Source: a virus
DNA: 64,000 bases
IMG/VR virus record: IMGVR_UViG_3300046507_000667
Location: 185,348-249,347 of that record
Direction: 5' to 3' (one strand)
In this document: in pieces, positions 1 through 64,000 of the stretch
Layout of the letters: every line of letters begins with the position of its first letter
Numbering within the stretch: position 1 is the stretch's first letter
Program-made: the position numbers and the translations under genes
The notes under the pieces: generated by a model
Databases searched by the model: none
Told to the model about the DNA's origin: nothing
The model's input: only the letters and a program-made list of their open reading frames with translations

Positions 1-230
1 CCATCGGAGTCTGCATCGGCAAGGATGATGATTTTGTTGAACTTGAGCTTTTCAAGATTAAAGCTACTACCAGTATCACACTTAAGGATAGTAACAATAT
101 CGTCAATTTCATCATTATTTCGCGCTTTATGCGGTTCAAGTCCGAAGACATTTTTCGGCTTTCCTTTCAGTTTATATACTGCCTGAAAACGCTTATCACG
201 AGCATCCTTTACTGTACCGCCAGCCGAATC
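1..230 (-). CDS. DNA topoisomerase II large subunit, exon 2 (partial, runs off window)
   Basis: This is the second exon of the GyrB/T4 gp39-type topoisomerase subunit. The minus-strand reading starts DSAGGTVKDARDKR and continues to IILADADSDG at the window edge. DSAGG completes the TOPRIM motif EGDSAGG whose EG ends exon 1, and DADSDG is the second TOPRIM acidic motif, which binds the catalytic metal ions. The reading frame is open throughout. It is separated from exon 1 by a 1,050-nt group I intron; joining base 1281 to base 230 restores the codon phase exactly. The rest of the subunit lies outside the window. Confidence 0.93.
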
Positions 231-1280
231 CATATGTTAACCCTAGTATCGTTATTACTAAAGTATGTATGATTTAAATTTCTAAATCAATAATATCCCG
301 CTCATATAATTGCTTAATGATAAAAGCAGATGTCATCATTCCATGTAGAGAAGGAACTCGAATTACTTCAATTCCATGCTCTTTGCAAAGTTTAAACTTA
401 GTTTTGTCTCTATTCATTGTCTTTGGAAATTCAGCTTCTCTTCCTTGCTTGGAAATATAATGCTGTTCACCATCACATTCAATAGCTAAGTTGTACTCTG
501 GTAGGAAGAAATCAATCCTAAGACCAAATTCTAGCTTAAGCCAGTCAAAAGTCTTTTCTTCTTCATATACAATTTCAACTTCATCCAGTACTTCTTTAAC
601 TGCAATTGAAGTCTTTGATTTAGTTTGATTACATGGACACCTAGTACCATTATGAAATAAATCAGGACGAGTTTTCCAATCCTTTCCACAGGTCTTATGT
701 CTAAGTAATACATGAGTTTTGTTATTCACATAGCTACTAATTAAAGTATATTCATTTCCTGTCAAATCTTTTAGCTTTTGACTAAATTCTTCAGCAGTAT
801 AACTCCATGATCTATGTGTAGCACACTTGGGACAATTATTCGGTTTTGGTTTAAGAAAATCATAAGGAGACGTGGTTCCCCACTCATGCCCACACTTATT
901 GTGTTTGAGCATAATAGGATCATGATTCCGAATATACTGTCCTAGAACTGTATACTCTTTACCATATCGATCGCTAACTCGTTTACAAAATTCATCATGT
1001 GTAAGTTGTTTTGGCATTACAATTCTCAGTAGTAGAAACTAAGAATCTGTTACACAATCACCCTCTACCGATACATATCTCATGCTTTCACATGAGTTCA
1101 GATCATATCTTCATACTTAGTTTCAAGTATGTCTCCCGTTTCCCCTGCACTTGCAGAGTACGCCTTATGGCTGATCGTTGAACGTTCCTTTTTCAAGGCT
1201 TCGCTGCTGATTGTCCTCATCTTTACATGTTAGGAGTTTCCAGCAATTAGAGAGATTTAATGAGAGCAACTCGGCAGTTT
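231..1280 (-). mobile_element. Group I intron in the topoisomerase gene, carrying a homing endonuclease
   Basis: The intron starts after exon 1 GAGGGT and ends in a G (base 231), as group I introns do. P1: exon UGAGGGU pairs over 7 bp with the guide GCUCUCA (1261-1267), leaving the expected U.G pair at the splice site. P10: the first 8 bases of exon 2, GAUUCGGC, pair fully with intron GCCGAGUU (1268-1275) next to the guide. Core elements follow in order: P at 1233-1248 and Q at 1197-1214 (P4 TGCTG/CAGCA), R at 1171-1183 and S at 1101-1111 (P7 GATCA/TGATC). The endonuclease gene lies 3' of the core. Subgroup IA is likely but not proven. In-frame stops and absent splicing residues exclude an intein. 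Confidence 0.94.
274..1017 (-). CDS. EDxHD-type (Vsr-like) intron homing endonuclease
   Basis: This 247-aa protein is encoded inside the group I intron. Residues 8-65 and 77-130 are two copies of one DNA-binding repeat, each with Cys pairs of a zinc-ribbon type (C42, C62, C65; C110, C127, C129). The C-terminal nuclease domain carries RIDFFLP (D169) and IECDGEQHY (E180, D182, H186), the arrangement of EDxHD/Vsr-like homing nucleases such as I-Bth0305I. It presumably cuts intronless topoisomerase alleles near the EG/DSAGG junction. The frame is intact, so the element may still be mobile. Expression would come from the unspliced topoisomerase transcript. Confidence 0.88.
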   Translation of the reverse strand: MPKQLTHDEFCKRVSDRYGKEYTVLGQYIRNHDPIMLKHNKCGHEWGTTSPYDFLKPKPNNCPKCATHRSWSYTAEEFSQKLKDLTGNEYTLISSYVNNKTHVLLRHKTCGKDWKTRPDLFHNGTRCPCNQTKSKTSIAVKEVLDEVEIVYEEEKTFDWLKLEFGLRIDFFLPEYNLAIECDGEQHYISKQGREAEFPKTMNRDKTKFKLCKEHGIEVIRVPSLHGMMTSAFIIKQLYERDIIDLEI

Positions 1281-2618
1281 ACCCTCAACGAGATATAGCT
1301 CTGTACGTACACCGTCTTTTTCTTGACAATCTACGAACTTTGAGATATTGGAAAGTGACGTTACAAATGAACCACTTTCTTTCTTCACATTCTCAAGAGC
1401 ACGTTTCTGTGCTAGACGAGACTTAGCTGAAAGAGCAAACTTAGTCGCAAGGATTTTCATTTCCTTTGGACTATTATTCATCCACTCATCTAGCTTTGCA
1501 TTTGTATACGACAATACATGGCCCGCTACATCAGTATTGACAAGCTTCTGTTTAGTCTGTGATGAATATTTCGGATTGAATACGAATACTGATACTACTG
1601 CTTCAAGACCAACGAATACATCTTCATTGTCAATCTTTTCTTTCGTAAGATTCTTTTCACGAACGAATGCAGTTACTTTCTGACTCAATGACCGTTTGAA
1701 ACCAGTCACATGAGTACCACCTTCAGTAGTCTTAATAGTATTGGTAAATGACGTAATATTGTCACTTGCAAAACTATCATTCCAAGTTAAAGCAATTTCA
1801 ATCTTAGTATCATTAATAACTTCTGAGGCAAGAGATACAGGAGCAATGATACCTTTCTTACCTACTGCTTCGGCTAGGAAGTCAGCTACACCTTCCTTGA
1901 AGTTATGAATAATCGGCTTTTCTTGATGACAGCTATGATATTCAACTGTCAAGCCAGAATTAAGTTGTGCAACTTCACGGAGGAATTTGACAATTTCTTC
2001 TTCAATAGGTAAAGTACCTTCCTCAAAGAATTGAGGATTGAATTGGAAGTTGACACGAGTTGAAGACTTCTTATAACGCTTATCAGCTGGTAAAGTAACA
2101 TTTTTCGATACCTTTACCTTCTGCTCATAACCATTATTGAAGGTAATTTCACCCTTATCAGTTCCTCGTTGTGCTTCTACATAAAAGATTGCTGAAAGAG
2201 CATTAACACATGACGCACCAACACCATTTAGACCAGTAGAATATACTGTCTTCTTTTCAAAGTTACGACCAGCATGGAGCTTGCCAAAAATCTTTGATAG
2301 GGTATTGGAACCATCATCTTGCTTATCAAATGGAACACCTCGGCCATTATCATAGACAGAGAAGCTATAGTCATCATGCCGTGTAACAATGATAGCCGTT
2401 GCAAAACCTGCAAGAAATTCATCAACTGAGTTATTGATGATTTCTCGAATAGCTGTCAAATAACCTGCAGAGTCATTTGGACCAATATACATCTGTGGAC
2501 GTACTTGGACACATTCCGGAAATGGAAGTTCTTTAATGTCCTTACCAGTATAGTCATTTGCTACTTTAGTAGCTGCTGCAGCAATAGCCGTTTTTTCTAC
2601 AGACTTAGTACGAGCCAT
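1281..2618 (-). CDS. DNA topoisomerase II large subunit, exon 1 (GyrB/T4 gp39-like)
   Basis: 446 codons of a type IIA topoisomerase ATPase subunit. GHKL ATPase motifs are visible: REIINNSVDEF (Bergerat N box), YDNGRGVPF, and a glycine-rich stretch STGLNGVGASCVNALS. The transducer region has the QTKQKL motif that contacts ATP. The exon ends LYLVEG, the start of TOPRIM EGDSAGG; the next codons (KLPSCSH then stop) belong to the intron, so unspliced message would give a truncated protein. The subunit acts with a separate cutting subunit, not seen here, to relax phage DNA during replication. Start chosen at ATG 2618 with AAAGG upstream. Confidence 0.95.
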
Positions 2619-2770
2619 GAATTTCTACCTTTCAAATATTTATTTTAGCGAATCTGAAGTATAACTACCAAAATAATTAGGACTATAACAATCAGTTCTC
2701 TTTTGCGTTCACGGAGAGTTGTTAGTACCTTTTTGTTACCTTTTTGTGGCATCTTGAACCTATCCTATAT

Positions 2771-3181
2771 TTACTTACCATAGTAAATGTACTTCGGATT
2801 TACTATGAGGGATTCACGAGACATTTTTAGATGATATCCATTGACATATGATCCATCACCACTATAATTATGATCTGGGTAGATAGCTTTTTGAATTAGC
2901 CATTTACGAATAAAATCTGCTAATTCTCCACAATCATCAATAGGGAAAGGAAGCTCTAGAATACTTTTATTATGATGACTTAATTTGTATGGAGCTAAAT
3001 AAAGTAAATGATCTTTATTAGAAATTTCATCAGTACCGAATGAATATACAGTAAGTTTTTGTACTGTATGAAGTACAATGGCACAAGCACTTTCTAAAAC
3101 TTGAAAGTTATCTCCTTGAATATCAAGGATAGTCTGACCACCACTGCTATTCCAACTAAATTCTTTCTTATTCTTAATCAT
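2771..3181 (-). CDS. Hypothetical protein, 136 aa
   Basis: I do not recognise this protein. It is soluble, without membrane segments or obvious motifs, rich in Ser, Leu and Ile. It starts 3 nt after the stop of the upstream 162-aa gene, so the two are probably co-transcribed from the promoter at 3701-3710. Confidence 0.75.
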   Translation of the reverse strand: MIKNKKEFSWNSSGGQTILDIQGDNFQVLESACAIVLHTVQKLTVYSFGTDEISNKDHLLYLAPYKLSHHNKSILELPFPIDDCGELADFIRKWLIQKAIYPDHNYSGDGSYVNGYHLKMSRESLIVNPKYIYYGK

Positions 3182-3184
3182 TTA

Positions 3185-3673
3185 TTATTCCAAAGTATCT
3201 GAATTACTATTATCACCAAGCAACTTATTAATATTTACAAGATCTAGAATCTTCTTATAAGTTGTCTTAGCCATATATACTGCACATACTGCATCATCTT
3301 CAACAATACATGGCTCATCTTCCGGTACACAGAAAAATGCAAAGAAAGCCTTAACTCCACTACAGCTTGTAATTTCATTTGCTGGAATGAAACATGACTT
3401 CATCCATGATTGCCAATTGGTACACTCACAATTAGTAGGAACACCTGCAACCATGATTACATCATCCCAACTATTTACTTTAAGATGCTCTAAGGCATCT
3501 TTACAAATCAATGGTTCAGGTTCAACCAAGGCATCTTCTTGGTTTAGTCTAAAATATGGATATGGCGTATCAGTATCATCATTTGCAGGTCTAGCATAAA
3601 ATTCATCAGGGCCATCAGCACCAATGAACTCTTTTTCCTCATCAAGATTGTATTGCTTACCATAGATAGACAT
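3185..3673 (-). CDS. Hypothetical protein, 162 aa
   Basis: Acidic protein of unknown function, with a central cysteine-containing stretch (CECTNWQSWMKSC) and two further cysteines nearby (FFCVP, EPC). The start has a clear AGGAG ribosome-binding site. It is the first gene behind the promoter motif at 3701-3710 and is followed by a 136-aa gene 3 nt downstream. No family assignment is possible from motifs. Confidence 0.75.
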   Translation of the reverse strand: MSIYGKQYNLDEEKEFIGADGPDEFYARPANDDTDTPYPYFRLNQEDALVEPEPLICKDALEHLKVNSWDDVIMVAGVPTNCECTNWQSWMKSCFIPANEITSCSGVKAFFAFFCVPEDEPCIVEDDAVCAVYMAKTTYKKILDLVNINKLLGDNSNSDTLE

Positions 3674-3700
3674 TCAAAACTCCTAGATTTATTCAAATAT

Positions 3701-3710
3701 ATAATATATT
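3701..3710 (-). promoter_or_regulatory. Phage promoter motif (ATATATTAT core)
   Basis: Minus-strand AATATATTAT, 27 nt before the start of the 162-aa gene. One of about 19 copies of the recurring motif in this window. Confidence 0.6.
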
Positions 3711-3735
3711 TACAAAAAAGAAGTTAGATTTAGCT

Positions 3736-3769
3736 AATCCCCTATACCTTTTTACGGGTATAGGGGATT
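3736..3769 (-). terminator. Terminator hairpin, CCCCTATACC family
   Basis: Arms CCCCTATACC/GGTATAGGGG extended by AAT/ATT, just after the stop of the VWA gene; closes the MoxR/VWA operon. Confidence 0.8.
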
Positions 3770-3774
3770 TACTA

Positions 3775-5268
3775 TCAGATTACAAGTCCTCGACCATATG
3801 GACAATTCTGGATATTTCGTTCAAACCTCTCAGGTACCAACCAGAAGATATTCTGATTAGTCTTCTCTGGAAAGTCTGCTTCCATATCAGTCACTGCCAA
3901 TACTGGAAAACGATTACGAATCTTGTCAAGGTGTTCTAGCCATGATACAAAGCTAGTACCACCACCACCCTTAGTAGCTTTTTGGAGCTTTTCTACTGTG
4001 ATAGAATTCGTAATATCGAAGACTTCATAATGAGCAATTGCAGTATCAACTGCATAGTAATGAATACGATATGAATTGAACGATGCGACAATGCTCAATA
4101 CTTCTCGTACCGTCTCATGCAATTCTTCAAATCGACTACCTGAAGTATCGCACATGAATACGATCTCAATCGTATTAGACTTCATACTCTCAATGTAGAT
4201 TCCATGTGGTAAATAACGACGGTTTGGACGACGCGTTGCTTCTCGCTTGAACTCATTGATGATTGCTTGCTGAAGAATTTGAGTATAACGAACTCGGGAA
4301 TTACGTTTATCGTATTCTTTGACAATAAGCTCGGCACCACCGGAAAGTTTCTCTCCAGACATACGAGCATTCATCACTGCTTTACGAATCACATTATCCC
4401 ATTTACGCATTGCCTCTTTGAACTTTTCAGAGCTACCATTAAACATGTGCTCATGATTATCAAAGCTATCATCATCGCCGAAAGAATCTGAATCAGAATC
4501 TTCTTCACCGGGAGGTTTTTCTTTGATAAGTTCAGCGTAAACTTCTTCAGCCGACATTCCCCTGAATTTTTCATCAAGGCAACAGTCTTCTACAAGCTGA
4601 ATCAAATTCGATTTAGCTCGTGCATCATCTTTGAGAGAGATATTGATTGGATGATCAAGTGCAATATTGATCTTCCGAAAGCCTTTCTTGATTTTCCAAG
4701 TAAGCTTTCCAACTTCTTTTTCATCAATATCATCTTTCTTCAAGAGATCTTCTAGTTCTTTCTTTAGTTCTCGGAAAGCTTTAAAGATCGGACTAGTATT
4801 GACTCGTGCCATATGAAGCAGGGCACAATGTAATACTTCATGAAGATAGACAAAGATACGGTTAGGGGTTGAGATATTGGAGAAGAAATGCTCGTTCCAA
4901 ATGATATTTGTAAAGTCGGTAGCTGCTCGCATTCCCAAATATACTTCAACGATTTCTCCTGTATCTTGATTGTAAACTACATTGAAAGACCGAGTCTTTT
5001 CAAACTTAGTCTTCAATGCATCAAGCAAGATAGAATAAAATCGAAAATTGACTGTGATGATCAATTTGATTTTACTAATCAACTTATCCATTTCATCTTT
5101 AGATAAGAGGACAGGATACTTCTTTTCAAAAGCCTTAAATTCCTCTTCGAAATCTTTACGAAAGACTTCAGCATAAGGAATTTCTACAGATGCATAGGTA
5201 GGCTCTTTCTTCTCTTCTTTTACTTCATCTTGTACTTCTTCTTGTTCAACAACGTTGTCAAGATTCAT
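3775..5268 (-). CDS. VWA-like domain protein with HExxH metallopeptidase motif
   Basis: 497 aa. The N-terminal half contains YLHEVLHCALLH, an HExxH zinc-peptidase motif at residues 143-147; the C-terminal third contains FMCDTSGS (D373-S377), the DxSxS metal-binding site of von Willebrand A-like domains. A very acidic linker (about 254-272) lies between. This is the layout of the bacterial putative metallopeptidase/VWA proteins paired with MoxR ATPases, and the neighbour 2 nt upstream is such an ATPase. The pair probably remodels or matures a protein complex, but the target is unknown. Whether the peptidase is active cannot be judged here. Confidence 0.85.
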   Translation of the reverse strand: MNLDNVVEQEEVQDEVKEEKKEPTYASVEIPYAEVFRKDFEEEFKAFEKKYPVLLSKDEMDKLISKIKLIITVNFRFYSILLDALKTKFEKTRSFNVVYNQDTGEIVEVYLGMRAATDFTNIIWNEHFFSNISTPNRIFVYLHEVLHCALLHMARVNTSPIFKAFRELKKELEDLLKKDDIDEKEVGKLTWKIKKGFRKINIALDHPINISLKDDARAKSNLIQLVEDCCLDEKFRGMSAEEVYAELIKEKPPGEEDSDSDSFGDDDSFDNHEHMFNGSSEKFKEAMRKWDNVIRKAVMNARMSGEKLSGGAELIVKEYDKRNSRVRYTQILQQAIINEFKREATRRPNRRYLPHGIYIESMKSNTIEIVFMCDTSGSRFEELHETVREVLSIVASFNSYRIHYYAVDTAIAHYEVFDITNSITVEKLQKATKGGGGTSFVSWLEHLDKIRNRFPVLAVTDMEADFPEKTNQNIFWLVPERFERNIQNCPYGRGLVI

Positions 5269-5270
5269 TT

Positions 5271-6524
5271 TTAGATGGTAATTTCTTGTGCAGTAGTCTT
5301 GATCAAAGAGCAGAATTGCTGACCAAGTTCACTATTACGGATTTCTGGAGTACCAACAATTAGACCAGACAGTTTCGATCCTGTACCTTGATTTACATTC
5401 ATCCAGAATGCAATCTGGAATTCTACTGAACTAAATTGAGCAGTAAATAGAATATCAAGGAACTTCTTAAGAATCACTGTCGGAGTCTTAGTTGTGGTTA
5501 GATGAGCCTTAATACGTGATCCAAGAATATAACTGAATGCATAAACCTTTGTCGAATCTGTAAGATCAAAGTCATGACGATCATCCTTTGAATCATCAAA
5601 GATATTGTCGAGAGTCGGAAGCACATCAAGCAGACTATCAAGCATAGCAATGAATTGATGACCAACGGCATTACCAATAGCTGATGTGACAGTGATTTCA
5701 AGCATACGACGATCATAATCAGCTTGCTTGGAACCAAGATTGCGGTTTGCACCAAACTGAGTTACATCAATATCACCTTCCGTATGATATGGGAAGTTCT
5801 TGCTGATATAAACTTGAGGATCAAGCTTATACAGTTTTGTCATAATATTGAAGAACTTCATATCCCACAACATATCACTCAATGCTGTCCATGTACGACT
5901 GGAAGGAAATGCCACACCTTCATGATTACCATTAAGCAGGTCTTGATAGTTTTCCAAGAATGCTAGAAGTAGCGGATGAATGCCATAGTTATTAGCAAAC
6001 AACAACTTCCAGTGATCCAAATCCATAACCAATTCAGCATGAATCATCCGATTGGTAAGAGGACGTGGCATTGGGAAAGTCATACCGCCAGCTTCATCAG
6101 TATTACCTGCAAGAATGATGATAGTATTTTTGGGAAGAACATACTCATCAATCTTATGGTCAAGAACTAGCTGATATGCCGCCTTCTGTACTGATGGTTC
6201 AGCAAGATTTGCCTCATCAAGAAAGATAAGATAAGTTTCTTCTGAATCTGAAGGAGGCAGGAACTGAGGAGGGAATGTCTCAGTACGACCAGTCTTTTCA
6301 TTAGGGAATGTCAGACCACGAAGATCAATATTATCTTTAGTAGTTAGACGAATGTCAAGTACATTGCTACGCTTAACATTAAGACGATCGGCTAGCTCAC
6401 CAGCAATGATAGCACTCTTACCAACGCCAGCCAAGCCCCAAATCATTACAGCTTTGCCATACTTTGCTGCAAGTTCAATCAGGTCAATCATTTCAATGGG
6501 GTTGACTTTGACGATAGACGACAT
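5271..6524 (-). CDS. MoxR-type AAA+ ATPase
   Basis: 417 aa. Walker A is GLAGVGKS (residues 30-37) and Walker B is LIFLDEANL (about 97-105), with the sensor-like stretch IIILAGNTDEAGGM. This is the typical MoxR/BchI-like arrangement. The downstream VWA/metallopeptidase gene starts 2 nt after the stop, so the two proteins are almost certainly translated together and act together as a chaperone-like ATPase with a VWA effector. The start has AAGG upstream. I infer remodelling activity; no substrate is evident. Confidence 0.9.
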   Translation of the reverse strand: MSSIVKVNPIEMIDLIELAAKYGKAVMIWGLAGVGKSAIIAGELADRLNVKRSNVLDIRLTTKDNIDLRGLTFPNEKTGRTETFPPQFLPPSDSEETYLIFLDEANLAEPSVQKAAYQLVLDHKIDEYVLPKNTIIILAGNTDEAGGMTFPMPRPLTNRMIHAELVMDLDHWKLLFANNYGIHPLLLAFLENYQDLLNGNHEGVAFPSSRTWTALSDMLWDMKFFNIMTKLYKLDPQVYISKNFPYHTEGDIDVTQFGANRNLGSKQADYDRRMLEITVTSAIGNAVGHQFIAMLDSLLDVLPTLDNIFDDSKDDRHDFDLTDSTKVYAFSYILGSRIKAHLTTTKTPTVILKKFLDILFTAQFSSVEFQIAFWMNVNQGTGSKLSGLIVGTPEIRNSELGQQFCSLIKTTAQEITI

Positions 6525-6571
6525 TTGTATTACCTTTTATGTAATTAGAAAGGAAAAATAAAAATTGATTC

Positions 6572-6799
6572 TTAATAGATTACTGGATTCAAATGACCAC
6601 TAAGTGATCCAGTTTTCTCAATAGACTCTGCAAATACTGAAAGATCATCGATATACCGGCCATCATAATTTGTGGCAGCAATACCATCTTCAGACCGAGC
6701 ATAAACTTGGAAGATCTCACCTTTCTTATAGACACCATCGTCTTTTTGAAAACGTACTTTTTCACCGATAATGATTGTATTAAGGTCAGCAAGTTTCAC
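6572..6799 (-). CDS. Small hypothetical protein, 75 aa (GTG start)
   Basis: Small protein with a run of short beta-like segments (IIIGEKVRFQKDDGVYKKGEIFQVYA), reminiscent of SH3-like barrels of small phage proteins; no firm family. I place the start at GTG 6799 because GGAG lies 6 nt upstream; the longer frame would need a TTG start that overlaps this site. Promoter motif at 6863-6872. Confidence 0.65.
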   Translation of the reverse strand: MKLADLNTIIIGEKVRFQKDDGVYKKGEIFQVYARSEDGIAATNYDGRYIDDLSVFAESIEKTGSLSGHLNPVIY

Positions 6800-6862
6800 A
6801 GCATACTCCAATTTATTGAAATTAGGATATTATACAAAAACTATACTAAATATTTCATTAAA

Positions 6863-6872
6863 ATAATATATT
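6863..6872 (-). promoter_or_regulatory. Phage promoter motif (ATATATTAT core)
   Basis: Minus-strand AATATATTAT followed by TTTAATGAA, upstream of the 75-aa gene. Confidence 0.6.
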
Positions 6873-6975
6873 CATAATTTAGTTTTTATATTTTCTCATG
6901 CCAAACAATTACTTAGTAGTCCTTCACCCAAAAGGTGTTGGAGCAGTTTAATAAGCAATAACATCGGGGCTAGAA

Positions 6976-7299
6976 ATGGATTTGTCCTTGGGTAGAATCT
7001 TAGATGAACTCGTCAATGGTGGACATTCTGCCATTTTGTCGATCGTATTATTAATTGCCGTTATTCTTGGTAATGAAGTTCGTATTTTACGAAAGGAAAG
7101 ATCTTCCCTTTTAGAGCAACAGCTCGCCGATAAAGAAAGACATTTCAAGGCTCTTGATGATTTGAAACAGAGTACCATTGTAAGAAATGAAGAAATGTTG
7201 ACGAAATATCAGGAAGCTTTAAGTAACTCTAATAGAAATTCGGAAAAGGTAAAAGAGATGCTTTCTAACTTAATCATGTTTTTAACGTTGAAGAAATAA
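6976..7299 (+). CDS. Membrane-anchored coiled-coil protein upstream of lysis genes
   Basis: 107 aa. One hydrophobic segment (about residues 18-34, AILSIVLLIAVILG) is followed by the basic stretch RILRKER and then a long charged helix (about 40-95) with coiled-coil character. The basic residues directly after the membrane segment suggest the helix lies in the cytoplasm (N-out/C-in), which argues against a normal inner-membrane spanin, though position beside a holin and endolysin makes that the main alternative. It is the first gene of the plus-strand cassette and ends 12 nt before the PAS-domain gene. Confidence 0.72.
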   Translation: MDLSLGRILDELVNGGHSAILSIVLLIAVILGNEVRILRKERSSLLEQQLADKERHFKALDDLKQSTIVRNEEMLTKYQEALSNSNRNSEKVKEMLSNLIMFLTLKK

Positions 7300-7311
7300 G
7301 GATACCAATGT

Positions 7312-8337
7312 ATGAAATTACCAGACACGGTGTCCAAGGTCTTTGACTTAGTTCAAAGTTTTAAAAATAGGAATAAGAAAAAAATCGAGCCTATTGATTA
7401 TGATGCTTATATGGCAGACTTTCAACGGGAATTAGCAGCATCAGAGAGAAAAGTAGCTGAAAAGCTAGGAACTCAAAAGATATTGCAAGAATTCCATTCA
7501 GTCCATAAGCAAATTGACAATTTGGTTGAATATTTAGGGGAGTGTCTTGTTAATGTTGTAGACACTGAAAATATTCAGAGTGATGATGCCGCAGCAATGA
7601 ATATGCTGAATATTCTAAACTCATCGACCGACTCTATTATAGTTTGTGGCGTAAGTGGTACTATCATTTACGCTAATGCATTAGCTGAACGTCTTCTTCA
7701 AATGTCAGTATCAGAACTTCGTGGTTCTAAAATTACTGAACTATTTCCAGAACGACATGAAGATACATGCAACAGGCTAACCAACCGCCTAGCTGACATT
7801 TCTAAGCAGTTAACGACCAAATCCTTAGATATGTCTGACCAGAATGGTCGCCAAGTTACAATCGTCAACAAAGAAGGAATTGAAATTCCTGTATCAATTA
7901 AGGCATCTACAAACCGACTAAATGGTCAATCAGTTATTTGCTATGCAATTAATCAGATTCCAGTAGTTACCTCTATTATGAGGTCAGAAGCTAGATCTAT
8001 TGAGCAGATTATTAATTCAACTCCAACCAAAGATGGTCTTATTCTTATTAAAGAAGGTAAGATTGTTGGCATGAATGAAACACTACACACCAAACTCTGT
8101 AAAGATATTATGCTAGAGCAATTACGTTCTATGCATGTATTTTATTTATTTCCAAAGAATATTATCAAGGAAATAATGAAGGAGTTTAAGAACCGTTCAT
8201 TAAACACAGTAGTTGCTATTACGGCGGCTAAGGGTAAAATGAATGTAGTCTTGGATGAATACATGCTCAATGGTGATTATGTAAGACAAGTTAAGATTCT
8301 TAACTTAGTTGAACAAGATATTGATTTTGCTATTTAA
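7312..8337 (+). CDS. Tandem PAS-domain protein in the lysis operon
   Basis: 341 aa. After a helical N-terminus (about 1-85), residues 95-215 form a recognisable PAS domain: ILNSSTDSIIVCGVSGTIIY, then AERLLQMSVSEL, a LFPE turn and a beta-rich end. Residues 230-335 look like a second, weaker PAS copy (DGLILIKEGKIVGMNE). No kinase, GGDEF, HTH or other output domain follows, and no transmembrane segment is present, so it should act by protein contact. PAS domains usually sense redox state, ligands or light, or mediate dimerisation. Its place between a membrane-anchored coiled-coil protein and the holin suggests a role in lysis timing; that is inference. Confidence 0.82.
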   Translation: MKLPDTVSKVFDLVQSFKNRNKKKIEPIDYDAYMADFQRELAASERKVAEKLGTQKILQEFHSVHKQIDNLVEYLGECLVNVVDTENIQSDDAAAMNMLNILNSSTDSIIVCGVSGTIIYANALAERLLQMSVSELRGSKITELFPERHEDTCNRLTNRLADISKQLTTKSLDMSDQNGRQVTIVNKEGIEIPVSIKASTNRLNGQSVICYAINQIPVVTSIMRSEARSIEQIINSTPTKDGLILIKEGKIVGMNETLHTKLCKDIMLEQLRSMHVFYLFPKNIIKEIMKEFKNRSLNTVVAITAAKGKMNVVLDEYMLNGDYVRQVKILNLVEQDIDFAI

Positions 8338-8381
8338 TTAGCCCGCGCCGTAGTAACTAACTTCTCGTAAGGAAATCAAAA

Positions 8382-8753
8382 ATGGAAGATAATACAGGCT
8401 CAGTAGAAGTCGTTGAATCAAAGAGATCTTTTCTCGAAACACTTAAATCACAATTCCGTCTACCAGAGATTCAAATTAATTGGTGGAAAGAATTGATTTT
8501 TGCAGTTCCAGTAATCGCTCTAGTATGGGTTGCTCTCCATAATGATGCACCAGCATTTGCCGGTCTTCTAAATGGTGTAGCAGTTTCAGTAGGAAGCTTT
8601 TGGGTTGCTCATGTTGTTCGTAAGCTATTCATTCCTGAGTTTTCTATTACTCGCCTATATCTTAAAGCTGCTGAAGATCCACTCGCATCTGCTGTAACAC
8701 TCTTTGGTATCTTTTATATTACAGGTATCATTGTAGCTGCTGTACACCAGTAA
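8382..8753 (+). CDS. Holin-like protein with three membrane segments
   Basis: 123 aa. Three hydrophobic segments are visible at about residues 38-54, 60-81 and 100-120, after a charged cytoplasmic N-terminus. Size, topology and position directly before an exported lysozyme-like protein match phage holins, which permeabilise the inner membrane at the time of lysis. AAGGA lies upstream of the start. It is followed at once by a strong terminator (8763-8793), so the endolysin has separate transcription. Exact holin family not assigned. Confidence 0.75.
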   Translation: MEDNTGSVEVVESKRSFLETLKSQFRLPEIQINWWKELIFAVPVIALVWVALHNDAPAFAGLLNGVAVSVGSFWVAHVVRKLFIPEFSITRLYLKAAEDPLASAVTLFGIFYITGIIVAAVHQ

Positions 8754-8762
8754 TTTAGTATT

Positions 8763-8793
8763 CCCCTATACTCCTTAAAAGGGTGTATAGGGG
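8763..8793 (+). terminator. Terminator hairpin, CCCCTATAC family
   Basis: CCCCTATAC/GTATAGGGG stem immediately after the holin-like gene. Confidence 0.78.
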
Positions 8794-8853
8794 TTTACAA
8801 CTTATTGTAAAAAACTTCAGGAAACACTGGAGTAATGAGGGTTGACGGGGACA

Positions 8854-8882
8854 AACAAGTTCAAGTTAAATTTTTATGTAAG
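8854..8882 (+). promoter_or_regulatory. Possible host sigma-70-like promoter for the endolysin
   Basis: TTGACG (near 8842-8847) is followed 18 nt later by TTAAAT (near 8866-8871), about 22 nt before the endolysin start. No ATATATTAT motif is present here, unlike most operons. Weak evidence; coordinates approximate. Confidence 0.25.
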
Positions 8883-8893
8883 AGGTATTTAAG

Positions 8894-9676
8894 ATGAAAA
8901 AGAAATTAGTAGTACTAGCATTTATTGGGGCTGCTATTTCTGTTTTCGCTCCTAAGTCAAAAGCATATGATGTCATTAAAGACACAGCTTTTCAAAGGAA
9001 TTTTCCAGTATTTAAGCAAGCTTTAAGTAAAGATTGGCCCGACCAAAAGAAGGCAGCTGCATATTTTGCAGGTCAAGCTGAACAGGAATCTTGTGCTTCA
9101 CAAAGCAAATGTTGGAATGAGAAGACAGAAGCTTTTAGCTATGAAGCCATGAAATCAGGCAAAGCTAGAGAATATGGTTTCGGGATCTCACAGATTACCA
9201 TCACCAAATCCTTTGATAATTTCACTGCTCTAAAGAAAGCTAATTCAAACCTAAATGGTTGGACTTTTGATAAGCGTTTTGATGCTGGTTATCAGTTCAT
9301 TGCGATGTTTACCTTAGATCGTCAATGTTACAACCAAGTAAAATTTGCAACTACAGATTATGATCGCTATGCTTTCATGTTCTCTTGTTACAATGGTGGT
9401 TATGGTGGTATCCTTAAAGATCGTGCAGTATGCCGTGCTACCAAAGGTTGTGATCAAGACAAATGGTGGGGACATGTAGAGAAGACTTCTACAAAGTCTA
9501 AAGTACCATCAAAGATCTATGGCGGTCAAAGCATGTTCGATATTAATCGTGCATATCCAAAAAATATCATGCAATTAAGATCGAAGAAGTATGAGCCATT
9601 ACTTCAAGACTATATCAATCCAGAAAAGCCTTCTGGAGCAGCAACTAAGATTGCTTCTACAACAAAAGCAGCATAA
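8894..9676 (+). CDS. Secreted lysozyme/lytic-transglycosylase-like endolysin
   Basis: 260 aa. Residues 1-24 form a Sec signal peptide (MKKK, hydrophobic core, SKA cleavage site). The mature protein has a lysozyme-like fold signature: AEQESC with a candidate catalytic Glu (E63 or E65), then GFGISQIT (about 95-102), the equivalent of the G-x-x-Q motif in transglycosylase SLT domains, and several cysteines (67, 73 and later) that could form disulfides in the periplasm. It would cut peptidoglycan after export. It follows the holin-like gene but is separated from it by a terminator and its own leader; a terminator also follows. Confidence 0.82.
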   Translation: MKKKLVVLAFIGAAISVFAPKSKAYDVIKDTAFQRNFPVFKQALSKDWPDQKKAAAYFAGQAEQESCASQSKCWNEKTEAFSYEAMKSGKAREYGFGISQITITKSFDNFTALKKANSNLNGWTFDKRFDAGYQFIAMFTLDRQCYNQVKFATTDYDRYAFMFSCYNGGYGGILKDRAVCRATKGCDQDKWWGHVEKTSTKSKVPSKIYGGQSMFDINRAYPKNIMQLRSKKYEPLLQDYINPEKPSGAATKIASTTKAA

Positions 9677-9682
9677 TTAAAT

Positions 9683-9710
9683 CCCTATACCCTCGAAAGA
9701 AGGTATAGGG
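9683..9710 (+). terminator. Terminator hairpin, CCCTATACC family
   Basis: CCCTATACC/GGTATAGGG stem followed by AATTTTA, directly after the endolysin. Confidence 0.82.
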
Positions 9711-9738
9711 AATTTTACGTATTAATGCAATATTTAGT

Positions 9739-9748
9739 GATATATTAT
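9739..9748 (+). promoter_or_regulatory. Phage promoter motif (ATATATTAT core)
   Basis: Plus-strand GATATATTAT, 78 nt before the nucleotidyltransferase start. Confidence 0.55.
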
Positions 9749-9825
9749 TTGAATGGAATACGAATAGCCATCCGTCGCTATTTGTTGACTGCAATAATTC
9801 TTCTAATTAGGAAAAGGAAAAAGAA

Positions 9826-10344
9826 ATGCCGATCGTGAATTCGAAACCCATGCAGTCGATGCAGTACATGTCGTTTGAATGGGTAATTCACCAGATGGAA
9901 TACTCCGGTCATGTGTTTTATCTGACTGGTAGCCGTGCATTTGGCGGTGCTCGCATTGATTCGGATTGGGATTACTTCACGGAAAACACCGATGAAGTTG
10001 TCAGCCTTCTGAAGCAACTGAACTTTGTTGAGATCAGTAACATGGTAGAATACCATCGTGACAATCAGATCTCTCGTGTGTTTGAACTGGTTACACAGGA
10101 TGCCAAGCACATCCAAGTCCAACTAGTTCGTGACGTCATTGCGAAGAATGAGATTCAGGACACTCTTCTCAATGGTGAAATGCGTGAAGTTCTTCTCAAT
10201 ACTCCGAAAGATCAACGTTCGATCATTTGGAATCTTGCTTACGATGGTTACATGAAAGGCAAGCATCGTGCTTATCGTGAGCAAGCTGAAGAACGCGCAC
10301 GTCTGAAAAAGCAACAACGTCAAGACGAATTCGTGGTAAGTTAA
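9826..10344 (+). CDS. Nucleotidyltransferase-fold protein
   Basis: 172 aa. YLTGSRAFGGARIDSDWDYF (about residues 33-52) is the GS-x-G...D-x-D signature of the polymerase-beta-type nucleotidyltransferase superfamily; the two aspartates would bind the catalytic metal. The C-terminal 35 residues are highly basic and helical. The substrate is unknown. Codon use is more GC-rich than neighbours (many CTG, CGT, CGC), which may mean high expression or recent gain. Strong purine-rich ribosome-binding site (AGGAAAAGGA). It has its own promoter motif and terminator, so it is a single-gene unit. Confidence 0.75.
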   Translation: MPIVNSKPMQSMQYMSFEWVIHQMEYSGHVFYLTGSRAFGGARIDSDWDYFTENTDEVVSLLKQLNFVEISNMVEYHRDNQISRVFELVTQDAKHIQVQLVRDVIAKNEIQDTLLNGEMREVLLNTPKDQRSIIWNLAYDGYMKGKHRAYREQAEERARLKKQQRQDEFVVS

Positions 10345-10355
10345 ACGAATTGAAT

Positions 10356-10384
10356 CCCTATACCTTCTTTATGAGGGTATAGGG
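10356..10384 (+). terminator. Terminator hairpin, CCCTATACC family
   Basis: CCCTATACC/GGTATAGGG stem followed by T-rich DNA, between convergent genes; may serve both strands. Confidence 0.8.
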
Positions 10385-10408
10385 AGTTCTTTTCATCTTG
10401 TTTTTTTT

Positions 10409-10726
10409 TTACCTTACTCGATAAGGCTTTTGAGTAAGAGTACCATAACCTACAGATTTTTGCATATAACTACGAAGACGTGCTTTCTTTTCTTCAATAT
10501 CTTGACGATTGCCAATACGTGAAGTATCAATGCCTGTTTCTTCTAGTAATTCGAGTACAGCTAATTGGTCGTTAATTTCTCTAATACATCGATCAATATT
10601 GGTACCTTGATCCGGATTAGCTGGATCTACGTTATCTTCACCAAAACGAGCAATCTTACCGACAGCTTGTGATGTTTCACCTGCTTCTTCAGATAAACAC
10701 GTCCAGAGTAGTTCTTTATAGTTCAT
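10409..10726 (-). CDS. MazG-like NTP pyrophosphohydrolase family protein
   Basis: 105 aa. EEAGETSQAVGKIARFGED and, further on, REINDQLAVLELL are the two acidic helices of the all-alpha NTP pyrophosphatase (MazG/dUTPase-2) fold, with EExxE and ExxD metal-binding residues. Phage members hydrolyse nucleotides such as (d)NTPs and may alter host alarmone signalling. I start at ATG 10726; the TTG two codons earlier is less likely. It is a one-gene minus-strand unit facing the nucleotidyltransferase. Confidence 0.75.
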   Translation of the reverse strand: MNYKELLWTCLSEEAGETSQAVGKIARFGEDNVDPANPDQGTNIDRCIREINDQLAVLELLEETGIDTSRIGNRQDIEEKKARLRSYMQKSVGYGTLTQKPYRVR

Positions 10727-10814
10727 GTGCAATATTCCTTAAAAATAAAAGACTTTACTAATTAAATGTCTTAGAATATTACACTCGGATCATACAAAAA
10801 ATAAAAGAATAGTA

Positions 10815-10857
10815 GATTACCCCCTATACTCCCATTTAAGGAAGTATAGGGGTAATC
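10815..10857 (-). terminator. Terminator hairpin, CCCCTATACTCC family
   Basis: Long stem: GATTACC, CCCTATACT against AGTATAGGG, GGTAATC. Follows the 74-aa gene stop on the minus strand. Confidence 0.8.
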
Positions 10858-10859
10858 AA

Positions 10860-11084
10860 TTAAGCTCGCGCCGAAGCTATTTGTTTCATAGCTTGACGTT
10901 CATGTTCTCTTTTCTTTGCAGCACAATCTTGATCTTTGAATGTATGTGCTTTGATGACAATGAGTTCATTGCCATTTTCATCTACAATTTTAAGCTTATC
11001 GCGAATTTCTTTTACTACTCGACAGATACCAACAGCAGGTTGTTGTGCCAAAGGAGAGAGCTTGACAAACGATACAGATTTCAT
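10860..11084 (-). CDS. Small hypothetical protein, 74 aa
   Basis: Basic small protein with a central beta-rich stretch (LKIVDENGNELIVIKAHTF) and a lysine/alanine-rich C-terminal helix. No family recognised. It is a single-gene unit with a promoter motif inside a 10-bp inverted repeat upstream (11107-11139) and a terminator downstream. Confidence 0.68.
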   Translation of the reverse strand: MKSVSFVKLSPLAQQPAVGICRVVKEIRDKLKIVDENGNELIVIKAHTFKDQDCAAKKREHERQAMKQIASARA

Positions 11085-11106
11085 CTTAATTTAATAATGA
11101 AGTGGT

Positions 11107-11139
11107 TGATATCAAGAATAATATATATCCTTGATATCA
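11107..11139 (-). promoter_or_regulatory. Promoter motif enclosed by a 10-bp inverted repeat
   Basis: TGATATCAAG (11107-11116) and CTTGATATCA (11130-11139) are perfect complements flanking a minus-strand TATATATTAT (11119-11128). The arrangement looks like an operator overlapping a promoter. Confidence 0.6.
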
Positions 11140-11151
11140 GGTTGGTTACTA

Positions 11152-11640
11152 TTAATCAGCTTTCTTGGTATCAGACGCTAGTTCTGGATTAGTACTGCAA
11201 TTTTCACCACGTCGATAAACTTCTTGCTTACGATATGGTAAGAATCCACAAAACTCATACTGATTTACGGTAGTATTTGACATCAGGTCTACTGCCTTTG
11301 AGATGTATGCAGCTACGCCAAAAGGACGAATTACCATAATACCGTCTTTAATAAGCTGCTCAATTGCACGACTAGTAGGAGTACTAAAGAAAGCTACCTT
11401 GCCCACTACTACCTTATTGATTTCATTAAATTCTAGCTCTTTAATTTGGAATACACTATCTTCAATAGAAGGAGCAAATTCATTAGTAAAACGAGCAGGT
11501 AGTTCTGATACACCAACTATACCATTTGGATGCTTTTTATTAAATTCATCAATGGCTTTCTTCAATACTTCAGTTGGATAGATTACACCATTTACATTAG
11601 GTTTATCAGCATGAAGTACTGAATGAAGAGTGAATTCCAT
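11152..11640 (-). CDS. Prohead-protease-like fold protein, probably inactive
   Basis: 162 aa. The N-terminus NGVIYPTEVLKKAIDEF resembles the N-x-R-x-YP...L..A stretch of T4 gp21-type prohead proteases, and MVIRPFGVAAY lies where those enzymes have S-x-R-G. The catalytic histidine (H-P after the G-E-L motif; here GVSELPAR) and the serine are not seen, so it is more likely a non-catalytic relative than an active protease. It sits 3 nt downstream of the helicase, not in a head operon. Assignment is tentative. Confidence 0.5.
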   Translation of the reverse strand: MEFTLHSVLHADKPNVNGVIYPTEVLKKAIDEFNKKHPNGIVGVSELPARFTNEFAPSIEDSVFQIKELEFNEINKVVVGKVAFFSTPTSRAIEQLIKDGIMVIRPFGVAAYISKAVDLMSNTTVNQYEFCGFLPYRKQEVYRRGENCSTNPELASDTKKAD

Positions 11641-11643
11641 TTA

Positions 11644-13002
11644 TTATCCTTTCACAATAAGAAGTTTGGATACTGCTCGGGTACAGGCCGTATATAACCA
11701 ACGTCGATGAAACGCTTGGTCGCCTAACCGTTCCTCATATACCATCAATTTGTCATATGATGAACCTTGAGATTTGTGGCAAGTAATGCAGTAGCCAAAA
11801 TCCATCTGATAGATATTTTCTTCTTTAGTAAAACCACCGACAATATGAGGTTCATCCTTGTACTTAGTGTACATATTGTCACGAGGAAGAATGGCCTTTA
11901 TTAGACGTTCTTCACCATTATCGCCTCTTAACCTAATAAAATGACGATGACTTTCACTTTGAGCTAAATTAGAATAGTCTTCACCAGAAGTCCATTGTTG
12001 ACCATTGAATACCATATACATCTGTACATTTGACAGACCAATGAGCTTTTCACCCATATATGGCATCTTTTTAACATCATACCCATGTACTTTACGCATA
12101 TGAGTATTGACATTCTTACGAGTCTCATTCTTACCACAAATAATCTGATCAACATACTTCATCATCTTATCAGTGATTTCATCAGCAGATGCTTTAAAGA
12201 CACCGGGACCATATTGACCAAATGGAATCGGTTTACCTTCTCGGATATCTAATGAAAGTCTAATAATTGGTGAGTCTAATGCCTGACGATGGATTTCAGT
12301 AAGCCTATCTTCAGCTTTAACCATGAAATCCTTATCATCAGGATCATTACTAATAGCAGGTAACTGACCTGAGTCACCTACATAGAGTACAGGGATACCG
12401 AATGATTCAATATCCTTACGCATCTTGCTATCGACCATTGATGCTTCATCAACGACGATTAATGAATAAGCATTTCGTACATCATTAGCTGAACGACGTA
12501 CAAAGATTGGCATCATTGCAGATGGATCTTCTAATTCATAGAAAAGCGAATGGATACTGGTAGCTTCAACACCACGCTTTTGAAGAACAAGAGCAGCTTT
12601 CCATGTGAATGTACACACTGCAATATTCTTTTCCTTCATATACGAAGGAAAGGTTTCTTGTGCCGTATTCAAGAAGTATGAGATAACAGCAGTCTTACCA
12701 GTACCAGCAAAACCTGCTAGACGCCTAAATGGAGTACGAGAATTTGGATTCTCATATAACCATTTAAGGATATTTTTTACTGCACCATATTGTTCATCAG
12801 ATAGAGTAAGGTTATACTCTGGTAGCTGAAGAACACGAGTCATCTTACCAAAATCAAAAGTTTCAGTAGGATTATAACTACCATAGGGTGATAGAACATC
12901 TTCTATCTTGAAAGATGCACTACCTTCAAAGAATTTAGCTTCAATATCTCTATTAGCATTCTTATTGACCTTTGGCATTATAGGTAGTGGTTTCAATACC
13001 AT
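11644..13002 (-). CDS. Dda-like SF1 DNA helicase
   Basis: 452 aa. SF1B helicase motifs in order: GFAGTGKT (Walker A, 97-104), LIVVDEASM (motif II, 182-189), VLYVGDSGQLPAI (motif III, 205-217), GYCITCHKSQGSSYD (motif V) and LYTACTRA (motif VI). This matches RecD/T4 Dda-type 5'-3' helicases that act in replication initiation and recombination. RBS CAGGAA precedes ATG 13002. It is the first gene of a two-gene unit with the prohead-protease-like protein. Confidence 0.92.
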   Translation of the reverse strand: MVLKPLPIMPKVNKNANRDIEAKFFEGSASFKIEDVLSPYGSYNPTETFDFGKMTRVLQLPEYNLTLSDEQYGAVKNILKWLYENPNSRTPFRRLAGFAGTGKTAVISYFLNTAQETFPSYMKEKNIAVCTFTWKAALVLQKRGVEATSIHSLFYELEDPSAMMPIFVRRSANDVRNAYSLIVVDEASMVDSKMRKDIESFGIPVLYVGDSGQLPAISNDPDDKDFMVKAEDRLTEIHRQALDSPIIRLSLDIREGKPIPFGQYGPGVFKASADEITDKMMKYVDQIICGKNETRKNVNTHMRKVHGYDVKKMPYMGEKLIGLSNVQMYMVFNGQQWTSGEDYSNLAQSESHRHFIRLRGDNGEERLIKAILPRDNMYTKYKDEPHIVGGFTKEENIYQMDFGYCITCHKSQGSSYDKLMVYEERLGDQAFHRRWLYTACTRAVSKLLIVKG

Positions 13003-13043
13003 TATAATTCCTGATTTATTTGTATAATTATATGTATCTTTTA

Positions 13044-13430
13044 CTAAATCAATCCAAGAAGCTTTAAAGATTCTTCGTATTTTGGTGGAAGCTTGAAATT
13101 GTTTTCAACTCTAACACGAAAACTATAATGCATCTCTCTTTTGATTACATCTTTTTCGAATTGAAAGCTAGATGAATCTAACTCTACAAGAATGGATGCA
13201 ATCTTCATGCTATGAGTAGTACTAACATCAAACTTTTTGTAACCACTATTTTTTAATTTCGTTTCTAGATCAATTAGTAAAATGCTGATAATATGCTGCC
13301 ATGCATCATCAGCTGTAATGAATAACTGATTATCGTGAGTACTAGATTTTTCTTTATGTTTTTGATGATTTAATTCTTCAGTTGCTTTGAATGTTGTAAC
13401 TTCAGTAGTTGTTTTTTGAATAGCGTACAT
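13044..13430 (-). CDS. Family A small protein, 128 aa
   Basis: Last member of the first tandem array of the expanded family A. It has the N-terminal signature LFITADDAWQHI and the C-terminal signature LPPKYEESLKLLGL. Its ATG overlaps the stop of the upstream paralogue. Function unknown; other copies are described in the findings. Confidence 0.78.
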   Translation of the reverse strand: MYAIQKTTTEVTTFKATEELNHQKHKEKSSTHDNQLFITADDAWQHIISILLIDLETKLKNSGYKKFDVSTTHSMKIASILVELDSSSFQFEKDVIKREMHYSFRVRVENNFKLPPKYEESLKLLGLI

Positions 13431-13804
13431 TAGTTTTTTCCCACATTGTATCCATGAAGCTTTAAAATATTTAAAGCATCTTCTGGAATGGTATACATGC
13501 CAACTCCAACAGTAACTGTAATTTGAATTTTAGCATTGGAATCAGGTCTTGCAAGGACAATATGGAAGACACCTCCCATTGAATATTCTTCTTCAATGAA
13601 ACCATCTTGAAAGATTTCACCTTTAATGACTTTTTCTTTGATTTTATGAGCTACTTTAGATAACTCTTCTCTAGCTTGTTCTGGACTAAAGTAGAAGGTA
13701 GAATGATTGTGCCTAGCTTTAGGCTGCATTTCCTCTACTACTTTCTTATTAGGAGTATCAATCTCACGATACCATTGTGTTTCTGAAGAAAGAATATACA
13801 TCAT
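13430..13804 (-). CDS. Family A small protein, 124 aa
   Basis: Family A paralogue with FYFSPEQAREEL near the N-terminus and a divergent C-terminal signature IPEDALNILKLHGY. Either of two adjacent ATG codons (13804 or 13801) could start it; GAGG is upstream. Function unknown. Confidence 0.75.
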   Translation of the reverse strand: MMYILSSETQWYREIDTPNKKVVEEMQPKARHNHSTFYFSPEQAREELSKVAHKIKEKVIKGEIFQDGFIEEEYSMGGVFHIVLARPDSNAKIQITVTVGVGMYTIPEDALNILKLHGYNVGKN

Positions 13805-13805
13805 T

Positions 13806-14183
13806 TTAAGCCTCTATTAGTAGATCAAGCATCTTAAGAGCATTCATATATTCTTCTGGTAGTTGATAATTCCTTTTTTCAATCTCAACAGCAACTACGA
13901 GATTATTCAATGGATTATCATAGTCAATAGTTCTTTGATTTTCATCTCTGACTAATACTGTTGACCATTCTCTATTAGTAACTTTGATGACAGGCCATTG
14001 ATATGGTAACAAATATAGCACTTTGATCTTTTCTACCTCAGCCGCCATTTCTTCTTCCATCTTCTTATGGGCTATTTCTAAGGTAGGACAGATAAGTTCA
14101 CACGCTCTATAAAAAATTCTTTTGGTATCTTGAGCTTTACCAGATCGAGCTAGTGTATGACACTGTACAATTATTCTATACAT
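13806..14183 (-). CDS. Family A small protein, 125 aa
   Basis: C-terminal signature LPEEYMNALKMLDLL places it in family A; the N-terminal signature is degraded and has extra cysteines (QCHTL, ACELICP). I start at ATG 14183, which overlaps the upstream stop by 8 nt, rather than at a further-upstream codon deep inside the neighbour. Function unknown. Confidence 0.7.
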   Translation of the reverse strand: MYRIIVQCHTLARSGKAQDTKRIFYRACELICPTLEIAHKKMEEEMAAEVEKIKVLYLLPYQWPVIKVTNREWSTVLVRDENQRTIDYDNPLNNLVVAVEIEKRNYQLPEEYMNALKMLDLLIEA

Positions 14184-14718
14184 TGATAGGATATGACCAC
14201 TGAAGAAGAGTTTGACGTTGCCGAGAACGACATTCAAGATCACCCGGTTTACATGCAGCTTGAATTTGAGCTACATGGCGCTTAATACTTAGCCATCGAT
14301 TAATCTGAATCTTATCAGTTTCTGGTTCTCGCCTTCCATAATAAAGACGACAGTACCATTGCATCCAACCTCTTGGATCATTACCATAAATCCAACCATT
14401 CTCTTGCCACTCTTTAAGAGACTTACGAGCTACTAATCCAAAATAGTTTAGTGAGGGATCTCCATGATCACCTTTAGCTTCTTTAGCATGAGTAAACCAG
14501 TTTGAAGGAAATTCATGATGACAATCTCTCATGTATTTACCTTCAAATACTCCCATTTCTAGCATTTGTTTAGGAGTAAAAGCTGGATTGAAATTAGGGT
14601 ATTGCTTTTTGATATCTGATAGATCGCCTTCTGGCATCACCAATTCATATGAATAATTCTTTTGCATCTTATCATTCACATGAATAATCCTACTTCTACT
14701 CTCTAAAAAGATTGCCAT
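14176..14718 (-). CDS. Conserved hypothetical protein, 180 aa, unrelated insert in the family A array
   Basis: The sequence contains FTPKQMLEMGVFEGKYMRDC and DPRGWMQWYCRLYYGRR, a Trp/Tyr-rich pattern I associate with an uncharacterised protein type found in several bacteria, algae and phages. It is not a family A member and interrupts the array. Several conserved Cys, His and Trp residues suggest a structured, possibly nucleic-acid-binding protein; function unknown. Confidence 0.75.
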   Translation of the reverse strand: MAIFLESRSRIIHVNDKMQKNYSYELVMPEGDLSDIKKQYPNFNPAFTPKQMLEMGVFEGKYMRDCHHEFPSNWFTHAKEAKGDHGDPSLNYFGLVARKSLKEWQENGWIYGNDPRGWMQWYCRLYYGRREPETDKIQINRWLSIKRHVAQIQAACKPGDLECRSRQRQTLLQWSYPINV

Positions 14719-15072
14719 TTATTCACCTAAAAGCACTAATTTATTAATGATTACATCAGGAAGTCTATGGTGTTTCATATTGATATAGACTGTACAATCT
14801 TTACTACATTCTTCTTCTTTACCACCTTCATATCTTTGAATAAATACTTCTTGATATGTAATTACAATAGTGGTAGGTGTTTGCCGTATTTTTTTATTTC
14901 TTATATTTGGATTATCTACAATATCATCAATCCAAGTATCTAGTGCATATTTCCAAGCAGCATCTTCTTCAGTAAATAATTGAGGAAGATGAAGCTCTAG
15001 AAATTGCTGAGAATTTGGATTATTTGCTGTCTTAGCATAACCATAAGCAGCTAATGCATATACCGTGTTCAT
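14719..15072 (-). CDS. Family A small protein, 117 aa
   Basis: Family A paralogue: LFTEEDAAWKYALD at about residues 33-46 and a good C-terminal signature LPDVIINKLVLLGE, nearly identical to that of the next copy upstream, suggesting a recent duplication or gene conversion. ATG overlaps the upstream stop. Confidence 0.8.
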   Translation of the reverse strand: MNTVYALAAYGYAKTANNPNSQQFLELHLPQLFTEEDAAWKYALDTWIDDIVDNPNIRNKKIRQTPTTIVITYQEVFIQRYEGGKEEECSKDCTVYINMKHHRLPDVIINKLVLLGE

Positions 15073-15464
15073 TATTCTCCTAATAGCATAAGCTTATTAA
15101 TGATTAAATCTGGAAGAACATGGATTCTTATTCTAAAACGAATTTCACATGGAACTATTTGAGAAAAACATTCTGCAGGAGATCCATCTTCTGGAAGTGT
15201 GGCTCTATTAAGCCAATCCATATAGCATACATTTACCGCCATTGGACCTCTAAGAATTTTGAATTCTTTTCCAGTATTTTGTGTTTTAATAAGCTTTGGT
15301 GCCCACTCTTTTTCACAAAAATCTAATGCTTCATCAAAATCTAAAAATAGTTGTGGATGGTTATATATACTATTTGTACTAATATCAAGTATAGGTAATC
15401 CTACTCCTTTAGCTATAGTTGCTTGTATTGCAATTACTTCATGTTTTGGATCATGCATACTCAT
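15072..15464 (-). CDS. Family A small protein, 130 aa
   Basis: Family A paralogue: LFLDFDEALDFC and C-terminal LPDLIINKLMLLGE. Its last 15 residues differ little from the downstream neighbour, whereas the middle differs strongly. Overlaps the upstream gene by 14 nt. Confidence 0.8.
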   Translation of the reverse strand: MSMHDPKHEVIAIQATIAKGVGLPILDISTNSIYNHPQLFLDFDEALDFCEKEWAPKLIKTQNTGKEFKILRGPMAVNVCYMDWLNRATLPEDGSPAECFSQIVPCEIRFRIRIHVLPDLIINKLMLLGE

Positions 15465-15798
15465 TCAATCCTAAAATCTGAAGAACTCCTTTTACTTCTT
15501 CAGAAATTTCCATTTTTTGAATAGTAAAAAATGTAATATATCGCCATTGAATTCCACTAACTACTTGAAGCCAAGTTACAAAGCCACCAGTCTTATTTCT
15601 AATTTTTGATATTTCAGAAACATTTTCTTCTAACTTTGCTTCATCAAATTCTAGTTCCATTAATCCGTCAGAAACTGCATTCATTGCTGACTGTTTAGTA
15701 GTAAATAGTTGCTTACGAATTTTAGTACTAAATGGAACGCTAGTTGTATCAAACTGCTCTGGAGTACAACGACGACGTTCGACAATTATGATATACAT
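15451..15798 (-). CDS. Family A small protein, 115 aa
   Basis: Family A paralogue: LFTTKQSAMNAVSD and C-terminal ISEEVKGVLQILGL. Begins IIIVERRRC, with a short beta strand as in the other members. Stop/start overlap with the upstream copy. Confidence 0.78.
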   Translation of the reverse strand: MYIIIVERRRCTPEQFDTTSVPFSTKIRKQLFTTKQSAMNAVSDGLMELEFDEAKLEENVSEISKIRNKTGGFVTWLQVVSGIQWRYITFFTIQKMEISEEVKGVLQILGLNEYA

Positions 15799-16199
15799 TA
15801 AAGTAATCCCATTAATTTTAAAGCACTTTCCATTTCAGAAGGAAGATCTACTTTATCCCATGTTAGAATTGCAGTAAATTCAAATTCTTCTTTTATTTGT
15901 TTATAATTTGCTAGAATAAATTTATCATATACTGTTGGAGAATTAGATAAATCTTTCTTTTTTAATGCTACTAAATCTAATGCTTTCCATCTAAAATTAA
16001 AAGCATTGGCATTTGGAGAAGGTTTATTAAAAGAAATAAGATCTTCTTTTGTTTTAGCATAACGTATTAAAATCTCAGCAATTTTTGATTCAGCAAATTC
16101 CTGTGCTTGATCTTTAGTTACAAATAATGGAGAGTAATTTGATTTATCAAATGGAAGTTTATTGTCACTTCTATATAAAGCTTTATTTACAATCCACAT
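15798..16199 (-). CDS. Family A small protein, 133 aa
   Basis: Family A paralogue: LFVTKDQAQEFAES and C-terminal LPSEMESALKLMGLL. Overlaps both neighbours by one base at TAATG-type junctions, consistent with coupled translation. Confidence 0.8.
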   Translation of the reverse strand: MWIVNKALYRSDNKLPFDKSNYSPLFVTKDQAQEFAESKIAEILIRYAKTKEDLISFNKPSPNANAFNFRWKALDLVALKKKDLSNSPTVYDKFILANYKQIKEEFEFTAILTWDKVDLPSEMESALKLMGLL

Positions 16200-16534
16200 T
16201 AACTTACTCCATCTTCACCATGTCCCATTAGAGTAAGTAGATTATCTAGTTGAGGACCAAGATGCATTGGTTTAATAGTATATTCAAGATGCAATATAGC
16301 TTTCTCATCATGCTTACTATGCTTTAGATTTGCTCTAATTTCAAGTATTGGATGAGGTGCAATGTAATCTATTATTTCCCGATGCTTTACATGAGGAACA
16401 TGCATTGCAATATTCGCATGAATAGCTGCTTTAGCCTCTGGAATTGAATCAAAAAGATTATTAAAAGAATTAGCAAAGCTGATAAGACCATCGCTATCAC
16501 GCTTTACCATATGTACGCCATATTGAATAATCAT
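16199..16534 (-). CDS. Family A small protein, 111 aa
   Basis: Family A paralogue with LFDSIPEAKAAIHA and C-terminal LGPQLDNLLTLMGHG. Histidine-rich in the middle (HVPHVKHREIIDYIAPH). ATGA overlap with the upstream gene. Function unknown. Confidence 0.76.
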   Translation of the reverse strand: MIIQYGVHMVKRDSDGLISFANSFNNLFDSIPEAKAAIHANIAMHVPHVKHREIIDYIAPHPILEIRANLKHSKHDEKAILHLEYTIKPMHLGPQLDNLLTLMGHGEDGVS

Positions 16535-16830
16535 GACCGAAGTTCCTCTGGTAGCTTAAGTCCACCAATAATATGATACGTTCTATTGATTTTCCAATTA
16601 TTGCTAATTTCAATATCAATAGAAGCTGCTGAACCAACAATTTTTAGTCTTGCTCGATTCTCATCAATTTTAGTTTTTAATTCATATGAAACTTTCTTGA
16701 TATAATGGGGAAATACAACTTCTCTAATATAGTTTGCAGCAGAAGCTTGATCTAAAAAAGTTTGCTTTTCAATATCAAAATCAATCTGTGGCTTATCTTT
16801 TTCTTTCGAATAGCTTAAAATAACAAACAT
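16531..16830 (-). CDS. Family A small protein, 99 aa
   Basis: First gene of the first family A array. TFLDQASAANYIRE fits the N-terminal signature; the C-terminus stops at LPEELRS, so the usual NKLKLLG end is missing, apparently truncated by the overlap with the next gene. No ATATATTAT motif is seen just upstream; the array is preceded by the terminator at 16866-16887. Confidence 0.74.
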   Translation of the reverse strand: MFVILSYSKEKDKPQIDFDIEKQTFLDQASAANYIREVVFPHYIKKVSYELKTKIDENRARLKIVGSAASIDIEISNNWKINRTYHIIGGLKLPEELRS

Positions 16831-16865
16831 AGATTTCTCTAAAAATAATGAAAAATAAAGAAAAA

Positions 16866-16887
16866 AGTAGCTCTCTTACGAGCTACT
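16866..16887 (-). terminator. Terminator hairpin
   Basis: GTAGCTC/GAGCTAC stem, followed on the minus strand by a T-rich run; downstream of the 161-aa gene. Confidence 0.7.
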
Positions 16888-16932
16888 CACAAGTCTGGCC
16901 ATTACTTGTTTTGGTACTACTTTTGTATTACC

Positions 16933-17418
16933 TTACAGGACAGTTTCGAAACCGACCCGAGGTGTATATTTTTTAATATAGAAAAGCACCTTCCGAATTG
17001 CTGCTAATGCTGCTACCTTGCAAACCCCCGACATGGATTCATAACGAGTAAACCGAAGTTTACCCAGATCCTCATTCTGGTATTTCAGATCCAGAAAACC
17101 TACTAACCGCATATTTGTAGGAGTCAGGAGCCAAAATTCTTCATAGAGGCCAATATCAGGTACTTCGTTGATAGATGGCTTATGAAGATTCATATGCCTA
17201 TCATCTGGTGAGTAGATGAAGGCAATCCCTGTCATGCGAAATGCATCTTGTGCAGTTCGGGTCTTTAGATTCAAAGACCAACCATGAAGGGCTTCCGCCA
17301 AAGACGGAGCTACACAGATACGCTTGGTAGCTACGTCCTCCCCGGTGGCGCAAAACATCGGTACTCTTGGAATAAATTCACAGTTGCTTCCAAGATATTT
17401 GGTGCTGATGTGATACAT
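16933..17418 (-). CDS. Conserved hypothetical protein, 161 aa (PRVP/RICVAPS type)
   Basis: Begins MYHIS...FIPRVPMF and then RICVAPSLAEAL, a pattern of an uncharacterised protein type common in phages and bacteria. The spacing loosely recalls small ADP-ribosyltransferase-like or RES-like folds, but no catalytic set can be confirmed, so I make no functional call. Base composition is more GC-rich than neighbours. Single-gene unit with its own promoter motif and terminator. Confidence 0.72.
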   Translation of the reverse strand: MYHISTKYLGSNCEFIPRVPMFCATGEDVATKRICVAPSLAEALHGWSLNLKTRTAQDAFRMTGIAFIYSPDDRHMNLHKPSINEVPDIGLYEEFWLLTPTNMRLVGFLDLKYQNEDLGKLRFTRYESMSGVCKVAALAAIRKVLFYIKKYTPRVGFETVL

Positions 17419-17475
17419 TAAGTTTGATCTCTTTTTTAGTAAATCACAGGTACATCAACGAGGTACTACATTATT

Positions 17476-17485
17476 ATAATATATT
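17476..17485 (-). promoter_or_regulatory. Phage promoter motif (ATATATTAT core)
   Basis: Minus-strand AATATATTAT, 57 nt before the 161-aa gene. The adjoining plus-strand spike gene starts 29 nt to the right, so this is a compact divergent region. Confidence 0.6.
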
Positions 17486-17514
17486 TATATTTCTCTTTTT
17501 GATTCTAAAATAAA

Positions 17515-18435
17515 ATGGCAAACGATTTAAAGGCAATTGTACCAATTACCACTAGTGGAAGAAAAAGAGCAGTAGTTATCCGCCGTGATGACCCAATGCT
17601 TCAGGGTCGGATTGGTGTATTAATTCCTGAACTAATGCCTTTTGCAGATCCAAATAGTGCAGATTCTCTTGAGGTAGCAGAGAATATTGATCCAAGTTTA
17701 GCAGCTAATAAAGACATCAAACCATTAATTCCATCTAAAGTAGTTACTACAAACTATGTCTGGGCTAGACCGCCTAAAGATAGTAAAGGCTCATATGATG
17801 TTCCATATAAAGGACAAACTGTGTGGGTAGAGATGGAAGATGGCGATCCATCTAAATTATACTATATGACTACTGGACCTTCACTAAATGGTGAAACTCC
17901 ACCAGTAGATCAAATTAGTGATACTAATTCAGCATACAATGCTGCTAGAAAGCCTAATATTACTATTCTCAAGTCATGGGCCGATGGTTCAATCATGTAC
18001 TATAATGAGAATGGTGATACTCGTGAATTTGTAGTTAAATTTGCAAATCAAGCAGGTATTACTGTAGCTGACAATGGATCAGACAAAAAAGTCGAGTTTA
18101 GAACAGCTAGGAATGACTTCTGTACTTTGAATGAAAAAGAGCAGAATATTACTATTCAGACTGCTGGTGGACACTCAGCTATTCTAGATGATAAGAACAA
18201 AGCTATCACTACAAAATCTAGTGGAGGTCACAGTGTCAAACTAGATGATGGCGGCTCTAATATTAGTATTGATTCTTCTGGTGGACATTCATTAACTATG
18301 GATGATGGTGGTGGAAATGTTACTATCAAAGAAAAGTCAGGCAATACTCTTATTATGAATGCTGGAGGAATCCAAATGACTGGTAATGGTGGTGCTAAGA
18401 TGACTATGAAGGATGGTAAAGTTTTATTTAACTAA
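17515..18435 (+). CDS. Baseplate central spike protein (gp5/gpV/VgrG-like)
   Basis: 306 aa. The N-terminal half resembles the OB-fold of T4 gp5 (GRIGVLIPEL, GQTVWVEMEDGDPSKLYYM). Residues about 205-300 hold repeats of the type SGGHS-x2-LDD-x4-I, then NTLIMNAGGIQM, which should form the trimeric beta-helix that punctures the outer membrane. The lysozyme domain of T4 gp5 is absent, as in gpV and VgrG. No clear ribosome-binding site precedes the ATG, which is unusual here. It is isolated from the other baseplate genes at 62-64 kb. Confidence 0.85.
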   Translation: MANDLKAIVPITTSGRKRAVVIRRDDPMLQGRIGVLIPELMPFADPNSADSLEVAENIDPSLAANKDIKPLIPSKVVTTNYVWARPPKDSKGSYDVPYKGQTVWVEMEDGDPSKLYYMTTGPSLNGETPPVDQISDTNSAYNAARKPNITILKSWADGSIMYYNENGDTREFVVKFANQAGITVADNGSDKKVEFRTARNDFCTLNEKEQNITIQTAGGHSAILDDKNKAITTKSSGGHSVKLDDGGSNISIDSSGGHSLTMDDGGGNVTIKEKSGNTLIMNAGGIQMTGNGGAKMTMKDGKVLFN

Positions 18436-18458
18436 AAAAAACAACGAAGTTCATAAAC

Positions 18459-18486
18459 CCCTATACCCCCGAAAGGAGGTATAGGG
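18459..18486 (+). terminator. Terminator hairpin, CCCTATACC family
   Basis: CCCTATACCCCC, GAAA loop, GGAGGTATAGGG; follows the spike gene. Confidence 0.82.
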
Positions 18487-18505
18487 AGTTTTACAAACTA
18501 ACTAC

Positions 18506-19363
18506 TTACTTTGCAAACTTGGATTGCAATGCAGTAAGTGATTCAGCCGATGGTGCTGTTACGGCCTTCTTTGTCGTCTTCTTTGCAACTGCCTTCTTAA
18601 CAGGAGCTTTTACTACAACTGCTTCAGCTTCTGCCGCAGCCTCAACTACATCACTGATTTCTTCAGCGATATTGAGTGCAGGTGCTTCAACCTTCTTAGC
18701 AGGAGCCTTCTTCTTTGCAGGAACCTTCTTAGCTACTGAAACAGCATCGGTAACAGTTTCTGCTTGGACTTCAGCTTCTTGAACTGTTTCTGCCTTTTCT
18801 TCAGCAAATACCTTTGCAACCTTCACAGGCTTTTCTGCTTGCTTATTATAAGGCTTCTTTGCATACGGTTGCTTTGCTGCAGGCTTCTTATTGAATTGAG
18901 TTGCCGGATCAAAATTCTTATTACCAGCAAAGTTCCAATTGCTTGGGAACCCTTCAAATTCAACGATGGTATCAGGAATATTACGAATATTCGATACCAG
19001 ATACTGACCAAGAACGCTTGCACCAAGAACATGTACTTCAACTTCTTCATTCGTAAGAGCAGCAAGTTCAGTAACAGTCTTGATAAGACCGAATACCAAG
19101 AAGTTATTGACGATTGTTTCAGGAGTGAAAGTACGTTCAATAACTTCAGTTGAACTTGTATTACCGTAGTTACGGCTACGTTCATTAATTACCTTCATAC
19201 CACCATCAAGCTGCTGCTTGAACATGTTACGCATGAAAATAGGAAGACGACGACCATCACCGTGAAATGGTGACAGAGTAATGGCATCTGCAGGAATACC
19301 AGCAACTTCAGCAGCGTAGTGAACGACGAGTTTCAGTTTTTGGTTGATAGCAGCATTAGTCAT
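18506..19363 (-). CDS. Protein with histone-H1-like Ala/Lys/Pro-rich tail
   Basis: 285 aa. Residues 1-150 form an ordered domain of unknown type (begins MTNAAINQKLKL; includes FHGDGRRLPIFM). From about 150 on, the chain is low-complexity: KKPAAKQPYAKKPYNK, an acidic Glu/Ala/Val stretch, then VPAKKKAPAKKVE and APVKKAVAKKTTKKA, which closely resembles the C-terminal tails of histone H1 and bacterial AlgP/HctB-like proteins. It probably binds nucleic acid. I start at ATG 19363; the upstream TTG is less likely. Codons are biased as in highly expressed genes. Confidence 0.75.
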   Translation of the reverse strand: MTNAAINQKLKLVVHYAAEVAGIPADAITLSPFHGDGRRLPIFMRNMFKQQLDGGMKVINERSRNYGNTSSTEVIERTFTPETIVNNFLVFGLIKTVTELAALTNEEVEVHVLGASVLGQYLVSNIRNIPDTIVEFEGFPSNWNFAGNKNFDPATQFNKKPAAKQPYAKKPYNKQAEKPVKVAKVFAEEKAETVQEAEVQAETVTDAVSVAKKVPAKKKAPAKKVEAPALNIAEEISDVVEAAAEAEAVVVKAPVKKAVAKKTTKKAVTAPSAESLTALQSKFAK

Positions 19364-19453
19364 TTTAGATAAATCCAAGTTAGTTTGTATTTGAATAGAA
19401 GGGGTACTACAAATAGGAGCTTTGAATACTATATTGGTATTGTGCTCACTAAA

Positions 19454-19463
19454 ATAATATATA
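19454..19463 (-). promoter_or_regulatory. Phage promoter motif (ATATATTAT core)
   Basis: Minus-strand TATATATTAT followed by TTTAGTGAG; upstream of the H1-tail protein gene. Confidence 0.58.
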
Positions 19464-19483
19464 CTTATTCAGTAAGTTAAATT

Positions 19484-19822
19484 TTACAAAACACCAGTAC
19501 GACGGAATTGCAATACCTTGTCAAGCATAATACAAAGCTTATTATCTTCAGTAAGCTGACGACGACGATCTGTATTTGGTACTACTTGTTTACCTTCATA
19601 GACTTGCAGCATGTTAATATCCTTATAACCCGGATATTGATCATACTGTTCTTGAGTGTAAATGAATGAAATTACATCATATTCGATTCCACCTTCAATA
19701 GTGAAACGAACTTCTTCATTGAATTCAATAAGAATAGGCTTCTTATGCTCAGTATTAATTGTATCATGGAGCTTTAAAAGACCAAGACTATCGGTTACTG
19801 CAATAAGTTCTGGAAGACGCAT
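19484..19822 (-). CDS. Hypothetical protein, 112 aa
   Basis: No family recognised. Beta-rich middle (ILIEFNEEVRFTIEGG) and basic C-terminus. It is the last gene of the second family A operon (2 nt after the preceding stop) but shows neither family A signature. Confidence 0.7.
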   Translation of the reverse strand: MRLPELIAVTDSLGLLKLHDTINTEHKKPILIEFNEEVRFTIEGGIEYDVISFIYTQEQYDQYPGYKDINMLQVYEGKQVVPNTDRRRQLTEDNKLCIMLDKVLQFRRTGVL

Positions 19823-19824
19823 TT

Positions 19825-20244
19825 TTATCCTAGAAGTTTAAGTTTATTTGCAATTACTGGTGGAAGCTCAAGCATATGTATAGTCCAATATGCCGGATTG
19901 GTACAATTTTTCAAATTTCTAAAAATGAAATCCGCTGAAAGACTACCACTAAATTCAGCCCAACCATTATTACGAAAGAATAAATGAATCAGATTACCTT
20001 CATGAATTGCTTTGTATTTAGGGGCATATTCTTTCCATTCTTCTTCAATGTCTTCAAAAAATGGAATAAGCTGTGATTCTAAGATATGCTTTTTATAAAC
20101 ACGAGATAAAATATCGTTTACTGCCTCTTGATATGTAGCATAACCGCATTCTTTTCCATCTTCATTACAAACTGTTTCTTGACTTGTTAGTTTTCCTTGG
20201 TTATTAAGCTCATACTGTCTTACATAGTAAATTTCAGTATTCAT
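19825..20244 (-). CDS. Family A small protein, 139 aa
   Basis: Family A paralogue of the second array: GYATYQEAVNDIL and a canonical C-terminus LPPVIANKLKLLG. Starts IYYVRQYEL, a beta strand shared by many copies. Confidence 0.8.
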   Translation of the reverse strand: MNTEIYYVRQYELNNQGKLTSQETVCNEDGKECGYATYQEAVNDILSRVYKKHILESQLIPFFEDIEEEWKEYAPKYKAIHEGNLIHLFFRNNGWAEFSGSLSADFIFRNLKNCTNPAYWTIHMLELPPVIANKLKLLG

Positions 20245-20245
20245 C

Positions 20246-20593
20246 TTATAATCCTAGCAAACTAATGGTATTGACTAATTCTAAAGGAAGTTCAATTTCT
20301 TTGATATTGAAATAGAACTTATTTTCATCTGAACTGTAATCTTGATATTCATTTTCTTTATACTTGATTACAAAATTTCTTTCATCAGAAGAATTGAAAA
20401 GAGAAAACTTTTCTTCATCTAGTTCACTACCAATAGAAAGAGTCATTCTTACTTTGGGATAAAGTACTTCCCTAATAAATTTGACAGCATCTTCTAGTTT
20501 TAGAAAACTACGATAATGCCAAATATTATCTGCTTTAGTAAGATCATGTAGCTTACTAATTGGAGCATTCTCCATTATTGCAAAGATATTCAT
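20246..20593 (-). CDS. Family A small protein, 115 aa
   Basis: Family A paralogue: SFLKLEDAVKFIRE and C-terminal LPLELVNTISLLGL. The segment before the end, YFNIKEIELP, matches the upstream copy (YWFDIEEIYLP), which shows the two are close relatives. ATG-stop overlap of 4 nt with the upstream gene. Confidence 0.8.
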   Translation of the reverse strand: MNIFAIMENAPISKLHDLTKADNIWHYRSFLKLEDAVKFIREVLYPKVRMTLSIGSELDEEKFSLFNSSDERNFVIKYKENEYQDYSSDENKFYFNIKEIELPLELVNTISLLGL

Positions 20594-20961
20594 CCAAGTA
20601 CTTTGAGCTTATTAGCTACTGCTTGTGGAAGGTAAATTTCTTCTATATCGAACCAATATTTGACACAATCTGTAGTTATTCTTTTTACATCTAATGTCTT
20701 AAGATCTAAATTTGGATGGTATTCTATTGCAGCCGTATCTGAATTGACTCCATATACAGGCAAGAAATCTACATATCGCATCTTTCCTAAACTATCTTTA
20801 ACCATCCTGTCAATTGTAGCTGGAATCCATAATTCCTTAATAGCTGTCATTGCATCTTCAACAGTTTCAAAACTAATTAGATTAGTCGTTCCAGGAAGAG
20901 GTAAAATTGCAGACAGTTTTGAAAGAGTTCCATTACCTTTCACTACAAATACTTTTTCCAT
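20590..20961 (-). CDS. Family A small protein, 123 aa
   Basis: Family A paralogue: SFETVEDAMTAIKE and C-terminal YLPQAVANKLKVLG. One-base overlap with the upstream copy. Function unknown. Confidence 0.8.
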   Translation of the reverse strand: MEKVFVVKGNGTLSKLSAILPLPGTTNLISFETVEDAMTAIKELWIPATIDRMVKDSLGKMRYVDFLPVYGVNSDTAAIEYHPNLDLKTLDVKRITTDCVKYWFDIEEIYLPQAVANKLKVLG

Positions 20962-21275
20962 TATGATAATACTTCTATAAAAGGAATTAATTCGGTAGGT
21001 GCTCTAAGTTTACTAATAATGTATGTCAATACAACTCTATTTTGTGAAGAACCATAGTGCTTATGTGATAGCATTATAAAACGATAGCAATTTGACCCTT
21101 CAGTGGTGTGCATCTCGTATTTTTCATTTACATGAGATTTTTTCCATTCTTCAAAACGCCATTCAATTTCTTTTATGCATTCTTCTACAGTCAATGCTGA
21201 AAAGCTATGATCAACATCCGGTTCTTTATAAGGAGGTCGAACTACTTCAAGAAAATAGATGTATTTCTTCGTCAT
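20961..21275 (-). CDS. Family A small protein, 104 aa, divergent
   Basis: Family A paralogue: SALTVEECIKEIEW matches the N-terminal signature; the C-terminus APTELIPFIEVLS is worn but in register. ATGA overlap with the upstream copy. Confidence 0.75.
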   Translation of the reverse strand: MTKKYIYFLEVVRPPYKEPDVDHSFSALTVEECIKEIEWRFEEWKKSHVNEKYEMHTTEGSNCYRFIMLSHKHYGSSQNRVVLTYIISKLRAPTELIPFIEVLS

Positions 21276-21634
21276 AGTACCTTAAGGATATTTGAAACTT
21301 CTTTTGGATAAGGCATCTTACCATAGCTATAAGAAAACATGCATGCTTCCTTATGATACATAGTAACATTAGTTGACATTAGCTCAGATACATGAATAAC
21401 TTGCTTATTGTTTACTAGATCATAACTATTGTAATTTTCATTTTTCTTTGAAAAATAATCCTTTTCATCATGCTGTACACCAATAACAGCATGCTTTTCA
21501 ATATCACCAAGAATTGTCTTTCGATGAAAATCTCTTACAAACTCATCTAGTTTTTCTTTGCTGGTGAAGGTTGCTGTAGCAATCTCTTCATAACCCATAC
21601 AAGCTTCAAAGTACCACAAAAATTCGCTATCCAT
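21272..21634 (-). CDS. Family A small protein, 120 aa
   Basis: Family A paralogue: TFTSKEKLDEFVRD (Ala replaced by Leu) and C-terminal PKEVSNILKVL. One-base overlap with the upstream copy. Confidence 0.77.
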   Translation of the reverse strand: MDSEFLWYFEACMGYEEIATATFTSKEKLDEFVRDFHRKTILGDIEKHAVIGVQHDEKDYFSKKNENYNSYDLVNNKQVIHVSELMSTNVTMYHKEACMFSYSYGKMPYPKEVSNILKVL

Positions 21635-21975
21635 TACATACCTAAAAGAGTTAATTGATTAGCTATAATGTCTGGCATTGGAAGCTTGCCCATGATATAC
21701 CTTCCAATTTCAGTATCGGCATACATAACTGTAAATGTTGTATGTGCATTCCAGTCATTACAACTAATTGAATTAGTTTTAAATCTATAGTCGTTTAGAT
21801 CAGTATCTTTGTTAAATTTCCTTTTTATTTTACTTTGATGAGCAAGAATAATCTCTTTATATTTCTTCTGTCGAGCATCATCATACTCATCAATTGTAAG
21901 AAAAGTACGTTTATCTACCTTTGGATGATCAAAAGCTTCAGTATGAATGATATAATAGATTAATCTATCAGTCAT
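21634..21975 (-). CDS. Family A small protein, 113 aa
   Basis: Family A paralogue: TFLTIDEYDDARQK and a canonical C-terminus MPDIIANQLTLLGM. Overlaps the upstream copy by 8 nt. Confidence 0.78.
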   Translation of the reverse strand: MTDRLIYYIIHTEAFDHPKVDKRTFLTIDEYDDARQKKYKEIILAHQSKIKRKFNKDTDLNDYRFKTNSISCNDWNAHTTFTVMYADTEIGRYIMGKLPMPDIIANQLTLLGM

Positions 21976-22333
21976 TACTCATTCCTAAAAGCTTAAGTTG
22001 ATTAGATATTTCTTCTGGAAGCTCAATATACCTGATATATATTCTATTGATAGTTTCAGTCTTAGTATCAACTGTAATTTGACCAGAATATGGATCTTTA
22101 CAACGAAAGATTCGATACGCAAACTCATCTCGACCTGCTTCAGTTTCTACATCATAGTCAGATCGAGATAGTTTGTGAGTGTTATATGGTTTTTTATTAT
22201 TACCTTCGATATCCTTAGCAATAATAAGCTCTGCAGCTTTCATAGCTGCTTGATTAGCTTCATCCATTGTGATAAAGCTTTTCTGAACTGACTCAGGACT
22301 GGCTTTGATTTGAATATTCCAAATTGATTTCAT
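21968..22333 (-). CDS. Family A small protein, 121 aa
   Basis: Family A paralogue: SFITMDEANQAAMK and canonical C-terminus LPEEISNQLKLLGM. Joined to the upstream 276-aa gene by an ATGA overlap, so translation of the whole array probably starts there. Confidence 0.8.
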   Translation of the reverse strand: MKSIWNIQIKASPESVQKSFITMDEANQAAMKAAELIIAKDIEGNNKKPYNTHKLSRSDYDVETEAGRDEFAYRIFRCKDPYSGQITVDTKTETINRIYIRYIELPEEISNQLKLLGMSND

Positions 22334-23160
22334 ACACGATGACGGAAAGAGATTTTAGTATCAAAACCATGCTGAAGGATCTTTTGTTTATTATCTACTT
22401 CAGCAGGTGGCTCTTTATCGGGTGAAGTATTAATTACGTTCTGAAAGTAAGCAGTAATACACTTATACATTGAATCTGCATCAATGAACTTAGGAAGACC
22501 AAGTTCTGCAAGATTTGGAATGTATCGATAGATATCATACTGCATATCCAAACGACTTTCTTTAGAATCTTTGTAATTTTGAATCAAAAATACAGGCTGT
22601 TTAAGCTGACGACTGATTTCATCAAGCAATGGATGAGTCTTAAGACTTACCATATCAATACAAGTTTGCTCATAATCAATCAATCGACGGCGATTTTCAT
22701 AACGCTGCTTCTTATGATTATATACAGTATTATGATGCCATACTCGTTGATAAGTCTTTGGAGTGGTATCGGGAAGAATCAATTCACATTTGACCAATTC
22801 ACTATAGTTATCACGAACTTTGACTACAGGAAAGATATTACCACAGATAGAAATCCAACCATAGTAGCCGTCATGAATTTGATCACGATTGGAATAATAA
22901 TCATTATGGAAATGACTAAACCACATCTGTTCCATATTTCTTGCATTCTCAACGAATACAGGAACTACCGAATTCCATTCTCCTTCACGATACTTTTCAT
23001 ACATTTCCTTTTCTTTCTTAGTCTGAGGCCAACTACTCTTCGGTTTATTTCCACGTTGGATCAGATCAATCCGATTATACACAATATTAGTGTCTACACC
23101 GTATACATGAGCCAAGTAATCGTAATAGTCTTTGTTTGCTGAACTAGTATTGATTTTCAT
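22330..23160 (-). CDS. Hypothetical protein, 276 aa, head of the second family A operon
   Basis: Unrecognised. Tyr- and Asp-rich with several aromatic clusters (MEQMWFSHFHNDYYSNRD, YYGWISICGNIFPVVKV) and a basic stretch (RYENRRRLID). No membrane segment. It is the first gene behind the divergent AT-rich regulatory region at 23161-23338 and is translationally coupled to the family A array downstream. Confidence 0.78.
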   Translation of the reverse strand: MKINTSSANKDYYDYLAHVYGVDTNIVYNRIDLIQRGNKPKSSWPQTKKEKEMYEKYREGEWNSVVPVFVENARNMEQMWFSHFHNDYYSNRDQIHDGYYGWISICGNIFPVVKVRDNYSELVKCELILPDTTPKTYQRVWHHNTVYNHKKQRYENRRRLIDYEQTCIDMVSLKTHPLLDEISRQLKQPVFLIQNYKDSKESRLDMQYDIYRYIPNLAELGLPKFIDADSMYKCITAYFQNVINTSPDKEPPAEVDNKQKILQHGFDTKISFRHRV

Positions 23161-23195
23161 ATGGTTCTCTATAGTACAAAGGGGAATTTAAGGGG

Positions 23196-23290
23196 TTTAA
23201 ATAATTTAATATATTTATTTATATTTTAAACTATTTAAAATCTTTACATAAAAATAATATATTTACAAATTCTATATTAAATTATTTAAA
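23196..23290. repeat. Perfect 18-bp inverted repeat in a divergent promoter region
   Basis: 23196-23213 and 23273-23290 are exact reverse complements (TATATTAAATTATTTAAA reading outward on each strand). Each arm points toward one of the two divergent genes (23160 minus, 23339 plus), about 36-48 nt from its start. The 178-nt region is almost pure A/T. Confidence 0.75.
23254..23263 (-). promoter_or_regulatory. Phage promoter motif (ATATATTAT core)
   Basis: Minus-strand AATATATTAT between the arms of the 18-bp inverted repeat, 93 nt before the 276-aa gene. Confidence 0.5.
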
Positions 23291-23338
23291 ATTTTAAACA
23301 GTTTAAACCTTTTAATAGAAGATTTAAGGAATTTTAAA

Positions 23339-24076
23339 ATGGTTAAAAAAATTAAAAAGGTTGTGGATGATACTTTAATCGACACATCCTTAGTTATCGA
23401 AGCACCTAAAAGACCTGAGCCGGACGAAGAGGAATTTGATCCTACAAAATCCATCAAAGTAGACATTGATAATCTGGAACCAGATGACGACAATATTGAG
23501 ATTTTAGGAAAAAATCAACAATATTCATTGACGATGTATCTTGACAAAAATGTCGATGCATCTACATATGTAAAGTTTATCAAAGCTTGTGAACGAGGAA
23601 TTCGTTCTAATGAAGATTATAAGCTTTATTTAGATTCTTTACGTGAATTGGATTTCTTTTGTCAAGATGCTTTCTTATCAAAGATTACATCAATGGATGC
23701 TGAAATTCAAATTCATCACCATCCTCTTACATTATATTCTATTACTTCAGCTATTGTCTCTAAGATGTTAGACTCTGGAGAAAAGGTATCATCATTTATT
23801 GTAGCTGATCGAGTTCTTAATCTACATTTTACCAATCAAGTTGGTCTGACTCCATTGACAGTTACCAATCATGAATTAGCCCACATGAACCAATTGAAGC
23901 TTCAACGTAGGCAGATCTTTGGTAATTGGGAGAAGTTCTTTGAGGAACATCGTGGTTATTTCAATGATTACGATAGAGAAGTAGTAAAGACTCTAGTAGA
24001 ACGTGTTAGGATTGAACGTTCAGATGATACTGTAAAGCAAATCGGTTATTCTAAGAAGGAGCAAGAAAATGGCTGA
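23339..24076 (+). CDS. Hypothetical protein, 245 aa, paralogue of the next gene
   Basis: Acidic N-terminal tail (1-60), then a domain shared with the following gene: IQIHHHPLTLYSITSAIV and HFTNQVGLTPLTVTNHELAHM. The HHHPLTLY and TVTNHELAH motifs (H-x3-H spacing) could bind metal but do not match a protease family I can name. RBS AAGGA. The pair forms a two-gene operon with an 8-nt overlap. Confidence 0.78.
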   Translation: MVKKIKKVVDDTLIDTSLVIEAPKRPEPDEEEFDPTKSIKVDIDNLEPDDDNIEILGKNQQYSLTMYLDKNVDASTYVKFIKACERGIRSNEDYKLYLDSLRELDFFCQDAFLSKITSMDAEIQIHHHPLTLYSITSAIVSKMLDSGEKVSSFIVADRVLNLHFTNQVGLTPLTVTNHELAHMNQLKLQRRQIFGNWEKFFEEHRGYFNDYDREVVKTLVERVRIERSDDTVKQIGYSKKEQENG

Positions 24077-24779
24077 AGAAAGTAAAGCAGTACCATATAG
24101 TAAATTTCAGCCTGACTTTGACTACTATGGTAAACCAGCATTCTATGCAGAAATGCAGCTTCTTGACAATGAGAAGAATAAAGAAAAATTCGTTAAATCT
24201 ATTGAACGAGCTATCCGTACCTCTCCAGAATATAGAAACTACATTAAATATCTAAAGACTGAGGCATTACTTAACTACTGTGTACTTATGGGAGCAATGC
24301 CTGAAGAAGTTGCACAGAAACTTAAGATTGAAATGCACCACTGTCCAATTACACTTTATGATCTAGTAGATACAGTTCTTATTAAATATCTAGTATTGGA
24401 CAAGCCTTTCACACGTCTATCAATTGCTAATGAAGTAATGGATGCGCACTTCATGTCTAATATTGGTATCGTGCCAATGACTGTAACTGCACATCAGATG
24501 GCTCATAAAGGTGTAAAACTTATTAAACCTACTGATATCTTTGGTAATTTCCATCGATTTTTAGAACAATATGAAAACTTTGTACCAGAGGAAACTCGTA
24601 GTAAAGTTGCTGGACTCCTAGCTCTTAAGTCTGAATTTGTCGAAACTATTCGAGAGAATGTATTGACTGTAGATGAGAAGTTATTCATTGAAGATGATCT
24701 AAAGAATTATTATCGTCTAGAGTTTAATATGGAGCCTCAAGAAGTTTCTGAGGATGAAGAAAAAGAAAACGATGACTGA
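24069..24779 (+). CDS. Hypothetical protein, 236 aa, paralogue of the previous gene
   Basis: Shares with its upstream neighbour the order: IEMHHCPITLYDLVDTVL, then HFMSNIGIVPMTVTAHQMAH and IFGNFHRFLEQYENF. Clearly an ancient tandem duplicate. The C-terminus is strongly acidic. The two products may form a heteromer. Function unknown. Confidence 0.78.
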   Translation: MAEESKAVPYSKFQPDFDYYGKPAFYAEMQLLDNEKNKEKFVKSIERAIRTSPEYRNYIKYLKTEALLNYCVLMGAMPEEVAQKLKIEMHHCPITLYDLVDTVLIKYLVLDKPFTRLSIANEVMDAHFMSNIGIVPMTVTAHQMAHKGVKLIKPTDIFGNFHRFLEQYENFVPEETRSKVAGLLALKSEFVETIRENVLTVDEKLFIEDDLKNYYRLEFNMEPQEVSEDEEKENDD

Positions 24780-24786
24780 TTATACT

Positions 24787-24815
24787 CCCTATACCCTCGA
24801 AAGAAGGTATAGGGG
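24787..24815 (+). terminator. Terminator hairpin, CCCTATACC family
   Basis: CCCTATACC/GGTATAGGG stem, 8 nt after the stop of the 236-aa gene. Confidence 0.82.
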
Positions 24816-24827
24816 ATTAATTGGCTA

Positions 24828-25190
24828 TCAGTTCGGATGTCTGATGAAAGATCGATCAAACTGCATATCAAGCCTATGTTTCATGCTTTTAAATTTCTCA
24901 TACTTAAGCAGATCCATATTAACTATCGTCATCTCAAATAATTGTGTAATTTCTTCGATGATGAAGTCAGCATCTAACTTTACAAAATCCTCTACCGGGA
25001 TTTTGACCTCTGGTTCTCTCTTTATTGTAAGTACACCTGTACCAAAGGTAGTATCATTATGAAACTGGACGTATATGGTCTGATTTTTATAAGCAGCTTC
25101 TATCAACCTGACTGCCTCATGTGCTGGACATATGAGACAGATAGTTTTCAGGTAGTCTGCTTTAGTACGTGTGTATTCGTACTCAACCAT
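24828..25190 (-). CDS. Hypothetical protein, 120 aa
   Basis: Begins MVEYEYTRTKADYLKTICLICPAHEAVRLIEAAYKN: a short strand followed by a helix with two Cys. Weakly similar in plan to family A (beta strand then helix) but lacks both signatures, so I do not include it. Single-gene unit with its own promoter motif. Confidence 0.7.
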   Translation of the reverse strand: MVEYEYTRTKADYLKTICLICPAHEAVRLIEAAYKNQTIYVQFHNDTTFGTGVLTIKREPEVKIPVEDFVKLDADFIIEEITQLFEMTIVNMDLLKYEKFKSMKHRLDMQFDRSFIRHPN

Positions 25191-25236
25191 GATAATCCTT
25201 TCCTTTATTAGATGAATTACTGGGTACTACAAATTT

Positions 25237-25246
25237 ATAATATATT
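25237..25246 (-). promoter_or_regulatory. Phage promoter motif (ATATATTAT core)
   Basis: Minus-strand AATATATTAT, 46 nt before the 120-aa gene start. Confidence 0.62.
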
Positions 25247-25300
25247 CATAAATACAATGCTAGTACAACAGTTTAGTATATTGAAAATATGAGGTAACTT

Positions 25301-25705
25301 ATGAACTGGAAGTTTTGGGAAAAGAAGAAAGTTGAAGAAACTGTAGACTACAGTCCATCACCGGGTACTCGCTTTGTCAATACTAATTTTGAAGAGCATA
25401 CCAAAGCATTATTTTTTCTAATTGGACATGAAGTAAAGCTAATTCATAGTCGAATCAATTTAGCTCATGATCCTAAAGTTATCTTTCGTGATAGGCAAGT
25501 AGTCACTTATGTAAGTGAAGCCTTTCAGAAAATTGATGCAGCTATTGCTGAACCACATCGCCGTCTTCTATTAATGTACTTTACTAAAGATTCACTGGAT
25601 AACCTAATCCAAGAAACTCTAGTAGCTCAATTAGTACAACGTGGTATTGATATCAATGCTGCAGTAATTGAAGGTGATAATAACGAAGAATCTAAGGATT
25701 TATAA
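25301..25705 (+). CDS. Hypothetical protein, 134 aa
   Basis: Starts MNWKFWEKKKVEET; mostly helical, soluble, acidic C-terminus. RBS GAGGTAA. No family recognised. Single plus-strand gene ended by the hairpin at 25718-25748. Confidence 0.72.
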   Translation: MNWKFWEKKKVEETVDYSPSPGTRFVNTNFEEHTKALFFLIGHEVKLIHSRINLAHDPKVIFRDRQVVTYVSEAFQKIDAAIAEPHRRLLLMYFTKDSLDNLIQETLVAQLVQRGIDINAAVIEGDNNEESKDL

Positions 25706-25717
25706 AAAAAAAATAAG

Positions 25718-25748
25718 CTCCCTTAAGATCATATAGACCTTAAGGGAG
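25718..25748. terminator. Bidirectional terminator hairpin
   Basis: CTCCCTTAAG/CTTAAGGGAG perfect 10-bp stem, A-run on the left and TTTTA on the right, between convergent genes. Confidence 0.82.
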
Positions 25749-25750
25749 TT

Positions 25751-26509
25751 TTATAAAAATATTTCACATAAAGGAATTATAATATTCCGATAGTTCCACA
25801 TAATATCCACATTACTAATATTGTCATCATCAATATGGTCGGAATATGTGGTACAATTAACTAAGGACTCTTTTAGTTTGAATCCATTAAGTGCTGAAAG
25901 TTCTTTATAATAGTTATTAGTTAGATCTAGTGTTACATATGCATGGCGAAGTTCAGCTAAATGCTTTGCTACTCTTTTCTTACTATTGGCAATCTCTGCT
26001 ATCTTCATTAAAGTAAAGATTTCTTCAACTAAAGTTTCTTCATACGAATCAATTGGAAGACCTTTAGCTAAAGTAGCACCTGTTTTACCATTATAATAAA
26101 ACTCAAGTTTACCAATTTTAAGATAGCTGCTAAAAGTGCCACGATTTGTGAACTTAACTGTCTTAAACTTAGTACGCTTGACTGTAGATGAATGGAATGT
26201 AATCGAGTCCTTTTTAATAGCAATTACATTACCTTCCTCTATGTCATTTAGAGTGATAAAAGCACCAATATATTTTTGAAAGCCTTCATGAAGCTTTTTA
26301 GTGAACTCAGTATTTTCTTTAGCATAATTACCTAAGATAATTTGCTTCTCTTTCTTAGATGCTAAACTAAGTTCTTCTAATATATCTTCATCATCAATTA
26401 GTTTTTCAGACAAAGCTACATTATAGCCGCCACTAGCAATATCATATTCATGAATTATCTTATTTCTAAGATATCTCACATCGCTGCTATAAATTAAAGG
26501 GAACAGCAT
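25751..26509 (-). CDS. Hypothetical protein, 252 aa
   Basis: Unrecognised soluble protein. The frame is open further upstream, but ATG 26509 has GGAGG 5 nt before it and the promoter motif at 26541-26550 would leave no leader for the longer form, so I choose the shorter one. Contains a Lys/Thr-rich beta region (KDSITFHSSTVKRTKFKTVK). Single-gene unit. Confidence 0.75.
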   Translation of the reverse strand: MLFPLIYSSDVRYLRNKIIHEYDIASGGYNVALSEKLIDDEDILEELSLASKKEKQIILGNYAKENTEFTKKLHEGFQKYIGAFITLNDIEEGNVIAIKKDSITFHSSTVKRTKFKTVKFTNRGTFSSYLKIGKLEFYYNGKTGATLAKGLPIDSYEETLVEEIFTLMKIAEIANSKKRVAKHLAELRHAYVTLDLTNNYYKELSALNGFKLKESLVNCTTYSDHIDDDNISNVDIMWNYRNIIIPLCEIFL

Positions 26510-26540
26510 TTCTGCCTCCAAGTATCTTGCTATCACATAA

Positions 26541-26550
26541 ATAATATATG
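26541..26550 (-). promoter_or_regulatory. Phage promoter motif (ATATATTAT core)
   Basis: Minus-strand CATATATTAT, 31 nt before the chosen start at 26509. Confidence 0.58.
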
Positions 26551-26617
26551 CTTAATTATTTCTTTGTATAGAGAATTTTTTCTGTGCTCCGGTAAAGAAT
26601 TTGAATTAACCTTGATA

Positions 26618-26627
26618 AATATATTAT
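26618..26627 (+). promoter_or_regulatory. Phage promoter motif (ATATATTAT core)
   Basis: Plus-strand AATATATTAT, 43 nt before ATG 26671; presumably drives the membrane protein and RNAP beta' genes. Confidence 0.62.
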
Positions 26628-26670
26628 ATATTTGAAGGAAACTTCAATAACTTTTAACAAGGATAAGAAA

Positions 26671-27066
26671 ATGACCACTGGTATTACACTATTCAATATG
26701 AGTATTGGGATTTCAATTTTGGTATTAGGTAGTATTGCTTTGCTTTGTGCATTTCTATATTGTGCATTAATGGGTTCTGTAAATCAACTGAAGAAGGCAG
26801 CAAACTTCTTTGCAATTTCCGCCATTATCCTTGCATGTATCGGAATGCTAATTAATTTTGCACATGCAGGACAGCAGTATTATGAGAATACTAAGTTTCT
26901 AAAAACTAATCATATTCATAATTGTGTAGAATATGATGTACAAAAGAAGCTATTTAATTTTGGGGAAGATAGCCAAGTTGTTGTACCTGGTATGAAATCA
27001 TTTCGCTGCCAGAATACTATCAATGGAAATGATGTAATTGTAGTATCAACCGCAATTAACCTATAA
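26671..27066 (+). CDS. Two-TM membrane protein, 131 aa
   Basis: Two hydrophobic segments (about residues 8-31 and 44-64) separated by a short basic loop (QLKKAAN), then a 65-residue C-terminal domain with two Cys (NCVEYD, SFRCQN) that could be periplasmic and disulfide-linked. ATG 26671 with AAGGAT is preferred over an upstream TTG. First gene before the RNAP beta' gene. Function unknown. Confidence 0.75.
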   Translation: MTTGITLFNMSIGISILVLGSIALLCAFLYCALMGSVNQLKKAANFFAISAIILACIGMLINFAHAGQQYYENTKFLKTNHIHNCVEYDVQKKLFNFGEDSQVVVPGMKSFRCQNTINGNDVIVVSTAINL

Positions 27067-27083
27067 GAACTCTTAGGAAAGTT

Positions 27084-28436
27084 ATGCTCAAGGTAGAACC
27101 ACGAAATCTGAATGAAGATGTTGATCTAACAAAACTAATTACAAACCCTAATCCGCTTGAGTCGGATTATGTCACATTCAATCAGGATGGAGTATTCTCT
27201 CAATCAATTTTTGGTAGCCTATCTAATTCAGTTGACTGGTCTTGCCATTGTGGAAGTCTAGTTGGTGAATTTAATAAGGGTATTGAGTGTCATAGCTGTG
27301 GTCATCCAGTCGCATTTAAAGGACTGATGATGGAACGTGAAGGTTGGATTGATATGGTTGATCCAGTCATCCATCCACTATTCTATCGATATATTAAGAA
27401 GGTCGTAGGTGGAACTGCACTAGAAAAGATTATCAATTATCGTGCAGAAATCAAGGTTGAGGGTCTTCCAATTGATCCTCCTATTGAACCACCATATGCA
27501 AGTATCGGTATGGGAGCATTGATTGAGAATTTTGAAGAGATTCTTAATCACTTCCTAGAAAAGAAAAATCAGAAATTCTATAAAGAATATAAGTTCATTG
27601 TTGATAATATTGACAAGGTATTCATTCAATACCTTCCAGTTATTAATAGTCGTCTTCGTCCTGCTATCCTAGTAGATGGTGAATTCAGCTTTGATGCTAT
27701 TAATAATCTATACAATCAGCTGATCCAGAATAGTAATCTATTGAAGAGTCTGTCAACTCCAGAGCGGATTCCTCTCAATATTTATGCATTGCAGTATAAG
27801 AATCAGAAACTTGTCAACGAGATCTATGACACTATTACTTCTAACCTATCTTCCAAAGAAGGTTATATTCGTAGCACTCTTTTCGGTAATCGTCTTAATT
27901 TCACTTCTCGTTGTGTCATCACCCCTCTGGACGGAAGCTACGACATTGATGATATTGTCATCCCTTACAATGCCGCACTAGAACTATTAAAGCCTCAAGT
28001 ACTTCGTCGTCTAGCAAATCTAAAAAAATGCACATTGACGGCAGCTACAGAGATCTTTAATAAGGCTGTACTAGAGTTTGATAGTCTTGTTTACAAGATT
28101 ATGATCGATATCATTGAGAATGGTAATGTCCGGATGCTTCTTAATCGAAATCCATCGATTAATCTGGGTTCAATTCTTATGGTAAAGATTGCTGGTATTA
28201 AGAGAGACATGTCAGATCTTACTGTATCTCTACACAATCTAATCTTAAAGCCTATTGGTGGCGATTATGATGGTGACGTTCTTAACTTCATCTTGCTATA
28301 TGGTCAAGAATTCATCGATCTATTTGCTAAGTTTAAGCCTTCCCATATTATGATTGATATGGATAATGGTACCTTTAATAAGGCATTCCTGCCAGCTAAA
28401 GACACCATTCTTGGTCTAGAGAGTCTATTCAATTGA
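27084..28436 (+). CDS. Phage multisubunit RNA polymerase, beta' N-terminal part
   Basis: 450 aa. Residues 54-72 form a Cys4 zinc motif (CHCG then CHSCGH) as at the N-terminus of bacterial beta'. Residues about 355-400 read RNPSINLGS and then GGDYDGDVLN, the counterpart of the NADFDGD motif; D394, D396 and D398 would hold the catalytic magnesium. The protein stops soon after, so the remaining beta' must be a separate gene, as in phiKZ-type phages with split subunits. A beta C-terminal part lies at 47-49 kb. Promoter motif at 26618 upstream. Confidence 0.93.
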   Translation: MLKVEPRNLNEDVDLTKLITNPNPLESDYVTFNQDGVFSQSIFGSLSNSVDWSCHCGSLVGEFNKGIECHSCGHPVAFKGLMMEREGWIDMVDPVIHPLFYRYIKKVVGGTALEKIINYRAEIKVEGLPIDPPIEPPYASIGMGALIENFEEILNHFLEKKNQKFYKEYKFIVDNIDKVFIQYLPVINSRLRPAILVDGEFSFDAINNLYNQLIQNSNLLKSLSTPERIPLNIYALQYKNQKLVNEIYDTITSNLSSKEGYIRSTLFGNRLNFTSRCVITPLDGSYDIDDIVIPYNAALELLKPQVLRRLANLKKCTLTAATEIFNKAVLEFDSLVYKIMIDIIENGNVRMLLNRNPSINLGSILMVKIAGIKRDMSDLTVSLHNLILKPIGGDYDGDVLNFILLYGQEFIDLFAKFKPSHIMIDMDNGTFNKAFLPAKDTILGLESLFN

Positions 28437-28528
28437 TAGAATTTATTTCTAATGCTTGGACTGCCTTTTGTTATGTCTGGACATGGATAACTCTTCCAAT
28501 CGCAATATTTTACTTACTTAATAGATAA
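28433..28528 (+). CDS. Possible 31-aa single-TM peptide (TTG start)
   Basis: A TTG codon overlaps the TGA stop of the RNAP gene and opens a 31-codon frame reading IEFISNAWTAFCYVW and then TLPIAIFYLLNR: one hydrophobic span and a basic end. It stops 4 nt before the terminator hairpin, so it fills the interval exactly. Supporting evidence is only position and composition; the start codon is weak. Confidence 0.3.
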   Translation: MIEFISNAWTAFCYVWTWITLPIAIFYLLNR

Positions 28529-28531
28529 TAA

Positions 28532-28563
28532 ATAGGGTAACTGTCTTCGGACGGTTACCCTAT
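28532..28563 (+). terminator. Terminator hairpin with TTCG loop
   Basis: 14-bp stem ATAGGGTAACTGTC/GACGGTTACCCTAT closed by a TTCG tetraloop (28546-28549). No long T-run follows; it could also be a leader structure of the next gene. Confidence 0.7.
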
Positions 28564-28581
28564 ATTCTTTCAGGAAATACA

Positions 28582-29265
28582 ATGAGCGTCTATGCAGAAG
28601 TCTTTTCTCGTGATTCTACTTTTAATAATATTATCACAATTCATCCAGAAGCAATTTGTAATAATCTTGATGAAATCTATAAGATGATTGATATTGTCAA
28701 GCGATTGATAAATGTTCGTCTTGAATTTATAGATGTTAATGAAAAGAATGTAAGTATTGATGATCGCACAAAGACAATGATCATCAAGAATATGGGATTG
28801 ACTTTCCATGATGGTTCTCGATACCTAGTACCACAAATTGTTGGAAATCATTATGGTGCTTTGGTATATGATGATCTTCGTGATGATCGTAGTAAGAAAG
28901 TTCGTAGTGCTATTATTGGACAACTTCTACAGCAACTAGAAAACTTTAAATCACAACTTGAATATGTAGGTGAACGAGCATTAGTCATTGATGATGACAA
29001 TATTCAAGATATGATTGCAGTTGTTATTCAAATTGAAGATAGTAAGCTTCTTGATTTGAAAGGTACTGAAGACTTTTCACTATATGAAGGAAACTTCGAA
29101 TTTGATGAGCTTGAATTGTTTCTTCAAGATGGTATTAAGGTAATCATCAAAGATCAATACTTTGGTGATCCTGGATTGCTTACATGGGAACGATTGACAG
29201 AAGACCATAAGCAAAATGTAAAGTATTCGATTACTGAACGTCTTCGTGAAATTATCGGAGTATGA
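28582..29265 (+). CDS. Hypothetical protein, 227 aa
   Basis: Acidic, Ile/Asp-rich protein, no recognised motif. RBS CAGGAA. First gene of a plus-strand string of small genes (28.6-31.7 kb); its stop is one base before the ATG of the next gene, so translation is coupled. Confidence 0.75.
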   Translation: MSVYAEVFSRDSTFNNIITIHPEAICNNLDEIYKMIDIVKRLINVRLEFIDVNEKNVSIDDRTKTMIIKNMGLTFHDGSRYLVPQIVGNHYGALVYDDLRDDRSKKVRSAIIGQLLQQLENFKSQLEYVGERALVIDDDNIQDMIAVVIQIEDSKLLDLKGTEDFSLYEGNFEFDELELFLQDGIKVIIKDQYFGDPGLLTWERLTEDHKQNVKYSITERLREIIGV

Positions 29266-29266
29266 A

Positions 29267-29677
29267 ATGATTGTACGTCGTTATCTTTCCAACCTTTTCC
29301 GTGATTGCTATCAAATTATTGATGGTATTCCACAAGAAAATATTGTGTCTCGTTTTGGTCGTCATGATGAGACACATAAAAGCTTTGCAGAATGGATTTA
29401 TCTATTCTTTTATCTGATTGAATTTCCAAATGAAAAGTATAATGAACTTCCTTGGAATGTCAGTGCATTTAAAACTATTGATGATGTCATCGAGCGGTAT
29501 TCAAAATATACACCTAGTACAGTTCCGGGTATGATCCATATGAGACTCAATCAGTTGTATATTGCTGATCATCATGATAAGGATCAAATTCTAATGTATT
29601 TTAAAGACATTATTCGTATCACAGATAGTTATGAACGCTGTCAACAATTGAAACCTGAAAATGAACTTACTCAGTAA
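29267..29677 (+). CDS. GIP-family small protein, 136 aa
   Basis: Family B member: FRDCYQIIDGIPQENIV followed by DETHKSFAEWIYLFFYL. The spacing of GIP-x2-NI and of the E-W-x3-Y-x-F helix is shared with the genes at 30390, 30813 and 31274. I start at ATG 29267 (CGGAG 7 nt upstream) rather than an upstream GTG. Confidence 0.75.
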   Translation: MIVRRYLSNLFRDCYQIIDGIPQENIVSRFGRHDETHKSFAEWIYLFFYLIEFPNEKYNELPWNVSAFKTIDDVIERYSKYTPSTVPGMIHMRLNQLYIADHHDKDQILMYFKDIIRITDSYERCQQLKPENELTQ

Positions 29678-29918
29678 TTATCACTACCTTTTTACTATTC
29701 CTCTCTTTGGGGCAATAGTTCTCTTTGCAATCTTTTATATCTGGATAGCAGTCGATTGCTATAAAGGTAAAGCTACATCAGGTCTTATTTGTGGTAGGAA
29801 AGGAAGTATTAAAGATGCACTAATCCTTCCTTTAGCTCTCTTTGCATTCGTATTTTTAGCTATAGTTCCTATTGTAATTGCAGCAATTCAAAAACTATTC
29901 AAATCACAAGGAAAGTAA
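29661..29918 (+). CDS. Two-TM membrane protein, 85 aa
   Basis: Hydrophobic segments at about residues 8-28 and 53-75 with a basic loop between them (CYKGK, CGRKGS). Overlaps the preceding GIP-family gene by 17 nt. Size and topology would fit a small holin- or superinfection-exclusion-type protein, but nothing specific supports either. Confidence 0.68.
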   Translation: MNLLSNYHYLFTIPLFGAIVLFAIFYIWIAVDCYKGKATSGLICGRKGSIKDALILPLALFAFVFLAIVPIVIAAIQKLFKSQGK

Positions 29919-29920
29919 TC

Positions 29921-30160
29921 ATGCGTCTCGTTTATGCAGAAGATAATCTGAAGCACAAGAAAGGTGAAGAAGTTAAGATTTATGATATCGTAACTGGTCA
30001 TAACTTTCATAAGAATGGTGAAGTTCTTCATATTGAGAAGCCTAGGCATGGTGGATCTACTGGTCGAGTCTATATTAGCTATGATTCAGGTGCTACTCAA
30101 AGTGGATACTTTCCTTCAGTAATCGATGCAAAATGGATTGAGCGTGAGGATCAAGAATAA
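29921..30160 (+). CDS. Small hypothetical protein, 79 aa
   Basis: Beta-rich protein: KKGEEVKIYDIV, EVLHIEKPRHGGSTGRVYI. Resembles the 75-aa protein at 6572-6799 and the next gene in having an SH3-like plan of short strands ending in an acidic tail. Function unknown. Confidence 0.7.
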   Translation: MRLVYAEDNLKHKKGEEVKIYDIVTGHNFHKNGEVLHIEKPRHGGSTGRVYISYDSGATQSGYFPSVIDAKWIEREDQE

Positions 30161-30162
30161 AA

Positions 30163-30390
30163 ATGAATATTAAACTCATTTCATCCATTAACCAACAAGA
30201 AATCAAGGTTGGTGATACAGTTCAGCGTCATTCAGCTATTATGGATATCAAAGTACCAGTAAAAGTTAATGGTATTAAGTATCCTGATGCAAGCCTTAAA
30301 GGTGGTTTGATTAGTGTACAGAGTGACCATTCACCTTTCAGCAATCTAGTTACTGAAAAAGAAATTGATGTTGAATGGTGTGTATCATAA
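30163..30390 (+). CDS. Small hypothetical protein, 75 aa
   Basis: Begins IKLISSINQQEIKVGDTVQ, same beta-barrel-like style as the previous gene; GDTV and KGGLISVQS hint at a turn-rich barrel. Ends TAATG, coupling it to the next gene. Confidence 0.7.
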   Translation: MNIKLISSINQQEIKVGDTVQRHSAIMDIKVPVKVNGIKYPDASLKGGLISVQSDHSPFSNLVTEKEIDVEWCVS

Positions 30391-30809
30391 TGGCAGTCCA
30401 TCCTCCAATCGTAGATAATCTCAAGCTATCTAATACTAATAGACTACTTGGAGATTTCTTTGAAATCCTTTCAGGGATTCCAGATAAAAACATTGCAACT
30501 CCTTTGAATGAACATGATTGTCATAAGAATTTCAAAGGTAAGCAAATCAAGAGTCTTAAACTAACTCCTTGGCAATGGTTCATGATGTTCCATTTCCTTA
30601 AGGATTATAAAGAAAAACCAGAAACTCTTGATGTAATGCATGCTTGCTATTCTGAAAAACACTGGAGAGATGCTGAAACCCTCAAGGATTTTCTGAATGC
30701 AGCTAAAGCAATTTATCAAATGAATCTAATTGGTAGCGGTAAGTCTGTAAAACAGTCTTATCTAGAAGCTGCCAGAATGTCATTCAATCTTACTAAAGTA
30801 GACTATTAA
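30390..30809 (+). CDS. GIP-family small protein, 139 aa
   Basis: Family B member: FFEILSGIPDKNIATPLNEH then LKLTPWQWFMMFHFLKD. ATG 30390 sits in a TAATG junction with the previous gene; I reject the upstream in-frame ATG inside that gene. Function unknown. Confidence 0.76.
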   Translation: MAVHPPIVDNLKLSNTNRLLGDFFEILSGIPDKNIATPLNEHDCHKNFKGKQIKSLKLTPWQWFMMFHFLKDYKEKPETLDVMHACYSEKHWRDAETLKDFLNAAKAIYQMNLIGSGKSVKQSYLEAARMSFNLTKVDY

Positions 30810-30812
30810 ATC

Positions 30813-31277
30813 ATGAAGAAAGAACTCGGTGCCAAAGTTATTCGTATTCATTCAATTCTAGCAGGTATTCCATCAAAGAATATCAGTCTTGATGTAGATG
30901 TAGAGACTAATAGTCTAAGTCAGCTAACTCCCTATTTTAAGATTCCTGTCATTATTCGGAAAGATAAGGATATTAGCAAGCTGGTTCTTCTTCCTTCAGA
31001 ATGGATTAAGATCTATTCATGTATTCGTAAGAATGCATTAAAGTCTTCTCCAAAGGGTATTGCTGATCTTATTGTTGATCTAGATATTACTACTGCACCA
31101 GCTTGGGATACTCTTGATCTAGGTGTAGAAGATACCTACCACTATACTGAAGCAGAAATCCGTTGGATTATGGCTACTCTTATGGAGCAGCCTGAAGCTA
31201 AGATCCGTTCTGCCAAGTCATATGTATTGAAAGAACTTCAAAACTTCTGTAAAGAACGAGGATTCAATAAAAAATGA
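30813..31277 (+). CDS. GIP-family small protein, 154 aa
   Basis: Family B member: IHSILAGIPSKNISLDVDVE then LVLLPSEWIKIYSCIRK. Longest copy, with an extra C-terminal helix. ATGA overlap with the next gene. Confidence 0.76.
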   Translation: MKKELGAKVIRIHSILAGIPSKNISLDVDVETNSLSQLTPYFKIPVIIRKDKDISKLVLLPSEWIKIYSCIRKNALKSSPKGIADLIVDLDITTAPAWDTLDLGVEDTYHYTEAEIRWIMATLMEQPEAKIRSAKSYVLKELQNFCKERGFNKK

Positions 31278-31699
31278 TTAAGAAACCTGAAACTATTGAA
31301 GAATTTCGTCAGTTCCTTATTGCTTGCTATCAGGTAATTAGTGGTATTCCATCAGGTCAAATCTGTATGGATGTCAATACTCTTCATAAGTACGATCTAC
31401 CTGATCCCGGTCCTGATCATGCTGAATTCATTAAGGAAGTAACTCTTCACCCTAATGAATGGCTACATCTTTACTTCTTCAATGAGGGAGGTGAAAATGA
31501 TCATCTGACAGTACCTGAAAATCTCCAAGAAGTAGATATTAGTGATGTCTATCTAAGTAATCTACTTAATGGATTGGGTACTGGAGCATTTGATCTTAAT
31601 CTTACTATTTATGAAGAAAAAACTAACAAATCTCACAAAGATATCTTTCTAAATCGTATGAAAGCTACACTAACATCACTCGATAAAATTAACATTTAA
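31274..31699 (+). CDS. GIP-family small protein, 141 aa
   Basis: Family B member: CYQVISGIPSGQICMDVNTL then VTLHPNEWLHLYFFNEG. Last gene of the plus-strand string; terminator follows 150 nt later. Confidence 0.76.
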   Translation: MIKKPETIEEFRQFLIACYQVISGIPSGQICMDVNTLHKYDLPDPGPDHAEFIKEVTLHPNEWLHLYFFNEGGENDHLTVPENLQEVDISDVYLSNLLNGLGTGAFDLNLTIYEEKTNKSHKDIFLNRMKATLTSLDKINI

Positions 31700-31848
31700 A
31701 AACTTTCTTTCATGTTTATATCGATCATTTAACTTTTAAGGATTTCTGATTTCCCTAGGAGTAACATGAGATTAGATGCGGCCTGATGAACCGCTTCTGT
31801 TCATAGTTCCTTTGTTGGGCATGATCCTTTCCTAAGAAGTTAAGTTCT

Positions 31849-31875
31849 CCCCTATACCTTTACCGGGTATAGGGG
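31849..31875 (+). terminator. Terminator hairpin, CCCCTATACC family
   Basis: CCCCTATACC/GGTATAGGGG perfect 10-bp stem followed by AATTTTT. Confidence 0.85.
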
Positions 31876-31929
31876 AATTTTTCGTTTTCGTCTTCTTTTT
31901 TGTCAAACTGTGGTAATACCTAAGTCGTA

Positions 31930-31939
31930 AATATATTAT
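31930..31939 (+). promoter_or_regulatory. Phage promoter motif (ATATATTAT core)
   Basis: Plus-strand AATATATTAT, 87 nt before ATG 32027. Confidence 0.6.
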
Positions 31940-32026
31940 AAATATGAGGCCGTTTTAACACAGGTCTCTCCTGTAATACTTTCTAGTAATACTATCTATA
32001 ATGGAAATACGACGGAGGATTTACCG

Positions 32027-32728
32027 ATGGCTATCAGGCAACACCACATGACATTGAAGTACAAACGAATGACGCTGTATGGTAATACAGATGTTAAGCC
32101 ATCAAGTAATTCTGGATTTACTTGTGGAACTCTTCCTTCTTTGATGGAAATGCTAGGAGGGTCACATCACGATGAAAGAAATGACCAATTTACTGAATCT
32201 GCACCTCATCTGCTGGTCAAGCTAGTTGGTGGTATCAGTAATGTCAATTATCTTCCCGGTAGCCTTGTTGATATATTAGAGACAAAGCTTCATAAAGAAA
32301 ATATCGATATCACCCGTCTTGTAAGAAAGTACGTATACTGGCTGTTAACAGACGATCAACATGGATTAATATATAATATGCCCATGCTCGCCTGTGATTA
32401 TAAGTCTGTAAGAAATTATGCCTTATTTGTGCTAGCACGTAATAAGAATAAGATCTTTGATGGTGGTGTCATCCAATCTTCTGAATGGCTTAGCTTTGAT
32501 GCTCGTTCTATTTGCGAAAAAGCAGGTTTACAAGCTATTCAGAATAGTGTTGAACTGTTACTCAATTGCTCATTTGAAGTCGGTAAGGCTTCGGATGATT
32601 TGTATTCATTTCAGCTGAGAAGTCAACGAGGTATTACACCTCAACAAGTTGAATTAAAGCTTGAGCAGTATAGGAACGTGAAAGTCGAATGTCTTATTGC
32701 ACTACTGAAAGCCGAACTACAAATGTAA
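32027..32728 (+). CDS. Hypothetical protein, 233 aa
   Basis: Unrecognised. N-terminus basic and His-rich (RQHHMTLKYKRM); rest globular with helix-forming stretches. Good GGAGGA ribosome-binding site. Single-gene unit between a promoter motif and a hairpin terminator. Confidence 0.75.
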   Translation: MAIRQHHMTLKYKRMTLYGNTDVKPSSNSGFTCGTLPSLMEMLGGSHHDERNDQFTESAPHLLVKLVGGISNVNYLPGSLVDILETKLHKENIDITRLVRKYVYWLLTDDQHGLIYNMPMLACDYKSVRNYALFVLARNKNKIFDGGVIQSSEWLSFDARSICEKAGLQAIQNSVELLLNCSFEVGKASDDLYSFQLRSQRGITPQQVELKLEQYRNVKVECLIALLKAELQM

Positions 32729-32733
32729 AAAGA

Positions 32734-32767
32734 ATAGGTCTTCTTCCAGAAATGGGAGAAGACCTAA
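32734..32767 (+). terminator. Terminator hairpin
   Basis: TAGGTCTTCTTCC/GGGAGAAGACCTA stem, 6 nt after the 233-aa gene stop. Confidence 0.75.
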
Positions 32768-32792
32768 TTTACGTATCTTTTTTGAAAAAGTG

Positions 32793-32802
32793 AATATATT
32801 AT
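32793..32802 (+). promoter_or_regulatory. Phage promoter motif (ATATATTAT core)
   Basis: Plus-strand AATATATTAT, 182 nt before ATG 32985; the long leader contains the 23-bp hairpin at 32845-32894. Confidence 0.58.
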
Positions 32803-32844
32803 TTATTTGGTCGTGCCAAAGAACTGCACTAGATATTTCTTGAC

Positions 32845-32894
32845 AATTTTCTCATCTTAGAGTACTCAAAAGAGTATTTTAGGATGAGAAAATT
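32845..32894 (+). promoter_or_regulatory. 23-bp leader hairpin with AAAA loop
   Basis: Arms 32845-32867 and 32872-32894 pair over 23 bp in RNA (20 Watson-Crick plus 3 G.U), loop AAAA. It lies in the leader of the 32985 gene, without a T-run, so it is not a typical terminator; an RNase III site or a stability/translation element is possible. Confidence 0.7.
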
Positions 32895-32984
32895 ATGAAA
32901 TCGTATTATTTTTTGTTTATTTTTACAAAAGTTTGAAATTTTTATACATATTTATAGAGATTTCCTATCACTGGAGAAAGCTTT

Positions 32985-34328
32985 ATGGACCTTAAAGAGA
33001 AAAGGTTAGTTGCAACAAAGTATGATATTAACGTAACAAATGCCCTTTATAGTAGTATTCTAGGCTTAGTTACTGATTATCTAACGAAACTATTCCCTCC
33101 TAATTATCTTGCATATATTTACGTAGGAAATAGTATTGCTGCGCTAACTGAATCAAATCTAGATGACGATACTAAGATGGTTAAGGATAATCCTAACTTT
33201 AGTATCAAAATGAATTATGCTCCACAAGATTCTTCTTTTAATGGAGACCCATTCTTAATGGGTAATATGCTAGTATGGCGTGATGTCCATGCCTATAAAC
33301 ATGCATATTCTAGAATTCTTGCTGATTTTAATGAGCAGGTATTTATTAGTGGATTCGAAACTAGAGCAAAGCATAGTTTTGATATCACTGTCACTGTAAA
33401 TACTGAAATGGAGGCATTAAACCTACAGGGTTTCCTTCGCCAGAAATTAGGTATTAATAGACCTTACTTCCTAAATCGTAGATTTATTGAAGTTCCTCTA
33501 CCAAAATCATTAATTGGAGCTATTGCTGCAGTTAAAGGCTTTGATTTTACTACTCCACAGAACGTTCAAGACTTTAATAGGTACCTAGATGGTATTGCTG
33601 ATGGAGTTGTTACCTATAAAAAGCATTCTATCTCAGGTAAATACCTATATTTTTATAAATATTGTGCAAATTTACTATTTAGAGTAGAAGGTTTTGATGA
33701 TATCGATACTCAACGTGAAGGTAAAGTAATTACTTCTAGTTCAGTCAAATTTACTTGCAGTGTAGAATATAATAATCATCAATCTTTCATCTCAGAATGC
33801 TATAAGGTATACCAACCTACATTCACAGATGAAGATTTTGTCCTAGGTGACAATGAAGTTGGAGCTATTATTCATTGGGCAACTAACTTTGTAGTCCAAG
33901 AACAACTTCCTGATGGTAGAAAATGTATTGCTAAGATTGAAGTAGTAACTGACGTCAATACACCCTTAGATTCTACCTGCTTTAAACCTGAACTTGCATC
34001 AATTATTATTAAATATATTGAAGCACTTAAAGTAGCACCCATTCCAGATGGTACAACAGATACTGATCCATTTCAAGTGGTCAATTCTAAGGTCAAATTA
34101 ATGGTCTTTAGAGATACTGTACCATTAAAATTAAACGATGATTTTACTATTGATTGGAATACTTATACCATCAATATTAATAATCCTCGATATAATTATG
34201 AATATCGTATTTTTATCTATGTTCCGATGAGTGAAGTAGGCGCACTTGCCGCAAGTCAACCTATTAAAGGTGACACCATTGGTAATGCTCTGATTGAAGA
34301 TACAGATCCTTCAGAAAGCAACATATAA
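32985..34328 (+). CDS. Large hypothetical protein, 447 aa, probably structural
   Basis: No motif recognised. Beta-strand-rich, Asn/Tyr/Asp-rich, no membrane segment or enzyme signature, like many phage tail or baseplate proteins. First of three large plus-strand genes (to 37131) with short spacers and one shared terminator, so the three are likely one operon and one substructure. RBS GGAG. Confidence 0.78.
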   Translation: MDLKEKRLVATKYDINVTNALYSSILGLVTDYLTKLFPPNYLAYIYVGNSIAALTESNLDDDTKMVKDNPNFSIKMNYAPQDSSFNGDPFLMGNMLVWRDVHAYKHAYSRILADFNEQVFISGFETRAKHSFDITVTVNTEMEALNLQGFLRQKLGINRPYFLNRRFIEVPLPKSLIGAIAAVKGFDFTTPQNVQDFNRYLDGIADGVVTYKKHSISGKYLYFYKYCANLLFRVEGFDDIDTQREGKVITSSSVKFTCSVEYNNHQSFISECYKVYQPTFTDEDFVLGDNEVGAIIHWATNFVVQEQLPDGRKCIAKIEVVTDVNTPLDSTCFKPELASIIIKYIEALKVAPIPDGTTDTDPFQVVNSKVKLMVFRDTVPLKLNDDFTIDWNTYTININNPRYNYEYRIFIYVPMSEVGALAASQPIKGDTIGNALIEDTDPSESNI

Positions 34329-34374
34329 ATAATATAGATTTTCAAGTTTTCATAACTTACATGGAATACTAATA

Positions 34375-36180
34375 ATGTCATACTCCGATGCTGAAAGCGC
34401 TTTGGGAATTAAGAATTTCCGAAGAGACCTAGCTGGTCTAGTATATCCATTATCTCAAATGAAGCCCATTGATTTCAATGTGGATGATAAAGATGATGAG
34501 AAAACATATAATGATCGCTTTAAACAAATTGCAGCTGCTCTTCGCTACTGTTTCAGTGCTGCTGGAGACATTGCAATTCGAGATAAGCGCTATCTAGCTA
34601 CATTTTTTGCTGGTTATGCTAATCCATTGACATCGAATACTTACAAGTATGCCGATAAGACAATGTATAAGAGCATGACTAACTTCGATTATAATGGAGT
34701 ACCCATTACATTTACCAAGCCAATGATTGAATATAGAATCAATACATTTGGCACTCTTGACTTCTCAGCAGTTTATACATGGGTCTTCAAGAATGGTAAG
34801 TTAATGGATCCAAGTCAGTATACTCTTTTGAATACTGCCTATGGTGTTAAGTGTTTTATTGCTGATACTTTAGTTGCTAATAATGATGAAATTAGTATCG
34901 TTATTAATCGCATCTATAACGTAAGTAAAGATCACTATACTTATACTTCAACAACAGCAGGTTCGTCATTAACACTGATCATTCCAGTAAGTCAGCTAGG
35001 TACTTTCTATCACCAGAAATACCTTAAGCTATTTATTGAACGTGGTAATGATCCTAAGTTATCATTCTATGAAATTGATCAAGCTAACTGTGATTGGCAG
35101 ATTGATGTAACTGGACAGAATGTAAAATTAGAGATTCGTAATCTTACTAGTGGTTCTACTGGACCATTCCGAGTAGGAGATATTTTCCATGTAGTCAACA
35201 CAGTCTACTTTTGGGAATATCATAATACTAATCTTACTACTCCTGCTACTGGTTCATGGACAGATACTAAGCAAGATGAGATTGAACTAATCGAAATTTA
35301 TAATGGTAGTAAATGGAGACCAGTTCCATTCTATTTCATTGAAGATTTTGATGTTTTCTTTGATGGTTTCTTACTAATTCCCGGTGAGCATTATACAATC
35401 ATCAAGGGTGGTAATGATTTCTCTACATATAAGATTAAATTCTTATTTACACCTGCTCCAGGTACCAAGCATTCTGTTCATATTTGGAAGAATGAAGCCT
35501 GTGCAGATGATAGAGACACCATCATTGTACGTTCAGATCTAGATTCTCATGGTATGGTAGTAGCCTCAGACTACACTGTTGTACCAGTAATGACAAATCT
35601 TGGTCATCCATTCCTAAATAATAAGTATATCGGTAACGCTCGTCTAGAAGAAAAGCATCGTCGTGTACTTCATGTGAATGATGTTACAGATACTACAAAT
35701 TTCAACTATAAAGTTCGTCTTTTAAATACAATTGACATTGAACAAGTAGTTGACTTTGTTGTAGATAATCTATCAGAATTCGACATTGTTGGTGAGTGGA
35801 TTGGTACTGATACTCTAGTAAATCAAATTTACGCTAATAAGTATCCCGCCATTACAGTTGATCCAAATAATAAGAGTTTTGAAGAAACTAATCCTACTTG
35901 GACTTTCTACGACGTTCTTACTGCAGCAGTTGAGCAATATCGTGTCATTAAAGCCTTCTATGAATCGAAGCTTAATGCATATACTGCTGGTGCTGGTAAT
36001 CTTAATACTAATACTACTTCGGTAGAAGCTCTAGGATTCCCATTAAGTAATATTGCTAGTGAACCTAATGATATTACTGGTAATGAGCTACTCGTTCTTG
36101 ACTCGAATATGGCACAGTCTGCTGCTATGGTTATCGATTCAAGTAAGATTTATAGTACAAGAACTACACCTATTAATTAA
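34375..36180 (+). CDS. Large hypothetical protein, 601 aa, probably structural
   Basis: Beta-rich, Thr/Asn/Tyr-rich; repeated short turns such as YFIEDFDVFFDGFLLIPGEH and NDFSTYKIKFLFTPAPG resemble the receptor- or fibre-like tail modules of myoviruses. Position in the middle of the three-gene unit supports a virion role. No known family can be named. Confidence 0.78.
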   Translation: MSYSDAESALGIKNFRRDLAGLVYPLSQMKPIDFNVDDKDDEKTYNDRFKQIAAALRYCFSAAGDIAIRDKRYLATFFAGYANPLTSNTYKYADKTMYKSMTNFDYNGVPITFTKPMIEYRINTFGTLDFSAVYTWVFKNGKLMDPSQYTLLNTAYGVKCFIADTLVANNDEISIVINRIYNVSKDHYTYTSTTAGSSLTLIIPVSQLGTFYHQKYLKLFIERGNDPKLSFYEIDQANCDWQIDVTGQNVKLEIRNLTSGSTGPFRVGDIFHVVNTVYFWEYHNTNLTTPATGSWTDTKQDEIELIEIYNGSKWRPVPFYFIEDFDVFFDGFLLIPGEHYTIIKGGNDFSTYKIKFLFTPAPGTKHSVHIWKNEACADDRDTIIVRSDLDSHGMVVASDYTVVPVMTNLGHPFLNNKYIGNARLEEKHRRVLHVNDVTDTTNFNYKVRLLNTIDIEQVVDFVVDNLSEFDIVGEWIGTDTLVNQIYANKYPAITVDPNNKSFEETNPTWTFYDVLTAAVEQYRVIKAFYESKLNAYTAGAGNLNTNTTSVEALGFPLSNIASEPNDITGNELLVLDSNMAQSAAMVIDSSKIYSTRTTPIN

Positions 36181-36189
36181 GGAATAAAC

Positions 36190-37131
36190 ATGGCAGCTTT
36201 TCAAGATACTTATGTCTTTAAGCAAATTGGTCTAGGTATTAATCTAGATCGTATTGCAGAAATTAATTCAAATCTAGAAGCAGCTAAGATTAAACCTGCT
36301 GACCTTGAAGCCATTACATCTGATATTAAGCATAAGATCAATGTATATGGTAAAGAAGTTATTCTAGATGAACTAGAAACTGGCAAAACCATTATGGTAT
36401 ATGCTCCACGAGTTCAATTACCTGTGTGGGCATTAGTTGATCCAAAGGGTCAAGTTATTTCAGTAGCTAACGTATTTGGTGCTGCTAATTTTACACCAGA
36501 TAAGCCAGTTAATATTCAGCAACCACGTAAGATTTATACACTTGCTTTGATGGCCTACGTTGTTCGTAAGTTTTATGAATATCGTAAGCAGATTACTCAA
36601 AATAATCAATTTAATACTGCTGCTGGTAAGATTTACGTTCGATTCTTTGCTCGTATTCTTGATGTACTCTATACAGTATCATCAAGTCCAATCCAGATGT
36701 CAGGTGTTGAATTCGTTCTAGGTAAGTTCTTCTCACGTTACATTGTTGAACGTACAAACCTTTCACCAGACTTTGAAAATAACTTTGCTCATAGTATTAC
36801 AAGCAAAGGCCGTGATACAACTATCACTGCACTAATTGAAACTACTAAGGGTTTCACTGATGAAGATTATTCAAGCCTAGACAAGTTTGTAGCTGCTCTA
36901 GCTAGAGAATTTACTCTTCTTCGTCAGGCTGATACAAATACAATCCTACGTCGTTTCATCTCAATGTATGGTGAGAAATCACTATTAATGATTGAAAACT
37001 ACCAGTACTTCATTGGATATACTCTCTCAGCAGTATATTCAGGTAGCCTTATTAAAGACTTTGCATATGAGTCTACAATGGGTAATGATGGAGCAAAGGT
37101 AGCACAGCTTTATCTTAATATCGTTAAGTAA
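36190..37131 (+). CDS. Hypothetical protein, 313 aa, probably structural
   Basis: Mixed helical protein beginning MAAFQDTYVFKQIGLG, 9 nt after the stop of the 601-aa gene. High Ala/Arg/Tyr content. It uses codons typical of well-expressed genes (GTT, CGT, ATC). Last gene of the unit before terminator 37139-37168. Confidence 0.77.
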   Translation: MAAFQDTYVFKQIGLGINLDRIAEINSNLEAAKIKPADLEAITSDIKHKINVYGKEVILDELETGKTIMVYAPRVQLPVWALVDPKGQVISVANVFGAANFTPDKPVNIQQPRKIYTLALMAYVVRKFYEYRKQITQNNQFNTAAGKIYVRFFARILDVLYTVSSSPIQMSGVEFVLGKFFSRYIVERTNLSPDFENNFAHSITSKGRDTTITALIETTKGFTDEDYSSLDKFVAALAREFTLLRQADTNTILRRFISMYGEKSLLMIENYQYFIGYTLSAVYSGSLIKDFAYESTMGNDGAKVAQLYLNIVK

Positions 37132-37138
37132 ATTAATT

Positions 37139-37168
37139 CCCTATACCTTCTGAAAAGAGGGTATAGGG
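37139..37168 (+). terminator. Terminator hairpin, CCCTATACC family
   Basis: CCCTATACCTTC/GAGGGTATAGGG stem at the end of the three-gene structural unit. Confidence 0.82.
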
Positions 37169-37202
37169 GTTATTTACAAAAAAAAAAGAAAGTAAAAGAA
37201 AA

Positions 37203-37232
37203 GGATCTAGAAACCCAAAGGCTCCTAGATCC
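37203..37232 (-). terminator. Terminator hairpin for the leftward operon
   Basis: GGATCTAG/CTAGATCC stem, followed on the minus strand by a T-run (37172-37181 complement). Confidence 0.75.
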
Positions 37233-37241
37233 ATATATCAA

Positions 37242-38753
37242 TTACTTCTTCTTGAGAAACTTCATCAATGTATCAATATGCCCATCAATAACAGTTGATA
37301 CCGGGAACTTAGGAATCTCTGATTCTTTCTTATACAGATTCAGTTCAGCCTTATCCCTTGCATGATAGTTAGAGATATCGAAGAATGTCGAAGCGTGAAG
37401 AATAGCAGCATCTTCATAAGTCATCTTACTAAGACTATTGCTACGATTACGATCACATACATTGATAAACAGCGTACTATATGCTTGGTTAATTACATCA
37501 ATAATTAATTGCTTAGCCTTTACGTAACGACGACGGCAATCAAGCATTTCAAGCAGTGGTTGATAATCACTACCAATAATACATTCTTCGGCAAATGGAG
37601 CAAGTGTTACTGGAAGTACAATAGTAGGAATACCATAATCAGATACCAGACTATTGAAATAATAGTTTTCCGTAGCTAGCTGAGTATGCTTAAGGAAACT
37701 TACCTTCCTGCTATGCTTCTTAGTAATCCCATTAAGGTACATTTCACGCATTTCTTCCTTAATAGTTTCAATACTATCCTCTGCTTTAGAACACCATACA
37801 GAAGCAATCTGGACTAGAGCCTTACTAGCCTCAGTACCAAGATTAACGCCACGCTTACGAAGCTCCTTATAATATTTAAGATCACCAAGAGTTACATTAG
37901 CTACCTTATCCTTAAGAACGAATGCAAATTCCCTATCTTTCATTCGAGCCTTAAAGATGTCAACTAATTCATTCTTGAATTCAAAACTATCTAGACTATA
38001 TGGGACAAAGAGAGTATGCTGACCGTTGAGTACGTTAACATCATACAATCGATATAAGAGATTTTGAATTTCTTGAGCAGTATTATCATATTTCTCTAGG
38101 AATGAATCGACAATAGCTTCCATAATCATCCTATGGAGCATATTACCTTTATATCGAGTCTCACGAACTTCACTTGCTGGTAGAGCTAGGATATTATAAC
38201 CGAAATCCTTTACTACGATCACTTTAACCTCATCATCAATATCAAGACGATGATGATGAATGTAGTGATCAAGCAATACCTTAATGATACCTGGAACCTT
38301 CAATGCATGAATATAATCACGACCTAGCTTTTCAAGTTTAGCATAGTCAATCAGCTTACTCTTAGCTCGGTATTCATCAAAGGTAGTAATATCACCCTTA
38401 GCATCCAATCCCATAAAACGAAGAATAGCTCGCTCAATAAAGGGAATAGGATCTACTTTACCACAAGTAACGTGATCAATATATCGCAACAAGATTTCAA
38501 TATCGAATGTACGATTAAAGAAAGCTGTACGATTATCCCTATCTGATTCAAATGCTAGAATCTGAAGATTATCTGGATCTAGGTTAGTATGTTGTAATAC
38601 TGACTCCGAATAGTCTCCCAGATCCTTAAGGGTACGAAAATGTGTATCCCATAGAGCATATGTAATATCTACACCATCTACATTATTCAGGAAACTCCAC
38701 GGTGCTTTCTTAGTCGTCTTCTTTGCTGCAGGTTTAAAGTTTTTATCTGTCAT
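37242..38753 (-). CDS. Large hypothetical protein, 503 aa
   Basis: Unrecognised. N-terminus basic (AAKKTTKKAPW); a His cluster HYIHHHRLD at about 163-171 and mixed helical content. No NTPase or nuclease motif visible. It follows the 430-aa gene by 33 nt and shares its promoter at 40125-40134. Confidence 0.78.
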   Translation of the reverse strand: MTDKNFKPAAKKTTKKAPWSFLNNVDGVDITYALWDTHFRTLKDLGDYSESVLQHTNLDPDNLQILAFESDRDNRTAFFNRTFDIEILLRYIDHVTCGKVDPIPFIERAILRFMGLDAKGDITTFDEYRAKSKLIDYAKLEKLGRDYIHALKVPGIIKVLLDHYIHHHRLDIDDEVKVIVVKDFGYNILALPASEVRETRYKGNMLHRMIMEAIVDSFLEKYDNTAQEIQNLLYRLYDVNVLNGQHTLFVPYSLDSFEFKNELVDIFKARMKDREFAFVLKDKVANVTLGDLKYYKELRKRGVNLGTEASKALVQIASVWCSKAEDSIETIKEEMREMYLNGITKKHSRKVSFLKHTQLATENYYFNSLVSDYGIPTIVLPVTLAPFAEECIIGSDYQPLLEMLDCRRRYVKAKQLIIDVINQAYSTLFINVCDRNRSNSLSKMTYEDAAILHASTFFDISNYHARDKAELNLYKKESEIPKFPVSTVIDGHIDTLMKFLKKK

Positions 38754-38786
38754 GGTAAATAGTTTATTGATCTTTAATTATTTAGT

Positions 38787-40079
38787 TCAACGATATTGAC
38801 GAATGGCAGAATACAAAATAGAGGCATTCTGAAGGATTTTATTACGATCTGCAAAATCAATCAGTTTTGACAATAATTTTCGATAGCTACCACTCTGTAG
38901 GACATCATATAGATTCTCTGCCGGTACATTATCGCTCAAATGCTTATAAATATAGCGATATGAATTAATACTATGCTCTAGACCGTAAGTTTCTTTAAGT
39001 GGAATTAGATCCTTAATATAATTATCAATCAATTCCAGAATCTTATCTTTATTAAATACGTCTAGTACATGCTTACGGACAGTATTATCGAATGCTGCTG
39101 AGTGGTAAATCTTATGGTCAGTCAGTTTAGGATTTCGTTTCTTTGTCTCTACTAGATATTCGTCAATCAATGAAAGATGACTACCAATAGTCTCAAGTTC
39201 AATAATGAGTCTATTTACTGTGGCTTCAAAAATATAATTCGAAGAGTTATCAGAATCAATATCTTGATCTAGAAGCTGTTTACTAAGATTCAATAGATAA
39301 TCGTACTTACCCTGCAGATTTAGACCTGCATAATTCACTACCATTGGTTTGATTTCTTCTAGAATGGCTTCTGTAAGTTTACGATGGTTATACATCGTTT
39401 GATAATGCTTACGGAATTTATCTACTACTCCATCCTTAAGAACTACACAGTGCCAATTGTCCTTGAGCCAGAATTTCTTATCTTTGTTGGTGGCTACATT
39501 GAAGGCTGATTGAGAAATGATATTGAGTGTAGATGTACGGAACCTAGGTAGGGTTATGAATGGGGACTCTACTACCTTATCTACGATATATTTAGGAATA
39601 TAGAATTTGCAACGTTCATCTACTTCTAGAGTATTATTGATTGGATTATACTTGTAGATAAAGATTTGAAATTCATCACCGTATTCTTTGACAGGACCAG
39701 TTTCTCCTACGCTATGTGGCTGATAGGGACCGTATTCTAGGAATTCAGGAGTAGGAATACCGGAACCTAGAATCTTACTGATGAAGAGCGGATTGCTCTC
39801 CATGATATGCTTTTCTAGCATTTGAAGATTTTCAAGAGCATTGTGATAAGCGGCAATAGCTTTGGTACCTGACTTATTTTCCCATGCTTCTTTAATCTTA
39901 CCAGCGGCTAGTTCACTGAATGGAGCTAAGAGATCAGTCTTAGTCCAGATATAGGAACCTTTGAAGTTAGGCTTACCTTGACTGAAATCTAGTGCGATAT
40001 CTTGCTTAGTGTCAGTAAGCATTTCATTGATACGTTCTACTAGATGTGCAAGTTTAAAATTGTTAAATAGGTTTTTCAT
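38787..40079 (-). CDS. Large hypothetical protein, 430 aa
   Basis: Unrecognised, mostly helical protein, Leu/Lys/Asn-rich. RBS AAGGATT before ATG. First gene of a two-gene unit with the 503-aa protein; both may be virion or regulatory proteins. Confidence 0.78.
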   Translation of the reverse strand: MKNLFNNFKLAHLVERINEMLTDTKQDIALDFSQGKPNFKGSYIWTKTDLLAPFSELAAGKIKEAWENKSGTKAIAAYHNALENLQMLEKHIMESNPLFISKILGSGIPTPEFLEYGPYQPHSVGETGPVKEYGDEFQIFIYKYNPINNTLEVDERCKFYIPKYIVDKVVESPFITLPRFRTSTLNIISQSAFNVATNKDKKFWLKDNWHCVVLKDGVVDKFRKHYQTMYNHRKLTEAILEEIKPMVVNYAGLNLQGKYDYLLNLSKQLLDQDIDSDNSSNYIFEATVNRLIIELETIGSHLSLIDEYLVETKKRNPKLTDHKIYHSAAFDNTVRKHVLDVFNKDKILELIDNYIKDLIPLKETYGLEHSINSYRYIYKHLSDNVPAENLYDVLQSGSYRKLLSKLIDFADRNKILQNASILYSAIRQYR

Positions 40080-40124
40080 AATTAATCCTTAAGTGAATTG
40101 GATACTCAATTGTACTTCAAATAT

Positions 40125-40134
40125 ATAATATATG
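40125..40134 (-). promoter_or_regulatory. Phage promoter motif (ATATATTAT core)
   Basis: Minus-strand CATATATTAT, 45 nt before the 430-aa gene start. Confidence 0.6.
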
Positions 40135-40167
40135 CACTAAGGATATTTCAAATTTACAAAAAAAAAA

Positions 40168-40187
40168 GATCCCGTTTTACCGGGATC
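40168..40187 (-). terminator. Terminator hairpin
   Basis: GATCCCG/CGGGATC stem, minus-strand T-run of 9-10 directly after; ends the 162-aa gene unit. Confidence 0.82.
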
Positions 40188-40235
40188 GAAACCTTATCCT
40201 CGGGGTCTAGCCGATAGGACAGGCGTTATCATTCT

Positions 40236-40724
40236 TTAGGCTGCAACCGAGATCCACTTCTTGCTAACCATCTTATCGAACGTAAGACGATTGCCACGAG
40301 TGAATTCACCATGCGATTCAAAGCAACGATCCTTGATGAAGGATTCTTTATTGCTCACGAACTCTTCCAACTTCTTATAGAAGAATTCTGCTGCATGATT
40401 TTCTACGGTACGACCAGTTGCCATCGAAATCCAACCACGAGCCAGAAAACCTTGACGCTTCTTGGCTTCAATAGTCAATTGGAAAATGGCATTCAGCGGT
40501 TCGATTGCGATATGGTACATGCCGTCATCCTTCAATTCCTTGGTGACTCGGCAGACCATATTGTTGACTTCGAAGTAACCATGAAGCTTGCCTTTCATGA
40601 CGAGCTTCATGCACTTATCTGCCAACTTGAAATGGTTAATCGCATCTTTTTTCTTCTTGTCAACTTCCGGCTTTGCAGCAATGATAGCGAAAGTGGACTT
40701 AGCGATTTGGGCGATCTTCGACAT
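40236..40724 (-). CDS. Hypothetical protein, 162 aa, GC-richer codon use
   Basis: Basic, helical protein with a DKKKKDAINHF stretch and a C-terminal KKWISVAA. Unrecognised. Like the nucleotidyltransferase at 9.8 kb it uses GC-richer codons than neighbours, suggesting strong expression or different origin. Purine-rich ribosome-binding site (AAAGGAAAA). Own terminator; upstream sequence has only a weak AT-rich promoter candidate (near 40790). Confidence 0.76.
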   Translation of the reverse strand: MSKIAQIAKSTFAIIAAKPEVDKKKKDAINHFKLADKCMKLVMKGKLHGYFEVNNMVCRVTKELKDDGMYHIAIEPLNAIFQLTIEAKKRQGFLARGWISMATGRTVENHAAEFFYKKLEEFVSNKESFIKDRCFESHGEFTRGNRLTFDKMVSKKWISVAA

Positions 40725-40823
40725 GATACTTTTTTCCTTTACGATTAATTAATATTAGAATCCACGATATATTTATTCGTGGTCATGAAGAAAATATATA
40801 CTTAAATCGCCCTTTGATACGCT

Positions 40824-41429
40824 TTATTGCACAATAAGATGATCTACTGTCTTATTGATAGTTACATTCATTTCAATATGAAGAATATTCATATCAATAG
40901 AATTAACAACTCGCTTCTTTTTAGCAGGTGCCTTAAAAGCTTGCTTAGGAGTTCCTGGTGTTAGAGCAATATCTGAATCTAGTTCATAGCCTTCACCTTC
41001 GTCATCATTCTGACTATGACGTTTTACAAGAGCTTTAATGATATCATCTTTTACAAAGGTATCATGTGCTATATGAAAATTCTGGAGTTCAACTTGAACA
41101 CCATCAATCAAAGCACGTTCTAGTACATCTCTAAAATTGTAAAGAATGATTGCAAAAACCTCAAAATTATCACGATAACCTTGAGTCCTTAGTTGGTCAT
41201 GAACTGACTCAATAATACGATTCCAATTATTGAGCCATTGTTCAGAACTAACATGCTTCGATAGTTGACGAAGAGTATGAGCAACTACTTGAATATTAGC
41301 ATTCAAACAATGATAACTATTATGCAAACGAAGATTGAATGTAATATTATTTACTGCATCTGATTCATCATGAGCAAAACTACCATTAGGCATTTCAATA
41401 GGCTTGAATGGAATTTGATTGTCAGACAT
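40824..41429 (-). CDS. Hypothetical protein, 201 aa
   Basis: Unrecognised. Contains an acidic patch (NDDEGEGYELDSD) followed by a short basic one (KAPAKKKRVVN) near the C-terminus. Last gene of the leftward unit that begins with the genes at 42.4-43.1 kb. Confidence 0.75.
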   Translation of the reverse strand: MSDNQIPFKPIEMPNGSFAHDESDAVNNITFNLRLHNSYHCLNANIQVVAHTLRQLSKHVSSEQWLNNWNRIIESVHDQLRTQGYRDNFEVFAIILYNFRDVLERALIDGVQVELQNFHIAHDTFVKDDIIKALVKRHSQNDDEGEGYELDSDIALTPGTPKQAFKAPAKKKRVVNSIDMNILHIEMNVTINKTVDHLIVQ

Positions 41430-41446
41430 GATTTATTTCCTTAGAA

Positions 41447-41638
41447 TTAGAGATTAAAAATAATACCAGTAGATGCCATCATTACTGCAAGCTTAAGCAT
41501 CATTGGAGAATGCTTAATTTGTGGAAGATCTGTATGTTGTAAGCATTTTTCTTTAGGTTCAATCTTCCACATATAGCAATAACCCTCTGGATCATTACTA
41601 TTTCTATACTTACACGTTTCGCAATTATTTAAGACCAT
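41447..41638 (-). CDS. Cys-rich small protein, 63 aa
   Basis: CETCKYRNSNDPEGYCYMWK and then KEKC: four cysteines in a zinc-knuckle-like pattern typical of a small uncharacterised phage protein type. ATG 41638 overlaps the end of the upstream gene; the longer frame to 41686 is rejected. The C-terminus has a hydrophobic segment (about 48-63) that might touch the membrane. Confidence 0.68.
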   Translation of the reverse strand: MVLNNCETCKYRNSNDPEGYCYMWKIEPKEKCLQHTDLPQIKHSPMMLKLAVMMASTGIIFNL

Positions 41639-42398
41639 TTTTGAGTAGGAAACATTGTTCAGCATACTTACGAATAATATTGGCACCTTGCTCAGTCTGT
41701 TCTTTGCACTGCTGAACTAGATCATCTTTGAATCCGGATAGGTCATAAGTTGACCAAAATTCTGCACCAAAATGTCGGTACCCATTATCAACCTCATCTT
41801 GGGTTGGAATCCGACCATCTTGTGAAAAACCTGCCCAACCTAGTAGACGAATACGGCCCATCGTAAGCATAGCATCAAATAGCTGTGCATTACGGACAAT
41901 ATCATCTTCTTCTAGAACTCCAGGAATCTTTTCATCAAGATTCATTCCGGTAAGTTGGAATGCCTTGACTACTAGACCGTCTGAAATATCCATTGATCCA
42001 TCACCATGCTTAAAAGCTTTAGCCATATTAGCACGCATGGCCAGATCTTTCATAATTAGCATAAGTAGTTCAGACATTTCTTGTTCTGGAGTCTTACCTG
42101 CTGATACGAATGACATAGCACCGAACCAACGAGTAATCAGACGTGAGAAGATACGTCCATCTGGAAGCTTATAAGAAATGGTGATTGGGTAATCGCTTTT
42201 ATCTTGACGATCTGATTCAGATGTAACACAAACGATCTGATATTCTTTACCAGATTTGTCATGCTTCCACCAATATCCTGGCTTTAGATAAGCTAGGTCA
42301 TACTCATGACTATTATCTTCGGCATCTTGAACTGTAACTAGTTCAGCAGCAAGCTTAGGACGAAAACGAGGATAAGGTGCTTTGAATTCTTTTTTCAT
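41625..42398 (-). CDS. Hypothetical protein, 257 aa, with DUF1653-like segment
   Basis: Residues about 37-95 (PGYWWKHDKSGKEYQIVCV through RWFGAMSFV) follow the short beta pattern of DUF1653-type domains, in which a HyKG-like turn is followed by strands and a final Trp/Phe. The helical C-terminal half is not recognised. Function unknown; the family match is by pattern only. Confidence 0.72.
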   Translation of the reverse strand: MKKEFKAPYPRFRPKLAAELVTVQDAEDNSHEYDLAYLKPGYWWKHDKSGKEYQIVCVTSESDRQDKSDYPITISYKLPDGRIFSRLITRWFGAMSFVSAGKTPEQEMSELLMLIMKDLAMRANMAKAFKHGDGSMDISDGLVVKAFQLTGMNLDEKIPGVLEEDDIVRNAQLFDAMLTMGRIRLLGWAGFSQDGRIPTQDEVDNGYRHFGAEFWSTYDLSGFKDDLVQQCKEQTEQGANIIRKYAEQCFLLKNGLK

Positions 42399-42403
42399 GA
42401 TTA

Positions 42404-42814
42404 TTAATCTGGAAGATATGAAACGTGAATGTAAATGGTAACTCGCGCTTTCTTGGTATCTGCTAATTCTTCTATACGAAATGAGTAATCACACTCATTG
42501 ATGATATAACCTTCTTTATGGAATACTGACTTTACCTTTTTATCAAGCATTTCTTTTACTGCAGTTTCAATGATGTCAATACTATCTTCAATAGTCTCTT
42601 CATGACTGAGATCAAGAGACATAACCTCTAAAAATCCATCAGAGACATTGCAAATAAATTCAAGTTGAATATCTCTCGAATAATTATCCAATGCAATATC
42701 TTTTTGCTTACGCCATTCACGCTCAAACTTCATTTGGAAGTCTGAAAGAACACAGGTACGCTTTTCGTATTCTTCAGCAAGTTCTTTTGCTGATTGAATG
42801 AAATATAGGTCCAT
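42404..42814 (-). CDS. Hypothetical protein, 136 aa
   Basis: Helix then beta strands: about 1-75 helical (KELAEEYEKRTC) and 95-136 beta (IINECDYSFRIEEL, RVTIYIHVSYLPD). The plan resembles the family A proteins but without their signature ends. RBS GGAATAA. Confidence 0.72.
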   Translation of the reverse strand: MDLYFIQSAKELAEEYEKRTCVLSDFQMKFEREWRKQKDIALDNYSRDIQLEFICNVSDGFLEVMSLDLSHEETIEDSIDIIETAVKEMLDKKVKSVFHKEGYIINECDYSFRIEELADTKKARVTIYIHVSYLPD

Positions 42815-42819
42815 TTTTA

Positions 42820-43125
42820 TTATTCCTTACTAATAAGAAGACGTGAGCTAAGCCAATCAATCTGAAATACCATTGGAACCTTTGGATCATCTTTAATCTT
42901 AACTCCGATAATTCGTTGATCAAGTTCATGAGGTATATTTACAAAACTAATTATTTCTGGTTGAAATTCCTTACCAACTTTACTAAGCTTTGGATCATCT
43001 ACAATATCTTTAAGGCGTTGAATTGCATCTCCGATAACATCCATCTGAGGACGATATCCTAGAACTTCTGTAATGAAATGATGAAGGGTATTAATATCTT
43101 CAACCGGATCGTAATTAGTAGACAT
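42820..43125 (-). CDS. Hypothetical protein, 101 aa
   Basis: Begins MSTNYDPVEDINTLHHFITEVLGY. I start at ATG 43125 since the longer frame (GTG) runs through the terminator hairpin at 43168-43193. No ribosome-binding site is obvious. Unrecognised. Confidence 0.68.
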   Translation of the reverse strand: MSTNYDPVEDINTLHHFITEVLGYRPQMDVIGDAIQRLKDIVDDPKLSKVGKEFQPEIISFVNIPHELDQRIIGVKIKDDPKVPMVFQIDWLSSRLLISKE

Positions 43126-43167
43126 TTTAAAATGTATAAGAAAAAGAAATGAGACTATCAAGAAAAA

Positions 43168-43193
43168 ATTAGGTGAAATTATTTTCACCTAAT
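43168..43193 (-). terminator. Terminator hairpin
   Basis: ATTAGGTGAAA/TTTCACCTAAT 11-bp stem, minus-strand T-run follows (TTTTTTC); ends the 231-aa gene. Confidence 0.82.
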
Positions 43194-43203
43194 CTTATAT
43201 CAT

Positions 43204-43899
43204 TTAACAAGCTTCAAGTTTCATTTCATCTTTATCGATGATCATGACACCTGATGAAAGAACGGCGCAAATTGACATTCGTACGTGATTAGCCTCATCT
43301 TTATTTATTAGCTGTGCATCATCACGATTTTCAGACCATCCAACAATGCTATTTTCAATACCTGTATAGTATCGGCGACCAAATTTAAGGGTCACATATT
43401 GATCTGCAAAGACTTGGATACGAGCTTTCCACAATTCAAAGTGATCATAACGCGCATTACTATTATATTGGAAGATTAGGCTGTCGTAATCACTTAGTCC
43501 AGTAGTTCCAAAGATATCAGTAATATCATTGAAATTGATATGGAATATATCAGCAAGAGCATCATATCCATCGCCGGAAGATGGTACTTTATCTTGATTG
43601 GGTCTACCAAGTACAATAATCTTTCCAGCATTTTCAGGCGATAATGCATCATAAGGAGCAACATAAAGCTTTAGACCACGTTGTTGCCACTTTTTAAATT
43701 GAGCTAACCAACCTGCAGCACAAGCCACTGTACCACATACAGGTTCTTCAGCATCTGCAATCTTTTCTTGTTCTTCTTTTGAAAGTCTTTGATCAACCCA
43801 TTGATTGAGCCAAAGCTTCTTACCTTTCTCAATAAGTGGGGTAATATCAGCTACAGCTTCACGTAGAAGAGAGATTGTGCTGAAATAGTAAGTCATCAT
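43204..43899 (-). CDS. Hypothetical protein, 231 aa
   Basis: The motif CGTVACAAGWLAQF (about 57-70) belongs to a CGT-x2-C-x-AGW pattern found in uncharacterised phage and bacterial proteins; the two Cys could form a metal or redox site. RBS AAGGAAAA. Promoter motif within an inverted repeat upstream (43925-43973) and terminator downstream make it a single-gene unit. Confidence 0.74.
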   Translation of the reverse strand: MMTYYFSTISLLREAVADITPLIEKGKKLWLNQWVDQRLSKEEQEKIADAEEPVCGTVACAAGWLAQFKKWQQRGLKLYVAPYDALSPENAGKIIVLGRPNQDKVPSSGDGYDALADIFHINFNDITDIFGTTGLSDYDSLIFQYNSNARYDHFELWKARIQVFADQYVTLKFGRRYYTGIENSIVGWSENRDDAQLINKDEANHVRMSICAVLSSGVMIIDKDEMKLEAC

Positions 43900-43924
43900 A
43901 ATACTTTTCCTTAAGTATTAAAAT

Positions 43925-43973
43925 ATTAATGGTTACTTCACTAAAATAATATATCCCTAAAATAACCATTAAT
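43925..43973 (-). promoter_or_regulatory. Promoter motif enclosed by an 11-bp inverted repeat
   Basis: ATTAATGGTTA (43925-43935) and TAACCATTAAT (43963-43973) are perfect complements; between them lies minus-strand GATATATTAT (43946-43955) with TTTAGTGAA after it. Looks like an operator/promoter arrangement. Confidence 0.6.
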
Positions 43974-43977
43974 AACT

Positions 43978-44005
43978 CCCCTAACCCTCTTTTGAAGGTT
44001 AGGGG
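43978..44005 (-). terminator. Terminator hairpin, CCCCTAACC variant
   Basis: CCCCTAACC/GGTTAGGGG stem just after the DNA ligase stop; same design as the CCCCTATACC family with one changed pair. Confidence 0.82.
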
Positions 44006-44012
44006 ATTATGA

Positions 44013-46010
44013 TTACTTCAGAAGATCAATCATCTCTTGCACAGAGATAATTTTTACACCTAGATTGGCAGCATCACGATTCTTGCCAGTACCGGAAGTA
44101 GTGTCATTAGTAACTAGATAATCTGTCTTAGCAGTTACCTTGCCAACTAATGAATGACCTTTCTCAATCAAGAATTTCTTTAGATCATCCCGAGTAGTGA
44201 ATGGATCAGAACTACCAGTAGTACAAAACTTAAGAGCCTTAAAGTCAGCTGCTCGCTCTTGTTTAGTTTGGATAACCTTAATAGGATTACCTGAGAATAA
44301 GAATTTGATATCATCAAAATTCTCAGTTAGACCTTTCTTAAGAGCATTAATCGTTTCAGTACCAACCTTTTCAATCTTAGTTAATTCATTAAGCTTCTTA
44401 TTTTGATAAAGATCAATGATTTCATCCATTGTATATTCACGAAGAATAGTCAATGCTCGACCTTTACTAATAAGATCAATATTCAAACTACCGAGAATCT
44501 GATAGTCTGAAGTTCCATTTTCCTTTAGATCACAGAACCAAGTCTTGAACTTAGTTAGAGTCGATGTACCACAACCTTCAATCTTTGGTAATTCATTATA
44601 GTTGAAAGTAAATAGATCACCGACATTAGAGACTAGGTTAGCTTCAACCATCTTGCGAATTGTCTCTAGATCAATGAACTTACCTTCAGTACCTTTAATG
44701 AACTTAAGAATGCTACCAACTTGATTTAAAGGACACTTCTTATTATCACAGAATAGGAATACTTCATTTTCATCTGTATATAGCTCTTCACCACATTTAT
44801 GACAGAAGTTAGGAGCCTCATATTTTTTATATAGTCCTACTGCATCCTTATTACGCTTCTCATGATCATCATAAAGTTCTACATATCCTAGAACGTCATT
44901 GGATAGTTTAAACTTAATCCTATCACCTTGCTTTAGACCTAACTCATTGAATCGAGCATAGTTGGCAAGAGATACCTTTTGATAGGTATTACCAAAGATC
45001 TTGATTGGAGTGAACCAGACTCGTGGAGTAAAGGTAGCAGTAAAGCCCTCACATAGCCAATCCATATTAGTTACTATAACTTCACGCTCAATAGCAGGAA
45101 ATTTAAGAGCAGTTGCAAAGTTAGGTTCATTATTGGTATAGCCAAGTTTGTTACGATCTGCCTGAATTGCTGATTCAATTACTAGACCATCACACATGAC
45201 ATCTAGTACTTTACGATCAAATCGTGCTTCAGTTAGATAGTTATAGCTTTCCTCAATATCATCAATAGTTACTTCTTCATGAATCTCCTCATAAGCAAGA
45301 TTCTGAATACTATTGATGTATTGAATTTCTTCTTCACGGCTAAGAACTACATCTTTACCCTTCATTCGAAGAGGAACTAGGGTTACATATTTAAATAGAT
45401 GAGCATTCTCTGTAGTGAATACACCAGCCATTGCATTACGTGGATTTTTGTAAGGTGTTTCTACTTCTTTATTCAACTCATCAAAATTACTAAATTGGAG
45501 TACGGCTTCATATCCAATAGCATAGTCAAAGCCAGTATCAATCAAAGGAATATGTTTGACATTAGCTTTAAATAGCGCTGTAAGATCTTTACCTTTACCA
45601 TCCTTACCACGAGTTAGTGCTTTATGAATTACATTACGACCAGCACTAACTACAGTTTCTACGGTAATTGAATATCCATCAAACTTCAATGAGCAGTATA
45701 GCTTATTTGGGTTAACTTTCTTTTTTCGTAGCCATTCTCTCAAATCATCCATTGACTGACATTTCGAAAGAGTACCAGCAAAATCAGAATAAGAATGATC
45801 GAGATCAAGAGTCGTACCGATCTTGACTGCCGCACCAACCGGTAATTTCTTACCAGATACCATTTCATATTGCCGAGCCATTTTGTCATAATCGTCATCC
45901 TGAATATCAGAAATGCCATTATTATAATACTTATCAGCTTGGTCAAGAAGAAACTCCTCAAGAGCTTCAATTGTAAATTCACCATGAGGAGTATGAATTA
46001 GCTTTGACAT
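44013..46010 (-). CDS. ligA: NAD-dependent DNA ligase
   Basis: 665 aa, near the usual LigA length. SLKFDGYS holds the adenylated lysine (K109 in KFDG). The OB fold follows, then a Cys4 zinc finger (CHKCGEELYT ... FCDNKKCP, about 402-425), helix-hairpin-helix segments (GCGTSTLTKF, KVGTETINALKKG) and a C-terminal BRCT domain (about 590-665: LKFCTTG, KTDYLVTND). It seals nicks with NAD, so it works without host ATP-dependent enzyme. The RBS is AAAGGA. T4 uses an ATP ligase, so this marks a different lineage. Confidence 0.95.
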   Translation of the reverse strand: MSKLIHTPHGEFTIEALEEFLLDQADKYYNNGISDIQDDDYDKMARQYEMVSGKKLPVGAAVKIGTTLDLDHSYSDFAGTLSKCQSMDDLREWLRKKKVNPNKLYCSLKFDGYSITVETVVSAGRNVIHKALTRGKDGKGKDLTALFKANVKHIPLIDTGFDYAIGYEAVLQFSNFDELNKEVETPYKNPRNAMAGVFTTENAHLFKYVTLVPLRMKGKDVVLSREEEIQYINSIQNLAYEEIHEEVTIDDIEESYNYLTEARFDRKVLDVMCDGLVIESAIQADRNKLGYTNNEPNFATALKFPAIEREVIVTNMDWLCEGFTATFTPRVWFTPIKIFGNTYQKVSLANYARFNELGLKQGDRIKFKLSNDVLGYVELYDDHEKRNKDAVGLYKKYEAPNFCHKCGEELYTDENEVFLFCDNKKCPLNQVGSILKFIKGTEGKFIDLETIRKMVEANLVSNVGDLFTFNYNELPKIEGCGTSTLTKFKTWFCDLKENGTSDYQILGSLNIDLISKGRALTILREYTMDEIIDLYQNKKLNELTKIEKVGTETINALKKGLTENFDDIKFLFSGNPIKVIQTKQERAADFKALKFCTTGSSDPFTTRDDLKKFLIEKGHSLVGKVTAKTDYLVTNDTTSGTGKNRDAANLGVKIISVQEMIDLLK

Positions 46011-46051
46011 GAAAGTCCTTTCCTGTAGTTATATTAATCTACTTCAAATTA

Positions 46052-46061
46052 ATAATATATC
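46052..46061 (-). promoter_or_regulatory. Phage promoter motif (ATATATTAT core)
   Basis: Minus-strand GATATATTAT, 41 nt before the ligase start. Confidence 0.62.
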
Positions 46062-46066
46062 CTTGA

Positions 46067-47005
46067 TTAGAATTTTGTGAAGACTACATTGGATCTACTA
46101 ATTTGAGGTGTAAAAGCTACATAGTGCTTATCGATTTCAAAAGTAATACATGAAATTGATTGCTGAAACTCTGGATGATCTTCAATATACTGCTTATAAT
46201 TTTCACGTAAATAAGCAAGCAATGTTTCTCTTACATCATCCTTGTGATCATCTAGCTCAATATTAGTTCGTACATCTAATAACCATGCAAAACCTAGCTC
46301 AGTCACAGTTGGTTCATTACCAATTTTATAAGACCAAGCAGCATCACCCTTATATTCAGTAGATTTATACCAAAGCTTTACATCACTAGCAGTAGATTGT
46401 TTATACATATGCTGTGCTAGATCAGTACGCATATAATCTAGTAATGGCATATACAATTCACTTGCTTTCATCCTAAATTCATGGGATTTAGGATCAACTT
46501 CTACTGTCTTAAAGAACTTCTTATTTGGAGTAATACGGATATTCAGTCCTACATAGAACTGCTCTTCTTTATTATCTTCTGTAAGATTCATTTCTTCAAG
46601 ATTATGCATTTGTGCATCATCTATATGCTGTAATTCATTATATAATACACTTAGACCACTAGCATAGTGATAATGTTCTGGAGATTGAAAATTTGTACCA
46701 TACTCATAATCTTTCTCTTTAATAAAGTAATGCTTAAAGTCTCTGCTATTTAGAAGGATATTGTTACCTTCAATAAATAAATTACCATTTAAGAGAATGC
46801 ATGTACTTTGGGCAAATGTATCTACTGTAACGACTAACTGACTATTTCCTGCCTCATCTTGTATCCATTTGGCATTCAGGCTTTTAATCTGAGATTGGAG
46901 AAGAATAAGTAACTGCCAACCAAACTGAATTCGTTTCAGTGTAGTCTTAATTTTCCATACAAATTTAGAAAAAAATAAAAAGTGATTCTTCTTATCTGAA
47001 GCCAT
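46067..47005 (-). CDS. Hypothetical protein, 312 aa, between ligase and RNAP beta genes
   Basis: Unrecognised. The basic N-terminus (FVWKIKTTLKRIQFGW) may form an amphipathic helix; the rest is soluble and acidic. Very good ribosome-binding site (AGGAGG). Position right after the RNAP gene's terminator suggests separate transcription. I looked for an RNAP or sigma-like motif and found none. Confidence 0.75.
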   Translation of the reverse strand: MASDKKNHFLFFSKFVWKIKTTLKRIQFGWQLLILLQSQIKSLNAKWIQDEAGNSQLVVTVDTFAQSTCILLNGNLFIEGNNILLNSRDFKHYFIKEKDYEYGTNFQSPEHYHYASGLSVLYNELQHIDDAQMHNLEEMNLTEDNKEEQFYVGLNIRITPNKKFFKTVEVDPKSHEFRMKASELYMPLLDYMRTDLAQHMYKQSTASDVKLWYKSTEYKGDAAWSYKIGNEPTVTELGFAWLLDVRTNIELDDHKDDVRETLLAYLRENYKQYIEDHPEFQQSISCITFEIDKHYVAFTPQISRSNVVFTKF

Positions 47006-47028
47006 ATGGCCTCCTATGTAATAGAAAA

Positions 47029-47065
47029 GGGATATACTGCCATTTTTACATAGACAGTATATCCC
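47029..47065 (-). terminator. Terminator hairpin
   Basis: GGGATATACTG/CAGTATATCCC 11-bp stem after the RNAP beta gene stop (minus strand). Confidence 0.8.
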
Positions 47066-47072
47066 GTTGTTA

Positions 47073-49016
47073 TTATTCTACTTCACTTTCAGACGTCTTT
47101 ACAACCTTAACACCGATACCATTAAACATTGCACGTACTGACTGTGCAGCATTCGATGCATCGATATCTTGATCAATTTCAATAGATTCTAAAGTTTTTA
47201 CATCCTTCTGTAGAAGAGTCCGAATCATATTTTGTCGATTGGTACGACTTGATGAATATGCCTTAAGGAACTTATCAACTGTCTCCGGTTGCTCAAGCAA
47301 AGCAAAGTTAAAATATTCCTGTTCGCCAAATTTGATAGGATTTGAATTGAAAAGTGCATTTCCCTTTTTGTACTTATCATTATTCTTATACGGCACATCT
47401 AGCAGACTTGTCATTTCCGCCGCTCGTGCAGAGAACTTACCTGCTGGTACGTGCTTAAGCATGATAAAATACATATCACCAATAACGAGCTTATCTTCAA
47501 CTCCCTTGAATTTAATCTTTTCTACAGGGAACCGAGTATACAAGTCTTCCATGAGTTGAGGTGTTGAATTCTCATAGAATGGTGGTTGATGGATAAGAAT
47601 ACCATGCTCTTTAGCCTCTTCAAGCCACAAAGCAAGTACTTCATTCTCGCCATCATCAGTGTCAATGATATTCTCTTGGATGAACTGACCATACTTCGGA
47701 CAGACCATTTCATAGAATGTCATAATTTCACTGAGAAGCTTCTCATCATCATCTTTATTCTCACGGATGATATAGTCTGCAATGAAGTTTAATTCTTGCT
47801 CAAAACACTGAGCCAGATTCATACGACCAATAACACCTAGAGAATTCAGTGCAATATCAGCACGATGGAGACCATCTTCTGACATAGGCATTTCATCATC
47901 AGGTACAATTTTCGAGATAACACCCTTATTGCCGTATCGACCAGTAAGCTTAGCACCTACAGCTAGTGGAACATCAATAATGACTGTTACACGGACTACA
48001 ATACCTTCAAATTCACGCTTATCGAAGCTAAACTTGATTTCAGGATTCTTATAGTCTTTAGCTTTCTGGTACCAATAAGATAGATCCTCACTTAGCTTAC
48101 TACCTGCTTTCTTGTATTTTTCCACAAGATTAATAAGCTTAGTATAAATCTTATCTTGGGTATCAGCAATCTCTTTAAAATAGCTATTGTATGCTAAATC
48201 TAGCTCTTCTAGAAGATTACAGAATACTTCGATATCAGTAACAGTACCTGATGCATAGAATGGAGTATCATTAGGATTTACCTTACGAAACTCTGTATCA
48301 CGCATTTCATCTAGCATTGTACTATAGTTAATCCGACGACGAGCAGCTAGAATACCGCCAGTAATCTTTTCACCAATACGAGGAATACCTTTATAAACTT
48401 CTTTGGTACCTAGAAGATTAATTAAGATATCATTCTGATTAAGAACGATATCGAAGATCTGAACTTGCTGGTGACCATATTTCTCTGAAGCAGATTGACC
48501 AATGACAATACCATCTTCATAGGTAAGACCGTGAAATGGAATGAATACTGACTTGAGATTATTCCCAAACTTAAGGTTCAGGTTTTCATCATACATACCA
48601 TTCTTATAAATCCAGTCACCTTCAGCAATTGTATTACCTTTGACTACTTCTGTTTCATTTAGTTCTTGTTCAAAGCCATAAGTTTCAGTAAGATTCTTAG
48701 CCTTGGTCCAATTGATGATATTATATTCATCACCATCAAAAGTAATGATTAGCTTATGATTCTGATTAAATTCAAGAATCTCCATAATCTGAAGATCTTT
48801 CTTTGCAATCTTAAGACCAGTAGAATACTTACCGATCTGCTTTTCAAAACGAGTAAATACCTTTGGTGGTTCAGCACCTTTATATACAAGAAGCTGACCT
48901 TGATGACTAGTAAACATATTGACTCGACCACCATCACAGTGATTGACATTGGGAATCAGTAGTTCTTCTGCCAAGAATGAATGATCTAAAATTTCTTTTG
49001 TTGGTGTATCTGACAT
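47073..49016 (-). CDS. Phage multisubunit RNA polymerase, beta C-terminal part
   Basis: 647 aa. GAKLTGRYGNKGVISKI (354-370) and LNSLGVIGRMNLAQCFE (390-406) are the counterparts of bacterial beta KMAGRHGNKGVISKI and NPLGVPSRMNIGQ; YEDGIVIG (166-173) matches the beta NYEDSI/V segment. The chain ends at the clamp-interacting region (PAGKFSARAAEMTSLLD). This is the C-terminal half of beta as a separate protein, so the polymerase is split as in phiKZ-like phages. Catalytic partner beta' lies at 27 kb; other pieces must lie outside the window. Confidence 0.94.
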   Translation of the reverse strand: MSDTPTKEILDHSFLAEELLIPNVNHCDGGRVNMFTSHQGQLLVYKGAEPPKVFTRFEKQIGKYSTGLKIAKKDLQIMEILEFNQNHKLIITFDGDEYNIINWTKAKNLTETYGFEQELNETEVVKGNTIAEGDWIYKNGMYDENLNLKFGNNLKSVFIPFHGLTYEDGIVIGQSASEKYGHQQVQIFDIVLNQNDILINLLGTKEVYKGIPRIGEKITGGILAARRRINYSTMLDEMRDTEFRKVNPNDTPFYASGTVTDIEVFCNLLEELDLAYNSYFKEIADTQDKIYTKLINLVEKYKKAGSKLSEDLSYWYQKAKDYKNPEIKFSFDKREFEGIVVRVTVIIDVPLAVGAKLTGRYGNKGVISKIVPDDEMPMSEDGLHRADIALNSLGVIGRMNLAQCFEQELNFIADYIIRENKDDDEKLLSEIMTFYEMVCPKYGQFIQENIIDTDDGENEVLALWLEEAKEHGILIHQPPFYENSTPQLMEDLYTRFPVEKIKFKGVEDKLVIGDMYFIMLKHVPAGKFSARAAEMTSLLDVPYKNNDKYKKGNALFNSNPIKFGEQEYFNFALLEQPETVDKFLKAYSSSRTNRQNMIRTLLQKDVKTLESIEIDQDIDASNAAQSVRAMFNGIGVKVVKTSESEVE

Positions 49017-49034
49017 GAATCTCTTTCCTAAGAA

Positions 49035-49583
49035 TTATTCTGAATCGATTGCACTGCCAAGACTTTCTGCCATTTGCTCATCAAAATCCATAATACCCAT
49101 TTTAACAAGTTTGGTTTCAGTAAAGCCAAGTTTATCAAATTCTACTTGAATTTCTTCTACATACTTAGCATCAACTGTAGATTCAATGTAATTAAGATAA
49201 TGACGAATCCATTCATTACGATTAAGATAATGAATATCTTCAGTAGCCATAGCAATATCTTTGGCTAGAAAAGTCACACAGTGAATAGAATTCTTTGATT
49301 CCTTATTATGAACAGGAAATCCCATTGGTTCATACTTAGCTTTTCCATTATTATGAGCTAAAGTATGAATTGGGCTTACAATTTTGATTGTACCTTTTTG
49401 CAATTGCTCTTGTAGTGTATAAGGACTATCTAGATGCCCAATAACAACAGTACATGTTGGTAGATGCATAAATGTAACAAGCTGCATCTTATGATTAATC
49501 ATTGACATTGAATGCTCATCACTACCAGTGAGAATATTGATTTTATTATAAGCATTCTTAATAATCAATTCATTGCGGCGCAT
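49035..49583 (-). CDS. Hypothetical protein, 182 aa, upstream of RNAP beta
   Basis: Unrecognised. Contains HTLAHNNGKAKYEPMGFPVHNK and SIHCVTFLAKDIAM. It precedes the RNAP gene by 18 nt and shares its promoter, so it may be an RNAP accessory or regulatory protein; that is inference. Helical C-terminal half, ending DFDEQMAESLGSAIDSE. Confidence 0.76.
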   Translation of the reverse strand: MRRNELIIKNAYNKINILTGSDEHSMSMINHKMQLVTFMHLPTCTVVIGHLDSPYTLQEQLQKGTIKIVSPIHTLAHNNGKAKYEPMGFPVHNKESKNSIHCVTFLAKDIAMATEDIHYLNRNEWIRHYLNYIESTVDAKYVEEIQVEFDKLGFTETKLVKMGIMDFDEQMAESLGSAIDSE

Positions 49584-49629
49584 TTTCTTTTCCTTAGTAT
49601 AGAGAAATAGATGTTACTGCTACACTAAG

Positions 49630-49639
49630 ATAATATATT
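49630..49639 (-). promoter_or_regulatory. Phage promoter motif (ATATATTAT core)
   Basis: Minus-strand AATATATTAT then CTTAGTGTAG, 46 nt before the 182-aa gene; drives the RNAP beta operon. Confidence 0.64.
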
Positions 49640-49662
49640 CATAATTTTACAATAAAAAAAGA

Positions 49663-49733
49663 GAAAGGATCTTCAGTAGGGAAGTCTTGGGAGATCTATA
49701 GGTAGAATCCCCACTGTCCTAATAGATCCTTTC
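49663..49733 (-). terminator. Long imperfect hairpin terminator
   Basis: GAAAGGATCT/AGATCCTTTC outer stem with CAGTAGGGA/TCCCCACTG inner pairing; ends the Ser/Arg-rich gene, with a T-run (complement of 49654-49660) after it. Confidence 0.7.
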
Positions 49734-49749
49734 CTTAAGGAGAATTCAG

Positions 49750-50403
49750 TTACCTCTTCATCGTTCTCCTATTGGAAGATCCGGAAGATGACTTATTGTT
49801 GTCATCTTGCCTTGATCTAGATGAGGAAGATGATGATTTATTACTATCATTTTGCTGTCGATTACCCATTTCTTTTTGAGCAATCTTTATTGCAGCCTCT
49901 TCAACTTGTGATCGTCTTCCTCGATGGTGTGGGATTTCTCCTTTTTGAACCATCTGCTCTGCCATCTTTTTGACGTTATCATCGTCGTTCTTTGTTGAAC
50001 GCCCTCTTGATGAATTTTCTTGAGTATTGGAGCCGGAACTAGCATTGCTTTGACTAGATTGCCGTCGTTGTGAAGTATTATCATTTCGACTATTGCTATC
50101 ACTTGAAGCTCGCTTATCCACTGGTGCAGTGTTGGGATCTCTAGCTCCTTCATTTGATAGCCCCTTAGATACATTTCTAGCTATTTTAACAGCTTCACTA
50201 TGACTAATAGAATGATTATTTACTACTTGACCCTCAATCCCTTTGACGATCGTTTCTACATGCTGTGGTAATTCTTTAATCTTTGCTGTTGAGGCTATCA
50301 TTTCTTTTGCAGTTTCAATCGCAATACCAGTTCGCTTAGCGATTTCTGGATTGTGAGCAACTGCACGGAACAACCTGCTTTGCGCTTGGGATCGAATAGG
50401 CAT
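49750..50403 (-). CDS. Ser/Asn/Arg-rich low-complexity protein, 217 aa
   Basis: N-terminus MPIRSQAQSRLFRAVAHNPE and TGIAIETAKEMIAS resemble DUF3008-type phage structural proteins. From about residue 80 it is mostly disordered (Ser, Asn, Arg, Asp runs) with one ordered block at about 150-180 (EIPHHRGRRSQVEEAAIKIA). Such proteins may be virion or DNA-packaging components. ATG 50403 is preferred: AAGGAG precedes it and the upstream ATG overlaps that site. Confidence 0.72.
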   Translation of the reverse strand: MPIRSQAQSRLFRAVAHNPEIAKRTGIAIETAKEMIASTAKIKELPQHVETIVKGIEGQVVNNHSISHSEAVKIARNVSKGLSNEGARDPNTAPVDKRASSDSNSRNDNTSQRRQSSQSNASSGSNTQENSSRGRSTKNDDDNVKKMAEQMVQKGEIPHHRGRRSQVEEAAIKIAQKEMGNRQQNDSNKSSSSSSRSRQDDNNKSSSGSSNRRTMKR

Positions 50404-50447
50404 GGTGTACTCCTTCATGAATAGACTATATTATTTACAGCATTAAT

Positions 50448-50457
50448 ATAATATATT
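50448..50457 (-). promoter_or_regulatory. Phage promoter motif (ATATATTAT core)
   Basis: Minus-strand AATATATTAT, 44 nt before ATG 50403. Confidence 0.6.
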
Positions 50458-50488
50458 CATAAAAGAATTCAGTTTACAATGAAAAAAA

Positions 50489-50510
50489 GGAAGGGTAACT
50501 AGTACCCTCC
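50489..50510 (-). terminator. Terminator hairpin
   Basis: GGAAGGGTA/TACCCTCC stem (one bulge), followed on the minus strand by a T-run of 7. Confidence 0.65.
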
Positions 50511-50517
50511 ACCAACA

Positions 50518-50946
50518 TTAGTCGTGTTGTCTTGCACCTACATATGAATTGTATTCAGCAACCCATTTTTCAGTAAGACTTCTATGAATTGAATCTGTAA
50601 AGTCTACAACTCGATGCATAGGTATATCTATTGAATATTGACGAACAGTTTTAAGACGGCCATCCTCATCAGCATAGGGTGATTCTTTAGGTTTGATCTC
50701 ACAATTAGCATCAAACTCATCTGTAGTCATTTCAAATGGAAGATGAATTTGAAGCGTACCACATACTTCTAGATCAGCTAAATTGGCAATAGCTACATGG
50801 CCAAAGTAATACTTACCTTTACCTAGATTGACTAGAATGACTGTGATGTCATCTTCATCATCAATCTTCATAATCTTTGGCAATTCAATTGAAGCTAGAT
50901 TAATCTTATTTGGATTATCACCATATTCTACAATTTGACTATTCAT
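50518..50946 (-). CDS. Hypothetical protein, 142 aa
   Basis: Unrecognised, beta-rich, acidic (KIDDEDDITVILVNLGKGKYYF). ATG 50946 overlaps the upstream stop by 8 nt. Ends before a terminator; two-gene unit with the next gene upstream. Confidence 0.73.
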   Translation of the reverse strand: MNSQIVEYGDNPNKINLASIELPKIMKIDDEDDITVILVNLGKGKYYFGHVAIANLADLEVCGTLQIHLPFEMTTDEFDANCEIKPKESPYADEDGRLKTVRQYSIDIPMHRVVDFTDSIHRSLTEKWVAEYNSYVGARQHD

Positions 50947-51385
50947 CTTGACCACCAATATATTTTAAGATTTCTTTAGACAACCAAACTGCATTAAATT
51001 GATCTTCACGAAACTTCCAACGACGACGAAGAGTTACCTTATCCCAATAAATAATACCATCACGCCTTTCAATTGTACTAGGTTTAGATTCAACACCTAG
51101 AGCAAATGCTTGCTTAGTGACAATATATTTTGGAGTAACCTTTACAATCTCTAATTCAAACCCATTAAGAGATTGATAGTTACCAGAGCCAAATACAGCT
51201 ACAGAAGTTGGAAGCTTTACTTCTTTCTTAGGTACTACCATTGATAGAGTCTTTCTAGTATTTGGAACTACTTCAGAAAGATCTGTTTCAATAAATTTAG
51301 GATTATTAGTATTATTTACTTCAACATCTTGTGATTTTTGTTGTGCTTGCAAGAATGCCAATTGCATTGCATTTAGTTCACTCAT
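50939..51385 (-). CDS. Hypothetical protein, 148 aa
   Basis: Unrecognised. N-terminus Gln-rich (MQLAFLQAQQKSQD); the middle is beta-rich with conserved-looking KEVKLPTSVAVFGSGNY. Directly follows the recombinase unit's terminator (51411-51442). RBS AAGGATT. Confidence 0.73.
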   Translation of the reverse strand: MSELNAMQLAFLQAQQKSQDVEVNNTNNPKFIETDLSEVVPNTRKTLSMVVPKKEVKLPTSVAVFGSGNYQSLNGFELEIVKVTPKYIVTKQAFALGVESKPSTIERRDGIIYWDKVTLRRRWKFREDQFNAVWLSKEILKYIGGQDE

Positions 51386-51410
51386 TTCTTATAATCCTTA
51401 GTAAAGAAAG

Positions 51411-51442
51411 AACCCTAATACCGATAATTTGGTATTAGGGTT
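51411..51442 (-). terminator. Terminator hairpin
   Basis: AACCCTAATACC/GGTATTAGGGTT perfect 12-bp stem, after the recombinase stop. Confidence 0.83.
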
Positions 51443-51449
51443 ATATTAC

Positions 51450-52667
51450 TTATTCTTCTTCGCCGAATTCTTCAGCTAGTTCATTTTCACTTGATGAACC
51501 ATCAAGTTCAGTATACTTATCTTGAACGAATCCACTATATACTTCATTAATAACGCTATTGAATGCTTCTTGGAAGCCTTCATCTGAATTATATAGGTAA
51601 ATAAATTGCTTCTGCGTGAACTTCCACTCTTCATGACCCTTCAATGAGAAACCTGATTTACCACCACCTACTAGGAAACCATTTTCCTTCAAGTGCATGA
51701 AGTTAGCAAGAACGTTACTAAAGCCTTTCTTAGCAGTAAGAATAAACTTCTCACGGCTATTATTGAAGCCTGAACGTGTCTTAATAAAGCGGACATCAGT
51801 AGCACGACCTTCAATCTGAAGATCCTTATCGGCCTTCATTTCAGCGCCAGAAGTAAGCTTGAATACATATGAAGGCATAAACGACCAGCAGTTACCGCCC
51901 GGTAGATTCTCATCATCACCAAGACCAGGAAGTTGAACCTTACGTGGAGCGTAAGCATTCGTATTGATCTTTGTAGTGATGTGATTAATTGCTAGAATCG
52001 TAATATTGTATTGCTCAAGAATCGATACAACTGATGTGAGCATTGCCTTATTAGATGCTGCCATCTTACCCGGAATCATATTATTATCAAGATCAGGATT
52101 CTCAACAACTTCCTTTGGCTTCATTGCTGGTACTGAGTCCAGAATGACGATGGTAGGAGGATAAATCTTGATTGTATTGCCCTTAAAGTCGAGCCACTCA
52201 ACCATATCCTTTGCTGTAAGCTTCTTCTTCATTTCCGCAATATCGAAAATGAGTTTCTTGAAGAATTCAGTAGTAAGATCAATCTGATTAAAGATTGTAA
52301 AGGTATTATGATACTCTTCTTCTGAACAGCCAGTAATCTGACGTAGACGTGCTTCAGGATTATTTAGACCACGTTCGAAGTCACAATATACAATGTCGCC
52401 ATTTAGTGGTGATGCCATTGCCCATGCAATTTGAGCAATTAGAGTTGATTTACCACCTTGTGAGTTACCAATTGCCTCAATGATCTTACCCATTGGTAGA
52501 CCAAGATTAAGGAATTCTTCACCATCTTCATTGATACAGATCGTTGCACAACGATAATCAATGATATCAAAACCGGTCTGAATTGAAAGTGCTTCAGTAA
52601 CAGAGCCTGGAAGAATTTTAACTTCCTTCTTTTGCTTTTCTTGAAGACTCTTCTTTAGAATACCCAT
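51450..52667 (-). CDS. RecA/UvsX-like recombinase
   Basis: 405 aa. Walker A GNSQGGKST (67-75), YCDFERGL, Walker B TIVILDSVPAM (about 172-182) and ITILAINHITTK (about 225-236) are RecA-family core motifs; the loop region GGNCWSFMPSYVFKLTSG follows. C-terminal tail strongly acidic (EDN type), as in RecA and UvsX. It would promote strand exchange in recombination-dependent replication and repair. The RBS is AGGAAAAG. It follows the 130-aa gene by 17 nt. Confidence 0.92.
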   Translation of the reverse strand: MGILKKSLQEKQKKEVKILPGSVTEALSIQTGFDIIDYRCATICINEDGEEFLNLGLPMGKIIEAIGNSQGGKSTLIAQIAWAMASPLNGDIVYCDFERGLNNPEARLRQITGCSEEEYHNTFTIFNQIDLTTEFFKKLIFDIAEMKKKLTAKDMVEWLDFKGNTIKIYPPTIVILDSVPAMKPKEVVENPDLDNNMIPGKMAASNKAMLTSVVSILEQYNITILAINHITTKINTNAYAPRKVQLPGLGDDENLPGGNCWSFMPSYVFKLTSGAEMKADKDLQIEGRATDVRFIKTRSGFNNSREKFILTAKKGFSNVLANFMHLKENGFLVGGGKSGFSLKGHEEWKFTQKQFIYLYNSDEGFQEAFNSVINEVYSGFVQDKYTELDGSSSENELAEEFGEEE

Positions 52668-52684
52668 AGCTCACTTTTCCTAGT

Positions 52685-53077
52685 TTATAAACATAATGAA
52701 ACGGTACCAAGGATCGGTGTAGCTAAGTCATCCAAATCAGAGACTGTTGCCACAACCATAAGAACCTTTGATTTCCGCAAAATGGAATTTTCACTTTCCG
52801 TATTATTTCCATGTTGCAAAATCGAAACAACTCGGTCCATGGTTGAATTTGCAAGCTCAGTAATCATTTCCGGCATTGATGATTGAACATCAGGTGCAAA
52901 TGAAAATAAGGATGTCATAATACAATCCATATTATCATTCAATACCTTAAAAGAAACGTCAAATACCTTCCCTACAGGTCGATGAAGAAATTCTTGAGCT
53001 AGTTTTACAGTACCCCAAGCACCATGTTTTTCATTTTGAACGACCATGCGATGGAAGATAGTATTATTCAACATCAT
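52685..53077 (-). CDS. Hypothetical protein, 130 aa
   Basis: Unrecognised. Met/Asn/Val-rich, with a moderately hydrophobic C-terminus. It sits between the 302-aa gene and the recombinase, 17-21 nt from each, so it belongs to the same unit. No clear promoter motif immediately upstream. Confidence 0.72.
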   Translation of the reverse strand: MMLNNTIFHRMVVQNEKHGAWGTVKLAQEFLHRPVGKVFDVSFKVLNDNMDCIMTSLFSFAPDVQSSMPEMITELANSTMDRVVSILQHGNNTESENSILRKSKVLMVVATVSDLDDLATPILGTVSLCL

Positions 53078-53098
53078 AGTTTCCTAATATTAGAAGAT

Positions 53099-54007
53099 TT
53101 ATGGTTGCTTACGAATCATTGGATACGACGACATTAGCATTGCATGAGGACCATATAAGAAGTTTTGTAGGTTTCTCTCAAAATCCTTTATTGCTTTACT
53201 ACGACTAGGTTCTATTGATTCAGGTTCAAGCCTAACCATATCCATTGGCATCATTCCATAAATACCAGCACTTATTGCTTCGATATTTGGAAATTGACGA
53301 TCCATTATCAATTGATAAATAATGACATAGTAAAGTTTGCTTACATCATCAATCAGTAAGAAATCTTTTGGTACATCAAAAGTATCAAGAAACGCTTCCA
53401 TAATATCACCGGAAGTATTTTCTGTATGATCAAACTCTGCTGCAATATACTCAATCATTGGTTGACGTTCTTGATTGAGATCAAATGGATCAGAAATATG
53501 AAACTCGATCCAGTAATGAATTAAAAGGTCAATCACTTGCTCTTTAGTTGACTTTGAAGCACTTTGAAGACTTTGTGGTAGCTGACGATTCCAACTATTC
53601 AATTCAATAAGAAATTCTCGATCAGCTAGGTCACTGAGAATTCGAAAGCACTTGAAATATACATCATAGAATACAATGAAACTGCATACATATGATTCAA
53701 TATACATGAAATGACAATGGTTGAGATCTTCATCCATCATCTTATCAATATATGCAATAGACTCTGTAATATCAGTGATATCTGCATCAGTAAGGATGGT
53801 AGCTTCACCCTCAATGAATTTAGTAACTAAACCATTTAGACCTGTGAAATCATCACAGGTATGCATGAATCGTTTAAGATGCTGATAGTAGAAGTCTTCA
53901 AAAGCTGACATATTAGTCACTCCTGAATAATCTACACGACCATGAAATACGTCAAGTAAAGACTGGAACGGAATTGGTAGTTCTTCTTTATTCATATTAG
54001 TATCCAT
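53099..54007 (-). CDS. Family D hypothetical protein, 302 aa
   Basis: Distantly related to the two proteins upstream at 54.2-55.8 kb: EQVIDLLIHYWIEFHISDPF aligns with their VDLLFTQWALGGKDF and ILYSWAFGQHDF segments. Helical, acidic, with conserved Trp. Function unknown. Alternative start at ATG 53995, which has a better GGA upstream. Confidence 0.74.
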   Translation of the reverse strand: MDTNMNKEELPIPFQSLLDVFHGRVDYSGVTNMSAFEDFYYQHLKRFMHTCDDFTGLNGLVTKFIEGEATILTDADITDITESIAYIDKMMDEDLNHCHFMYIESYVCSFIVFYDVYFKCFRILSDLADREFLIELNSWNRQLPQSLQSASKSTKEQVIDLLIHYWIEFHISDPFDLNQERQPMIEYIAAEFDHTENTSGDIMEAFLDTFDVPKDFLLIDDVSKLYYVIIYQLIMDRQFPNIEAISAGIYGMMPMDMVRLEPESIEPSRSKAIKDFERNLQNFLYGPHAMLMSSYPMIRKQP

Positions 54008-54024
54008 ATTTAGTCAAAAAAGAA

Positions 54025-54044
54025 ACCGTGGTTAAATCCACGGT
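54025..54044 (-). terminator. Terminator hairpin
   Basis: ACCGTGG/CCACGGT stem extended by GAA/TTC-like pairs, T-run after it on the minus strand; after the 59-aa gene. Confidence 0.75.
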
Positions 54045-54051
54045 CTCTATA

Positions 54052-54231
54052 CTACCAGAGATTAGGTACCTTTACTCGTCTTTCACCTGGAAGGTAGGTA
54101 TTAAGACCTTTTACAATTCTTTCAATTTCTCTAAATTTTATAGAAAGATTCTCATATTTCTTACTAAGATCGTCATTCCTTTTTCTAAGAGTTATGATTT
54201 CTTGCTCTAGCTGCTCATTGCTTTTTGGCAT
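54052..54231 (-). CDS. Small coiled-coil protein, 59 aa
   Basis: MPKSNEQLEQEIITLRKRND and following heptads form a clear coiled coil (about 5-45), ending in a basic/aromatic tail (RRVKVPNLW). ATG 54231 overlaps the upstream stop by 17 nt. Probably an oligomeric accessory protein of the upstream family D protein. Confidence 0.65.
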   Translation of the reverse strand: MPKSNEQLEQEIITLRKRNDDLSKKYENLSIKFREIERIVKGLNTYLPGERRVKVPNLW

Positions 54232-55003
54232 AGCTGAAAAATGGTTCATCTTTCCAAGTTAGTGAATCAAAGACCAAGAAATCAATCTTAGTTTTGGTAG
54301 TATTACAACCTAGAGTATTATTAACATTAATAAAATACTGATACAGATCACCAACTCCAGTATACTTGACAACCTCATTGAATCTTTCATCAGGTGTCTT
54401 AGTCATATCAATGATACGAATAAACCGTTGTTCGATTGGAAGATTCTGATCAAAAGCATCACTAAAGTCTTTACCGCCAAGTGCCCACTGAGTGAACAAA
54501 AGATCTACTACATCAATAAGATCCATACGGGAAGAGACATCAAGTTGATGATACTGAGCCTTTTCTTCGAAACCAACAGGAACTTTATTATCATGCTTTT
54601 GAAGCTCACCATCGATCCAAATACGATACGAATTTACATTCGGATCATACAAAATATCTGATTGTACTTCTTCATATACAGTAAAAATACGTCGAATATT
54701 TGCTTCTTGCTTCTTAAAATCATGAGCAAGGTAAGCGATTGCATCTAGGAGGCTAAATACTTTAGTCTGCTCAAATGAATCAGCAAACTGTTCCATGATA
54801 TTATTGAAAACAGTATCTTCAGTATTACCAATTTCCTTCATATTAGTGAAGAAAAGACCATTGGGTCGTAAGGTAATTAGATAATCAAAGTAACCTGCTA
54901 GAAGATCTAGCCTTTGATTATATGCTGAAAAATCTGTAATACCATAACGATCGGACGATGCTTTAATCTCTTTTACATCTACATCGTTAAAGATAGCTTG
55001 CAT
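54215..55003 (-). CDS. Family D hypothetical protein, 262 aa
   Basis: Paralogue of the next gene upstream: shared RPNGLFFTNMKEI (PDGVFMGMVKEY there), EEVQSDILYDP (DEIQCDIVWDE), VDLLFTQWALGGKDF, and a common end FDSLTWK. No known family. Function unknown; perhaps a virion or replication accessory. Confidence 0.76.
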   Translation of the reverse strand: MQAIFNDVDVKEIKASSDRYGITDFSAYNQRLDLLAGYFDYLITLRPNGLFFTNMKEIGNTEDTVFNNIMEQFADSFEQTKVFSLLDAIAYLAHDFKKQEANIRRIFTVYEEVQSDILYDPNVNSYRIWIDGELQKHDNKVPVGFEEKAQYHQLDVSSRMDLIDVVDLLFTQWALGGKDFSDAFDQNLPIEQRFIRIIDMTKTPDERFNEVVKYTGVGDLYQYFINVNNTLGCNTTKTKIDFLVFDSLTWKDEPFFSYAKKQ

Positions 55004-55037
55004 GATTTATTTTAGAAGAATAAAGAAAAAAATAAAT

Positions 55038-55066
55038 ACCCTAACCCTCTTTTTGAAGGTTAGGGT
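55038..55066 (-). terminator. Terminator hairpin, ACCCTAACC variant
   Basis: ACCCTAACC/GGTTAGGGT stem, same design as 43978-44005, after the 249-aa gene. Confidence 0.82.
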
Positions 55067-55074
55067 TTATCACG

Positions 55075-55824
55075 TTACTTCCAAGTCAGTTGATCGAAAA
55101 TGATTTCATCGAGACCTTGAGCTTCTCGATTAACATCTGGCTCATCATCAACCCAGATTCCATCAATAAACTTACCTCGAATATAGAAGTGAGCAACACC
55201 TGAATGTTTAGCTACTTGTACGAATCGCTCTACTTCTGATTTATTCATATCAATGTTATTAACATAATCACTGATATTATCTTTACGGAATGAAGCAAAG
55301 TCATGTTGACCAAATGCCCATGAGTAGAGAATACCATCAGCAATTTCTAGGAAACTCATTGCACTTAGATTTTCTACTGTTGCACGATCTTGACTTAGCT
55401 CAGATTCACTATTCCTCATTGTGAGGATAGTATCAATCCATTGGCGGTAGCATTGCTTTTCTTCATCCCATACAATATCACATTGAATCTCGTCATGATA
55501 TGTGAAATGATGTCGATGATTTGCCAATGGATGACGGAATTCGCCATCTAGATATTGAAGGACTTGTAGAACGCCGTCTACTTGGTCTTCATCTAGGTTA
55601 TGGTTATTATCTACAATAATATCCAAGATGGATTGATGGTCTGGTGTCTTATACTCTTTTACCATTCCCATGAAAACACCATCTGGTTTTGCTTTAACTA
55701 CTTTTGCTACATATGCAAGTAAGAGTTCTAGTTTCTCTAGATATTTTTTCTTATCAGTCTTAATGTCAATACCAGTGATAAACATCTGATCAACAGATTC
55801 TTCGCTCGATACTAGCAGAGTCAT
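55075..55824 (-). CDS. Family D hypothetical protein, 249 aa
   Basis: Paralogue of 54215-55003 (see shared motifs there). The C-terminus IIFDQLTWK matches the relative's FDSLTWK. I start at ATG 55824 (GGAAGAGA just upstream); the longer frame needs TTG. The leader between promoter 55885 and the start has a GATAGG/CCTATC hairpin. Confidence 0.76.
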   Translation of the reverse strand: MTLLVSSEESVDQMFITGIDIKTDKKKYLEKLELLLAYVAKVVKAKPDGVFMGMVKEYKTPDHQSILDIIVDNNHNLDEDQVDGVLQVLQYLDGEFRHPLANHRHHFTYHDEIQCDIVWDEEKQCYRQWIDTILTMRNSESELSQDRATVENLSAMSFLEIADGILYSWAFGQHDFASFRKDNISDYVNNIDMNKSEVERFVQVAKHSGVAHFYIRGKFIDGIWVDDEPDVNREAQGLDEIIFDQLTWK

Positions 55825-55884
55825 TTCTCTTCCTTTTCCTTTAAGTATTAGTGCGATAGGCAAATTACTTTACCTATCACATTA

Positions 55885-55894
55885 ATAATATATC
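55885..55894 (-). promoter_or_regulatory. Phage promoter motif (ATATATTAT core)
   Basis: Minus-strand GATATATTAT, 60 nt before ATG 55824; a leader hairpin starts just downstream. Confidence 0.62.
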
Positions 55895-55897
55895 CTT

Positions 55898-56959
55898 TCA
55901 TTTGAGTTTAAACACTTTTTCTTTTATTTTGTCCTTGCTTACCCCAAAGTCTTTTTCTTTCTTAAACGTATTATAGTGAATACGAATAGAATTAAAGTTA
56001 TCGTAATCCAAGATAAACTTATAGTAATCTAGATCAACATCATTATCCGAATACATATCAAGATTCATGCTTAGGAATCCAAGTCGTCTTAGCATTTTTA
56101 CCACTAATAGAAATGACTTACCATTAGCACTACAAAAGACTGTATCTTTAGACTTTTCTTTGTCATAAAGATTTAGCCATACTGAAGTAATATCCATAAC
56201 ACCTTCAGTTAAGACTAAATTCAAAGTTGGTGACAGTAGATCTAGTTCACCACCAATTGTATAGATTTTACTACCTATATCAAATGGTCTATTCATTGAC
56301 TCAGTATAGTAACGTCGTCCACTATGATGATCTTGAGTGTGTCGAAAACCCATATAGTTAGTATCCATTGATAGAAATCCCAATGAATACTTCTCTAAGA
56401 AAGTTCTCAAGCTAGCCAAACCATTTGACTGCTCATAATACTCTTTTAGATGCTCCATTTCATTCAATTTCATAAAAGAATTCAATGAAGTAACTATCTT
56501 TAAATCTTCTAGATCTTGCATCGTTAAATCAACACCCATTCGATCTACTAAATATTCGATCTTGTCTCGATAATGCTTCTTACCTAGACTAATTGGAGGT
56601 CTCTTAAAACGTTTCTTTTCTAGAAATGGGTTATCAGTATCACTGACATAACGACCTGTATCTCTTAAAGTCTTTTTAGAAGTCTTACCAATTCGATTGA
56701 TTAGATCTTGGTCATCAACTTCCATATCTCTAAGAGATCCATTATTCAAGAATCCCTTAGTATTGCAACGCTGGCAATAAAAAGCAAATGGACTGGTAGT
56801 GGAGATATATAAGTGAGCATGTGTTAAATCATTCTTCGAGTCACCACAATATGGACACCGAATAATCAACTCACTACCAGAAGTATTACGATAAACTACT
56901 TTACTATTAGACCTTAGGTTTTGCTCGAACTCAACTAGTAAGCTTGAGCTATCTGACAT
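55898..56959 (-). CDS. DNA primase (zinc-finger plus TOPRIM)
   Basis: 353 aa. N-terminal CHC2-type zinc finger: CPYCGDSKND, HAHLYI, FYCQRCNTKG (C35, C38, H49, C62, C65). TOPRIM acidic residues in VLTEGVMD (E252) and MYSDNDVD (D305, D307). This is the DnaG/T4 gp61-type arrangement that makes RNA primers on the lagging strand. The start ATG overlaps the upstream stop (TGATG). A T4 gp41-type helicase is not in the window. Confidence 0.88.
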   Translation of the reverse strand: MSDSSSLLVEFEQNLRSNSKVVYRNTSGSELIIRCPYCGDSKNDLTHAHLYISTTSPFAFYCQRCNTKGFLNNGSLRDMEVDDQDLINRIGKTSKKTLRDTGRYVSDTDNPFLEKKRFKRPPISLGKKHYRDKIEYLVDRMGVDLTMQDLEDLKIVTSLNSFMKLNEMEHLKEYYEQSNGLASLRTFLEKYSLGFLSMDTNYMGFRHTQDHHSGRRYYTESMNRPFDIGSKIYTIGGELDLLSPTLNLVLTEGVMDITSVWLNLYDKEKSKDTVFCSANGKSFLLVVKMLRRLGFLSMNLDMYSDNDVDLDYYKFILDYDNFNSIRIHYNTFKKEKDFGVSKDKIKEKVFKLK

Positions 56960-57228
56960 CAGGGATTACCATAGTCTTCACGGAGATCTTCTTGCATATC
57001 ATGGAAACCATCATTGAAGTTTTCACGTACAAGTTCAACGACTTCATTGGTTTCTACATCGCCTTCAATATTTGCTGCAAGGATATTTACAACAGCAAGA
57101 ATTTGCTCATCGGTGATAAGCCAATTGTTCAACCAATCCCTAATTGAATGCTTTGAAAAGCGGTACTTAGGAAGAGTTTCATCATCACAAACAATGATAT
57201 CATCAGGGTTAGTAATAACAGTACTCAT
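56959..57228 (-). CDS. Hypothetical protein, 89 aa
   Basis: Acidic small protein between the 488-aa gene and the primase, with one base to the former and an overlap with the latter, so co-translation is likely. ATG 57228 is chosen over an upstream in-frame codon inside the neighbour. A primase accessory role is possible but unsupported. Confidence 0.7.
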   Translation of the reverse strand: MSTVITNPDDIIVCDDETLPKYRFSKHSIRDWLNNWLITDEQILAVVNILAANIEGDVETNEVVELVRENFNDGFHDMQEDLREDYGNP

Positions 57229-57229
57229 T

Positions 57230-58696
57230 TTATAGTTGCTCCACATAATTAAGGATTTCGACCATTGCTGATTTAATACTGATTTCCTTGGTAGGCTGAT
57301 AAGGCTCACCATTAGGTAGATTATACTCAGCAAAGTCTGTATTGATAACTTCACCAATAAATTGAGTAATCACTGTAATATCAGCTTTGGTATCGAGATG
57401 CTTATACTTATCGGCAATATTCTTAAAGACAGATGATTCTTTAATCTCTAAGAAATTCTTACCACGAGTAAAATTGTGTTTGATGGTATGCTTTGGTACT
57501 GGCTTACCAAGAAGAATATAGCTAATAAATGGATAGTTATTACGTTCAAACCATTCTTTTGCAATAAGAACTACCTTAACATAGTCCTCTTTATTCATCA
57601 TATAAGAATCAATTCCTTTACCAATCTGATTTGAGATAAAGAAATTGAGAATTTTGGTTTGCCCTGTATGAATGTCAATATGCTTCTTATAATAATCAAA
57701 TAGTGCAGGATCGACATACTTCATATTACGATCAATGAAGTTAGCGATATCTTCACGCATCAATACAATTTGAAGCTCACTAGATGTCTTCAGTAGTTTC
57801 TGTTCAACCTTTACAAAAGGATTGGAAGCATCTGAATCAGTCTTAGTAATACTCAGTGGCTTATAGGTTAACCGGAAGTTAGCAGTAAAATTGTATTCAA
57901 TTTGTTTCTTAATAACAACGTGAAAGAATGAGACAATTGACTTATTAACATCAAGCTTTGGAAGAATACTTGTCAATACATTACGATGGATTTCAATAGC
58001 CATTGTCTTATCATTGATAGATAAATTCTTCAAATAAGACCACATGACCTTATCAGAATACAATGTATTTGCTACTGCTGTTTCAACAAACTTCTGAATC
58101 TTGATGACTAGATCCAGTGGTTCACCATCATCATCAAAGTTGAACTTCTGGAGAATATGGTGGACAACTTCTAGAAAGAGTGTATCTTCTTTACGAATAT
58201 TATGTACTGCCATGAAATGACAGAGAAGAGGAATCACAGTCCGGAAAAGGATTGCAGAACCAATAATTCGCTTTGCATAGGAATCTTTGAACTGCAATTG
58301 ATTGTCTTTAGAAGGACTTTCAATAGTGATTTGATAATTCTCTTCAACGTAATCATAAATAGATTGAATTAGAGGTTCATCCTCAATAATATAATCACGA
58401 ATTGCTTCTGCAAGACGGATACGATCTTCTTGGCTATCACCATATTCACCTTGGTCCAGTAGCCCCTTGATAGTCAAATATGTTTCTGCAAGATGTGGGT
58501 TCTTTCCCAAAAAAGTATTTACATCGTCAATGAAAATATCAATTGACTTATGGAAAACACGCTTCTTAAGAAAGCTAAATCCAAACGACACGGTATCCAA
58601 AAGGCTTTCATCGGAGATATGTCCTTCAAAAACTTTATTCTTGAAGTCGATGTTGACAATTTTGTCTCCGTTGTGTGTTACAAATTTAGCGGCCAT
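57230..58696 (-). CDS. Large hypothetical protein, 488 aa
   Basis: Unrecognised. Helical, Ile/Lys/Asp-rich, no enzyme motif visible. First gene of an operon that continues with the 89-aa protein and primase, which hints at a replication role. RBS AGGAAAAG. Promoter motif 58738-58747. Confidence 0.78.
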   Translation of the reverse strand: MAAKFVTHNGDKIVNIDFKNKVFEGHISDESLLDTVSFGFSFLKKRVFHKSIDIFIDDVNTFLGKNPHLAETYLTIKGLLDQGEYGDSQEDRIRLAEAIRDYIIEDEPLIQSIYDYVEENYQITIESPSKDNQLQFKDSYAKRIIGSAILFRTVIPLLCHFMAVHNIRKEDTLFLEVVHHILQKFNFDDDGEPLDLVIKIQKFVETAVANTLYSDKVMWSYLKNLSINDKTMAIEIHRNVLTSILPKLDVNKSIVSFFHVVIKKQIEYNFTANFRLTYKPLSITKTDSDASNPFVKVEQKLLKTSSELQIVLMREDIANFIDRNMKYVDPALFDYYKKHIDIHTGQTKILNFFISNQIGKGIDSYMMNKEDYVKVVLIAKEWFERNNYPFISYILLGKPVPKHTIKHNFTRGKNFLEIKESSVFKNIADKYKHLDTKADITVITQFIGEVINTDFAEYNLPNGEPYQPTKEISIKSAMVEILNYVEQL

Positions 58697-58737
58697 GCTT
58701 TTCCTAATTAAAAGATTTATTAAAGTACGTCAATATT

Positions 58738-58747
58738 ATAATATATT
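58738..58747 (-). promoter_or_regulatory. Phage promoter motif (ATATATTAT core)
   Basis: Minus-strand AATATATTAT, 41 nt before the 488-aa gene; drives the primase operon. Confidence 0.63.
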
Positions 58748-58753
58748 TATACT

Positions 58754-59650
58754 TTATTTTTTAACTTTGTTATTAACTTTATTATTCAACTTATTGTCAA
58801 CTTTGTTATTGACTGTAAAGTTAGCTTTATTTTTACCAGTATTGGTAACTGAAATACCTTTCTTAGAACGATTCTTTCTACCCTTCTCAAGATGATCCAA
58901 ACCAGCAGTGATAGTCTCTTTAGGAGCCTGTCGTGCTATACGTTTAGCCTTCTTTTCTGCAATTTTTGTATGCTCCGCAGCAGTTTTAGCTTTATTGTAT
59001 TCTTCTAACTTAGTGACAGAAGAAGGTACACTTTGCTTAAATTTAATCTTATTTAGCGGAACCATCGATGTAGCATAAGCACTTCGATCTAATAGATGAT
59101 TATCTTTAAGATAAATCAGTGCAAAAGTAATGCTCTTTTCAAAGAACATGATTGCATCTGGGTTACGCTTTTCTGGATAAGTATCTAGTGCTTTCTTAGC
59201 AAGCTTATCTTTCAAGAACTCAATTAAGAGATCATGAAAATTGAAAATATAAGCATATGTAAAGTTAAATGATGGGCCATTCGTAAAGAAACGAATATTG
59301 TAAGTAGTCAATGATGTTGGAGTTCCTTCAACTTCTTGAAACTCAAATACGACATCATAGAATAGATCATCATAAGATTCTGAAGGTACTTTGACAGTTA
59401 CAAAGATACTTGAGGCTACTCTAAAATAACTATGGGCAAATTTCTTACCCCTTCTTAGCATATTAGCAAGTTTTGATCTAATAGAATCAAGATAAAGCTT
59501 TGCTTGAGCTGAGGCATTTCCAGGATTGCCTGTTGGATTAGTAAGGAAAGAATTTACAGTAAATGTCTTAGGAACTTTCTTTTCATTCCCAATGGTCTGT
59601 AAATCTTTTGGACTTACTTTACCTATAGGCGCTGCATTCGGCTGAGCCAT
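58754..59650 (-). CDS. Hypothetical protein, 298 aa, with Asn/Lys repeat tail
   Basis: Residues 40-200 form an aromatic-rich globular domain (YFRVASSIFVTVKVPSESY, FNFTYAYIFNFHD). The tail is basic (EKKAKRIARQAPKE, KGRKNRSKKG) and ends in tandem NNKVDNKLNNKVNNKV, about four 4-residue repeats. Unrecognised; a nucleic-acid-binding virion protein is plausible. Separated from the chaperonin by a strong terminator. Confidence 0.73.
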   Translation of the reverse strand: MAQPNAAPIGKVSPKDLQTIGNEKKVPKTFTVNSFLTNPTGNPGNASAQAKLYLDSIRSKLANMLRRGKKFAHSYFRVASSIFVTVKVPSESYDDLFYDVVFEFQEVEGTPTSLTTYNIRFFTNGPSFNFTYAYIFNFHDLLIEFLKDKLAKKALDTYPEKRNPDAIMFFEKSITFALIYLKDNHLLDRSAYATSMVPLNKIKFKQSVPSSVTKLEEYNKAKTAAEHTKIAEKKAKRIARQAPKETITAGLDHLEKGRKNRSKKGISVTNTGKNKANFTVNNKVDNKLNNKVNNKVKK

Positions 59651-59673
59651 AATTATAACACCTAAAATGAAAA

Positions 59674-59716
59674 AATCCCGATATATTCCTATTGTTAGTT
59701 GGAATATATCGGGATT
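59674..59716 (-). terminator. Terminator hairpin, 16-bp stem
   Basis: AATCCCGATATATTCC/GGAATATATCGGGATT perfect stem after the chaperonin, minus-strand T-run after it. Confidence 0.85.
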
Positions 59717-59735
59717 AGAATTACATCAATTTGTA

Positions 59736-61649
59736 TTAAAGGGACAATTGATTTGAATTAAGTAGTAGACCTACAATAGAGAATGATGCCCTTAAAATTT
59801 CAAGGTCTGTCTCTACTGGAGCTAAAACTGAAGTAGTTGTAATACTTTCAATTTCATCATTTACAATATTAAGAATCTTTGGGAAGCTCTTAGCATTGCA
59901 TTCAATTTCACCTACACTTAGTTCAATTGAATCTTCATAGAATGTATTAACCTTAGTTGGCATATCATTGATATATGATAGCCATGCCTCATAATCATTC
60001 TCTGCATCTGTCGGCATATCACGATTCTCAAATGGAATCATAGCTAGACTAACGTATGCAATAATTAAATCATTAATAACGTTCCATGCACACATATCTT
60101 CATTGTATTTATATAGATTCAATGATGGATCTACTTCATACAATGCTTTAAGAGTAATCAATGCATACAATGGAACAACGTTACCACCCATTGTATAACC
60201 ATTACGCATTACTGACTGACAAGCTAAAACTGAATCTTCTACTAGTTCTTTGATAGAAGTCTTTTCATCTTCAGTACGTCCACCAACAAAGATAGTTGAA
60301 TGAACACCTACTAGACTTGCTAGACGATTACGTAACTGACCACGCTTAATGATTAGATTCTTGGAAGTCTCATCAAGTTCTTTCTGAATATCAGCCATAC
60401 GTTTAGTATATGCTTCAGTACTCATACGAACTCCAGCACCAGTTTCAAATAATACTCCTTGAGGAGTAATAGTAACTTTACGTGCATTACCAATAAATGA
60501 GCCAAGATCCATATCTTTAATATTGTCTGGAGATACTTGTGAAAGACCTAATGGGTCAGTCTTAATATAAGCTGCCAAATCAAGGAATTTCTCATTAGCA
60601 TCATTACTTTCTAGACTTTCTGTCTTAAGATAGTATACTGAAAGTTCTTTAGCTAAGAATGATTCCTGTACAATCTTTTGAATAATTTCAGCTTGATATA
60701 CATCAGCAATAACTACGATTGGAGGAAGCTTTCCATCCTTACCATTAGCCACTACAGACATATTAGCTTTGATACCATCCACAATCTTTGAATGGAAATC
60801 GAAAAATTCATAACCTTGTAAGATCATAGGGTTCTCTAGCTCTACTGAAGTCTCTGACTTAAATAGAGAAGGATGAACCATACTTAATGCAGTAGTATGA
60901 TAGCCATAACGATTATTGATCTTAAGACCTTCATTATCGTCTGGAGCAAGCTTGATAGCTACTACTGAATGTGAGCTAAGAGTTGACATAAGTTGTGCAA
61001 CTTCTTGACCAATACTCTTATCATTATTATTTGATAAGGTTGCTACAGTAGTTAGAATACGAAGCTTATCTTCTTGTGACAATTCATCAAGTCGATATGT
61101 ATAATAGCGCTTAATGATAGTCTCTAGATCTTTTTGAAGCAGGTCTAAAAATGATACAAACTGCTTACGAGTACGGAAAGTATCTAGAATACTTTGATCA
61201 TTTTCATCAAATGTATCTTTGAGTACTTTATATACTTCATTAGCTGCCAGAATAGCTGATGTTGAACCATCACCAACCTTTTGTACTAGATTAGATGAAA
61301 TACTCATCACTAAACGATAGATAGTATCAGCACTAATGGTTGGAATCTTCATTGACTTAAGGATAGCTAAACCATCCTTAGTTACTAATTGCTCACCACC
61401 TTGACGAATTACTGTATTCGCACCATATGGACCATATGATTTACGAAGTACATCTGAAATTTCTTGAAGAACCTTTGATGTATTGTCGGTAAGAGTTTTA
61501 GCATCAAACATGTTCTCAATAAGCTTACTCTTAGTAGACTCTGTCTTGACAATTTCACCTGCAGGGGTATCATTAAAGTCAATGTCAGATAGCTTATTTT
61601 CTGCTACTAGTTCACGAATGAATGCTTTAATAGCTGCCTTGATAGTCAT
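59736..61649 (-). CDS. GroEL-like (Cpn60) chaperonin
   Basis: 637 aa, longer than bacterial GroEL (about 548). SYGPYGANTVIRQGGEQLVT (71-90) matches GroEL LGPKGRNVVLDK...ITKDG, and VGDGSTSAILAANEV (125-139) is the GDGTT ATP motif. The C-terminal equatorial part has EDSVLACQSVMRNGYTMGGN, like the VEDAL...GVVAGGG stretch. A chaperonin could fold the phage's own large virion proteins independently of host GroEL. No co-chaperonin gene was recognised in the window. RBS AGGAAAG; terminator follows. Confidence 0.92.
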   Translation of the reverse strand: MTIKAAIKAFIRELVAENKLSDIDFNDTPAGEIVKTESTKSKLIENMFDAKTLTDNTSKVLQEISDVLRKSYGPYGANTVIRQGGEQLVTKDGLAILKSMKIPTISADTIYRLVMSISSNLVQKVGDGSTSAILAANEVYKVLKDTFDENDQSILDTFRTRKQFVSFLDLLQKDLETIIKRYYTYRLDELSQEDKLRILTTVATLSNNNDKSIGQEVAQLMSTLSSHSVVAIKLAPDDNEGLKINNRYGYHTTALSMVHPSLFKSETSVELENPMILQGYEFFDFHSKIVDGIKANMSVVANGKDGKLPPIVVIADVYQAEIIQKIVQESFLAKELSVYYLKTESLESNDANEKFLDLAAYIKTDPLGLSQVSPDNIKDMDLGSFIGNARKVTITPQGVLFETGAGVRMSTEAYTKRMADIQKELDETSKNLIIKRGQLRNRLASLVGVHSTIFVGGRTEDEKTSIKELVEDSVLACQSVMRNGYTMGGNVVPLYALITLKALYEVDPSLNLYKYNEDMCAWNVINDLIIAYVSLAMIPFENRDMPTDAENDYEAWLSYINDMPTKVNTFYEDSIELSVGEIECNAKSFPKILNIVNDEIESITTTSVLAPVETDLEILRASFSIVGLLLNSNQLSL

Positions 61650-61685
61650 TGATTCTTTCCTAAATTTTTATGAGTAAATAAATAG

Positions 61686-61716
61686 CCCGAACTTCTTGTC
61701 TAATAAGAAGTTCGGG
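61686..61716 (-). terminator. Terminator hairpin
   Basis: CCCGAACTTCTT/AAGAAGTTCGGG perfect 12-bp stem, 6 nt after the stop of the -1 frame extension. Confidence 0.85.
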
Positions 61717-61721
61717 TATTT

Positions 61722-61979
61722 TTAAGTTCTCTTTCGTTGTTGTTCTTTCATCGCATCTTCTTCAGCTTTCTTCTTTTCTTTAAGATAATCAATCTGAGCA
61801 GTAGTCAGATCATTTAAGAAAGGGATTGGAATCTGGAGAAGTTCAGAGAGTGACATCCGACCTTGAAATAAATCCAAAGTAGATACCACTCCCTTTAGCT
61901 GCATCTTATAGAATTCTTCTGATGTAGCTTCTGCCTCAGCAACTACTTCAATTATACCGAAGTTGCTTCGGCGATAGCG
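61722..61979 (-). CDS. -1 frame extension of the gp26-like protein (85 residues)
   Basis: Reading continues in the -1 frame from the slippery site as RYRRSNFGIIEVV..., open for 85 codons to the stop at 61722, directly before a terminator. The domain holds LSELLQIPIPFLNDL and ends in a very charged helix (YLKEKKKAEEDAMKEQQRKR). A short separate gene could start at ATG 61904, but no good ribosome-binding site precedes it and frame continuity favours frameshifting. The fused product would be 542 aa (base 61979 read twice). Confidence 0.75.
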   Translation of the reverse strand, partial: RYRRSNFGIIEVVAEAEATSEEFYKMQLKGVVSTLDLFQGRMSLSELLQIPIPFLNDLTTAQIDYLKEKKKAEEDAMKEQQRKRT

Positions 61980-63349
61980 AAAAAAAGCAGACTTGTAATA
62001 TCTACGTCAATATTTTCAATTAGCTTCTTGCAAGTATCACCAGCACAATTAAAAGCAGGAATACGATACTGTACTCGATATTGACGAATACGATCGCTAA
62101 TTGCCTTATTTAGTACCTTTAGATCACCTGCTGAAAGATTAGCGATTGAAGGTAGAATCTGATGAATATCAGAAACTTCGTAGTATCGAACTTGACCACG
62201 GCTAAATGCTTCAACATCTGGCACCATGATTTGCTTGATATACTTGTGAAGAACGATAATTTCATCTTCGAACTTACCAGCAAACTTTTGTGTCAGACTC
62301 ATATTGTCTAGCATACGCTGTAGTGTTGGCGTAAGTAGTTCAATAACGATACGTGAATCTGGAAGAATAATACGCTTGGTCTTAGCTACCATTGAGTTAC
62401 TTAGGAACTCACGACCACGGTTTACACCTTGAAGAACATCAGCAACATATGTACCAGCTTTTTCTTGATCGACTACTTCAATTAGAGTGTCTGGTAATAG
62501 CTTGATGTTGTTTTTCGCAGCACAATGGGGACATTGCACAGTGTATTCTGTAGCTTGAGGGAAAGTAGGATAGTAGATACCATACAGAAGTGTTTCATAA
62601 TCTTCATCCGCAGTTACGTTCAGAAAATCAGCAAATTTCATTGAACCAACTGATGTTTCTGCAATTTTAGAGAAAACTAGCTTTAGTAGCTTAATTGTCT
62701 GATCGTAAGGAGTTCCACGGAAATTACGAACTGCAATCTTATCGTTATTATTCAGTGCCTTAAATGAAAGACGATAGCCACTCTTTAGAGCAATAACAGG
62801 GAATGATGGTGATGCATCAATTGTGTTAATGATCTGCAGTTGTTGTTGAATTGGTAGTGGATTATCGGCTTTAACAGGTACAATGGCATCTACGTCCACT
62901 GATACATTATTAAGAATATTCCTAACCTTATCAACTTGAGCACCAGCACCTTGAGCTTTGCGCTGTGCAAATAGCTCTTGCATTGCATCTAGTAATAGAT
63001 TAACTACTTCCATACGGTTAGGATCTTTTTCATCAGCCTCAACATCTTCAGCTAGAGTAGCTTCAAGAGTTGGCTTGACTTCTGCCTTAACAGGAGTAGC
63101 GGGTATGGCTGGAATTACAGCTACTGGATCAATGGTAGTTGATTGAACAGCAGTGCTTACTGGTTGTGCTAGTTCTTGTGGCAATGTAGTTGATGATTGC
63201 TGTGCAATTGCTTCTTGAGCTTGTTGTACTGCCATCTGTTCAGGAGTCAGATCAGCATCACTAATAGCTGTTGTTGGTGCAGCTACTTGACCGGGAGTCT
63301 GAAGTGAACTGATTAGGTCTGTGACTGAACCAAATGATTGATTTTCCAT
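61952..63349 (-). CDS. Baseplate hub protein / tail-assembly chaperone-like, T4 gp26-like, zero frame
   Basis: 465 aa. N-terminal 120 residues are Gln/Ala/Pro/Thr-rich; the C-terminal part has the gp26-type core with VQCPHCAAKN (C273, C276) and a second Cys pair near the end (FNCAGDTCKKL). T4 gp26 sits in the baseplate hub assembly. The zero frame ends AEATSV. The gene carries a -1 frameshift site, so a minority of ribosomes should give a 542-aa fusion. ATG 63349 (GGAAAG upstream) is preferred over TTG 63361. Confidence 0.82.
   Translation of the reverse strand: MENQSFGSVTDLISSLQTPGQVAAPTTAISDADLTPEQMAVQQAQEAIAQQSSTTLPQELAQPVSTAVQSTTIDPVAVIPAIPATPVKAEVKPTLEATLAEDVEADEKDPNRMEVVNLLLDAMQELFAQRKAQGAGAQVDKVRNILNNVSVDVDAIVPVKADNPLPIQQQLQIINTIDASPSFPVIALKSGYRLSFKALNNNDKIAVRNFRGTPYDQTIKLLKLVFSKIAETSVGSMKFADFLNVTADEDYETLLYGIYYPTFPQATEYTVQCPHCAAKNNIKLLPDTLIEVVDQEKAGTYVADVLQGVNRGREFLSNSMVAKTKRIILPDSRIVIELLTPTLQRMLDNMSLTQKFAGKFEDEIIVLHKYIKQIMVPDVEAFSRGQVRYYEVSDIHQILPSIANLSAGDLKVLNKAISDRIRQYRVQYRIPAFNCAGDTCKKLIENIDVDITSLLFFAIAEATSV
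61956..61985 (-). promoter_or_regulatory. -1 ribosomal frameshift site: slippery heptamer and hairpin
   Basis: Minus strand: T TTT TTC (61985-61979) in frame CTT TTT TTC, the canonical X XXY YYZ heptamer; a 7-nt spacer (61978-61972); then the stem-loop CCGAAG-CAA-CTTCGG (61971-61957), with an extra G.U pair at the base. Confidence 0.82.
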
Positions 63350-63380
63350 AATTCTTTCCAAAGAAGTTATTGTGATACGA

Positions 63381-63430
63381 TAGGAGAAACAGACTTCGAC
63401 TAATTTGAAGTTCGAATTCTGAGTCTCCTA
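63381..63430 (-). terminator. Long imperfect hairpin between gp25- and gp26-like genes
   Basis: TAGGAGA/TCTCCTA outer stem with further pairing inside (ACTTCGA with TTTGAAGT-like). May terminate or attenuate after the gp25-like gene. Confidence 0.55.
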
Positions 63431-63453
63431 CCAAAATGTGATAAAAGTTCTTA

Positions 63454-63957
63454 TTAGATATAAATCTGTGAAACTAAGCTACCAGATCTTGTCACATTAC
63501 CATCTACTGTGATAGCGAATGCATTTGAGCTATTAAATTGTGTATTAGTATTCTTTAGCTGAAAAATGATTGCTACTTTATTTCGATCGGTAATCTGAGG
63601 ATTTGGTGTTAAAGTAAAATCAACGATTTGATCGGTTGGAAGCCATATATCAATTTGACTTTGAATAGCTTGCTTGAGATCTGAAAGAGTAATACTATCA
63701 GCAATTTCCATTAGATAGTTACGGATACCAACCCCCATACTTGGTGCTGCAGGATTGGTACCACGTTCCATTAATAGTAAATCTCTCAAGCGGAAAGCTA
63801 ATGCAATGTAATCTGAGTATGTTTGTGTTTGATTGAATGCATTCATAGTGAAAGAAATTTCATCTTTCAATGCTTCAGTCTGTGCATCTGTAAATACATT
63901 GCTAAATGTAGCTAAAGTAGAAGCAATCGACGCATTAGGAGAGATTGGTGCTGGCAT
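63454..63957 (-). CDS. Baseplate wedge protein, T4 gp25-like
   Basis: 167 aa. AFRLRDLLLMERGTNPAAPS followed by GVGIRNYLME matches the gp25 core (I-R-N-x-L-L-T-x2-G-S...P-x-F-G), and IWLPTDQIVDFTLTPNPQ matches its C-terminal Trp-Pro region. gp25 is the conserved wedge component shared with type VI secretion TssE. ATG 63957 is 1 nt past the stop of the upstream gene. Confidence 0.85.
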   Translation of the reverse strand: MPAPISPNASIASTLATFSNVFTDAQTEALKDEISFTMNAFNQTQTYSDYIALAFRLRDLLLMERGTNPAAPSMGVGIRNYLMEIADSITLSDLKQAIQSQIDIWLPTDQIVDFTLTPNPQITDRNKVAIIFQLKNTNTQFNSSNAFAITVDGNVTRSGSLVSQIYI

Positions 63958-63958
63958 A

Positions 63959-64000
63959 TCACTGCTCGTCTAGATTGATTTTACGATGATGATCTTCATC
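63959..64000 (-). CDS. C-terminal end of an upstream gene (partial)
   Basis: Minus-strand codons DEDHHRKINLDEQ then TGA; the gene runs off the window. It directly precedes the gp25-like gene, so a baseplate protein is likely, but 13 residues cannot identify it. Confidence 0.55.
   Translation of the reverse strand, partial: DEDHHRKINLDEQ

Follow-up and report, generated by a model that had tools for sequence, protein, structure and literature searches.

The window, the whole 64,000 nt stretch of viral DNA analysed here, carries on its minus strand a gp26-like ORF at 61952–63349, with an ATG start and a 465 aa product in the 0 frame (the short form). The ORF is preceded by a gene for a gp25-like baseplate wedge protein (63454–63957, minus strand) and followed by a gene for a GroEL-like chaperonin (59736–61649, minus strand), and both neighbours are the same in relatives. 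The region near its 3′ end reads CTG CTT TTT TTC GCT. A slippery heptamer, T_TTT_TTC (61979–61985), lies here inside a run of 7 T with its codons TTT TTC in phase, immediately after the Leu codon CTT (61987–61985). A 7 nt spacer (61978–61972) separates the heptamer from a hairpin with a 6 bp stem, CCGAAG-CAA-CTTCGG (61957–61971), which is a candidate stimulator, and the 0-frame stop TAA (61954–61952) lies 3′ of the hairpin. In the −1 frame the sequence from the heptamer reads RYRRSNFG... and forms an extension (61722–61979) of 85 codons plus a stop at 61724–61722, with an LLDLF-type block akin to the tail of gp51; the predicted −1 fusion is 542 aa. A terminator-like hairpin (61686–61716) is located 3′ of the extension, its stem starting at 61716, after the extension stop. 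The preliminary description of this locus had proposed a canonical −1 programmed frameshift, and all of its figures hold, namely the heptamer phase, the 7 nt spacer, the 6 bp stem loop, the 85-codon frame and the lengths of 465 and 542 aa. The parts of the canonical signal (in-phase heptamer, spacer and stem loop) are thus all present in the window.

Several other minus-strand ORFs of the window can be described. The chaperonin (59736–61649), directly 3′ of the frameshift gene, is a divergent GroEL/Cpn60-like protein of 637 aa, and it may act on a tail protein. An ORF at 57230–58696 matches a phage multisubunit RNA polymerase family (phrog_25005), an ORF at 55898–56959 matches a DNA primase family (phrog_19847), and three adjacent ORFs of 262–302 aa at 53099–55863 look like diverged paralogues.

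In-phase heptamers within the last 40 codons that are followed by a long −1 frame occur in several of the 89 ORFs of at least 100 aa in the 64 kb window, mostly coinciding with overlap by the next gene. The sequence of a single genome is therefore suggestive rather than decisive, and comparison is needed. Two further minus-strand ORFs with such ends (13044–13804 and 15798–16199) are probably ordinary overlapping genes. The 70 nt located 3′ of the slip site are more stably folded than any of 200 shuffled sequences (z −3.1), whereas in an 81 nt fold a competing stem is preferred over the hairpin (z −1.5). No conservation of the hairpin 3′ of the slip site was found among near relatives.

Since the slip site is a homopolymer run, a sequencing error or a decaying gene could be considered, with one base missing from what would be a single 542 aa frame. 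However, an independent contig with 44 differences from the window in this gene (L016, IMGVR_UViG_3300046694_000359) retains the run of 7 T and is identical to the window throughout the extension, which makes a homopolymer error unlikely, and all relatives show the same arrangement of frames in different sequences. The error was rejected on the identical 7 T run of L016, and we give this explanation practically no weight. Contig L016 is 99% identical to positions 57955–64000 of the window. It has 63 differences over 6 kb, of which 44 fall within the initial 1344 nt of the gp26-like gene, whereas the last 284 nt, with the slip site and the extension, are free of differences; local recombination or constraint could be behind this pattern.

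A phage nucleotide search gave no match, and scans of genome contigs found no relatives. With tblastn, 20 phage records were matched, including phiR1-37, AR9/PBS1/Goe21, BpSp, LPJP1 and Staphylococcus jumbo phages. Full-length protein identity to these relatives is 22–37% in a seven-sequence alignment. The gene order common to the group is gp25-like, gp26-like, small ORF and chaperonin, with one additional ORF ahead of the chaperonin in the phages of Gram-positive hosts. Nine genomes were compared, the window among them, and each has its small ORF in the −1 frame relative to the gp26-like gene, overlapping the 3′ end of that gene with no stop interrupting the frame from that point on; further staphylococcal records give the same stop-free fusion. 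In each of the nine relatives that could be followed into the extension (phiR1-37, AR9/PBS1, Goe21, BpSp and Staphylococcus jumbo phages), it is in the −1 frame and begins at a shared Leu-Phe site. From this slip site to the end of the extension, no genome has a stop in the −1 frame, and the other frames contain 5–9 and 8–18.

Annotators call a small gene at this position in several phages (phiR1-37 g242, AR9 gp229, PALS2_264 and others), and the window itself has an in-frame ATG at extension codon 26. The extension might accordingly be a separate small gene with its own start, or be translated by ribosomes that reinitiate once they have terminated at the gp26-like stop. However, six of nine genomes lack an in-frame ATG, GTG or TTG ahead of the conserved block, and the annotated starts are mostly at or within this LLDLF block. 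In every genome this frame can be read from the Leu-Phe site, where CTT is invariant, without meeting a stop, and the same arrangement, in either +1 or −1, is found in 38 of 38 more distant loci described below. An independent small gene was rejected because start codons are missing in most genomes, and we regard this explanation, reinitiation included, as very improbable.

The Leu codon at the slip site is CTT in eight of eight divergent genomes, and three other invariant Leu columns in the same genomes use 2–3 different codons each. CTT would be the sole Leu codon that allows tRNA-Phe to re-pair at −1 (UUY to UUU). Within the jumbo phage group the tandem heptamer is found only in the window and in BpSp, where TTT TTT follows CTT. 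The slip sites of other relatives are CTT TTT CGG, CTT TTT CAT, CTT TTT ACC and CTT TTC AAG, with merely 4–5 T (CTTTTC, CTTTTTC). As only U_UUY is kept in phiR1-37, AR9 and the staphylococcal phages, the heptamer and hairpin are not the conserved signal of the near relatives, and the term ‘canonical’ suits the window but not these phages. Loss of the heptamer with retention of the extension, which the preliminary description had set against its own proposal, is literally what these three show. What is conserved nevertheless is the −1 frame together with the Phe slip site, so the recoding claim stands, with the extension, its frame and its start point all retained across divergent genomes and frameshifting the probable cause.

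Transcriptional rather than ribosomal slippage on the T run would have the same outcome at the protein level, and the 7 T of the window and the TTT TTT after CTT in BpSp would suit it. However, the 4–5 T of the other relatives are short for polymerase slippage and the frame is still kept, and distant members of the family shift in both directions at TTY TTT C. Transcriptional slippage is consequently judged improbable, if a little less so than a separate gene.

One relative, LPJP1 (L011/L020), has the same Leu-Phe site (ATG CTT TTT CGT), and its extension is out of sight because the record breaks just past the slip site. The opposite end of this ‘complete’ record does not carry the extension onward, and the record may be incomplete at that point.

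The family of the core was assigned by profile comparison. A profile of 37 distant gp26-family proteins matches the core of the window group with a probability of 97 (P 9e-11) and a score of 77.6, against a maximum of 23.6 for a shuffled-column null, and matches T4 gp26 with a probability of 96.8. The profile alignment to the window group terminates at the Phe of the slip site. PF12322, the T4 gp26/gp51 family, matches BpSp gp286 (E 1.2e-4) and, weakly, phiR1-37 g241; it gave no match to the window protein itself, and Pfam gave nothing above cut-off for the window protein or for the extension. Among PHROGs, the sole result for the window protein is phrog_18873 (function unknown), which covers the jumbo-group family, and the match of the extension to phrog_27255 is weak and non-significant. 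An AlphaFold model of the window protein is of low confidence (pLDDT 48) because only four sequences were usable. With this model, Foldseek finds, after members of the protein's own family, baseplate hub assembly proteins of T4-like phages, as well as the SP-15 hub subunit and Aeromonas phage gp26, with a probability of 1.0 and E values of 2e-5 to 1.6e-3; no convincing match was found among the solved structures searched. Two cysteine pairs, C273/C276 and C435/C440, are invariant in seven genomes and frame a core that ends at the Phe motif, and matching cysteines are present in A8 and T4 gp26. The profile, Foldseek and BpSp matches thus bear out the gp26-like identity proposed earlier, and membership of the window gene in the T4 gp26/gp51 family is supported at the level of sequence comparison.

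More distant members also have an extension that starts at an FF motif at the end of the core. It is in the +1 frame in SP-15, LIS04, GXN1 and Mel-JY01, and in the −1 frame in PA5oct, Atu_ph07 and LR756511; T_TTT_TTC is present in PA5oct and Atu_ph07. PF12322 gave no match in Mel-JY01, which was placed in the family by tblastn (E 7e-6). As a test of prediction, IMG/VR loci were retrieved with core profiles. Of 41 loci analysed, 3 run off the contig, and in all 38 testable loci an alternative frame is open from the Phe site to at least 42 codons beyond the stop. This frame is −1 in 11 loci (most with T_TTT_TTC) and +1 in 27 (mostly with TTY TTT CG). The 38 loci are not all independent, some being close relatives or the same phage resampled (L070 is Atu_ph07). 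Among control ORFs from the same loci, 13 of 100 have a frame open for at least 40 codons, and 4 of 100 have such a frame without start codons. A subgroup (L104, L107, L108, L109 and L113) has LFNP, encoded with TTY AAT CCC, in place of FF; judging from this sequence, a +1 slip may occur there at CCC rather than at Phe codons.

In T4, gp26 and gp51 are paralogues across nearly all of gp26 (probability 99.5, P 6e-23), and gp51 is the longer by a C-terminal tail. Copy number follows the presence of a predicted frameshift. Two PF12322 genes are found in T4, SFHK24, phiAS4, P4-3, Xman and CP220, and one in the frameshift phages SP-15, LIS04, GXN1, Atu_ph07, LR756511 and PA5oct, so that the rule is based on 12 genomes together with the jumbo group. 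No comparable extension was found in the gp26 genes of T4-like phages; where the −1 frame continues, the open stretch belongs to gene 25, which has a separate start. In two T4-like phages, L028 and L029, gene 25 uses the −1 frame relative to gene 26, and this frame has no stop as far back as the end of gene 26; these are likely overlapping genes, and a fusion product is possible.

The preliminary description had also linked the extension to gp51. Extensions of the distant frameshift phages match gp51 tails (probability 87; score 31.4 against a null maximum of 13.5) and also match the extensions of the window group (27.0 against 11.2). Compared directly, window-group extensions and gp51 tails match weakly, with 6 of 150 shuffles as good. 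The link thus holds by way of the intermediates and not in the direct comparison, and a relationship of the window extension to the C-terminal tail of gp51 via intermediate phages is supported on these sequence scores.

Gene position bears on function. In SP-15 the order is sheath, tube (phrog_45), gp26-like gene, small ORF and tape measure (phrog_167, E 4e-17), and the annotation of LIS04 likewise has the tape measure downstream of the gp26-like gene. By gene order, the gp26-like gene of SP-15 occupies the position of lambda G/T, which favours the chaperone role of the G/GT type that had been suggested for the window gene. In the window group the gene is located between the gp25-like gene and the chaperonin, away from the tape measure.

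Both T4 proteins, gp26 and gp51, are classed among the hub assembly chaperones; gp51 is needed yet missing from the T4 particle, and the T4 hub includes the tape measure protein gp29 (PMC3004832). In BpSp virions the gp25-like Gp287 is present, and Gp286 and Gp285 appear nowhere in the paper (PMC4870245); the gp26-like locus is not among the DC4 structural proteins shown (PMC10638138). At the reported depth, absence from these two virion proteomes is weak evidence for a non-virion role.

The frameshift might be real and the product nevertheless a gp26-family protein that acts in hub assembly only, its resemblance to G/GT being convergent. The hub role described for the T4 proteins and the adjoining gp25-like gene in the window group would fit such a restriction; the location of the SP-15 and LIS04 genes between tube and tape measure would not, and neither would the presence of the T4 tape measure, gp29, in the hub. 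The hub and tape-measure roles may for the same reason be one. We consider the restricted role unlikely, although it is the most probable of the alternatives set out here.

The window gene very probably encodes a tail assembly chaperone of a jumbo myophage, the single-gene counterpart of T4 gp26/gp51, which would be made in short and long forms by −1 slippage. The frames can be read directly from the sequences, as can the way in which the site and its frame are conserved, the relationship within the family, the copy numbers and the synteny of SP-15 and LIS04. We infer the slippage itself, its efficiency, binding to the tape measure and tube, and the manner of the slip, whether a tandem step, a single P-site step or a transcriptional one. 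Most ribosomes would stop at 61952 and release the 465 aa short form, which is gp26-like and would act like lambda gpG. A minority would slip back one base while decoding the Phe codons UUU UUC within U_UUU_UUC, giving the 542 aa long form with its 85 aa tail, which is gp51-like and would act like gpGT. The pair would hold the tape measure protein in solution and bring in tube subunits while the hub and tail are assembled, and would itself stay out of the virion. In T4-like phages an equivalent short and long pair would come from the paralogous genes 26 and 51.

According to a recoding review (Atkins 2016, PMC5009743), long-tailed phages ‘except T4’ have conserved G-T frameshifting. A literature search, mostly at title and abstract level and with few subscription papers, found nothing linking gp26/gp51 to frameshifting. 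We think it probable, with somewhat less confidence than for the window gene, that the gp26/gp51 family is the missing G/GT of contractile-tailed phages. The ancestor would have been one gene with a frameshift at a run of Phe codons at the end of the core. In T4-like phages, recoding would have given way to a duplication that produced a short gene, 26, and a long gene, 51, and between other lineages the slip direction (−1 or +1) would have changed with its structural position unchanged. If gp26 and gp51 are such a duplicated pair, the T4 exception is explained, and both roles become directly testable in T4. This reading would also join two ORFs annotated as unrelated hypotheticals in PBS1, AR9, phiR1-37, Staphylococcus jumbo phages and SP-15, and would reveal an unannotated extension in PA5oct. 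The family would further offer a natural set of phages for comparing −1 and +1 slippage at one slip site.

Three known systems come close to the window gene. The pairs of phiR1-37 (g241/g242), AR9 (gp230/gp229), PBS1 (gp122/gp121) and the Staphylococcus jumbo phages are orthologues in the same gene order. They are annotated as two unrelated hypothetical proteins, unlike the fused reading proposed for the window, and their slip site is CTT TTY without the tandem heptamer (BpSp excepted), again unlike the window. T4 gp26/gp51 (PF12322, phrog_150, with phrog_634 for the C-terminal part of gp51) share a homologous core with the same Phe endpoint as the window protein, and the C-terminal tail of gp51 is probably homologous, through intermediates, to the window extension. 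However, T4-like phages have two genes and no frameshift, whereas the window has one gene with an out-of-frame extension, and the window protein has a longer N-terminal region than gp26 or gp51.

The tail assembly chaperones of the lambda G/GT type were reportedly described, with their conserved translational frameshift, by Xu, Hendrix and Duda in 2004. The window gene resembles them as one gene with a short form and a predicted long form extended by frameshifting, with the frameshift site near the 3′ end and an extension of about 70–90 aa; in the relatives SP-15 and LIS04, the position between tube and tape measure is also shared. Unlike lambda G/GT, it has two cysteine pairs and a sequence that places it in the T4 gp26/gp51 family, and the putative slip site is a run of Phe codons at which the shift would be −1 or +1 according to lineage.
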